Shown: one piece after another, positions 1-34,146 of the stretch
How positions within the stretch are numbered: the stretch's first letter is position 1
Layout: each line of letters begins with the position of its first letter
Virus record (IMG/VR): IMGVR_UViG_3300042449_002271
Span: 1 to 34,146 of that record
Reading direction: 5' to 3' (one strand)
Source of the DNA: a virus
DNA length: 34,146 bases
The notes under the pieces: model-generated
Told to the model about the DNA's origin: nothing
Seen by the model: only the letters and a program-made list of their open reading frames with translations
Databases searched by the model: none
Translations under genes and position numbers: made by a program

Positions 1-114
1 GCGACTAAAACAACTAAAACAGATACAACAAGCGGAACTGCTGTAACTACTGTAACAAATGTAATAGACGAGACTAAAACTAATAATTACATCATGGCAA
101 AAAAGATTTCAGAG
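1..114 (+). repeat. 114-bp direct repeat, copy 1
   Basis: Bases 1-114 are identical to 1061-1174 by direct comparison. The repeat encodes the Thr-rich linker and start of the helical domain in two tandem paralogs, so the duplication is recent or kept identical by gene conversion. Confidence 0.95.
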
Positions 115-327
115 CATATCGAATCTTTGTTGATTAAAATTAAAGATTTGAGCATTAAATTAAGTGGTCTATCTGGTTATATGGCTAATGTGGCGTATCA
201 AATTACAGAACAAAATAAACTTAAAAGCTTGATAAGGTCTGAAACTGCTTTAATAAAAACAAAAACAGCAGAAGCAAACGCTTTGGGTTACAAAATATTG
301 CCTTACGGTTTAATTGAAAAAATGTAA
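1..327 (+). CDS. Membrane-anchored virion-like protein, 5' end cut by window
   Basis: Only the C-terminal 108 codons are present. The frame is open from base 1, so the true start lies upstream; the ATG at 94 is internal. The first 38 codons are identical in DNA to part of the gene at 875-1408 (1-114 equals 1061-1174), where they form the Thr-rich linker and the start of the helical C-domain. The protein ends in the same residues as the next two genes (NALGYKILPYGLIEKM). By analogy the missing N-terminus should hold one membrane segment. The C-domain is predicted helical and charged. It is the first visible of three tandem paralogs. Function unknown; a structural role is inferred from neighbours. 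Confidence 0.75.
   Translation, partial: ATKTTKTDTTSGTAVTTVTNVIDETKTNNYIMAKKISEHIESLLIKIKDLSIKLSGLSGYMANVAYQITEQNKLKSLIRSETALIKTKTAEANALGYKILPYGLIEKM
274..327 (+). repeat. 54-bp C-terminal repeat, copy 1 of 3
   Basis: The last 54 bases of this gene, stop codon included, recur exactly at 816-869 and 1355-1408, at the ends of the next two genes. They encode the shared C-terminal peptide ANALGYKILPYGLIEKM. Confidence 0.95.
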
Positions 328-332
328 ATAAA

Positions 333-869
333 ATGGGAAAATCGACAACATTAGGAATTGGATTATTAGCAGTACTCGGAGCAGGTGCTTATATTTATCT
401 AAAAAATAAAAAAGCAACCACGCCAAGTGGAATTATTGATAACACAACAAATAAAACTGGAATTGTAACGCCTCCAAAAAAAGGTTTATTACCAAGTTTT
501 TTAGGAGGAACACCTCCAAAAGCAAGCACACCATCAATAGCTGATACGTCTTTAGGATTACAGCCTACAACTACAACAGCTACAATAGACGAAACTAAAA
601 CAAATAATTATATTATTGCTAAAAATCTTTCATTAGAAATAATGGATTTGCAAAAAAAGATTAACAATTTATCTATTGATTTTCAAAAAATATTTCCTAA
701 AAGTCGAATGGAAATGGACATGTATCAAAATATGGAAGTTGACAGAGAGAGAAAAACAAAAGTTGATTTGCCAAAGATGGTAATGACTAGAGATATGCAG
801 AAAAAATCATCAGAAGCAAACGCTTTGGGTTACAAAATATTGCCTTACGGTTTAATTGAAAAAATGTAA
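333..869 (+). CDS. Small membrane-anchored protein, paralog 2 of a tandem triplet
   Basis: The 178-aa protein starts with a short polar stretch and a Gly/Ala-rich membrane segment (about residues 6-23) followed by Lys-rich flanking residues. A Thr/Pro/Lys-rich linker with the motif IADTSLGLQP (about 68-77) comes next, then a helical charged domain, and the C-terminus shared with both neighbours (EANALGYKILPYGLIEKM). The start lies 5 bases after the previous stop, so the genes are probably translated together. The SLGLQP motif recurs in the gene at 31454-31819. I do not recognise a named family. A virion membrane or anchored surface role is inferred only from tandem copies and the fibre genes downstream. 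Confidence 0.85.
   Translation: MGKSTTLGIGLLAVLGAGAYIYLKNKKATTPSGIIDNTTNKTGIVTPPKKGLLPSFLGGTPPKASTPSIADTSLGLQPTTTTATIDETKTNNYIIAKNLSLEIMDLQKKINNLSIDFQKIFPKSRMEMDMYQNMEVDRERKTKVDLPKMVMTRDMQKKSSEANALGYKILPYGLIEKM
816..869 (+). repeat. 54-bp C-terminal repeat, copy 2 of 3
   Basis: Identical to 274-327 and 1355-1408; encodes the shared C-terminal peptide and stop codon. Confidence 0.95.
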
Positions 870-874
870 ATAAA

Positions 875-1408
875 ATGGAAAAATCAACAGCATTGGGAAT
901 TGGCTTATTAGCAGTAGTGGGAGTAGGCGCTTATGTTTATTTAAAAAGAAAAAAATCAACTACAACTACAACTACAACCACCTCATCTTCTGCGGTAGAT
1001 AGCTCTTTAGGACTACCTGCCGTAACTACAACTACTTCGGTAGTAGATACTGCAACTGGTGCGACTAAAACAACTAAAACAGATACAACAAGCGGAACTG
1101 CTGTAACTACTGTAACAAATGTAATAGACGAGACTAAAACTAATAATTACATCATGGCAAAAAAGATTTCAGAGGAAATAGCAAGTTTGCAAGATGAAAT
1201 CAATAAATTAGAATTAGAATTTACTAAATGGTCTAAAGATTTTAGATTTCGTGGGGTAGGAAGTCGAACAGCTTATATAAATTCACAACGGGTTGATATG
1301 GTTACTAAACCTATTTATGGTATAAAAATAAAAATGCAAAACCTAACACCTCAAGCAAACGCTTTGGGTTACAAAATATTGCCTTACGGTTTAATTGAAA
1401 AAATGTAA
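875..1408 (+). CDS. Small membrane-anchored protein, paralog 3 of a tandem triplet
   Basis: The 177-aa protein begins MEKSTALGIGLLAVVGVGAY, very close to the start of the previous gene, giving one membrane segment (about 6-22) and a basic flank. A run of eight Thr and further Thr/Ser-rich sequence follows (about 30-85), including the motif AVDSSLGL. A charged helical domain and the shared C-terminus ending GYKILPYGLIEKM close it. The linker and start of the C-domain are identical in DNA to bases 1-114. The Thr-rich linker is a plausible O-glycosylation site, but no evidence here proves it. Function unknown. Confidence 0.85.
   Translation: MEKSTALGIGLLAVVGVGAYVYLKRKKSTTTTTTTTSSSAVDSSLGLPAVTTTTSVVDTATGATKTTKTDTTSGTAVTTVTNVIDETKTNNYIMAKKISEEIASLQDEINKLELEFTKWSKDFRFRGVGSRTAYINSQRVDMVTKPIYGIKIKMQNLTPQANALGYKILPYGLIEKM
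1061..1174 (+). repeat. 114-bp direct repeat, copy 2
   Basis: Identical to bases 1-114. Confidence 0.95.
1355..1408 (+). repeat. 54-bp C-terminal repeat, copy 3 of 3
   Basis: Identical to 274-327 and 816-869. Confidence 0.95.
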
Positions 1409-1419
1409 ATTAAAATAAC

Positions 1420-1983
1420 ATGAAAAAATCTTTGTTAATAATAGGTGGATTTGGTGTAATTGGTTTTGCACTATATCGTTATTTTAAGTATCAGGTAGAG
1501 TTAGCTTTGCAATATGACTACAATGTTAAAAACCTTAATGTTGTAAGTGTAGATGAAAACAAAGTTAACGTAACGGTTGATTTTGATATTACTAACAAAT
1601 CTAGCTTTGAGATAATATTAAATAGCTATGATTTAGAATTTTACTTTAAAGATGTACCGTTTGGAACCTCTTTTTCTGCAAATCCTATAAAAATCATGCC
1701 TAACAGTAAGTTTACAGTAAAAGCTAATGGGATTATTGATGCAAATGCAGTAAAGTCTTCTGCGTTAGCCTTAGCTTCTGATATATGGGCTAGGAAGCCA
1801 ATAAATATACAACTTAAAGGAAAAATGAAAATTAAATTTTTAGGTATTAACACTACCCTTAATTTTGACAAAGAAAGTTTCGAATATTCAGCAGACTTGT
1901 TGAAAGATTACGGACTAGATAAGCCTTTGCATAATTTAGCAGTAAAATATCCAAAATTAGGTAGCGTATTAAGAATAAAATAA
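1420..1983 (+). CDS. N-terminally anchored LEA-type-2-like beta-sandwich protein
   Basis: The 187-aa protein has a membrane segment at about residues 4-20 with basic flanks (MKKS at the start, RYFKYQ after it). The rest alternates hydrophobic and polar residues in the manner of a beta-sandwich. Stretches such as NLNVVSVDENKVNVTVDFDITNK, then a segment on filling out a sidedness ('SFEIILNSYDLEFYFKDV'), resemble the LEA type 2 / WHy fold found in some bacterial and phage proteins. This assignment rests on pattern only. It follows the paralog triplet by 11 bases and is probably in the same transcript. Likely an envelope- or virion-membrane-associated protein; exact role unknown. Confidence 0.8.
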   Translation: MKKSLLIIGGFGVIGFALYRYFKYQVELALQYDYNVKNLNVVSVDENKVNVTVDFDITNKSSFEIILNSYDLEFYFKDVPFGTSFSANPIKIMPNSKFTVKANGIIDANAVKSSALALASDIWARKPINIQLKGKMKIKFLGINTTLNFDKESFEYSADLLKDYGLDKPLHNLAVKYPKLGSVLRIK

Positions 1984-2018
1984 TTATTTTTACCGATAAA
2001 AACTTAAACAAACAAACT

Positions 2019-2429
2019 ATGGTAGTTGGAATGGTAAAAAAAATTATGTTAACTGGCATAGACAAGTATGCGAAAATATACGATGCTACATCAGTACAAG
2101 TTCAGATAAAAGTTACAAATCAGGTTGAAGGAACAGTCAACTATGAAATGTGCAAAGAATTTAAGTCAATTGATAAAATTAGATTTTTAGATATATTGGA
2201 TAAAAAAATAGACATATTTCAATATGAAAGTTTGGCAAATCCTTTTTTAAAAAAATCTTTGATTCAGTTTTCGATAGAGGTAGATGACGATATTGACAAT
2301 GTGAGCTGTTATATAGTTCAGTATTTAGATAAGGAGGGAGGTAAACAAATTGGTCTTAAATTTTTTAATGGAAGTAAAAATATTAAAAACATATCCTTAG
2401 TTAAGCATTTAGAGCAATTAGGGCTTTAA
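2019..2429 (+). CDS. Hypothetical protein, late region
   Basis: The 136-aa protein has no membrane segment or motif that I recognise. It is moderately acidic with alternating strands and helices. The first ATG at 2019 follows an A-rich leader; internal ATGs at 2031 and 2046 are possible starts. It lies between the LEA-like gene and a coiled-coil/membrane gene on the same strand, so a structural or assembly role is the simplest guess. Confidence 0.75.
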   Translation: MVVGMVKKIMLTGIDKYAKIYDATSVQVQIKVTNQVEGTVNYEMCKEFKSIDKIRFLDILDKKIDIFQYESLANPFLKKSLIQFSIEVDDDIDNVSCYIVQYLDKEGGKQIGLKFFNGSKNIKNISLVKHLEQLGL

Positions 2430-2442
2430 AAAAATTTTAAGA

Positions 2443-2748
2443 ATGGCATTAGAAAAAACTGAAAAAAATAAAAGCAAAGAAATAAATGTTAGTTCATCAG
2501 ATATAGAATGGATTAAAAGTACTCTAACACAAATGAGTTCTAAAATGCAAGAAGTTGATGCTTCTTTAATAAAGCTTAATCAAACAGTAATAGGCGATAA
2601 ACTTTATGGTCAAACTGGTTTAGTTGAAAAAGTAGAACAACATGAAAATTATATAGAAAAAGACAAAGAGTTTAAATCAAAAATTATCGGTGGAGGAATA
2701 GCTGTTGCTTTTTTATGGGGTCTACTGCTAAAATTATTAAAAATATAA
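2443..2748 (+). CDS. Coiled-coil protein with C-terminal membrane anchor (XhlA-like architecture)
   Basis: The 101-aa protein has a charged start, a helical region with heptad-like spacing (about residues 20-75, including IDxxLxxLxxTV-type spacing around SLIKLNQTVIGDKLYG), and one C-terminal membrane segment (IIGGGIAVAFLWGLLLKLL, about 81-99). This layout is that of phage XhlA-type hemolysin/holin-associated proteins. The similarity is in architecture rather than clear sequence identity. It sits 12 bases before the first giant fibre gene. It could assist lysis or anchor a virion component in a membrane. Confidence 0.75.
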   Translation: MALEKTEKNKSKEINVSSSDIEWIKSTLTQMSSKMQEVDASLIKLNQTVIGDKLYGQTGLVEKVEQHENYIEKDKEFKSKIIGGGIAVAFLWGLLLKLLKI

Positions 2749-2760
2749 AATAAAAAAAAA

Positions 2761-5700
2761 ATGGGAAATGTAACTAAATCACAAGCAAATAATATAAGAA
2801 CGCCAGACGGTAACAGTCTAGCTGTTTTTGTTGACGGAGTAAGCGGAATAATAAAGGTAAAAGATATAATGGGTAACATTCAACCGTTATCTGATTATAT
2901 AAGTGGTGGTGGCGGAGGAGGATGTAGCCCTTTTCAATACGATGCTAACGCAACGGGTATAGAGCCAATACTAGGCACTAATAATGCTTCGGGTTGTTTT
3001 GCTACTATTGGAGGAGGTGGCACTAATAATGCTTCTGGATGTTTTTCTGCAATTGTTGGAGGTAGTAACAATACTGCTACTGCAAATTGCTCAACAGTTG
3101 GTGGGGGGTCTCTCAATACAGCTACTGGAACCTGCTCTACTGTTAGCGGAGGTCGATGTAATAGTGCTTTAAATGCTAGTGCAACAGCTGGAGGAGGTTT
3201 TAGAAATATCGCTTGTGGTCAAGGGTCAATAATTGGAGGTGGTGTTTGTAATACTGCTTTTGGATTTTGCTCAACAATAGGAGGTGGGGAATCTAATACT
3301 GCTAATGGATATTGCTCAACAATAGGTGGTGGTATTTGTAATGTTACTAACGGATATGGTTCAACTGTGGCTGGGGGTAGTTTTAATAAGGCTTTTAGTC
3401 AAGACGTAACAGTTGGAGGGGGGCAATCTAATATTGCTTGCGCTAGTAAATCAACAATTGCGGGAGGTTATACCAATACTATTTGCCTTGGAGCTGATAA
3501 TTCAGCAATAGGCGGAGGTTCAACTAATATTGTTTCTGCAACTGCTTCTTCTTCGACAATTGGTGGTGGTTGTGGTAATACTGCTTCTAATGTTTGGTCA
3601 ACACTAGGTGGTGGTTATAGTAATACTGCTTCTAACATTAAATCAACAGTTGGTGGGGGTGGAAATAATACTGCTTCTGGTTATAGTTCAACAGTTGTTG
3701 GAGGTTGTCAAAATACAGCTTCTGGCTGTAATTCAGCTGTTGCAGGTGGACAATATAACCTTTCTTCTGGTATTAAATCAACAGTTGGTGGAGGTAGCAA
3801 TAATACTGCTTCTGCAAATTGCTCAATAGTTGCAGGTGGTTGTACTAATACTGCTTCTGGATGTTGGTCAGGAATAGTTGGAGGTCGTAGAAACACTTCT
3901 TGTGGAAATTATTCGATTGTTTCAGGTGGTTATTGCAACACAGCTAACGGAGTACTCTCTTTTATAGGTAGTGGAAAATGTAACAGAATATTCCCTTCTG
4001 CAAATCTTGGCGGTAGTGCAAGATATGGAGATGTAATAGCAGGGGGTTGTAAAAATACCATTAATACTAATACTTATGCTACTACTTACTCGCCTGTTGG
4101 AGGAAGTACAATTTCTGGAGGGGTTTGTAATGTCATAACGCCTTACCAAGGAAGTGTGACAATTAGTGGCGGTACTAATAATATAGCGCAATGTGATTTA
4201 ACAACAGTTGGAGGTGGTGTGCAGAATACTGCTTCTGGATGTTATTCTGTAATTGGTGGCGGTTCTGGCAATACTACATCTCAAAAAGGTTCAGTCATTT
4301 CTGGAGGTCAAGGTAATACTGCATCAAATTATTTTGCATCTTCACTTGGAGGTAAGTCAAATATTGTTAGTGGTACATACTCTTCAATTGTAGGAGGTAA
4401 GATAAATGTTAATTCAGGCTATCAGTCGTCAATTTTAGGAGGAACTTACAATGTTATGTGCGGTACTCAATCAGTAATAGGTGGTGGTTTTTGCAACATT
4501 AATTCAGGTACAACCTCAACAATTGGTGGTGGTAATACTAACAATGCTTCTAATACAGACACAACAATTGGCGGAGGTTCAAATAATACTGCTTCTGCTT
4601 GCCGTTCAACAATTGGCGGAGGTGCTTTTAATACTGCTTCTGCAACTGTTTCAACCGTAGGAGCTGGTTGTTGCAACATAACAAATTCAAGGTTTTCATT
4701 TATTGGAGGAGGACAAAGAAATATAATTCAATCGCCAACAAACGAATGTTGTTCTCTTGGAGTTACAATAGGCGGTGGTATTGGTCATAATACAAATGGC
4801 GGAACTTTTAACGCTACTACTGGGATTTTAAGTGGCGCAATTACTTGTTGTAATGCTGGTAAATTATCTACAATTGGAGGTGGTTTTAGAAATAAAGCTA
4901 TTGGTTCTTGTTCAACAGTTGGAGGAGGCTTAAGCAATGTTGCTTCTACTGACTCAACCATTGGAGGTGGTTTTTGTAACAATGCTTCTAATAGTAGTTC
5001 AACAATTGGAGGAGGTGGTACTAACACTGCATCGGGAGTTTCTTCAACAGTTGGTGGTGGTGGTCAATGCTACAATAATGGGGGTTTTTATGGCACTGGA
5101 AATATTGCTTCTGGTACGTCATCAACAGTTAGTGGTGGTCAGGGAAATACTGCATCGGGAATTGCTTCAAAAGTTGGTGGGGGTTGTTATAATACTGCTT
5201 CTGGATGTTATTCTGTAATCGGGGGTGGTTGTTTAAATACTGCTTCTGTTTCTCTATCAACGGTTGGAGGAGGCTCAAGCAATATTGCTTGTAGTACAGC
5301 AACAGTTGGGGGTGGTTTTAGTAATACTGCGTGTGGCGATGTTTCAACAATTAGTGGGGGTTGTTATAACAATGCTTCTGCTTCTTATTCAACAATTGGT
5401 GGAGGTCGGCAAAATACTGCTTGTGGAAATGCTTCGTCAATTGGAGGGGGTTGTTATAATACTGCTTCTGCTTGCCGTTCAACAATTGGTGGAGGTGCTT
5501 TTAATACTGCTTCTGCAACTGTTTCAACCGTAGGAGCTGGTTGTTGCAACATAACAAATTCAAGGTTTTCATTTATTGGAGGAGGACAAAGAAATATAAT
5601 TCAATCGCCAACAAACGAATGTTGTTCTCTTGGAGTTACAATAGGCGGTGGTGTTGGTCATAATACTACTGGAGGAACTTTTAATGCCTCTACGGGAGAT

Positions 5701-6462
5701 TTAACTGGCGCAATTACTTGTTGTAATGCTGGTAAATTATCTACAATTGCAGGTGGTTTTAGAAATAAAGCTACTGGTTGTTTGTCAACAGTTGGAGGTG
5801 GTGCATCTAATACTTCCTCTAATTATCACTCAACCGTTGGAGGTGGTTTTAGTAACAATGCTTCTAATAATAGTTCAACAATTGGAGGAGGTGGTATTAA
5901 CACTGCATCGGGAGTTTCTTCAACAGTTGGTGGTGGTGGTCAATTCTACAGTAGTGGGGGTACTTATGGCGCTCCAAATATTGCTTCTGGTACGTCATCA
6001 ACAGTTAGTGGTGGTCAGGGAAATACTGCATCGGGAATTGCTTCAAAAGTTGGTGGTGGTTATAGTAATACTGCTTCTGGATGTTATTCTGTAATCGGGG
6101 GTGGTTGTACAAATACTGCTTCTGTTTCTCTATCAACGGTTGGAGGAGGCTCAAGCAATACTGCTTCTGGTTTAGCAACAATTGGGGGTGGTTTTGGAAA
6201 TCTTGCGTCTGGCTGTATTTCAACAATTAGTGGGGGTTGTTATAATACTGCTTCTGGAATTAGTTCTAGTATCTTAGGAGGTGAATCAAATAGCACAAAC
6301 ACTTGTGCTTGTGCAATGATTGTAGGCTCTAATATTACAGCAAACAGAGCTTGTGCTACATTTGTAAATAATCTTTCTATTACAAACATCCCAACATCAT
6401 CAGCAGGTTTACCTACTGGTTCTGTATGGAGTAATTCAGGAATTTTGACAATAGTTCCGTAA
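2761..6462 (+). CDS. Giant repeat fibre 1 (YadA-head-like beta-roll adhesin)
   Basis: The 1233-aa protein has three parts. Residues 1-48 are a unique N-domain (MGNVTKSQANNIRTPDGNSL at the start) likely to bind the virion. A Gly-rich hinge leads to about 1100 residues of 14-16-residue repeats of the form STVGGGxxNTASGxx, which resemble the YadA/trimeric-autotransporter head or related beta-roll repeats seen in phage fibres. The C-terminal cap (CACAMIVGSNIT... SSAGLPTGSVW) is shared with the other two fibres. The repeats are broken by longer inserts near nt 3956-4190, 4660-4890 and 5530-5760. Cys is very frequent at the variable positions. A section of about 700 bp is duplicated in tandem at 873-bp offset. 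Probably a trimeric receptor-binding or decoration fibre; the oligomeric state is inferred. Confidence 0.88.
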   Translation: MGNVTKSQANNIRTPDGNSLAVFVDGVSGIIKVKDIMGNIQPLSDYISGGGGGGCSPFQYDANATGIEPILGTNNASGCFATIGGGGTNNASGCFSAIVGGSNNTATANCSTVGGGSLNTATGTCSTVSGGRCNSALNASATAGGGFRNIACGQGSIIGGGVCNTAFGFCSTIGGGESNTANGYCSTIGGGICNVTNGYGSTVAGGSFNKAFSQDVTVGGGQSNIACASKSTIAGGYTNTICLGADNSAIGGGSTNIVSATASSSTIGGGCGNTASNVWSTLGGGYSNTASNIKSTVGGGGNNTASGYSSTVVGGCQNTASGCNSAVAGGQYNLSSGIKSTVGGGSNNTASANCSIVAGGCTNTASGCWSGIVGGRRNTSCGNYSIVSGGYCNTANGVLSFIGSGKCNRIFPSANLGGSARYGDVIAGGCKNTINTNTYATTYSPVGGSTISGGVCNVITPYQGSVTISGGTNNIAQCDLTTVGGGVQNTASGCYSVIGGGSGNTTSQKGSVISGGQGNTASNYFASSLGGKSNIVSGTYSSIVGGKINVNSGYQSSILGGTYNVMCGTQSVIGGGFCNINSGTTSTIGGGNTNNASNTDTTIGGGSNNTASACRSTIGGGAFNTASATVSTVGAGCCNITNSRFSFIGGGQRNIIQSPTNECCSLGVTIGGGIGHNTNGGTFNATTGILSGAITCCNAGKLSTIGGGFRNKAIGSCSTVGGGLSNVASTDSTIGGGFCNNASNSSSTIGGGGTNTASGVSSTVGGGGQCYNNGGFYGTGNIASGTSSTVSGGQGNTASGIASKVGGGCYNTASGCYSVIGGGCLNTASVSLSTVGGGSSNIACSTATVGGGFSNTACGDVSTISGGCYNNASASYSTIGGGRQNTACGNASSIGGGCYNTASACRSTIGGGAFNTASATVSTVGAGCCNITNSRFSFIGGGQRNIIQSPTNECCSLGVTIGGGVGHNTTGGTFNASTGDLTGAITCCNAGKLSTIAGGFRNKATGCLSTVGGGASNTSSNYHSTVGGGFSNNASNNSSTIGGGGINTASGVSSTVGGGGQFYSSGGTYGAPNIASGTSSTVSGGQGNTASGIASKVGGGYSNTASGCYSVIGGGCTNTASVSLSTVGGGSSNTASGLATIGGGFGNLASGCISTISGGCYNTASGISSSILGGESNSTNTCACAMIVGSNITANRACATFVNNLSITNIPTSSAGLPTGSVWSNSGILTIVP
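4588..5290 (+). repeat. Intragenic duplication in fibre 1, copy 1
   Basis: About 700 bp, starting at the codons for TASACRSTIGGG, recur at 5461 to about 6166 with an offset of 873-876 bases. The copies differ by scattered substitutions and a small indel. Both contain the insert module with ITNSRFSFIGGGQRN. Confidence 0.88.
5461..6166 (+). repeat. Intragenic duplication in fibre 1, copy 2
   Basis: Second copy of 4588-5290. Differences include GHNTNGG to GHNTTGG and CYNNGGFYGTG to FYSSGGTYGAP, so the copies are diverging while the frame is kept. Confidence 0.88.
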
Positions 6463-6477
6463 ATAAAAACATAAAAA

Positions 6478-6738
6478 ATGAATAAACTAGAAATAGTAGT
6501 TGGAAGTTTGCAAATATCAAATGGAGGTGTAATAATACTTGTTATTCCAAAAGATGCGTGTGCTATTGATACGTTAGCTTTACAAAATACAATTCCTATT
6601 GCTTCAATTTTTAATAAATATTTAGCGAACTTTACATCAGTATTTAATCAGCCTTTATCAAATTGTGTTGATTCAACTAATACTGTATTTACACAAAGTA
6701 CTTTTATTGCTTTTGCCGAAGCTAATTTAGGGTTTTAA
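6478..6738 (+). CDS. Orphan fibre N-terminal domain
   Basis: The 86-aa protein is a stand-alone paralog of the first 86 or so residues of fibres 2 and 3. They share the patterns VxGSLQIS, IILVxPKxxCAID, FNQPLSNCxDS and FIAFAEANLGF. In the fibres this domain continues into a Gly hinge and the repeats; here a stop codon follows immediately after AEANLGF. It lies 15 bases after fibre 1 and 9 bases before fibre 2. If the domain attaches fibres to the virion, this protein could fill empty attachment sites, act as an adaptor for fibre 1, or be left over from a shortened fibre. None of these is shown. Confidence 0.85.
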   Translation: MNKLEIVVGSLQISNGGVIILVIPKDACAIDTLALQNTIPIASIFNKYLANFTSVFNQPLSNCVDSTNTVFTQSTFIAFAEANLGF

Positions 6739-6747
6739 AAAAAAATA

Positions 6748-9039
6748 ATGATAAAATTACAAATAGTAGATGGTAGTTTACAAATATCAATAAATGGCTC
6801 TATAATATTAGTTGCCCCGAAAAACTCTTGTGCAATAGACGTTTTGACTCTATATGAATCAATACCTTATGTTTCTATTTACAATAAATATTTAGGAACG
6901 TCAACAAGTGTTTTTAATCAGCCTTTATCCAACTGCGAAGATTCGTTAGGAACTCCTTTTGACGTAAATAGCTTTATTGCATTTGCAGAAGCAAACTTAG
7001 GTTTCGATACTTCAGGAGGTGGAGGTGGGGGCAGTCCTTTTCAATACGATGCTAACGCAACGGGTATAGAGCCAATACTAGGCACTAATAATGCTTCGGG
7101 GTCTTACGCTACTATTGGAGGGGGTCAATGTAATATTGCTTCGGGTGATGGTGCAAAAATAGGAGGTGGTTGTTGTAATACTGCTTCAGCAGAATATTCA
7201 ACAGTTGGAGGTGGTCGTTTTATCATTTCTTCTGGAGAATATTCAACAGTTGGAGGTGGTTGTTATAATACTGCTTTAGGAAATTGTTCAACAGTTGGGG
7301 GTGGTTTTTGTAATACTGCTTCTGCACAATCTTCAACAGTTGGTGGGGGTTATCGCAATACTGCTTCTTGTTATGAATCAACAATTGGTGGTGGTTGTTG
7401 TAACACTGCCTCTGCTTGTAATTCAACAGTTAGTGGAGGTTTTTGTAATACTGCTTCTGGTCTTAAAGCAGTGATTTCTGGAGGAGATTATAATACTGCT
7501 TCTGGAGATAGGTCAACAGTTGGAGGTGGGTGTGGAAATACTGCTTCGGGATATTCATCAGTAATTGGTGGTGGTGGAAGTAACAATACCGCTTCGGGTG
7601 TTCAGTCAGTAATTGGTGGGGGTGGAAATAATATTGCTTCTGATTGTTTCGCAACAGTTGGTGGGGGTCGTCAAAATACTGCTTCGGGCGGAGAATCAAC
7701 AGTTGGAGGAGGTAATTCAAATACTGCTTCTGGAATTTTATCAACAATTGGTGGAGGCATACGAAACACTGCTTCTTATTATTATTCAACAGTTGGAGGT
7801 GGATTATGCAACAATGCTTCTTGTATCGTTTCAACAATTGGAGGTGGTAAATATAATATTTCTTCTGCACAGTATTCAACAGTTGGAGGAGGTAATTCAA
7901 ATACTGCTTCTGGAGATAGGTCAACAGTTGGAGGTGGGTGTGGAAATACTGCTTCGGGATATTCATCAGTAATTGGTGGTGGTAGATGTAACACTGCTAG
8001 TGGTGGATGTTCAATAATTGGCGGAGGTTGTTTAAATACTACTTCGGGATGCCTTGCTACTATTGGAGGCGGTCAATCTAACACTGCTAGTGGTGGATGT
8101 TCAACAATTGCAGGTGGTATTTCAAACACTGCTTGTGGTATATATTCTTTTATAGGTAGTGGTAAATCCAACCAAATATTTCCTTCTGCAAACTATTGCA
8201 GTTTTGCGCCACTGGTAAGTGATGTAATTAGCGGAGGATGTAATAACATAATTAACACTAATACTAATATTGGCACTTATTCCGCTACTGGCGGAAATAC
8301 AATTGGTGGCGGTATGAATAATACTGTAACTCCTTATAATGGATTTGTAACAATTTCAGGTGGTCAGTCAAATACTGCTTCTGGAGCTTCTTCAACAGTT
8401 GGAGGAGGGCAAGGTAATAATCTTTCTGGAAGTGCATCAGTAATTGGAGGCGGATATACTAATTGTGTTTCTGGAAGTTGTTCATTTCTTGGAGGAGGGC
8501 AAGGTAATAATCTTTCTGGAAGTTTTTCAGTAATTGGAGGGGGTTTCGTTAATGTTGCTTCTTATGGTTTTACAACAGTTGGAGGTGGTTATGCTAACAC
8601 TTCTTCTGGCGGTAAGTCAACAGTTGGTGGAGGCGGTACTAATATTGTTTCTGGCTATATTTCAACTATTGGAGGAGGGTGTGTTAATGTTGCTTCTGGA
8701 AATTGTGCTACAATTGGAGGTGGTAGATACAATACTGCTTCTGGTTATTGTTCAACCATTGGAGGTGGAGGTACTAATACTGCTTCGGGATGCAATTCAA
8801 CAGTTGGAGGTGGTTATTTTAATACTGCTAGTGGAACTTCTTCTAGTATTTTAGGAGGTCAAGCAAATTCTACAAACGCTTGTGCTTGCGCAATGATTGT
8901 AGGTTCTAATATTACAGCAGATAGAGTTTGTGCAACATTTGTAAATAACTTATCAATTAAAAATATACCAACATCATCTGCTGGATTGCCAAGTGGTTCC
9001 GTTTGGAGAAGTGGCACTTCGCTTTGCATAGTGATTTAA
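6748..9039 (+). CDS. Giant repeat fibre 2 (YadA-head-like beta-roll adhesin)
   Basis: The 763-aa protein starts with the domain found alone in the previous gene (about residues 1-88), then a Gly hinge. From the residues SPFQYDANATGIEPILGTNN onward it uses the same linker as fibre 1, followed by GGG/NTASG repeats to about residue 700. One longer insert at nt 8150-8360 (IGSGKSNQIFPSAN onward) matches an insert in fibre 1 at about 3956-4190. The C-terminal cap is shared with the other fibres. I count about 36 cysteines by hand, near 5% of residues. Likely a second receptor-binding or decorating fibre on the same virion. Confidence 0.88.
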   Translation: MIKLQIVDGSLQISINGSIILVAPKNSCAIDVLTLYESIPYVSIYNKYLGTSTSVFNQPLSNCEDSLGTPFDVNSFIAFAEANLGFDTSGGGGGGSPFQYDANATGIEPILGTNNASGSYATIGGGQCNIASGDGAKIGGGCCNTASAEYSTVGGGRFIISSGEYSTVGGGCYNTALGNCSTVGGGFCNTASAQSSTVGGGYRNTASCYESTIGGGCCNTASACNSTVSGGFCNTASGLKAVISGGDYNTASGDRSTVGGGCGNTASGYSSVIGGGGSNNTASGVQSVIGGGGNNIASDCFATVGGGRQNTASGGESTVGGGNSNTASGILSTIGGGIRNTASYYYSTVGGGLCNNASCIVSTIGGGKYNISSAQYSTVGGGNSNTASGDRSTVGGGCGNTASGYSSVIGGGRCNTASGGCSIIGGGCLNTTSGCLATIGGGQSNTASGGCSTIAGGISNTACGIYSFIGSGKSNQIFPSANYCSFAPLVSDVISGGCNNIINTNTNIGTYSATGGNTIGGGMNNTVTPYNGFVTISGGQSNTASGASSTVGGGQGNNLSGSASVIGGGYTNCVSGSCSFLGGGQGNNLSGSFSVIGGGFVNVASYGFTTVGGGYANTSSGGKSTVGGGGTNIVSGYISTIGGGCVNVASGNCATIGGGRYNTASGYCSTIGGGGTNTASGCNSTVGGGYFNTASGTSSSILGGQANSTNACACAMIVGSNITADRVCATFVNNLSIKNIPTSSAGLPSGSVWRSGTSLCIVI

Positions 9040-9050
9040 AAAAAATAATA

Positions 9051-11885
9051 ATGATAAAATTACAAATAGTAGATGGTAGTTTACAAATATCAATAAATGG
9101 TTCTATAATATTAGTTGCCCCGAAAAACTCTTGTGCAATAGACGTTTTGACTCTATATGAATCAATACCTTATGTTTCTATTTACAATAAATATTTAGGA
9201 ACGTCAACAAGTGTTTTTAATCAGCCTTTATCCAACTGCGAAGATTCGTTAGGAACTCCTTTTGATGTAAATAGCTTTATTGCATTTGCAGAAGCAAATT
9301 TAGGTTTCGATACTTCTGGAGGTGGAGGAAGTAGTCCTTTTGAATATAATGCTAACGCAACGGGTATAGAGCCAATACTAGGCACTAATAATGCTTCGGG
9401 AACTTACGCTACAATTGGGGGTGGTATAAATAATACTTCCTCTGGTTGTTGTTCAACAGTTGGAGGTGGTTTTTTAAATACTGCTTCTGGTTATTGTTCA
9501 ACCATTGGAGGTGGAGCTATTAATAATGCTTCGGGATGCAATTCAACAGTTGCAGGCGGAACTTCAAACCAAGTCATTACTAATTATTCTGCAATTGGTG
9601 GTGGTAAATATAATACTATCACTTGTAGTAGCTTTTCTGTAATTGGAGGTGGTTGTGGAAATAGCGCTCGTGGTCAATATTCTTTTATAGGTGGAGGTAT
9701 TGGAAATGTTGCAAGTGCTGGTTATGGAAGTCTTGTAAGTGGTGGTTATTTTAATACTGCATCAAATGTTGCTTCGGTTGTAAGTGGTGGTTATTGCAAC
9801 ATTGCATCTGGAAATACATCAACAGTAAGTGGAGGATATTGTAATCAAGCAACTGGTTATTTTAGTTCAATAGGTGGTGGACATACAAATACTTCAAGTG
9901 GATGCCATTCTTTTATAGGAGCTGGAGATTTTAATATTGCAAGTGCTGATAAATCTTTTATTGGTGGAGGTTATTTAAACACGGCTTCTGGTTGTATTTC
10001 AACAATTGGTGGTGGGCGTGAAAATACTGCTTCTGCAAGTTCGTCAACAGTTGGAGCTGGTTATTGCAACATAACAAATTCAAGGTTTTCATTTATTGGA
10101 GGAGGTCAAAGAAATATAATTCAATCGCCTACAAACGAATGTTGCTCTCTTGGAGTAACAATAGGAGGTGGTATTGGTCATAATACAACTGGCGGAACTT
10201 TTAACGCTACTACTGGATATTTAAGTGGTGCAATTACTTGTTGTAATGCTGGTAGATTATCTACAATAGGTGGTGGGTATAGAAATAAAGCTTCTTGCGC
10301 TTTTTCAACAGTTGGGGGGGGGTGTTTTAATACTGCTTCTGGTAGTGCTTCAAAAATTGGGGGCGGTTGTGCAAATACTGCTTGTGGCATAAGGGCTACA
10401 ATTGGTGGAGGATTTTGCAATACTGCTTGTGGACTTAGTTCAACAGTTGGAGGAGGACAATGTAATACTGCTACTGATTATGCGACAGTTGGAGGGGGTC
10501 ATTTTAATCGTGCTTGTGCTTCTTTATCAACAGTTGGAGGTGGTTGTTTAAATACTGCTTCTGGCGGTAATTCAGTTGTTGCAGGTGGACAATGCAATAC
10601 TGCTTCTGGTCAATGTTCAACAGTTGGAGGTGGTTATAGAAGTCGTGCTTCTGGTGGTTGTTCAGCAGTTGTTGGGGGATATTATAATATAGCTTCTGGA
10701 AGTTGTTCATTTGCTGGAGGTGGTAGAAATAATACGGCTTCTGGTAGCCTTTCAACAGCAGGAGGAGGTTGTTGCAACATAACAAATTCAAGATTTTCAG
10801 TTATATCTGGAGGGCAAAGAAACATAATTCAATCGCCTACAAACGAATGTTGTTCTCTTGGAGTAACAATAGGAGGTGGTATTGGTCATAATACAACTGG
10901 CGGAACTTTTAACGCTACTACTGGGGATTTAACTGGCGCAATTACTTGTTGTAACGCTGGTAGATTATCAACTATTGGGGGTGGTTTTAGAAATAGAGTT
11001 GCTGGAAATTTTTCAACCGTTGGGGGTGGTTGTTGTAATACCGTTTCAGGATATAGTTCAACAGTTGGAGGAGGTATTGTAAATACTACTTCTGGATATT
11101 TTTCAACAGTTGGAGGAGGACAAAGTAATAGTGCTTCTGGTGCTATATCAACAATTGGAGGTGGTTTTGCAAATATTGCTTCTAATTGCTATTCAACGAT
11201 TGGTGGAGGTCAAATTAATTTAGCTTCTGGTTCTTATTCAACAGTTGGAGGAGGTCGTCAGAACACTGCTTCTAATTGCTATTCAACAGTTGGAGGTGGT
11301 CAATTAAATACTGCTTGTGGCATAAGGTCAACAGTTGGAGGTGGTCGTTCCAATATTGCTTCTGAAAGTTCTTCAACAATTGCTGGAGGTATTAGTAATA
11401 CTGCTTCTGGAGGTTCATCAACAGTTGGAGGTGGAGATGCAAATACTGCTTCTGCAACTTTTTCAACAATTGGAGGAGGTCGTTGTAATACTGCTTCTGG
11501 TGCTTATTCAACAGTTGGGGGTGGTCAAAGTAATATTGCTTCTGCAACAAGGTCAACAATTAGTGGCGGTTGTAGAAATTGTTCCTCTGCTTTATATTCA
11601 ACAGTGGGAGGTGGTTTTACAAACTGTGCTTCTGGACTTAATTCAACAGTTGGAGGAGGTCTTTGTAATACCGCTTCTGGAGATAGTTCGGGTATTTTAG
11701 CTGGTATGTCAAATTCCACAAACACTTGTGCTTGTGCTATGATTGTAGGTTCTAATATTACGGCAGACAGAGCTTGTGCAACATTTGTAAATAACTTGTC
11801 AATAAAATCTATCCCAACATCATCAGCAGGTTTGCCTAGTGGTTCTGTGTGGAATAATAGTGGTGTATTAAATATTGTGACATAA
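9051..11885 (+). CDS. Giant repeat fibre 3 (YadA-head-like beta-roll adhesin)
   Basis: The 944-aa protein has an N-domain almost identical in DNA to that of fibre 2 (9051-9320 versus 6748-7015). I chose the ATG at 9051 because the match starts exactly there and a same-spaced A-rich leader precedes both; the in-frame ATG at 9003 would lie inside the fibre 2 gene. The shared Gly hinge and linker are followed by GGG/NTASG repeats, two copies of the insert module ITNSRFSxI (about nt 10060-10290 and 10770-10990), and the shared cap ending SSAGLPSGSVW. Cys is again frequent. The recent common origin with fibre 2 suggests duplication followed by exchange of the repeat region. Confidence 0.88.
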   Translation: MIKLQIVDGSLQISINGSIILVAPKNSCAIDVLTLYESIPYVSIYNKYLGTSTSVFNQPLSNCEDSLGTPFDVNSFIAFAEANLGFDTSGGGGSSPFEYNANATGIEPILGTNNASGTYATIGGGINNTSSGCCSTVGGGFLNTASGYCSTIGGGAINNASGCNSTVAGGTSNQVITNYSAIGGGKYNTITCSSFSVIGGGCGNSARGQYSFIGGGIGNVASAGYGSLVSGGYFNTASNVASVVSGGYCNIASGNTSTVSGGYCNQATGYFSSIGGGHTNTSSGCHSFIGAGDFNIASADKSFIGGGYLNTASGCISTIGGGRENTASASSSTVGAGYCNITNSRFSFIGGGQRNIIQSPTNECCSLGVTIGGGIGHNTTGGTFNATTGYLSGAITCCNAGRLSTIGGGYRNKASCAFSTVGGGCFNTASGSASKIGGGCANTACGIRATIGGGFCNTACGLSSTVGGGQCNTATDYATVGGGHFNRACASLSTVGGGCLNTASGGNSVVAGGQCNTASGQCSTVGGGYRSRASGGCSAVVGGYYNIASGSCSFAGGGRNNTASGSLSTAGGGCCNITNSRFSVISGGQRNIIQSPTNECCSLGVTIGGGIGHNTTGGTFNATTGDLTGAITCCNAGRLSTIGGGFRNRVAGNFSTVGGGCCNTVSGYSSTVGGGIVNTTSGYFSTVGGGQSNSASGAISTIGGGFANIASNCYSTIGGGQINLASGSYSTVGGGRQNTASNCYSTVGGGQLNTACGIRSTVGGGRSNIASESSSTIAGGISNTASGGSSTVGGGDANTASATFSTIGGGRCNTASGAYSTVGGGQSNIASATRSTISGGCRNCSSALYSTVGGGFTNCASGLNSTVGGGLCNTASGDSSGILAGMSNSTNTCACAMIVGSNITADRACATFVNNLSIKSIPTSSAGLPSGSVWNNSGVLNIVT

Positions 11886-11921
11886 AATAAAAATAAATAA
11901 AAATAAATAAAAAAATATATA

Positions 11922-11929
11922 TATATTTG
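11922..11929 (+). promoter_or_regulatory. Candidate -7 box of a Bacteroidetes-type promoter
   Basis: TATATTTG matches the Bacteroidetes -7 consensus TAnnTTTG in the 97-base gap between fibre 3 and the cassette gene at 11983. No clear TTG lies 19 bases upstream, where the sequence is A-rich, so only half of the promoter is recognisable. Confidence 0.4.
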
Positions 11930-11982
11930 TATTCTGATTGATTTAATTAAAAATTAAAAACTAAAAACTAAAAATAAAAAAA

Positions 11983-12288
11983 ATGGAAAATTTCACAATT
12001 CACATCTTCGGTTACGGAGAAACACAAATAAATTCAAAAGATTTATCTGTAAAAACAGCAACTGCTGACTTAACTAATGTAACTCCATTAGTAGATGCTA
12101 TATGGGCTAAAAAGCCAGCAGACAGCACAATAGAGAAAAAATTTCATGCAATCAACATATTTGGATATGATGATGTGAGATGGTTGCAAAAAGACGGATT
12201 TGATGTAAAGGAAGATGCAGATTTAAAACCTTTAATCGATGCTTTGATTGCAGAACTTCAAATTGTAAAAGACAATCTTCCTGCATAA
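11983..12288 (+). CDS. Hypothetical protein with two internal repeats, heads the sulfation cassette
   Basis: The 101-aa protein contains two related halves. IHIFGYGETQ followed by LVDAIWAKKP in the first half corresponds to INIFGYDDVRWL followed by LIDALIAEL in the second, so a unit of about 50 residues has been duplicated. There is no membrane segment or Cys. It sits between the fibres and the sulfotransferase with a possible promoter upstream. I do not recognise the family. It may be a small virion decoration protein or an accessory of the modification enzymes. Confidence 0.8.
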   Translation: MENFTIHIFGYGETQINSKDLSVKTATADLTNVTPLVDAIWAKKPADSTIEKKFHAINIFGYDDVRWLQKDGFDVKEDADLKPLIDALIAELQIVKDNLPA

Positions 12289-12347
12289 GGAAGATGTGTC
12301 TTTAGGGCTATAAAAAAAAACCAAGAAAACTAAACAAATTATAAAAT

Positions 12348-13166
12348 ATGGAAAAGCGTTTTTTCTTTAATTCATCATTGCCTAGAGCTGGCTCAACACT
12401 TCTTCAGTCAATAATTGGAGACAATCCTGATTTTTATGTAACTCCTACTTCGGGGTTTTTAGAATTAATCTATGGAGCAAAGGGGAATTATAATGCTTCT
12501 CCAGAATTTAAAGCTCAAGACCCTAAACAAATGGACGATGCTTTTTTGTCTTTTTGTCGTTCGGGAATGGAGGGTTATTTCTCTAGCTTAACTAACAAGC
12601 CTTACATTTTAGATAAAAATAGAGGTTGGGGTATAAGTTATGGATTAGCGAATAAATTCTATCCAAACCCAAAAATAGTATGTATGGTTCGGGATTTACG
12701 AGCTGTATTTGCTTCTATGGAAAAAAACTTCAGAAAAAATCCAACAAAGGAAAATCACGTTCAAAATCCTAGTCAATTGGTAGGTACTACTTTGAAAAAA
12801 AGAGTAGATATATGGGCTGATGGTATGCCAGTAGGCATATCTCTAGACCGACTGAGAGATATGATTGACCAAGGAATCCACAACAATATTTTATTCATTC
12901 GATACGAGGATTTAATGGAAAATCCAGAAAACGAAATAAGACGATTTTATGAGTTTGTAGGACTTCCTTACTACGAGCATCAATTTGTAAATATAACTCA
13001 ACACACACACGAAAACGATGCTATTCATGGCATATACGGAGACCATAAGATTAGACCAAAATTTGAAAAGCTTCCAAATGATTACGAAGATATTTTAGGT
13101 TTTGAGATTTGTCAATCAATAAAAAATTCATATCCGTGGTTTTATAGATATTTTAATTATCTTTAG
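12348..13166 (+). CDS. PAPS-dependent sulfotransferase
   Basis: The 272-aa protein would transfer the sulfuryl group from PAPS to a hydroxyl or amine of an acceptor, probably in the cytoplasm as there is no signal peptide. Residues 10-18 (SLPRAGSTLL region) form the 5'-phosphosulfate-binding loop close to the N-terminus. CMVRDLRAVFAS (about 112-123) is the 3'-phosphate-binding motif. RYEDLMENPENEIRRF (about 185-200) is the usual structural segment after it. Length is normal for the family. The next gene encodes an APS kinase, which makes PAPS, and then a glycosyltransferase, so a glycan acceptor is likely. Acceptor identity cannot be read from the sequence. Confidence 0.9.
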   Translation: MEKRFFFNSSLPRAGSTLLQSIIGDNPDFYVTPTSGFLELIYGAKGNYNASPEFKAQDPKQMDDAFLSFCRSGMEGYFSSLTNKPYILDKNRGWGISYGLANKFYPNPKIVCMVRDLRAVFASMEKNFRKNPTKENHVQNPSQLVGTTLKKRVDIWADGMPVGISLDRLRDMIDQGIHNNILFIRYEDLMENPENEIRRFYEFVGLPYYEHQFVNITQHTHENDAIHGIYGDHKIRPKFEKLPNDYEDILGFEICQSIKNSYPWFYRYFNYL

Positions 13167-13199
13167 AAATAATTTCAAGAAAACTAACAACGACAAAAG

Positions 13200-13664
13200 A
13201 TGATTTACAATATTTGTGGACAACCACATTCAGGCAAAACAACCCTAGCCAATTATCTTAAAAAAGTATTAGAAGTAAACAACCCTAAAAAAAAGGTGTT
13301 CATTGTAGATGGTGATGTGTTACGAAAAATACTCAACAACAAGGATTATTCTGAAAAGGGAAGAATGGATAATATTCAACAAGCATATTCTATTGCCAAA
13401 TACCTAAATGAAACCGATAATTTTGATGTTATTTTAGCTCTAGTATCGCCTTTCAAAGACCAAAGAGACCAATTTAGATTTGTTACCGATTGTATTGAGA
13501 TATTTGTACACACAACAAACATAAGGGGGAGAGAAAATTTTCACGTTGAAAACTATGAAAAGCCTAACTTTGACTACATAGATATTGACACAACCGATGT
13601 AGATGAACTAACATCCGTAAATGAATTAATGGAAAAAATAACACAACATAACAAAAAAAAATAA
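13200..13664 (+). CDS. cysC: Adenylylsulfate (APS) kinase-like enzyme, short form
   Basis: The 154-aa protein matches APS kinase, which phosphorylates adenylylsulfate to PAPS. Visible motifs are the P-loop GQPHSGKTT (7-15), VDGDVLR (36-42), GRMDNIQQAYSIAKYL (54-69, equivalent to the family's ENIRR..EVAKL), and the LVSPFKDQR loop (81-89, equivalent to LISPYRxxR). It is shorter than the usual 180-200 residues: the lid segment that normally follows the VHTT strand is replaced by GRENFHVENYEKPNFDYIDID. The start lies 33 bases after the sulfotransferase stop. Together the two genes supply and use PAPS. APS itself would have to come from host ATP sulfurylase. A different small-molecule kinase activity is possible given the altered lid. 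Confidence 0.85.
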   Translation: MIYNICGQPHSGKTTLANYLKKVLEVNNPKKKVFIVDGDVLRKILNNKDYSEKGRMDNIQQAYSIAKYLNETDNFDVILALVSPFKDQRDQFRFVTDCIEIFVHTTNIRGRENFHVENYEKPNFDYIDIDTTDVDELTSVNELMEKITQHNKKK

Positions 13665-13665
13665 G

Positions 13666-14535
13666 ATGAACGTAATATTTCAAATTCAAGGTGGGCTTGG
13701 TAAAAGTGTAGCAGGAACAGCAGTTTTAAAAGCAATTAAGAAAAAATACTCAAAGGCAAATATAATAGTGGTTACAGAATATCCGCAAGTTTTTATAAAC
13801 AACCCAAATGCTAATAGGGTTTTGAACTCAAATCAAACGAATGGGCTATATAAAAGCTACATTGAAAAAAAAGACGTAAAAGTATTTTTTGCAGACCCTT
13901 ATCATCAAAATGATTTCATTACCGAAAATAAACACCTTATTCAAATATGGTGTGAAATGTATGGACTTGAGTACAAAGGCGAAATGCCTGAAATATTTTT
14001 ATCAAAAGGAGAAAAAGAATATTTTGCACCATTCTACAAATTAGATAAACCAATAATGGCTATCCAACCAAATGGAGGAGGCTTTGGACAGCCTTTGAAG
14101 TACAGTTGGACTAGAGATATTCCTTCTTACGTTGTAAATGAGGTTGTAAGCTATTTTAAAAATGATTATTCTATTTTACACATTAAGAGAGAAGACCAAT
14201 TGATATATGAAAATACCATTGGAGCAATGGATGACTGGAGAAGTATTGCCATAATGCTAACGATGTCCGCAAAAAGATTGCTTATTGATAGTAGCTCTAT
14301 GCACATAGCCACAGCCCTTAACCTACCTAGCGTAGTAACTTGGGTTGGAACTAATCCAAAAGTTTTTGGATATGGGATGCACACAAATATAGTTGCTAAC
14401 GATTTTACAAAAGAAATAAACATAGAGCATAATGCTTATTCTAAAAATTTATTATTCGAAGATATTTCTACATTTCCTTATAACTCATTTGAAGAAGTTT
14501 TTAATGTTGACGAAATAATAACTAATTTAAGATAA
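13666..14535 (+). CDS. GT9-like (heptosyltransferase-type) glycosyltransferase
   Basis: The 289-aa protein shows the GT-B layout of family GT9. The N-terminal half starts with FQIQGGLGKSVAGTAVLKAI (6-25), corresponding to the acceptor-side glycine loop. The C-terminal half has the donor-site signature IDSSSMHIATALNLPSVV (about 206-223) followed by TNPKVFGY. It starts one base after the APS kinase stop, indicating translational coupling. Family GT9 transfers ADP-heptose or related sugars to surface glycans; here the donor is unknown. With the sulfotransferase and APS kinase it suggests assembly of a sulfated glycan. It is somewhat shorter than typical GT9 enzymes. Confidence 0.82.
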   Translation: MNVIFQIQGGLGKSVAGTAVLKAIKKKYSKANIIVVTEYPQVFINNPNANRVLNSNQTNGLYKSYIEKKDVKVFFADPYHQNDFITENKHLIQIWCEMYGLEYKGEMPEIFLSKGEKEYFAPFYKLDKPIMAIQPNGGGFGQPLKYSWTRDIPSYVVNEVVSYFKNDYSILHIKREDQLIYENTIGAMDDWRSIAIMLTMSAKRLLIDSSSMHIATALNLPSVVTWVGTNPKVFGYGMHTNIVANDFTKEINIEHNAYSKNLLFEDISTFPYNSFEEVFNVDEIITNLR

Positions 14536-14571
14536 AATACTTAAAAAAAAATTATTAATAATATTTTTTTG

Positions 14572-14579
14572 TAAGTTTG
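14572..14579 (+). promoter_or_regulatory. Candidate -7 box of a Bacteroidetes-type promoter
   Basis: TAAGTTTG matches TAnnTTTG in the 69-base gap between the glycosyltransferase and the membrane-protein gene at 14605. It is 25 bases from that start. No -33 TTG at the expected distance was found. Confidence 0.4.
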
Positions 14580-14604
14580 TTGTTAATTATAAAAGTTTTC
14601 TTAA

Positions 14605-15153
14605 ATGGAAAAATTAACAGAATCCGAACAAAAAATAGCAGAGTTCATATACTATTACCCAGATGTTGTGGTTAAAATTCTAAATGACCATGGATATAAC
14701 ATCGACATGGATACTGCGACACTTCATAAAATAAACGAATTAACTTACAAAGCGCTTATTATTGATAATAATGTTGAATTTGCATTATCTTTTGATAATG
14801 CAATGGCTAACGATGGATACTTAAATATAGCGCCATTGGTAATAGCTGGTGTTTTTTCATTAGCGACTAGTTTGTTAGGCGGTTCTATGGCATCAAAGGA
14901 AGCTGAAAGAAACAGACAACTTCAAAAAAATATTGCATTAGCTGGTTTTGCTCAAAATGAGTTATTATCCATGGAGAAGATTAGGTCTGAATCCGAAACG
15001 GCAAGAACAAGAATATTAGTCAATAGTTTAGAATCATACCGTACAACTCTTCAAAAAGAAGGAACCGCTAGAATAAATGATACTTGGCTTTATGTAACTG
15101 GTTTGGGTATAGGCATTGGAATTATTTATGGAATTTATTTATTAGCTGATTAA
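14605..15153 (+). CDS. Small protein with two hydrophobic segments, virion-like
   Basis: The 182-aa protein has a soluble acidic N-domain (1-70), a hydrophobic Gly/Ala segment (about 73-95, NIAPLVIAGVFSLATSLLGG), a charged helix with repeated Arg/Glu (96-160), and a C-terminal membrane segment (about 162-180, LYVTGLGIGIGIIYGIYLL). The next gene has the same order of elements. It begins a series of four virion-like genes. Function unknown; a virion or envelope membrane protein is inferred. Confidence 0.8.
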   Translation: MEKLTESEQKIAEFIYYYPDVVVKILNDHGYNIDMDTATLHKINELTYKALIIDNNVEFALSFDNAMANDGYLNIAPLVIAGVFSLATSLLGGSMASKEAERNRQLQKNIALAGFAQNELLSMEKIRSESETARTRILVNSLESYRTTLQKEGTARINDTWLYVTGLGIGIGIIYGIYLLAD

Positions 15154-15154
15154 T

Positions 15155-15538
15155 ATGGGAACGATACCAACAGGAGGCGCAAGTACGGCAGGAGGATTAA
15201 GTACTGGTGCGCAATTAGGAGGCGCTTTTATAAGCGCAGGAATACAAGCTATTGTTGGAGGAGCTTTTGCAAAGGCTGATGCTAAAAAGCAAAGAGCAAT
15301 GGAAGCCGAGTTAGGTAGATTGTCTTTGTCTCAACAGAAAGATTTAGAAGAAAGATTGCAAAATATTCAAGGAGAGTTAGCGAAGCAAGAAATAATTTAT
15401 AAATATTTAGCAGTTCAGAATAATGACGAAATGCTATCTAAACAACAAGGTAGAAGATACCTTTCCTATTCTATTTTAGGAGGTGGAATATTGGCATTGG
15501 CTGTAGTAGTATTACTTATAAAAAATAAAAAAAAGTAA
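15155..15538 (+). CDS. Small membrane protein, same architecture as its neighbour
   Basis: The 127-aa protein begins with a Gly/Thr/Ser-rich stretch and a weakly hydrophobic segment (about 18-38, GGAFISAGIQAIVGGAFA). A charged coiled-coil helix (40-100) and a strong C-terminal membrane segment ending in LIKNKKK (103-127) follow. It starts one base after the preceding stop. The parallel organisation with 14605-15153 suggests distant paralogs. A role in a membrane-associated virion or in membrane remodelling is possible. Confidence 0.8.
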   Translation: MGTIPTGGASTAGGLSTGAQLGGAFISAGIQAIVGGAFAKADAKKQRAMEAELGRLSLSQQKDLEERLQNIQGELAKQEIIYKYLAVQNNDEMLSKQQGRRYLSYSILGGGILALAVVVLLIKNKKK

Positions 15539-15541
15539 AAA

Positions 15542-15946
15542 ATGGATAACGAGACAAAAACTCTATTTTTATCAATAGCAGTAGCATTAGGATTGTTATG
15601 GTTGCTAAAGCCAAAAGGAACAAATATAATAGGAAAAGAAAAACATAAGGATGCTGACAGAAACGACAGTAATAACAGTAATAACAGTAATAACAGTAAT
15701 AAAAGTAATGATAAGTATGCAGAGCCTAAAATCGCATCTGAATCAACTAAAAAGGAAAAGGACAATGCAGTAATTGCATTACAAGCTATGAGAGAAGCTA
15801 TTAAAAATAAAGAGCCAAAAAGAGAACTTGATAAACTTAATGCTATGATTTCACAAGACTATGGAGTTAAAGTTTTATTAAATAAAAAAACACTTAAATT
15901 AAGAGCTATGTCTAAACAAGGCAAAGTTCTAGCAGAAGAAAATTAA
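15542..15946 (+). CDS. N-terminally anchored protein with Asn/Ser repeat linker
   Basis: The 134-aa protein has a membrane segment at residues 8-22 (LFLSIAVALGLLWLL), then a linker with a DSNNSNNSNNSNKSN stretch, then a basic helical C-domain (about 65-134) containing MREAIKNKEPKRELDKLNAM. The linker comes from a 9-base tandem repeat (15667-15702) that could change length by slippage without breaking the frame. It lies 3 bases after the preceding gene. Function unknown. Confidence 0.8.
   Translation: MDNETKTLFLSIAVALGLLWLLKPKGTNIIGKEKHKDADRNDSNNSNNSNNSNKSNDKYAEPKIASESTKKEKDNAVIALQAMREAIKNKEPKRELDKLNAMISQDYGVKVLLNKKTLKLRAMSKQGKVLAEEN
15667..15702 (+). repeat. 9-bp tandem repeat, four copies
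   Basis: CAGTAATAA is repeated four times in frame inside the gene 15542-15946 and encodes SNN units. Copy number changes would lengthen or shorten the linker by three residues. Confidence 0.93.
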
Positions 15947-15948
15947 TT

Positions 15949-16392
15949 ATGGCAGGAATATATTCACCAATAGTCACGATATTTCCTGATGGAGTGGTTA
16001 CAGTAGCAAGCACAGATGATACTAGTTATAGTCAGATAACTCAATCTGCGGGTAGTTTTATTTATGCAATCGATAAAATTTATATGAGCGCAAACAGTGG
16101 CTCTCAATTAATAGAGCCTTTGGTATTTACACAGTACGATGTTAATGGAAATATTGAGAGTCGTAATCAAATTCAAACAATTGACCCATATCAATATCAG
16201 AACTCTATTTTTTTAAATTTTAATCAAAAAAATATATATTTGAACGGTAGAAATAACTTTACTTTTAATATTTTACCTAATGAAAATATTTTATTGGTTT
16301 TTTCAAGTGAAGAACTTTCTAATAAAGATTTCTTAGAACCAACCAATTTCTTTAATGATGACTTTTTTAGTGATTATACAGAAATAGTTTAA
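15949..16392 (+). CDS. Hypothetical beta-rich virion-like protein
   Basis: The 147-aa protein has no membrane segment. It is rich in Ser, Asn, Tyr and Phe with alternating hydrophobic residues, as in beta-rich phage structural proteins. The C-terminus is acidic and aromatic (NFFNDDFFSDYTEIV). It starts two bases after the preceding stop and precedes the propeller gene. Not recognised as a named family. Confidence 0.75.
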   Translation: MAGIYSPIVTIFPDGVVTVASTDDTSYSQITQSAGSFIYAIDKIYMSANSGSQLIEPLVFTQYDVNGNIESRNQIQTIDPYQYQNSIFLNFNQKNIYLNGRNNFTFNILPNENILLVFSSEELSNKDFLEPTNFFNDDFFSDYTEIV

Positions 16393-16434
16393 CTATACGA
16401 TTTTCAATTTAAAAATAAAGTAAAATTAAAAAAT

Positions 16435-17628
16435 ATGTCAACTCAAATAAGTTTAAGTGTTACAAATAATACTTCCCTTGCTCAGCCTGTTAACATTATG
16501 GGAACACTAGTTCCTCAAGGGTTTTCCAACGATTCTAATAAATTATACGAATACAATTTGGCTACAGAATCTTTTTCAAGCCTTACATCAATATCTATAC
16601 TTATCGCAACGAGTCCAAACCCTACATTTATTGCTTACAATGCAATAGTAAAATCCAATGATGTTGCTGGTGTGGTAAGCGCTTTAAATAGTTTAAATAA
16701 AGGCGTTTTTCTAAACAATGGAACTACGGTTTATGTTTCTGGTAACGATTATTATAGTTATGGTAGTTTAGTAATTAACTCGTCAATTTCAACTTCTACA
16801 ATTTTAGGAACTACTGGAAATAACCCTTCGGGAATAACAATTGACCCATTAGGAAATATTTATACAGCAAATGGAATAAGTAACAATGTAACTAAAATTA
16901 CACCTCTTGGGGTATCTACAATTTTAGGAACGACTGGCGCACAGCCCGTTGGAATAACAATAGATAGCTCAGGAAATATTTATACGAGTAATGGTTCTGA
17001 TAATGTGAGTAAAATAACACCTTTGGGAGTATCAACTATACTAGGGGTATCAGCAGGCTCTCCTACGGGAATAACTATTGATTCTTTAGGAAATATTTAT
17101 ACATCAAATGGAGGGAGTAACAGAGTAATTAAAATTACGCCACTAGGAGTATCTACAACCTTAGCAATCCTAACTGGTCAAGCCCCAGTTGCAATAACAA
17201 TTGATTCATCTGGAAATATATATACTGCAAACTACTTTACTAATATAGTAAGCAAAATAACACCACTTGGAGTAGCTACAACATTAGGAACGACTGGCAT
17301 AACCCCAGTTGCAATAACAATTGATTCGTCTGGAAATATATATACTGCAAATCAATCGAGTGATAATGTAAGCAAAATTACGCCACTTGGGGTATCTACA
17401 ATATTAGGAACTACTGGCTCTGCTCCAAGCGGAATAACTATTGATTCTTTAGGAAATATTTATACTGCAAATCAAGGGAGTAATAATGTAAGCAAAATCA
17501 CACCGCTTGGGGTATCTACAATTTTAAATGTAACTGGTTCGCAACCACAAGGAATAACTATTGACGTATATGGTAATATTTATACTTCAAATCAAGGGAG
17601 TGATAATGTAAGCAAAATAACTCCATAA
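16435..17628 (+). CDS. Beta-propeller (NHL/Vgb-like) repeat protein
   Basis: The 397-aa protein has an N-domain of about 118 residues and then seven repeats of about 40 residues. Each carries GITIDxxGNIYTxNxxSxNVSKITPLGVSTILG with small changes. The pattern matches NHL/virginiamycin-B-lyase-type propeller blades, but the catalytic residues of the lyase cannot be placed, so an enzyme role should not be assumed. The repeats are also close at the DNA level (near 120-base period from about 16799), so they arose recently. It ends just before a strong terminator. A virion-attached binding propeller is a reasonable guess. Confidence 0.82.
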   Translation: MSTQISLSVTNNTSLAQPVNIMGTLVPQGFSNDSNKLYEYNLATESFSSLTSISILIATSPNPTFIAYNAIVKSNDVAGVVSALNSLNKGVFLNNGTTVYVSGNDYYSYGSLVINSSISTSTILGTTGNNPSGITIDPLGNIYTANGISNNVTKITPLGVSTILGTTGAQPVGITIDSSGNIYTSNGSDNVSKITPLGVSTILGVSAGSPTGITIDSLGNIYTSNGGSNRVIKITPLGVSTTLAILTGQAPVAITIDSSGNIYTANYFTNIVSKITPLGVATTLGTTGITPVAITIDSSGNIYTANQSSDNVSKITPLGVSTILGTTGSAPSGITIDSLGNIYTANQGSNNVSKITPLGVSTILNVTGSQPQGITIDVYGNIYTSNQGSDNVSKITP

Positions 17629-17646
17629 TACTACCCTACTAAAAAT

Positions 17647-17681
17647 AAAAAAGCGACTACACATAATGCAGTCGCTTTTTT
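17647..17681. terminator. Bidirectional terminator between converging late and early regions
   Basis: A 12-base A/T-flanked stem (AAAAAAGCGACT at 17647-17658, AGTCGCTTTTTT at 17670-17681) with an 11-base loop has T-runs on both strands. It lies between the converging genes at 16435-17628 and 17761-18630. Confidence 0.92.
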
Positions 17682-17760
17682 TTACTAGAAAAATTAAAAT
17701 TATCAATCCCCATTGACTAATTACAAATCTAAAAAAATATTTTCAGTTGTGCAAATTTTT

Positions 17761-18630
17761 TTATGTAAAATTTGTAGTAACATTTGGCAAAGAATGTATG
17801 CCATTGTGTGCAGTTACGCCAGTAAGTGTCGAAATACTAGTACCGTTGTTTTGCAGTAGCTTTTGATATATGCTACTCTTATCCTTTATAACAGTACCTT
17901 GAACAAATCTTACCGTGTCATTCTCGTCCATTATAAGATAACCTCCGCCCTCAATATTATCGTCCATTGATACTGCTTTCTTTAACCTATCGTCCTCTTT
18001 AGGCATTAGCTTAGCCAACTGCTTCAAAACTGTCTTTTTAGCCATCCATTGCTCTGAATCCTTCTTGTCGTTGAAGTATAAATCGTTTTTGTATTTTGAC
18101 ATATTAGCAATCTGTTGAATCTCTAGTTTAGACATAACTTTAAAGACAACATCATCGTTTACTTTGGCACAAGCGTAGATATATTTCAGCGTAGAAGAGT
18201 TTCTAACAGCAGAATGATTAGGAGTATGGTATAGCTTTGGCTCAAGACCTAGTTCGTATTCGAAGTCGTCTTCTTCATAGACTATTTCACACCATATTTT
18301 CTTTACTTTGTCAGAACGCAATAATAACGTCAATAAGCCCTTATAACCTAAAACGGCAGTTATGCTATCGTTATAAGGAATAAAGTAAAATTCGCCTATC
18401 ATTTGGCTTGGATTAAGACCAATTTCAGCACAATGCAATATACTAGCAAATAGCGAAGCAGGATTTTTCAAAAACACATCTTGAAGCTTAGGAGAGCGTT
18501 TTAGTTCGCTAATTACAATTTGTTTAAATTTAGCAGGACTTAACGAACTACCTTCTAGTAATTCTACAAGGTTTTTTTGTTCGTACTTTTCGATTGTAGT
18601 TGTGAAGCTACTGATTAATTCTTTGCTCAT
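17761..18630 (-). CDS. recT: RecT-family single-strand annealing recombinase
   Basis: The 289-aa protein fits the RecT family. An N-terminal helical region is followed by SLFASILHCAEIGLNPSQMI (about 62-81). Next come GEFYFIPYNDSITAVLGYKG (about 82-101), with the family's typical IPY...GYKG pattern, and further conserved helices (SEQWMAKKTVLKQLAKLMPK). RecT anneals complementary single strands produced by a partner exonuclease during recombination-dependent replication. The nuclease gene two positions upstream is the likely partner. It is the last gene of the minus-strand set and ends near the bidirectional terminator. The Ser/Thr-rich C-tail is poorly conserved in the family. Confidence 0.92.
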   Translation of the reverse strand: MSKELISSFTTTIEKYEQKNLVELLEGSSLSPAKFKQIVISELKRSPKLQDVFLKNPASLFASILHCAEIGLNPSQMIGEFYFIPYNDSITAVLGYKGLLTLLLRSDKVKKIWCEIVYEEDDFEYELGLEPKLYHTPNHSAVRNSSTLKYIYACAKVNDDVVFKVMSKLEIQQIANMSKYKNDLYFNDKKDSEQWMAKKTVLKQLAKLMPKEDDRLKKAVSMDDNIEGGGYLIMDENDTVRFVQGTVIKDKSSIYQKLLQNNGTSISTLTGVTAHNGIHSLPNVTTNFT

Positions 18631-18631
18631 C

Positions 18632-18853
18632 TTATAAGTTGTTTAAGTTTAGGTATTCGGATTTTTTATTTTCAAGTTCGTTTATTTCAATTGCAATCCT
18701 TTCTAACTCATCTAAGATATTTTGGAATTTTCTTGAGTTTATAGTGTAATTTTTAGCTTCCTTCAGCAAAAATTTTCTCAAGTTAACTCTGTAAATATTT
18801 ACTTCGTGAATTTCTAGGTTAATCTTAGTTAGCGAATACTCTTCTGGATTCAT
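18632..18853 (-). CDS. Small coiled-coil protein between nuclease and RecT
   Basis: The 73-aa protein is a charged helix with Leu/Ile at regular spacing (LDELERIAIEINELENKKSE near the end). It starts 11 bases after the nuclease stop and ends one base before the RecT start, so the three genes form a tight unit. It may assist the nuclease-annealase pair; no family recognised. Confidence 0.75.
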   Translation of the reverse strand: MNPEEYSLTKINLEIHEVNIYRVNLRKFLLKEAKNYTINSRKFQNILDELERIAIEINELENKKSEYLNLNNL

Positions 18854-18864
18854 TTTGTAGTAGT

Positions 18865-19650
18865 TTAATAAACTATTTCGTCAATGTGGGGCATTTCTAC
18901 TCTGCTAGAGCAATTATCTCTTATGAAGCACTCATTGCATCGTATAAGAGAAGGTTTAGCCTTGAAAACCTTTTCTATTGGCTTTTGTAATTCGCCCTTT
19001 ACCCACTCAACAGTTGACAAATGCGTAGCAATAGTGTTTTCCTCAACGTGAACCTTTATTATCTTTACATCATGCGTAGCTTTGGTAGAAAATATAAAGA
19101 AGAAAAAATCAATATCATCAGGCTCACATTCTAATTCTTTAGACAAAAGAATCTTGTATTGAACTGGCTGTAGCATTAGATTATGCTTTTCAGTCAATGA
19201 ATCAAGGTTCCAACCTAATTCATTCCATTTGTCATCCATAAGCCCACTGTACTTGGTATCAATGATACAAATCCTATCGTTCCACTTGGCTACAATATCG
19301 AAAATACCAGTCATACCATCTTGCGTACACACTTTGCCTATTTCAATTATTTCAATTCCGTAATTTTTTACAATTTTCTTGAAGAACTCGGCACTGTCTA
19401 TTGCTCTTTGGTACTGCTCTGAAACCATTTCTTTTTTTGTTCCTGCATATACTATCTTGGCTTGTGGAATATGACCGTCACGAGGTATAGAGCCAGTAGC
19501 CATATACTCAAAAAAATTACCGTATTCCATTGCATCGCTTGAAGGAAATCTAACACCATCAATATACTTTGCTTTAGTCTGAAGACCGCAAACTTCACCG
19601 TTCTTATATTTTGCAAATTCTTTTAGAAAGCTTTGGGAAATGTTTATCAT
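18865..19650 (-). CDS. PD-(D/E)XK exonuclease with Cas4/AddB-like Fe-S cysteines
   Basis: The 261-aa protein shows RecB-type nuclease motifs: G44..E48, GIFD with D118, IIDTKYSG with D131 and K133, and QPVQY (161-165, the QxxxY motif). One cysteine near the N-terminus (C21) and three near the C-terminus (C238, C241, C247; CX2CX5C) match the one-plus-three arrangement that binds a 4Fe-4S cluster in Cas4 and AddB. It would resect DNA ends to give single strands for the RecT encoded just downstream. No cas1 or CRISPR array is nearby, so a CRISPR role is unlikely. Confidence 0.88.
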   Translation of the reverse strand: MINISQSFLKEFAKYKNGEVCGLQTKAKYIDGVRFPSSDAMEYGNFFEYMATGSIPRDGHIPQAKIVYAGTKKEMVSEQYQRAIDSAEFFKKIVKNYGIEIIEIGKVCTQDGMTGIFDIVAKWNDRICIIDTKYSGLMDDKWNELGWNLDSLTEKHNLMLQPVQYKILLSKELECEPDDIDFFFFIFSTKATHDVKIIKVHVEENTIATHLSTVEWVKGELQKPIEKVFKAKPSLIRCNECFIRDNCSSRVEMPHIDEIVY

Positions 19651-19687
19651 TTTAAAATCGGATTTATTTATAAATTAATTGCTTTTG

Positions 19688-19714
19688 TTATAGCATCGTT
19701 TTAATGTGCTATAA
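19688..19714 (-). terminator. Stem-loop directly after a stop codon
   Basis: TTATAGCA (19688-19695) and TGCTATAA (19707-19714) form a perfect 8-bp stem with an 11-base loop. It abuts the stop codon of the gene 19715-20026. No U-run follows on the minus strand, so it may be a pause, a processing site or a mild terminator. Confidence 0.5.
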
Positions 19715-20026
19715 TTATTTCCAACTATAACCGCAGTTCTTGACTAATTTCAAATCATCTTTATTAGCAGGGAAAACTCTACAATTTGTTAGTCTTACTT
19801 TGTAAATTCCGCAACTAGTTTCGCAAAGAAAAGGACACGTATATCCAAGTTTACAGCAAGCTGAACCTTTTTTACCATCAAGCGTTTCACAAAGTTCTGG
19901 GGTGCATTGCCCCTTTCTTCCCTTCTGTTTTCCAATAAAACTATTTAAAAGTCTGCCAGCTTTTGTTTTTGTCATAAATATTATTATCCGTGATAAATAA
20001 TTGACATTTGATTTTTTTTCTTCCAT
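19715..20026 (-). CDS. YkgJ-like cysteine-cluster protein
   Basis: The 103-aa protein has a cysteine pattern like that of the YkgJ family (putative zinc- or iron-chelating domain). The cysteines fall in QCTPELC, SACCKLGYTCPFLC, SCGIYKVRLTNCRVFP and KNCGY. The segment CGIYKVRLTNCRVFP corresponds to the family's typical CxxYxxRPxxCRxFP, with Leu replacing Pro. The start follows the upstream stop without a gap. The molecular role of the family is not established. It lies next to the Fe-S nuclease, which could be chance. Confidence 0.8.
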   Translation of the reverse strand: MEEKKSNVNYLSRIIIFMTKTKAGRLLNSFIGKQKGRKGQCTPELCETLDGKKGSACCKLGYTCPFLCETSCGIYKVRLTNCRVFPANKDDLKLVKNCGYSWK

Positions 20027-20335
20027 CTACTTATTTGTATTCATCGATTCAAACTGTGTATTTTCCATCCAACCATCGGATGAATGTACTTTTCCAACCC
20101 ATGTATAACCTACTTTTTTTCTAGTCTTTTTGGATATTCCTATAATAGGAGTTTCTACTCTAATATCTTCTAGTTTCTTGAAGTCAATATCCACTTTAGG
20201 CTTCATAGCAAGCTCTCTTAACATGTCGTCAGCAGTAGCTTTATTTTCGGCTTCCATGATGATTGGTTTGTCAACATTTTTAAAATAATATTTGTAAAAC
20301 CTCGTCTTTTCCATAAAAGAAAAATATATATTCAT
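20027..20335 (-). CDS. Hypothetical small basic protein
   Basis: The 102-aa protein is basic, with TRFYKYYFKNV near the start and SKKTRKKVGYTW in the second half. The ATG at 20335 and a second in-frame ATG at 20314 (MEKTRFYK) are both possible starts; the second removes an oddly aromatic heptapeptide. It is joined directly to the YkgJ-like gene. No family recognised. Confidence 0.7.
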   Translation of the reverse strand: MNIYFSFMEKTRFYKYYFKNVDKPIIMEAENKATADDMLRELAMKPKVDIDFKKLEDIRVETPIIGISKKTRKKVGYTWVGKVHSSDGWMENTQFESMNTNK

Positions 20336-20443
20336 TATGATTTAGAATATTGTAGTAAAATATAATGCAATTACTAATTGAATTAGTTATTTTTGATGCA
20401 AACATCTTATGTCCATAGTAAGTTGTATAAGTTTTCTTGGTAT

Positions 20444-20477
20444 GAGAGCGAGAGTTGTTACTCGCTCTCTTTTTTTT
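20444..20477 (+). terminator. Strong stem-loop with T-run on the plus strand
   Basis: GAGAGCGAG (20444-20452) and CTCGCTCTC (20461-20469) form a perfect 9-bp stem with an 8-base loop followed by eight T (20470-20477). The T-run is on the plus strand, while all neighbouring genes are on the minus strand. It could stop an antisense or small RNA, or act weakly on the minus strand. The 146 bases between the genes at 20335 and 20482 hold no other gene that I can see. Confidence 0.85.
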
Positions 20478-20481
20478 CGCC

Positions 20482-20781
20482 CTATTCGTAAGGTAGGTCG
20501 TCAAATTCATTCATATTGTTTATAAAGATTGCATCTCCACAAACATAATCGCTCGGATATATGGATTCCGATTTGTGAGCCATTTCAGTGGCAATAGAGT
20601 TCATAGAAAGATTTTTGTTCTTGCCTTCTTCGTCTATCAATAGCATCTCACCATCTTCTAAGTAAATAACCTCTACTGGACTACTGTATCCCTCGTTGCA
20701 AATTAGGTTCCTTGCGCCAATAAAAGACGTAAATTCTACTTGTCTTTTTTCGCCTTCTGTTGTAATAATTGTTGCTCTCAT
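20482..20781 (-). CDS. DUF3846-like protein
   Basis: The 99-aa protein begins MRATIITTEGEKRQVEF and contains VEVIYLEDGEMLLIDEEGK (about 37-55), then SMNSIAT, and ends with a VCGDAIFINN segment. This order resembles DUF3846, a small domain common in phages and plasmids with no known function. A good candidate promoter lies directly upstream. Confidence 0.75.
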   Translation of the reverse strand: MRATIITTEGEKRQVEFTSFIGARNLICNEGYSSPVEVIYLEDGEMLLIDEEGKNKNLSMNSIATEMAHKSESIYPSDYVCGDAIFINNMNEFDDLPYE

Positions 20782-20804
20782 AGTTAATTTAAAATTTATA
20801 CGAA

Positions 20805-20833
20805 CAAATGTAAGTAAAAAGTTTTCGGTACAA
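20805..20833 (-). promoter_or_regulatory. Bacteroidetes-type promoter, minus strand
   Basis: Read on the minus strand, TTG (20833-20831), 18 bases, then TACATTTG (20812-20805), matching TTG-N17-19-TAnnTTTG. It lies 24 bases upstream of the gene 20482-20781. Confidence 0.65.
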
Positions 20834-20853
20834 TAAAAAAAGTATGTTTTTTT

Positions 20854-21174
20854 TTAATCTTTTTTGTCTACTAGAAACCAATTCGGAAGTTTCTTTTTTC
20901 TAATCTTGTATTGAGTACCTCTTAATAATTCGTTTTCCTTTTGAATCATCTTTCTTTCTCTGGTTATGCTTTCGAAACAAGGAAGTTTATTGAATCCTAA
21001 ATCTGTAAGCAGTTGTAAGGCACTCATTTCGTTTATTTTTTCTTTACCTATAAAATTAAAGCAGTAAGTGGCTATAAGACGATTGTCGTTATCTCTTAAT
21101 AGAGGATTAGTCTCTAATAAAAAAGTTACCCTGTCTTTTATCGATTTAAAATCACTGAATTGTTTTGGCTTCAT
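20854..21174 (-). CDS. Conserved phage-type hypothetical protein
   Basis: The 106-aa protein has a pattern I associate with small phage proteins of unknown function: a start with KDRVTFLLETNPLLRDNDNR, then LIATYCFNF, and SITRERKMIQKENELLRG, followed by a basic tail. It is probably helical. The gene starts 2 bases after the upstream gene's stop. Function unknown; the family memory is not verified. Confidence 0.75.
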   Translation of the reverse strand: MKPKQFSDFKSIKDRVTFLLETNPLLRDNDNRLIATYCFNFIGKEKINEMSALQLLTDLGFNKLPCFESITRERKMIQKENELLRGTQYKIRKKKLPNWFLVDKKD

Positions 21175-21176
21175 CT

Positions 21177-21620
21177 TTAAATAATTTTTACGATTTTAGG
21201 ATATTTTTCTTCAAATTGTTCATAGGCAACAAAGGCTGATACAAATTGGTCAAATGCAAACTGTAACTTTGGGTTATCCCAATCATCTGAAACATATTCA
21301 GAAAAACTCTTTGTTAGGTTAATTGGAATTGCGTTATTGACAGAACATCTCTTTAGTTGCTTATCAGTACAGCCGAGAACCATAGCGTTTGTTATATTGG
21401 TCATAAATAAGCGCATATATTTTTCATCGTTTAATCGTTTGTCGTCTATAGAATCCTTTATTTTGATAATTAAAGTTCCTAATAGCACCTGCTTGAAGTT
21501 TCTATCGTTCAAAATGTCCATTGATTCCATTGCAAATTCACTAGAGCCGTCAATTTTTGAACCGTTTATTAAAAACTCTTCCATTAGCTTTTCTGCGTCA
21601 TCTTTTGAAATACCTACCAT
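21177..21620 (-). CDS. Hypothetical acidic helical protein
   Basis: The 147-aa protein is acidic and largely helical. A segment rich in Met, Asp and Lys (INDRLNDEKYMRLFM-like region around residues 58-72) and an aromatic C-terminal third are visible, but no motif is recognised. It overlaps the upstream gene by 7 bases and is 2 bases from the downstream gene, so it belongs to a tight minus-strand operon. Confidence 0.75.
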   Translation of the reverse strand: MVGISKDDAEKLMEEFLINGSKIDGSSEFAMESMDILNDRNFKQVLLGTLIIKIKDSIDDKRLNDEKYMRLFMTNITNAMVLGCTDKQLKRCSVNNAIPINLTKSFSEYVSDDWDNPKLQFAFDQFVSAFVAYEQFEEKYPKIVKII

Positions 21621-21916
21621 ATTTTTTTTACTTTATAAATGAATGGAGTTGTAGTTGAAAAATCTGTTATGTTGATTATTGCGCCAAAAATTTCACGCAT
21701 CTTTTCCCTATCATTAGCAACTGGAGTACCCTTGAAATACCAAAAATATTGACCACCTATAATGGCTCCAAACTTGTAGAAATTACCGCTTGGTATTTTA
21801 TTGTATTTCTTTGAATCATTCAGTATATTAATTACTATACCGTCCTCTTTAAAGGTAAATAAATTGTATTTTTTTTTGTTTTCTAATTCTGAAAAAGGGG
21901 TTGTTGTTAAGTTCAT
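21614..21916 (-). CDS. Hypothetical protein, first gene of a small operon
   Basis: The 100-aa protein alternates strands and turns, with a central GQYFWYFKGTPVANDREKMR region. It is possibly a single small domain; no family recognised. The ATG at 21916 has an A/T-rich leader and a promoter-like sequence 20 bases upstream. Its last codons overlap the next gene. Confidence 0.72.
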   Translation of the reverse strand: MNLTTTPFSELENKKKYNLFTFKEDGIVINILNDSKKYNKIPSGNFYKFGAIIGGQYFWYFKGTPVANDREKMREIFGAIINITDFSTTTPFIYKVKKIW

Positions 21917-21935
21917 CTTGATTTTTTTATTTGAA

Positions 21936-21963
21936 CAAATATAGTAAAAAAATATTAAAACAA
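21936..21963 (-). promoter_or_regulatory. Bacteroidetes-type promoter, minus strand
   Basis: Read on the minus strand, TTTTG ending at 21961, 17 bases, then TATATTTG (21943-21936). The spacing is slightly short. It would drive the operon starting at 21916. Confidence 0.55.
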
Positions 21964-22005
21964 AATAAAAGTATTATATAAAATATAATAATTTATATTG
22001 AATAA

Positions 22006-22749
22006 CTATTCTTTAATCGTGAAGCTATCCATACTACTGTAAACCAACTGTTTAAATAGCATCTCTCTTTCTTCAAAATAGTCGTGTACTATTTTTCTAT
22101 TGGCTTCTGTATCTCGGTAGTATATGCAATCTGTTTTATAGCAGTCAAATTCATCGCCTAACATAATCGATATTTCGTGCATCATGTAGTAGCAGGAATA
22201 CCTAATATCGTGATATATAGATTGAAGCTGTGGGTCATTTTTTCTTGTAACAACCGTTTCGTAATATTCCCCTTGAACAAACCTTTGAAAAGATTTTTCG
22301 CTACCCAAAACAGATAGTGAAGCAAGCCTAATAGCCTTTGCTTTTTCATCTAATGCTCTATCGTATGTTTTCTTGGATATATAGCCTTTAACATAAGCAA
22401 TTCTCCAAAAAGCATGGTCTAAATCAGTTCCAGTCAATATTCCTTTTTCGTGGTCGTATTCGAAATTCCAAACGGTAACTTTCTTTTTTGGGGAAACATC
22501 GATAATTGGATTTTTATTTAGGTATTTTTTAGCATCAGTTTGCACCAAATTAAATAGGTACATAAACTTGCTTGGAAAATTTTTGTTTTCTGTTTGGTAT
22601 AGGGTATGCTTTCCGTCAAAAACTAATTCATTGCACTCGCTACCAATTCTAATTAGAAAATCGCTCTTGCAATTTTTAAGCATTTTTAACTTTCGGTCAA
22701 TCCGTACCCTTTTGTATTGTCGGGGAAAATCTTTTAAATTTAGTTCCAT
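22006..22749 (-). CDS. Unrecognised protein with remote polymerase-palm-like motifs
   Basis: The 247-aa protein has no family I can name with confidence. Three segments occur in the order and spacing of family-B polymerase motifs: GTDLDHAFWRIAYV (107-120, like motif A), KAKAIRLASLSVLGS (136-150, like motif B), and CYKTDCIYYRD (203-213, like motif C with KTDC in place of DTDS). The protein is much too short for a complete polymerase and shows no exonuclease domain. It may be a degenerate palm-domain replication protein or something unrelated. It lies in the replication/recombination half of the window. Confidence 0.72.
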   Translation of the reverse strand: MELNLKDFPRQYKRVRIDRKLKMLKNCKSDFLIRIGSECNELVFDGKHTLYQTENKNFPSKFMYLFNLVQTDAKKYLNKNPIIDVSPKKKVTVWNFEYDHEKGILTGTDLDHAFWRIAYVKGYISKKTYDRALDEKAKAIRLASLSVLGSEKSFQRFVQGEYYETVVTRKNDPQLQSIYHDIRYSCYYMMHEISIMLGDEFDCYKTDCIYYRDTEANRKIVHDYFEEREMLFKQLVYSSMDSFTIKE

Positions 22750-22760
22750 AGCAGTTGTTG

Positions 22761-23693
22761 TTAAATTTTACCACCTTTTTCAAATTTGTTTAATATTTGT
22801 TGTTGTCTTTCTTGGTATTGTTTTTTGGTAATTAAGCCATCTTTAAAGTCTTCTCTTAAAATTTCAAGAGTTCGGTTGAGAGCTTTATATCTTTCAGCAT
22901 CTAATTCAGTTTTGCCTAATGGTTGTTCAGCCCCCTTTTTAGGTTCCACTTGCTTTGGTCTTTCCATACCTACAACCTTCTTCTTCCTGCTCATAGCTTG
23001 CTTTGATGCTTCATCAAGCTTTCTAGCTTCATCTATTTTTGCTTGTAACTCAGGCGACAAGTCTTTTTCCTTTACATCCATGTCAACCTCTACGCTTCCC
23101 AAGTCGGCACTTGAACCTAACCTTGTTATAAGAATATAAGCATTACACGGGTTGTTTATCTCGGATATTTCATTAGAAATTATAATCCTTTTAAAGATTA
23201 TGGAATCATCTCCAGAAGGTAAATTTAGCTTGCGCATATCAGAAATAAGTTTCTTAATATCAGATTCGGCTAATTGATATTTTTTAATCAGCCCCGTTGA
23301 AATTAAACCATCTACTTCTACTGCTATTTTAAGATTACCGTCAAATCCAATCTCACCATTACCTCCAAATATTCTATCGTGTAGATAGTAAAATCCAACA
23401 TCGTCTGTTTGGTCATTGGTTACTTGATTTATGTTGAAGCATACTTCAGCTTTTTTAGATGTTGTAACAGTAGAGATAGGCATTGCTTTACTCTCAATTA
23501 TAGCTATAACATCTTTATCTACATCGGTAACTTTAATTTTTCTAAAAGCTTTTCCCTTGTACTTTTTAAACAGATTAGCGGAAGTCCACTTCTGACATTC
23601 ATTCCACGTCCATCCAAGTTTACGCTTTTTAGATAACTTATAAACACGTTTGGCTATTAAGTTAAATATCTTTAGGGAAAAGTTTTTCTTCAT
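22761..23693 (-). CDS. Hypothetical protein with C-terminal SHOCT-like helices
   Basis: The 310-aa protein has a basic N-terminal region (1-50), a middle part of mixed strands, and a long charged linker of Lys, Glu and Pro (about 215-265). It ends in a helical pair, LREDFKDGLITKKQYQERQQ (about 281-300), that resembles a short SHOCT domain. The linker suggests two tethered domains. It starts 12 bases after the HTH gene's stop and precedes the palm-like gene by 11 bases. Function unknown; a replication or nucleoprotein role is only a guess from position. Confidence 0.75.
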   Translation of the reverse strand: MKKNFSLKIFNLIAKRVYKLSKKRKLGWTWNECQKWTSANLFKKYKGKAFRKIKVTDVDKDVIAIIESKAMPISTVTTSKKAEVCFNINQVTNDQTDDVGFYYLHDRIFGGNGEIGFDGNLKIAVEVDGLISTGLIKKYQLAESDIKKLISDMRKLNLPSGDDSIIFKRIIISNEISEINNPCNAYILITRLGSSADLGSVEVDMDVKEKDLSPELQAKIDEARKLDEASKQAMSRKKKVVGMERPKQVEPKKGAEQPLGKTELDAERYKALNRTLEILREDFKDGLITKKQYQERQQQILNKFEKGGKI

Positions 23694-23705
23694 TTTAGAT
23701 TTCTC

Positions 23706-23993
23706 TTAAATAGTTTTAGGTGCTTTTTTGTATTTCTTTATTGAGGATAAGGAAACATTGAAGTGCTTAACTGCTTCTGATATAGAGTGGTCTTTGCAAA
23801 ATTCAAAAATTTGAGATTTTAATTCGATTGATAGTGGGTAAAGTTTCTTTCCAATATCTACCAACTCGTTTTTTTTGCAAATGTAGTTTATACTACCCCT
23901 TGAGCAATTTAGTCTTCTTTGTATTTCTCTATAAGACAATCCCTCGTGTCTCATCTGCAATACTTTCGGTTTTAAGTTTCTACTGCTAGCCAT
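23706..23993 (-). CDS. Double helix-turn-helix DNA-binding protein
   Basis: The 95-aa protein contains two helix-turn-helix-like segments: LSYREIQRRLNCSRGSINYI (19-38) and a second with SISEAVKHFNVSLSSIKKYK (about 70-89). The pattern resembles homeodomain-like HTH modules found with resolvases and homing endonucleases, but no catalytic domain is attached. It is probably a transcription or replication regulator. It heads a minus-strand gene set whose downstream members are the proteins at 22761-23693 and 22006-22749. Confidence 0.8.
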   Translation of the reverse strand: MASSRNLKPKVLQMRHEGLSYREIQRRLNCSRGSINYICKKNELVDIGKKLYPLSIELKSQIFEFCKDHSISEAVKHFNVSLSSIKKYKKAPKTI

Positions 23994-24016
23994 AATTAGT
24001 GTTTAAGTTATTGGTA

Positions 24017-24024
24017 CAAATATA
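24017..24024 (-). promoter_or_regulatory. Candidate -7 box upstream of the HTH gene
   Basis: TATATTTG on the minus strand lies 24 bases before the HTH gene start. A TTG lies only 12 bases upstream, shorter than usual, so the promoter is tentative. Confidence 0.35.
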
Positions 24025-24035
24025 AATAATAAAAG

Positions 24036-24061
24036 TCAAAAAAAAGTGCGACTAGGCACTT
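24036..24061 (-). terminator. Rho-independent terminator, minus strand
   Basis: On the minus strand AAGTGC, a 6-base loop CTAGTC, and GCACTT form a stem followed by a run of T. It lies 51 bases past the stop of the gene 24112-24408 and just before the candidate promoter of the HTH gene. Confidence 0.75.
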
Positions 24062-24111
24062 GATTTTGTGTTGTGATTTTTTAATAGTAATATAATTAAT
24101 TACTAAATTTC

Positions 24112-24408
24112 CTAAGACCTAAATGAAGTTGGCATCGGATTATCTTTTAGCCAACCACTAAAGCTTGGAACATTAGCAGTAGCTTGTTGAGCTAACATTT
24201 CCTTAAAAAAATTACTAGGTTCTGTAGCAGGCGTTATGGTAGGTTTGGTAATGTTTTTATTGGCTGTATCTTCTTCATTGCCCAATACTACACTTGTATT
24301 TCCAATGACAATTGGTTTTTTGAAGAAAGAGTAAACGAAAAATCCAACTGCTCCTATTGCAATTGCTCCTCCCAAATACATTGCTATTTTTTTATTTTCT
24401 GGTGTCAT
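24112..24408 (-). CDS. Small membrane-anchored protein on the early strand
   Basis: The 98-aa protein has a membrane segment at about residues 9-27 (MYLGGAIAIGAVGFFVYSFF) with Lys on both sides, then a Thr/Pro-rich linker and a short C-domain ending WLKDNPMPTSFRS. The organisation is that of the plus-strand membrane proteins at 333, 875 and 31454, but this copy lies on the minus strand and has its own terminator. It is either a structural gene in an unexpected place or a host-membrane-directed early protein. Confidence 0.78.
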   Translation of the reverse strand: MTPENKKIAMYLGGAIAIGAVGFFVYSFFKKPIVIGNTSVVLGNEEDTANKNITKPTITPATEPSNFFKEMLAQQATANVPSFSGWLKDNPMPTSFRS

Positions 24409-24439
24409 AACGATTTATCTTAAATTAAGACGTAAAAAT

Positions 24440-24542
24440 AAAAGATTAATATGATAAAATCTAAATAATTTATCGAAATAAAAGAAATCAAACCTAAAAT
24501 AAAAGTATAAAGATTGTTTTTCGTGATAAATATTAATCTTTT
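24440..24542. repeat. 13-bp inverted repeat around a 77-base spacer
   Basis: AAAAGATTAATAT (24440-24452) is the exact reverse complement of 24530-24542. The spacer between the genes at 24408 and 24542 holds no gene. The repeat could be a binding site or a long-range RNA stem. Confidence 0.6.
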
Positions 24543-24802
24543 TACCGTTTAAATTCGGTTATTGAAATTCCATCTAAACTATTAAAAAAGTCGTTCACAT
24601 CGGTTTTGGTTTCTTCGGGATTAAGAACTCTTTTTGGTAAGCAAACCGAAGCTACTTTAATACCGTTATTTTTTTGCTGTTTTACAAAAATTTGCTCCTT
24701 TGTCTGCGCAAGAGGTAAAATTTCTTCAAAAGTTGGGTGAGTGTAATCTTTAGGGTTTGGTATAAAACCTAATTCGTAAGCTTTTGTTATTTCGTTTTCC
24801 AT
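24542..24802 (-). CDS. Hypothetical small protein
   Basis: The 86-aa protein contains PNPKDYTHPTFEEILPLAQT (about 16-35) and a second half with KVASVCLPKRVLNPEETKTD. No family recognised. It starts 3 bases after the upstream zinc-ribbon gene's stop and forms the end of a tight minus-strand operon. Confidence 0.72.
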   Translation of the reverse strand: MENEITKAYELGFIPNPKDYTHPTFEEILPLAQTKEQIFVKQQKNNGIKVASVCLPKRVLNPEETKTDVNDFFNSLDGISITEFKR

Positions 24803-24805
24803 AAT

Positions 24806-25015
24806 TTATTTTGATTTAATAATTATTTCGTCATCATCGTCATATTCATAACAATCGGTGCAATAGTGTTTATCTTGTATTTCTTCCCAACCACTTTCAT
24901 CAGCCAAATCGTTTAAAGCGCATACTTCACTCCAAGCAGAATATTCAGTACCTTCATTAACATCTTTACCACAACAATCACAAACCATTGTGTACATTTT
25001 TACTTCTTTTATCAT
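24806..25015 (-). CDS. Small zinc-ribbon-like protein
   Basis: The 69-aa protein has a CDCCGKDV motif near the start and HYCTDCYEYDDDDE near the end, giving the two CxxC pairs expected to bind one zinc ion. The tail is acidic. A second Met at residue 7 (MYTMVCDCC) is an alternative start. Such proteins are common in phage early operons; the partner is unknown. Confidence 0.75.
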   Translation of the reverse strand: MIKEVKMYTMVCDCCGKDVNEGTEYSAWSEVCALNDLADESGWEEIQDKHYCTDCYEYDDDDEIIIKSK

Positions 25016-25018
25016 AGC

Positions 25019-25261
25019 TTACTTGTTTTTAAATTTTTCAAACCACTCTATCAAATACTGTTTTTGACTTAACTCTCCTTTGTAATTGTAATTCCAATCA
25101 AAGCAAAAATCATTTATAATTTTAAATAATTCATCCTCTGTATAGCCTTGTTGTTGCTTTTCAATTTCTCTAGCTTTTTTGACTATTTCTATCTGATTTA
25201 AAGTCGGGTTTCTTAATTCAAATAATTGGTCAATTATCCATCCTACTGCTGACTGTTTCAT
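25019..25261 (-). CDS. Hypothetical small protein
   Basis: The 80-aa protein begins MKQSAVGWIIDQLFELRNPT and ends YKGELSQKQYLIEWFEKFKNK; it is helical and amphipathic. No catalytic motif seen. Three bases separate it from the downstream gene and six from the upstream one, so it is co-transcribed. Confidence 0.72.
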   Translation of the reverse strand: MKQSAVGWIIDQLFELRNPTLNQIEIVKKAREIEKQQQGYTEDELFKIINDFCFDWNYNYKGELSQKQYLIEWFEKFKNK

Positions 25262-25267
25262 AATTGT

Positions 25268-25651
25268 TTAATTAAAAAATTCTATTGAATCCGTGTAGGT
25301 TTCGTTTGTAAATAATCTAAGTACAGTTGCGAATAATTGTAATCCTACGGACTTGCCAGTATCCTTAACTATACACTTAACAAGTTGATATGAAGAACCA
25401 CCCGTGGTCTTTCCCGTTTCTATTTTACCTGAACTGTAAAGTAACATCTTGCTATCGGGCAAGTATATCCCAATATCGTTAGTACCGTTTTCATTATACA
25501 CTACTGTTACATTCGAATACTGAAGCTCTCCAACAACATCGTTAGTTGTTATTATAAACTTCGTATATTTTTCAGTAAAAACTCCCTTTTCTTCTTGGGC
25601 TGACATTGATAAGCTCAATGACAATAAAGCTCCTAATAGTAATTTTTTCAT
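25268..25651 (-). CDS. Secreted protein with Bacteroidetes signal peptide
   Basis: The 127-aa protein starts with a clear signal peptide: MKK, a hydrophobic core LLLGALLSLSLSM and a probable cleavage site at SAQ/EEKG (about residue 19). The mature part is strand-rich (FIITTNDVVGELQYSNVTVV) and has one Cys. Periplasmic or outer-surface location is expected. It lies in an early operon with methyltransferase and zinc-ribbon genes. Phage-encoded exported early proteins often alter the host surface or exclude other phages; that role is inferred, not shown. Confidence 0.78.
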   Translation of the reverse strand: MKKLLLGALLSLSLSMSAQEEKGVFTEKYTKFIITTNDVVGELQYSNVTVVYNENGTNDIGIYLPDSKMLLYSSGKIETGKTTGGSSYQLVKCIVKDTGKSVGLQLFATVLRLFTNETYTDSIEFFN

Positions 25652-25666
25652 GGTTTTTTTAAGTTT

Positions 25667-26296
25667 TTAAAATAACGTTAGTGGTTTTGTTTTTGGTTTA
25701 GCATTTTTTAATCTTCCGTTTATTATTGGAATGTAATCATCTTCACGCTCTATTAATATATAATCTCTGTTGGTGTTTTTACAAGCAACTCCAGTACTAC
25801 CGCTACCCGCAAATGGGTCAAGAATAACAGCCCCTTCTCTACTAACTAGCTTTACTAAATATTCCATAAGAGCAATCGGCTTTACTGTTGGATGGTTGTT
25901 TTTATTTGGATTTCTATTTTCTGGATTTCTGCCATTATTCAATAATCCTTCTTCGCTATGAAAACCACCATAATTAACTCTTTCTTTATCTAGCAAACCA
26001 TCACAACCCGCATTACGTTCTGACTTGCTCGCTTTGGCACAATAAAAAAATCGACTTGCATTTCCTTCGCTTGAATCGTGAATTTGCTTTGTACTTCCTG
26101 AAGGTGCGCCTAAACTATTACCGTTATTTTGATATTTATAGGCTTTTTTCATTGCACCACTTTTCGTATTGGGAAACATCGATACTACTTCTTCTGAACC
26201 GTAATTAGGAAGTTTATTAAATAATCCTTGTAAATCAATCGGCATTTTATTATATAATGTTTGTTCAATTGTTATCATTGTATTTTCTATTTTCAA
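25667..26296 (-). CDS. C-terminal half of a split beta-class DNA methyltransferase
   Basis: The 209-aa protein carries SRFFYCAKASKSERN (about 81-95), HPTVKP (135-140) and the AdoMet-binding motif LDPFAGSGSTGVA (159-171). These are the C-terminal parts of an N6-adenine or N4-cytosine methyltransferase. The catalytic DPPY motif is in the preceding gene. The listed start is TTG; an ATG at 26278 (residue 7) is an alternative. The two frames differ and 17 bases lie between the stop of one and the start of the other. Either the gene is broken by a frameshift or the halves work as two chains. Confidence 0.82.
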   Translation of the reverse strand: MKIENTMITIEQTLYNKMPIDLQGLFNKLPNYGSEEVVSMFPNTKSGAMKKAYKYQNNGNSLGAPSGSTKQIHDSSEGNASRFFYCAKASKSERNAGCDGLLDKERVNYGGFHSEEGLLNNGRNPENRNPNKNNHPTVKPIALMEYLVKLVSREGAVILDPFAGSGSTGVACKNTNRDYILIEREDDYIPIINGRLKNAKPKTKPLTLF

Positions 26297-26313
26297 GTTT
26301 ATAATGGCATTTT

Positions 26314-27192
26314 CTAGGTGTTCTCATTTAGCCATTTATATAATTTATATATCTGTTCTTTAGTTAAATTATCTTTGCAGGTGTATTCATTTTCGGGATA
26401 AGATAAAATTAAATTTGCAGGGAAACGACCTATAGGATTTGATGGGGTTGCCTTGTCTTCTGCAAATGCTGAATATATCTTATCAGGACTATCAGAATAG
26501 TTAGTTGTTGGATTTTTAGATGCTTTATTATCCATAATTTCCTTATCTTCTTGAGAGCTTTCAACTCGACTACCATCAATATCAATTCCTCCAGTTCCCC
26601 ATTTCAAGACATTTAAAGCAACTGTTTTTTCGGATAAAGGCTTTCTTGCCATAGTTATTGGCTCTAATGCTGGTTTTAAAGCTGTACCCCAACCTTCCCA
26701 TTCAGAGTTTCCTTTGGTTAATTTTTCTACTCCATATCCAAATTGTTTTTCATTATTTCTATTTGCTTCATCTGCTAAATAACCACTACCATTTAGTTTC
26801 GCTTTCTGAACATCGCCACGTTTTATTTCCCCAACAACTTCCCTTTCATTTCCTTGCAAGGCATCAACAGCTTTTCCAATATTCAAACTTTTAGGGAAGC
26901 CCGAACCGTAAACCCAAGCTATCATATCCCTAATTTCAAATCCCGCATCTTCTATTCTTACAGCCATACGATGTTGCGTTCTAGTTCCTGCAAAAGCTAA
27001 TAAGTAACCTCCATGCTTTAAAACTCTCAAACACTCTTTCCATATCTCTTCACTAGGAACGTCATAATCCCATTTCTTACCCATAAATGATAGTCCATAA
27101 GGAGGGTCTGTTACAATTGCATCTACTGAATTATCTTCGAGCTTTTTAAGCTCTTCTAAACAATCCCCGTGCATGATTTTTTCTAACTTCAT
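26314..27192 (-). CDS. N-terminal half of a split beta-class DNA methyltransferase
   Basis: The 292-aa protein starts with KIMHGDCLEELKKL, the catalytic VTDPPYGLSFMG (27-38, DPPY at 29-32), a target-recognition region with LKPALEPITMARKPLSEKT, and GRFPANLILSYP near the end. It stops with a TAG after NENT. The AdoMet-binding FAGSGS motif is missing here and is found in the next gene. Motif order (DPPY first, FxGxG last) defines the beta class. The gene's ATG overlaps the stop of the upstream winged-helix-like gene (ATGA). Such enzymes protect viral DNA from restriction. Confidence 0.85.
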   Translation of the reverse strand: MKLEKIMHGDCLEELKKLEDNSVDAIVTDPPYGLSFMGKKWDYDVPSEEIWKECLRVLKHGGYLLAFAGTRTQHRMAVRIEDAGFEIRDMIAWVYGSGFPKSLNIGKAVDALQGNEREVVGEIKRGDVQKAKLNGSGYLADEANRNNEKQFGYGVEKLTKGNSEWEGWGTALKPALEPITMARKPLSEKTVALNVLKWGTGGIDIDGSRVESSQEDKEIMDNKASKNPTTNYSDSPDKIYSAFAEDKATPSNPIGRFPANLILSYPENEYTCKDNLTKEQIYKLYKWLNENT

Positions 27193-27404
27193 TTTTTATA
27201 GTTTTTTAAAAATATTAATTCTCCGTTAATTCCTTTTCTTATGATGATGTAGTTGTCTTTGTAGAGCTGATTAAGTATTGGTTTTAGTTGTACAATAGTT
27301 ATATCTAGGCATTTACTTATATGGTTTAGGCTAGTACCGCTACTGTTGTTACTTAAAGATTGTCTATTTAATATTAACTCCTTGGCTTGGTCGTACAGCT
27401 CCAT
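27189..27404 (-). CDS. Small winged-helix-like protein
   Basis: The 71-aa protein has SLNHISKCLDITIVQLKPIL (about 25-44), which could form the recognition part of a winged helix, followed by LYKDNYIIIRKGINGELIFL like a wing. It overlaps the methyltransferase start by 4 bases and directly follows the YopX gene. A regulator of the methyltransferase operon is a plausible role. Confidence 0.72.
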   Translation of the reverse strand: MELYDQAKELILNRQSLSNNSSGTSLNHISKCLDITIVQLKPILNQLYKDNYIIIRKGINGELIFLKNYKK

Positions 27405-27851
27405 TTATTTAAGTAGTTCTTGATTTTGATAAATATTTCCGATAACTTCGTATTCATATCCCCAATGTTTTCTAATTTTTTGAATGTTTGACTTATAGGC
27501 TAACGCAAACCGACTACATTCACTATCCCATATTATTTCACAAACATCAGTAACATATTTATGAGAGCTTGGTATTTGCCAATTTCCTTGAGAACGAGTA
27601 AAATTCACTATGTCTCCTTCATAAACATCAACCCCATTTTTATCTTTTAGTCCTATGAACTGCATAATTTTTAAATCATCCCATTTTTTATCATCTTTAT
27701 TAAATAAAAAAGACTCAAAAACACCTACCCATTCCCCAAATAATACACATTCTCCCGTTAGGCTAAATCCACCTAAATTTTTATACTCATAACGTAATAG
27801 CCATTTTTTATTTAAGTCATCCCATGCCCTAAATTTTATTTCTCTCACCAT
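27405..27851 (-). CDS. YopX family protein
   Basis: The 148-aa protein shows the YopX domain pattern. MVREIKFRAWDDLNKKW opens it, IMQFIGLKDKNGVDVYEGDI (about 81-100) is the central signature, and YEVIGNIYQNQELL ends it. YopX-type proteins are widespread in phages of Gram-positive bacteria and Bacteroidetes; their function is not known. The stop codon abuts the next start. Confidence 0.9.
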   Translation of the reverse strand: MVREIKFRAWDDLNKKWLLRYEYKNLGGFSLTGECVLFGEWVGVFESFLFNKDDKKWDDLKIMQFIGLKDKNGVDVYEGDIVNFTRSQGNWQIPSSHKYVTDVCEIIWDSECSRFALAYKSNIQKIRKHWGYEYEVIGNIYQNQELLK

Positions 27852-27857
27852 TTTATT

Positions 27858-27980
27858 TTAAACGCTTAAATGACTAATTACTATCCACCAAAATATTAAA
27901 GCAAACAAAACCTGCGCAATCAAAATCCAACCGTACATTGGATAGTCTTTTTCGATTAATTTATACTCTTTCTTGGTCAT
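27858..27980 (-). CDS. 40-aa single-pass membrane protein
   Basis: A short open frame (MTKKEYKLIEKDYPMYGWIL at the start) has a charged N-terminus and one membrane segment of about 20 residues (WILIAQVLFALIFWWIVI). Its ATG overlaps the upstream stop codon as ATGA, a sign of translational coupling, and the frame fills the gap before the YopX gene exactly. No family recognised; it may act on the host membrane. Confidence 0.72.
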   Translation of the reverse strand: MTKKEYKLIEKDYPMYGWILIAQVLFALIFWWIVISHLSV

Positions 27981-28180
27981 GGCGTGTTTATATTTCTGTA
28001 ATCTGTGTATGGGTACATTTTACCGCTAAATGATTCTGCGTAATCGCAATCTGTGCATTGATGTGGGTATATTGGAGGGTATGATGCAAGAACACTGCCA
28101 ACTGGTCTTAGATAACCGTCCTTGCATTTAGGACACTTGTAGTCAATCCTTACGGTTTTAACTTCTTTAATTTCTTCCAT
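27977..28180 (-). CDS. Small zinc-ribbon protein
   Basis: The 67-aa protein has YKCPKCKDGYLRP (about 14-26) and HQCTDCDYAESF (about 40-51), two CxxC pairs typical of a zinc ribbon. It begins 24 bases downstream of the tmRNA and may be carried on the same primary transcript. Partner unknown. Confidence 0.8.
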   Translation of the reverse strand: MEEIKEVKTVRIDYKCPKCKDGYLRPVGSVLASYPPIYPHQCTDCDYAESFSGKMYPYTDYRNINTP

Positions 28181-28204
28181 AGTTTTTTGTTGTTAATTGG
28201 TTTG

Positions 28205-28560
28205 TGGAGGCGGGGAGATTCGAACTCCCGTCCAAACAACTTTGGTTATTACAATTTATACAGCTTTTTTTGATACGATTTTAAAGTTGTAGTATCATTC
28301 AACTAGGGTCTACTGTTAAAAGTAAACAAACCACCACCTGATTTAATCTAATCAGGAAATCCTTTTAATGTTTAGGCTACTAATTGTAGTTCTTCAACAT
28401 TAGGGTTAATCAATGAAAAAACTTTGCTCATGTTAGCGTTAACTTGGTCAACATCTAACGAAATTACTTTGTTGTCATTTATTAAATTCACCTTAGTTTA
28501 CAGTTATCTCTCTGGCTGATTGTAATAATTAGTGGTTGTCTGTCAAATCCAGTCGCCCCC
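28205..28560 (-). ncRNA. ssrA: Virus-encoded tmRNA (ssrA)
   Basis: The 356-nt RNA has a 7-bp acceptor stem: GGGGGCG at 28560-28554 pairs with CGCCUCC at 28212-28206, including a G3-U wobble that marks alanine charging. The discriminator is A (28205). The T-arm (GGGAG, loop UUCGAAU, CUCCC) is at 28229-28213, and a D-analog region CUGGAUUUGACAG lies near the 5' end. Helix 2 pairs CAGACAAC with GUUGUUUG and then UUAUUACAAU with AUUGUAAUAA. CCA is not encoded. The tag frame ends ...NPNVEELQLVA then UAA at 28374-28372. It is open from RNA position 64, so the tag may reach about 35 residues; the resume codon is not certain. A 7-bp hairpin follows the tag (28337-28356). Ribosome rescue would need host SmpB. 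Confidence 0.93.
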
Positions 28561-28565
28561 TTTTT

Positions 28566-28605
28566 TAAAAATACCAAAGCGGATTTTTAAGTCCGCTAAG
28601 GTATT
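28566..28605 (-). terminator. Terminator after the DUF932 gene, abutting the tmRNA
   Basis: On the minus strand an 11-bp interrupted stem (AATACC with GGTATT, AGCGGA with TCCGCT) is followed by TTTT. It lies 12 bases past the DUF932 stop and ends 6 bases before the tmRNA 5' end. It may stop transcription or expose the tmRNA 5' end for processing. No separate tmRNA promoter was seen. Confidence 0.8.
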
Positions 28606-28616
28606 AAATTTAATTC

Positions 28617-29525
28617 TTAAATAGAAACTGAAACGGGTTTTGGTAAAGAATCTACGATGATGTTGTAGGCATTTAAGTTCTTTCTGTAACCGCTACCAAT
28701 CATCACGTTTTCAAGACTTTTCCCATCCTTTACATCTTGGTGGTTAGTCTTCCATGTAACAGCATTGAATAAGCCCCATAAGGTATGTCCGTGAGAGTTT
28801 AATTCGCTATCCAAAATCTCTTTGAACTTGGATATTTCGTTAACCTTTCTAGTTGAAAATTCAGAAGTTTCCTTATCGAAATCAACTACGTCAAAGTCAA
28901 ACAAATCAGCTATAACCCTTTTGGTAACAGCAGTACTAATTTTAACGTCAGCCATCCTTTTGTAGTTATCCATAAGACCACATTCAATTCTTAAAATATC
29001 GTTGATTTTCTTTCTTGCTAATTCTATTCTTGAAGAAGCAGAAGCAGTGTGTCTAAATCTAGTTACATCCTTCATAGCAAGGTGAAATGTGTTTTGACAA
29101 ACCACAACCTTATTAGTAAAGCCAAATCCAATAGAAGAACTACCATCGTGACTATTAAGACCAGTAACGTATCTTTCAATCGTGTCGTTAGCTACAATAG
29201 TGTCAGGCAATTGAGCTTGATAATAAACCTTTTTACCGTTATACAAGGAACCACCTCTAAACTTTTCAGTAATGTCCATAGAAGCTTCAATAATGTTTTC
29301 AGCTAATGCAGAATTTTGCATTGTTTGATACTGTTTTCCAACAGTTCCTAGCCAAAGGTTATTATCATTACGATAGATACCAAAGCTTTCAGTAGGATAG
29401 CCGTCATCACATTTTAAAGGCTTTTTGGTTACGCTCCAATTGGTTTGAGTAGCATTTAATAAGTCAAATGTTTTATTAAACACTTGCTCTTTAGTTTCAT
29501 TAGGGATTTCATTCATAGTTTCCAT
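28617..29525 (-). CDS. DUF932 protein
   Basis: The 302-aa protein matches the phage/plasmid DUF932 (TIGR03299-like) pattern. An N-terminal region contains SFGIYRNDNNLWLGTVGKQY (about 48-67) followed by TMQN. A central part has VTGLNSHDGSSSIGFGFTNKVVVCQNTF, and a long helical C-terminal half ends with SVSI. The family is very common in mobile elements and often sits near replication or recombination genes, but its function is unknown. A strong promoter lies upstream and a terminator downstream, so it is a monocistronic unit, probably highly expressed. Confidence 0.88.
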   Translation of the reverse strand: METMNEIPNETKEQVFNKTFDLLNATQTNWSVTKKPLKCDDGYPTESFGIYRNDNNLWLGTVGKQYQTMQNSALAENIIEASMDITEKFRGGSLYNGKKVYYQAQLPDTIVANDTIERYVTGLNSHDGSSSIGFGFTNKVVVCQNTFHLAMKDVTRFRHTASASSRIELARKKINDILRIECGLMDNYKRMADVKISTAVTKRVIADLFDFDVVDFDKETSEFSTRKVNEISKFKEILDSELNSHGHTLWGLFNAVTWKTNHQDVKDGKSLENVMIGSGYRKNLNAYNIIVDSLPKPVSVSI

Positions 29526-29563
29526 AGTTTTAAAATTTTGTTGTTAGTTTAAATTTTCTTTAG

Positions 29564-29593
29564 CAAAGATAAAAAAGTATTTTGGTTCTACAA
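29564..29593 (-). promoter_or_regulatory. Strong Bacteroidetes-type promoter for the DUF932 gene
   Basis: On the minus strand TTG (29593-29591), exactly 19 bases, then TATCTTTG (29571-29564). It fits TTG-N19-TAnnTTTG. A direct repeat of GAACCAAAA flanks the TTG and also occurs at the promoter 31335-31363. Confidence 0.78.
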
Positions 29594-29605
29594 GTTTTTG
29601 GTTCG
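29581..29605 (-). repeat. 25-bp promoter-associated repeat, copy 1
   Basis: Identical to 31351-31375. On the minus strand it contains two GAACCAAAA direct repeats on either side of the -33 TTG, in the position of a repressor or activator site. Confidence 0.9.
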
Positions 29606-29630
29606 TTTTTTTTATTTATTTTTGATTTAA

Positions 29631-30071
29631 TTACTCTCCTTTAAATTTAAGTTTATATTTATCCATTAATTGTTGTAATTCACAAAGTGACATTACACCA
29701 ATATGACGAAATTTATAAATTTCTAATCTTCTAAATTCAGAAACTTGACCTAAATACATAATATCAGCAACTCTTAAAGAGTTTTTAAGTCGATTAGACA
29801 TATCAATTTCTTCTATAGTTATTGCATTAGCATTAATAAAATGTCTATCTATTTTTTCGTTAATCGCTTCTGCAATAAACCTACCCATTTCATCTTGAAA
29901 ATCATTTGCTTCATTCACATCTTTACAAAGTTTTAGAATACTTCTATAACCACATATTGTAGCAATTAATTCAGTATTTGTATTTTTATCGTTTTTCCCC
30001 CAAATGCAATTTCCTCCCAAATGTATATTGTAATCAACTTTACCTATAAAATTTACGACTCTATTTTCCAT
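29631..30071 (-). CDS. Small protein with RNA polymerase alpha-CTD-like domain
   Basis: The 146-aa protein ends in a segment resembling the RNA polymerase alpha-subunit C-terminal domain: MSNRLKNSLRVADIMYLGQV (about 91-110) then FRRLEIYKFRHIGVMSLCEL (about 111-130) and QQLMDKYKLKF. The alpha-CTD uses the order L..R..N.L..A.I..LGDL ..... L...RNFG..SL.E, which is followed closely. The N-terminal 90 residues are of unknown fold and contain GGNCIWGKN. In bacteria the alpha-CTD binds UP-element DNA and regulators. This protein could recruit or occupy host RNA polymerase. It is the last gene of the operon starting at 31295. Confidence 0.78.
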   Translation of the reverse strand: MENRVVNFIGKVDYNIHLGGNCIWGKNDKNTNTELIATICGYRSILKLCKDVNEANDFQDEMGRFIAEAINEKIDRHFINANAITIEEIDMSNRLKNSLRVADIMYLGQVSEFRRLEIYKFRHIGVMSLCELQQLMDKYKLKFKGE

Positions 30072-30073
30072 AA

Positions 30074-30697
30074 TTATTCTTGATTATAAGTTAACATATA
30101 AAATTCCGATTTAGCTATTTGCTTGTAGCCGTTTTTTTTGTAAAAATTAATTACTTTTTTCATTTTTAAGTCAAAATCTTTTGGCTTATAATCTTCCTTT
30201 GATTTTTTATTAAACTCTAAAGGGAATGGTATAACTGCAATATAATCAACATCAAACTTGTCATGTAATTCTTTTAAGACCATTGAGCCAATACCCGAAC
30301 CTTGATAGTCGTTAAATATATTTAATTTTTCTAAATAAGCAACCTTGTCGTATAATAATCCACAATCAAATTTTTTAAGAAAAAAAGCTTTGTATAAGTC
30401 TGAATTATAATATCTATTAAATATAAATTTTGAATTGGAAATAACTTCAAAAAGATTAAAAATTTGCCCATCACTATCTATAATATCTGAAAAGTCAAAA
30501 TCTAAGTCATAGGGATAATTCGCATACTTACAAAAATCTAAAATCTTTATATGACCTTCTCCCACTTTATATTCAACACCATCATCATCCTCATCATAAA
30601 TGTTAAAAAAAATATCATCGATAAAGTCTTCTGGCATATAATCATGGTGTTTACCAAAAAATACTGAGTGTTGATAATTAATTCTAAAATAAGCCAT
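30074..30697 (-). CDS. GNAT-like acetyltransferase
   Basis: The 207-aa protein contains FNDYQGSGIGSMVLKELHD (about 135-153), the acetyl-CoA-binding R/Q-x-x-G-x-G/A motif of GNAT enzymes, and a C-terminal VINFYKKNGYKQIAKSEFYML as expected for the family's last strands. Its N-terminal half is unusually acidic (VEYKVGEGHIKILDF among many Asp). Three bases separate it from the next gene. The substrate is unknown; host proteins, polymerase or small molecules are all possible. Confidence 0.78.
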   Translation of the reverse strand: MAYFRINYQHSVFFGKHHDYMPEDFIDDIFFNIYDEDDDGVEYKVGEGHIKILDFCKYANYPYDLDFDFSDIIDSDGQIFNLFEVISNSKFIFNRYYNSDLYKAFFLKKFDCGLLYDKVAYLEKLNIFNDYQGSGIGSMVLKELHDKFDVDYIAVIPFPLEFNKKSKEDYKPKDFDLKMKKVINFYKKNGYKQIAKSEFYMLTYNQE

Positions 30698-30699
30698 AA

Positions 30700-31104
30700 T
30701 TATTCTTGATTTTTAATTGTTAGTTCTTTTCCAGTTAATGCAAAGTATAGGTTTTGAAGTTGGTGGACATTTTTGAACAAACTTAAATCTGGACAAAACC
30801 CAAAGTCGTTTTTTTTCAAGTGGATAGCTAAGCTAAAATCATTATCATCATCATAATAATTCAATATGAAACCATTGATTTCTAAATTATATTCGACCCC
30901 ATCGTAAATATCACTGTTAAATACTTTTTTTTCAAATCCAAAATTCAACAACCATCCTTCTGTTAGTGGGATAGGGTTTAAGTCAGAAATAAATCCAATA
31001 TCTCCACATTTAAAAGCAACTTCTACTTCTAATATTTGTGATATTTTCGCTATTTCAAAATTCCAATTAACCAAATTACCTAATCTTAATTCGTTTGCTT
31101 TCAT
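30700..31104 (-). CDS. Conserved phage-type hypothetical protein
   Basis: The 134-aa protein begins MKANELRLGNLVNWNFEIAK and has LNPIPLTEGWLLNFGFEKKV, a pattern frequent in short phage proteins of unknown function. I chose the ATG at 31104 rather than 31164 because the homologous opening starts there and the longer version would run into the upstream gene. The gene is 2 bases from the next one downstream. Confidence 0.78.
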   Translation of the reverse strand: MKANELRLGNLVNWNFEIAKISQILEVEVAFKCGDIGFISDLNPIPLTEGWLLNFGFEKKVFNSDIYDGVEYNLEINGFILNYYDDDNDFSLAIHLKKNDFGFCPDLSLFKNVHQLQNLYFALTGKELTIKNQE

Positions 31105-31112
31105 AGTTGTTA

Positions 31113-31295
31113 TTATTTTCGCTCTGAAGCTTTCATTATTATTTGCATGACTAGAAATATCCAACTAAGTAATAATGAAAATATTACTATAATTGGTTGA
31201 AAACCTCCGCAAAACAAATTATCTTTGTTTTCAAATTTCCAAAAAATGTAATTTATTATAGCTCCTAAAAGCCAAAAAAGCATGAATGTACCCAT
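31113..31295 (-). CDS. Small protein with two membrane segments
   Basis: The 60-aa protein has membrane segments at about residues 3-19 (TFMLFWLLGAIINYIFW) and 33-53 (FQPIIVIFSLLLSWIFLVMQI), joined by a polar loop. It is the first gene behind the promoter at 31335-31363. It may be an early host-membrane protein; no family recognised. Confidence 0.72.
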   Translation of the reverse strand: MGTFMLFWLLGAIINYIFWKFENKDNLFCGGFQPIIVIFSLLLSWIFLVMQIIMKASERK

Positions 31296-31334
31296 AGGTT
31301 TAAAATTTTATTTTTAGTTTGTTTTTTATTTCGT

Positions 31335-31363
31335 CAAAGTTAAAAAGTTTTTTGGTTCTACAA
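31335..31363 (-). promoter_or_regulatory. Bacteroidetes-type promoter for the operon starting at 31295
   Basis: On the minus strand TTG (31363-31361), 18 bases, then TAACTTTG (31342-31335). The surrounding 25 bp repeat is shared with the DUF932 promoter, suggesting common control. Confidence 0.72.
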
Positions 31364-31375
31364 GTTTTTGGTTCG
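31351..31375 (-). repeat. 25-bp promoter-associated repeat, copy 2
   Basis: Identical to 29581-29605. Confidence 0.9.
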
Positions 31376-31423
31376 CTTTTTTTTGTTAAAATTTACTTAA
31401 ATCTTTTTTATAAATATTTTATT

Positions 31424-31431
31424 TATATTTG
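31424..31431 (+). promoter_or_regulatory. Candidate -7 box for the right-hand plus-strand genes
   Basis: TATATTTG lies 23 bases before the gene at 31454, in a region divergent from the minus-strand promoter at 31335-31363. No clear -33 element; the upstream sequence is T-rich. Confidence 0.45.
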
Positions 31432-31453
31432 CCTAAATAATAAACAATTAAAA

Positions 31454-31819
31454 ATGGGAAATATAAAAAAAATAGGGATATTTGTAGGTGTAGCTGGCGC
31501 TATTGCAGTCGGTTATTATTTATTAAAAAAAACAAAACCTAAAGTAGCAGAAAAACAACTTTCTCAGTTAAATGCAAATGAGAAGAGTTCAATACAAAAA
31601 GATTTATCTGTCGCAAATTCAACTAAAACTGAAGGAAGTGGTCGAACATCTGTTGCGGATACCTCTTTAGGATTACAGCCTACTGTAACAAATACAACGA
31701 GAAATTCAACCGTAAATCCAACTTACACACCAACAAGTACTACAACTTCAACAAGAAGCACATCGAGTACAACTCCTAGGGCTACTAATTCAACGATAAG
31801 AGTAGGTGGAAGAAGATAG
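31454..31819 (+). CDS. Small membrane-anchored protein sharing a motif with the left-end triplet
   Basis: The 121-aa protein has a membrane segment at about residues 6-21 (IGIFVGVAGAIAVGYYLL) with basic flanks, then a linker ending with VADTSLGLQP, then a Thr/Ser/Arg-rich tail. The SLGLQP motif and the DNA around it (31658-31683) match 543-568 with one mismatch. I chose the ATG at 31454 because it gives the usual short polar start before the membrane segment and has the TATATTTG box upstream; a longer frame from 31319 would pass through promoter DNA. Function unknown; probably the same structural class as the left-end genes. Confidence 0.82.
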   Translation: MGNIKKIGIFVGVAGAIAVGYYLLKKTKPKVAEKQLSQLNANEKSSIQKDLSVANSTKTEGSGRTSVADTSLGLQPTVTNTTRNSTVNPTYTPTSTTTSTRSTSSTTPRATNSTIRVGGRR

Positions 31820-31855
31820 CTTCAAATATAATATTGGTAAATAAAAAATTAAAAA

Positions 31856-32413
31856 ATGGCAACAACAAGAAGGGTAATGGCGGTTGGTACAAGAGGAGGA
31901 GTATCATCATCAACAAGAAGTCCTGCAATGGTTCTTAATATGCTTAACCCAGTAACAAACAAACCTTTTACTGATAGAGGGGCAGGAGATATAAGTGAGT
32001 GGTTTATTTATGACCAAATTACTAAACCATATTTAGACAATGATTATAAAACTGGTGTAGTACAAGTTAGGTCTAATAATTGCATTGACCTAGATATAGA
32101 TTTAAAAAGAATAACTGAAGAAATAGCAAAATACACCAAAATCCAAGCAGGATTTCCGCAAGAAGGAACTAAAATAGAAATTGAATTTTTAGCTTATGCA
32201 AAAAATTTAATTTCAACCAAGTTTAATGGTTATAGCTGTTTGGATAAAATAGAGGAGACCAGACTTGATGAAACTGCAAAAATAGCTACCATAACGTCAA
32301 TAGAATCTGAAAAAACAGTTTTAGGAAAGTCAGATTTAGAAACTAAGATTTACATATTAATAGGGTCTGCCGTTTTAATAACCACAGTATTAATTCTAAC
32401 TAATGAAAAATGA
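31856..32413 (+). CDS. Virion-like protein with C-terminal membrane anchor
   Basis: The 185-aa protein starts with a Ser/Arg-rich stretch and has a soluble domain that includes EISEWFIYDQITKPYLDNDYKTGV-type alternation. A C-terminal membrane segment lies at about 163-181 (IYILIGSAVLITTVLIL). Two cysteines (about residues 75 and 124) are present. The gene overlaps the next by 4 bases (ATGA). No family recognised. Confidence 0.8.
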   Translation: MATTRRVMAVGTRGGVSSSTRSPAMVLNMLNPVTNKPFTDRGAGDISEWFIYDQITKPYLDNDYKTGVVQVRSNNCIDLDIDLKRITEEIAKYTKIQAGFPQEGTKIEIEFLAYAKNLISTKFNGYSCLDKIEETRLDETAKIATITSIESEKTVLGKSDLETKIYILIGSAVLITTVLILTNEK

Positions 32414-32871
32414 TAAAATTATCTGAATGTCAATCATCGAGAAATGAGTGGGAAAGACATGGAACTAATCCACCAAAAGAATTACAAATATATGTGCAGA
32501 ATATTAAAAAAAAATATCAAGATGCGGGTTGCGGTAAAGATGTTTTATTAGAAAAATGTAAGTGGCAGGAAGCATATATTCAAAATATAAGAAACTCAAT
32601 AGAAGAGTTTACATATCAAAATAACCCATCTCGTGTACAAGCCTCTTCCAAAAGTTTAGCAGAAGCAGAAGCAGAACTTAAAAAATTAGATTGTGCTAAA
32701 AAAATAGAAGAAAATAAACAAGTAGCTGTTAAAAGCACAATAAATAAATACTCGGCTCTTGATGAAGAAAGAATACAAGCTGAAATTAAATATCAGACTA
32801 ATGTTAGAATATTTATAGGTGCTAGTGTTTTAGTTTTAGCCTTAACAATAATATTAGTTAATAGGAAATAA
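32410..32871 (+). CDS. Coiled-coil protein with C-terminal membrane anchor
   Basis: The 153-aa protein is mostly a charged helix with several Cys (SECQ, GCGKDV, EKCK, LDCAKK). A C-terminal membrane segment spans about 131-149 (VRIFIGASVLVLALTIIL). It shares an architecture with the gene before it, suggesting two related virion membrane proteins. It is the last gene before the non-coding end region. Confidence 0.8.
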   Translation: MIKLSECQSSRNEWERHGTNPPKELQIYVQNIKKKYQDAGCGKDVLLEKCKWQEAYIQNIRNSIEEFTYQNNPSRVQASSKSLAEAEAELKKLDCAKKIEENKQVAVKSTINKYSALDEERIQAEIKYQTNVRIFIGASVLVLALTIILVNRK

Positions 32872-32940
32872 TGTTAAAAAATAAAATTAATTTCATCTTA
32901 TCCCCTTAATCTCCCCCCTTCCAATACCCCAAATCCACAA

Positions 32941-33000
32941 AAAATACCTCAAAATACCTCAAAATACCTCAAAATACCTCAAAAAACTTCAAAAACCATC
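32941..33000 (+). repeat. 10-bp tandem repeat
   Basis: AAAATACCTC occurs four times exactly (32941-32980), then two degenerate copies (AAAAAACTTC, AAAAACCATC). Confidence 0.93.
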
Positions 33001-33021
33001 AAAAAAGTTTTTCCCACGAAG

Positions 33022-33069
33022 TTCCCAAAAATGATTGTAACGTATTGATTATCAAGTATAGTTTTCCCA
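33022..33069 (+). repeat. 48-bp direct repeat, copy 1
   Basis: Matches 33095-33142 with two mismatches. Each copy is bounded by TTCCCA and contains the near-palindrome TTGATTATCAA. Confidence 0.9.
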
Positions 33070-33094
33070 AAGTTTTCCCACGCTTTTTTTGGTT

Positions 33095-33142
33095 TTCCCA
33101 AAAATGGTTATAACGTATTGATTATCAAGTATAGTTTTCCCA
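33095..33142 (+). repeat. 48-bp direct repeat, copy 2
   Basis: Second copy, 73 bases after the first. Confidence 0.9.
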
Positions 33143-33286
33143 CGTTTTTTTTGTTGTTTTGGTCTATTTCTGGTAATTTCAGTCAATTTTGATTATTTTT
33201 CAGACTTTTTCCCACGAATTTCCCACAATCCTTTCTAACTCCTTGACAATCAACAACACTTTTCCCAAAGTTTTCCCAACACACAC

Positions 33287-33374
33287 AAAATCACAACAAA
33301 ATCACAACAAAATCACAACAAAATCACAACAAAATCACAACAAAATCACAACAAAATCACAACAAAATCACAAC
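33287..33374 (+). repeat. 11-bp tandem repeat, eight copies
   Basis: AAAATCACAAC is repeated eight times without change. There are no spacers, so it is not a CRISPR array. Confidence 0.95.
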
Positions 33375-33406
33375 AATATCTTTTACCCAACCAAACGCAT
33401 TGGTTC

Positions 33407-33471
33407 CCCAAAGGTTCCTTTCTTCACTCCGTACCCCAAATACGGAATGGTTCCACCCAAAGGTTCCTTTC
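33407..33471 (+). repeat. 16-bp direct repeat pair around a small inverted repeat
   Basis: CCCAAAGGTTCCTTTC lies at 33407-33422 and 33456-33471, with a further partial copy at 33475-33485. Between them CCGTA and TACGG form a 5-bp inverted repeat (33429-33445). Confidence 0.8.
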
Positions 33472-34146
33472 ATTGGTTCCTTTCGTCTATTCTTTCGTAT
33501 GCTTTCGAATAAAAGCGTATATCCCCAACACCCCTCCCCAAACAAACACCACTCCTAACACCCTGCGCCCAATGGGGGGAACTCGGCATTTAAAAAAGTG
33601 CGCACTCTTACTGCAAACATTCGAAACATCCTAACTCTCCTGACTTACCCCGTGTAGCTAGACTAGGCATTTGAATTAATCCTTGCCCTATTACAGCCAT
33701 TAAAACAAACTCTTCTTCTCTCAATACCCCAAACACAAAAACAATTAAGCAAAAGGCTCTTTTTGAGAGTAAGTCGAATGAATTAAAATAAAGCCCTCTA
33801 ACGACTTATTTTTATCTCTAGGGTAAATTATACTAAAACACATTTATCTTTTAAAATTAACCCATAGGTTTAAGCACATCGGATTGCTCAATGGTTTTTT
33901 TATTATTGCCATTCAATCTATATCCACTCCTGACTTAAAATAAAGAGATTTAAGAGGTCTTTTTCATATAGACGACTTCTTGTGTATAAATATCTATTAT
34001 TATAACTCTCGTGTCCTGCTTTCGTTCTCAAATACAATTATTCTCTCTCTCTCAAAATTACTCCACAATTTTTTTTTCATTTCTCTCTCTATTTCGTTTC
34101 CTGAAATTTGCTCTCCTCTTTTTTGTTAAAAGGTATGTATGGGGGC

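Follow-up and report, generated by a model that had tools for sequence, protein, structure and literature searches.

APS kinase genes (cysC) have been described in environmental phages. The main text of one study lists 62 freshwater-phage cysC genes, whose transcription exceeded that of non-phage cysC in some aerobic conditions (PMC10914622), and the main text of another reports deep-sea phage cysC (PMC9529941). Both assign phage cysC to assimilatory sulfate reduction, and the word "sulfotransferase" does not occur in either main text. Compared by description, the locus studied here likewise holds a phage-encoded APS-kinase gene from an environmental phage. Unlike the phage cysC genes described in those main texts, the kinase of the present viruses is linked to a sulfotransferase, a glycosyltransferase-like gene and fibre genes, usually together with a compact nucleotidyltransferase of about 134 aa, which we call NT.

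Sulfotransferases are also encoded by the cyanophages S-SKS1, S-SRM01 and S-SCSM1. They are 29-30% identical to the sulfotransferase analysed here, and the three phage records contain no relative of our kinase at E <= 0.001. PAPS synthases (Sat-APS kinase, animal PAPSS fusions, CysN-CysC) perform the same conversion of ATP and sulfate to APS and then PAPS, often in one fused protein. In Bacteroides, CysDNC-sulfotransferase clusters sulfate steroids, and the PAPS supply genes adjoin the sulfotransferase there too. The Bacteroides clusters differ from the phage cassette in that they are cellular, CysDN-based and directed at a small molecule.

No described phage system of this kind was known to the original prediction. 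We did not find the cassette linkage in the literature searched; the parts are on record as cyanophage sulfotransferases and, from the main texts cited, as phage cysC (PMC10914622, PMC9529941). Neither a phage sulfation cassette nor an NT-type ATP sulfurylase appeared in the titles and abstract openings of the open-access literature searched, a body that leaves preprints and most subscription journals outside.

The cassette and its neighbours in the window

The window, i.e., the whole stretch of DNA analysed, is a 34,146-base linear virus record. We consider it probable that it represents a tailed phage whose fibre region bears a cassette for PAPS-dependent sulfation. The relevant features are as follows.

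2761..6462, + strand: fibre-like repetitive protein, 1233 aa
6748..9039, + strand: fibre-like repetitive protein, 763 aa; weak, sub-threshold matches to the LbR_Ice_bind and UspA1 repeats
9003..11885, + strand: fibre-like protein with IGGGxxNxASGxxSTVGGG repeats, 960 aa by TTG start
11983..12288, + strand: 101-aa gene that separates the last fibre from the sulfotransferase; conserved in L002-L006
12348..13166, + strand: sulfotransferase (PF13469/PF00685), 272 aa; motifs SLPRAGSTLL (5'-PSB-like) and RDLRAVFASM (3'-PB-like)
13200..13664, + strand: short APS kinase (PF01583), 154 aa; P-loop GQPHSGKT, DGDVLR and RGRENFHVENYEKP
13665..13665, + strand: 1-base junction, where L005 and L006 have c2N - NT - DUF2061
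13666..14535, + strand: glycosyltransferase-like protein (GT9-like, below Pfam cut-off), 289 aa; kept in 19/37 viral loci
14605..15946, + strand: three small genes with hydrophobic stretches, order conserved in L005 and L006

The three cassette genes lie on one strand with gaps of 33 and 1 bases, as predicted, and their predicted placement is also borne out: three long repetitive fibre-like ORFs stand upstream and small ORFs with hydrophobic stretches follow downstream. The viral loci L005 and L006 are 62-72% identical to the window over the three cassette proteins.

The sulfotransferase, first recognised by its motifs, was confirmed by matches over cut-off to two families (PF13469, E 9.2e-19, 69 bits, cut-off 27; PF00685, E 6.2e-15, 55.7 bits, cut-off 22). 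Its two motifs, which resemble the PAPS sites named 5'-PSB and 3'-PB, are kept in relatives as PRxGSTL and R..S, with P12, R13, G15, T17, L18, R115 and S123 invariant in 17 rows. A profile of 17 viral sulfotransferases matched solved sulfotransferases, and the best match was a tyrosylprotein sulfotransferase (2.7e-13).

The predicted APS kinase was likewise supported by profile search (PF01583, E 4.3e-15, 56.5 bits, cut-off 21.1). Each of its 12 PDB matches at E <= 0.01 was an APS kinase or contained an APS kinase domain, and a profile of 24 viral and bacterial kinases matched solved APS kinases at 4.4e-20. The P-loop GxxxxGKT and the DGDxxR motif are kept in relatives (G12, K13, T14, D37, G38, D39 and R42 invariant in 24 rows, G7 in at least 90%). 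The stretch RGRENFHVENYEKP is common to the viral relatives and lies beyond the region that matches solved APS kinases. The kinase scored below the NCBIfam TIGR00455 apsK equivalog cut-off (51.5 vs 138.7 bits), with a match that ends at residue 105, so APS is given here as its predicted substrate.

The third gene had been assigned to GT9. This label is not secured because its PF01075 score (16.2 bits, E 0.0065) lies under the cut-off of 22; among its relatives, 3/14 matched PF01075 at E <= 0.01, and a PDB search with the gene gave no match. After the Pfam, NCBIfam and PDB searches, we replaced the label by "glycosyltransferase-like".

PHROG searches of the window added little information. The 101-aa gene matched no Pfam family and no PHROG better than E 0.12. 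One of the three small downstream genes weakly matches a holin PHROG (E 0.021), and these genes are candidates for virion, lysis or target proteins. They are followed by an NHL / virginiamycin-B-lyase-like beta-propeller repeat protein (16435-17628, +), a possible receptor-binding or virion protein.

Other genes of the window include RecT, an exonuclease-like gene, a DNA methylase and a tmRNA. The tmRNA gene was found at 28202-28560 (-) by Rfam (RF00023, 82.6 bits), and ARAGORN concurs. The N6/N4 DNA methylase match is divided between two adjacent ORFs at 25667-27192 (-), which cover profile positions 1-89 and 111-220; it is a split or interrupted gene. Over a 12 kb stretch, the proteins compared between the window and a 101 kb contig match at 100%. 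Because this contig encodes a terminase-like gene (9.8e-6) as well as tail fibre and spike genes, the virus is most likely a tailed phage.

Linkage of the cassette in viral relatives

We scanned IMG/VR with the kinase alone and obtained 37 viral loci, of which three belong to the window's own virus; the 37 include near-copies and represent 25 distinct kinases. In 21/37 loci the kinase has a sulfotransferase no more than 5 kb away, and all three genes are present in 19/37. A fibre-like ORF, defined as at least 250 aa with more than 38% G+S+T+N, occurs within 5 kb in every one of the 21 sulfotransferase-bearing loci, upstream and on the same strand in 19. The two exceptions, L023 and L036, have less than 1.4 kb of sequence upstream of the kinase. 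Among the 16 loci without a sulfotransferase, several of them short, one has a fibre-like ORF. The trio is thus conserved near fibres, as the original prediction expected of related viruses, and we rejected chance linkage on the 19/37 loci with the full trio and the 21/21 with a fibre-like ORF. Gene order varies by viral group (sulfotransferase-kinase-third gene, or third gene-sulfotransferase-kinase), which argues that the linkage has outlived rearrangement.

The 16 loci whose kinase lacks a sulfotransferase at this distance comprise a large-phage group of 12 (L007-L016, L019, L020) together with L017, L018, L033 and L038; the contigs of L033 and L038 end just upstream of the kinase. Searches of whole contigs found a sulfotransferase somewhere in 18/19. 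Five large-phage contigs were searched in this way, and the sulfotransferase was about 46 kb from the kinase in four, with none in L019. In this large-phage group (L009, L010, L011, L019, L020, these five being 98-309 kb, and relatives), the kinase and NT lie near a DNA methylase, and no fibre-like ORF was found within 5 kb of them.

The nucleotidyltransferase partner of the kinase

NT follows the kinase in 34/37 viral loci, and the three exceptions are those of the window's own virus. It was not found in the window or in three further contigs of its virus (45, 101 and 24 kb); all four are linear records and possibly fragments. The original reading of the locus is supported in pairing a PAPS-making kinase with a PAPS-using sulfotransferase, and it missed NT, the usual partner of the kinase, which is absent from the window.

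Near the kinase, 22/37 viral loci encode a DUF2061 membrane protein, and L082 and L104 carry fusions of DUF2061 with APS kinase. These arrangements point to a role in PAPS supply for this domain of unknown function. Examples of DUF2061 near or fused to APS kinase are L005:7152-7376, L021:6823-7269, L082:5312-6010 and L104:3686-4384, and DUF2061 also occurs as a 148-aa fusion with an unknown N-terminal domain.

Kinase-NT fusions of about 245 aa are present in three isolated phages, Clavibacter phage 33 (L039), Stenotrophomonas phage Bhz60 (L040) and phage DLP_6 (L041), where they are annotated as "kinase" or hypothetical. No annotated sulfotransferase was found in the 12 kb inspected. In Bhz60 and Clavibacter phage 33 the fusion lies near cysteine dioxygenase and MazG-like genes, and in Bhz60 it adjoins a NADAR gene. 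The kinase half of the Bhz60 fusion matches AAA_33 better than PF01583. The fused proteins of these three phages could have a different substrate.

Both NT proteins scanned fall over the cut-off of the nucleotidyltransferase superfamily PF01467. One of the two, the NT of L021, also gave a sub-threshold match to the ATP sulfurylase Sat (PF01747; 14.9 bits, cut-off 24.3). The nearest named relatives of NT are NadM-type NMN adenylyltransferases, far below their cut-offs; the NT of L006 reached 23.6 bits with the archaeal NMNAT family TIGR01527 (equivalog cut-off 181.2). On NMNATs, the NT profile covers only the half that binds ATP and the S.T..R motif at the C-terminus. Residues G26, R27, Q29, H32, H35, R54, N62, P63, R101, G104 and R125 were invariant in 69 rows, and R27, H35 and R125 fall in the motifs GRxQPxHxGH and ISxTxxR. 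These three likely occupy the places of R11, H19 and R136 mutated in archaeal NMNAT, an equivalence drawn from the profile alignment, with the mutated residues taken from structure-match titles.

An NT model built on 16 viral rows was of low confidence (pLDDT 68), and a model from 67 rows reached pLDDT 90 and pTM 0.80. The 67-row model fits NMNAT and PPAT structures in VIA-align (Z up to 9.8, rmsd 3.0, 110 aligned residues for 1f9a), where Z 9-10 is a middling range by the tool's own grading. Foldseek gave no match at E <= 0.001 with either model, so the fold assignment draws on the VIA-align scores and the sequence. ATP sulfurylases appeared from rank 17 on in the Foldseek results for the 67-row model, none significant, and were absent among the best 50 VIA-align rows. 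The NadM/NMNAT and CoaD/PPAT adenylyltransferases share with NT the fold and the HxGH and ISxTxxR motifs. Unlike them, NT (L006) stays under their cut-offs, is shorter and has a conserved segment of its own, PDI.S...GR.VGY.

We also found NT in 76 cellular loci, nearly all bacterial. L062 is archaeal, and L119, labelled archaeal, is doubtful: its protein, kept in the 76, is 26% identical over part of its length and is probably a true NMNAT. APS kinase is fused to NT in 30/76 loci (14 kinase-first, 16 NT-first), lies within 1.5 kb on the same strand in 37/76 and is absent in 9/76. The 28 cellular fusions listed measure 245-328 aa, except that of L107 (422 aa), and are of NMNAT/PPAT type, unlike Sat or CysDN by the tests run. 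In three Nitrospirota (L066, L069, L072), the NT locus lacks an APS kinase, while elsewhere the genome encodes a long Sat (open frame of 587-593 aa); their NT may do something else. Nine viral rows in the NT tree are placed among Bacteroidota and marine bacteria and need three label changes. Phages may therefore have gained NT more than once, although three changes also correspond to one gain and two losses, and many forks of the tree are unresolved.

Known ATP sulfurylases were then counted in the 76 NT genomes. Sat is present in 9, CysD (E <= 0.001) in 13, both in 2 and neither in 56. The titles of most of these records name metagenome bins or single-cell assemblies, of unstated completeness, so some of these absences may be gaps. 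A replacement test was made on 147 genomes of one order, for which at least 85% completeness was requested. Strong APS kinases (E <= 1e-20) occur in 65/147; of these genomes, 58 have CysD, 7 have NT and none has both, and Sat was found in 0/147. The exclusion has a Fisher p of 1.4e-9, a value that overstates independence because the seven NT genomes are related. In each of the seven, NT stands beside the strong kinase, and the NT partner kinases include the six highest PF01583 scores of the sampled order (up to 242 bits). The either-or pattern is not universal, since G226 (L094), from outside the sample, has NT and full CysD.

Sulfotransferases are frequent in NT genomes. One was over cut-off in 32/45 NT genomes, compared with 2/14 well-known controls that were not matched for lifestyle; the other 13/45 had no Sulfotransfer_3 over cut-off. 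An iterated profile detected a sulfotransferase-like ORF in 14/76 NT loci, and all eight candidates scanned were Pfam sulfotransferases over cut-off. A sulfotransferase stands directly upstream of the NT-kinase fusion in L102 and of the DUF2061-kinase gene in L082. Of the 227 bacterial neighbours listed, 105 were scanned together with 4 chosen by hand; these 109 proteins included four Sulfotransfer_3 members, that of L102 having been knowingly included, and three inositol-monophosphatase-family proteins, a weaker sulfotransferase signal than the whole-genome count.

The part of PMC3779200 that deals with ATP sulfurylases divides them into CysDN and one common Sat fold. By the tests run, NT is neither. 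Its fusion to the kinase, its replacement of CysD and its fold together make a compact, so far unrecognised ATP sulfurylase the most likely identity of NT.

Proposed mechanism, alternatives and meaning

In the proposed mechanism, sulfate and ATP would be converted to APS by NT in most relatives, with the DUF2061 membrane protein as a possible helper, and the window's virus, in which no NT was found, would take APS from the host's enzyme. The phage kinase would then form PAPS from APS and ATP and raise the PAPS supply during infection. The glycosyltransferase-like protein would make or extend a sugar acceptor, and the sulfotransferase would move sulfate from PAPS to that sugar, or to a protein hydroxyl or tyrosine. 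The position of the cassette next to the fibres suggests a virion or cell-surface target, perhaps the fibre, a glycan or the host surface; the Thr-rich linkers of the membrane proteins, which the original prediction named beside the fibres and the host surface, may also serve. Sulfation of the fibres or of the infected cell's surface might alter binding, release, superinfection or defence.

Within such a scheme the sulfotransferase could be of the protein-tyrosine type and act directly on fibre or membrane proteins, the third gene serving another purpose. Protein sulfation is possible because tyrosylprotein sulfotransferases are the nearest solved relatives of the viral profile; solved structures, however, probably cover the family thinly, so this ranking says little, and the glycosyltransferase-like gene is kept in 19/21 sulfotransferase-bearing loci. 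We regard the tyrosine-type reading as rather unlikely. The kinase might instead be an auxiliary metabolic gene that feeds PAPS reductase (CysH) and yields more cysteine in the infected cell, which is the pathway that the main texts of PMC10914622 and PMC9529941 assign to phage cysC. The presence of a sulfotransferase within 5 kb in more than half of the loci, and somewhere in nearly all contigs searched, speaks against assimilation, which is in our view improbable here.

It could also be argued that the kinase and NT form a NadR-like NAD salvage pair (riboside kinase and NMN adenylyltransferase) outside any sulfate pathway, given that NadM-type enzymes are the nearest named relatives of NT and that the Bhz60 fusion adjoins a NADAR gene. 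Yet the TIGR01527 score is far too low and the alignment to NMNATs only partial, NT occurs where CysD is missing, its partner kinases hold the six top PF01583 scores in one order, and sulfotransferases are plentiful in NT genomes. On the TIGR01527 score, the partial alignment and the CysD replacement we rejected NAD salvage as the main reading and consider it very improbable. The linkage of the cassette points to the phage cysC of these viruses serving sulfation rather than sulfur assimilation.

Taken with the sulfation reading, NT would likely constitute a third ATP sulfurylase class: a compact enzyme of NMNAT/PPAT type, about 115 residues, unrelated by family to Sat or CysDN, distributed across many bacterial phyla, phages and at least one archaeal bin, and frequently joined to APS kinase in a miniature PAPS synthase. 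With a sulfotransferase beside tailed-phage fibres, it would form a largely self-contained sulfation system. If this is true, NT fills a gap in genomes that have APS kinase and sulfotransferases and lack a known ATP sulfurylase, and the NT-kinase fusion is a very small PAPS synthase, useful for producing sulfated compounds. Surveys of metagenomes in which phage cysC is counted towards sulfur assimilation may then need to be re-read, and phages would make activated sulfate to decorate their own or host components, beyond steering sulfur assimilation.
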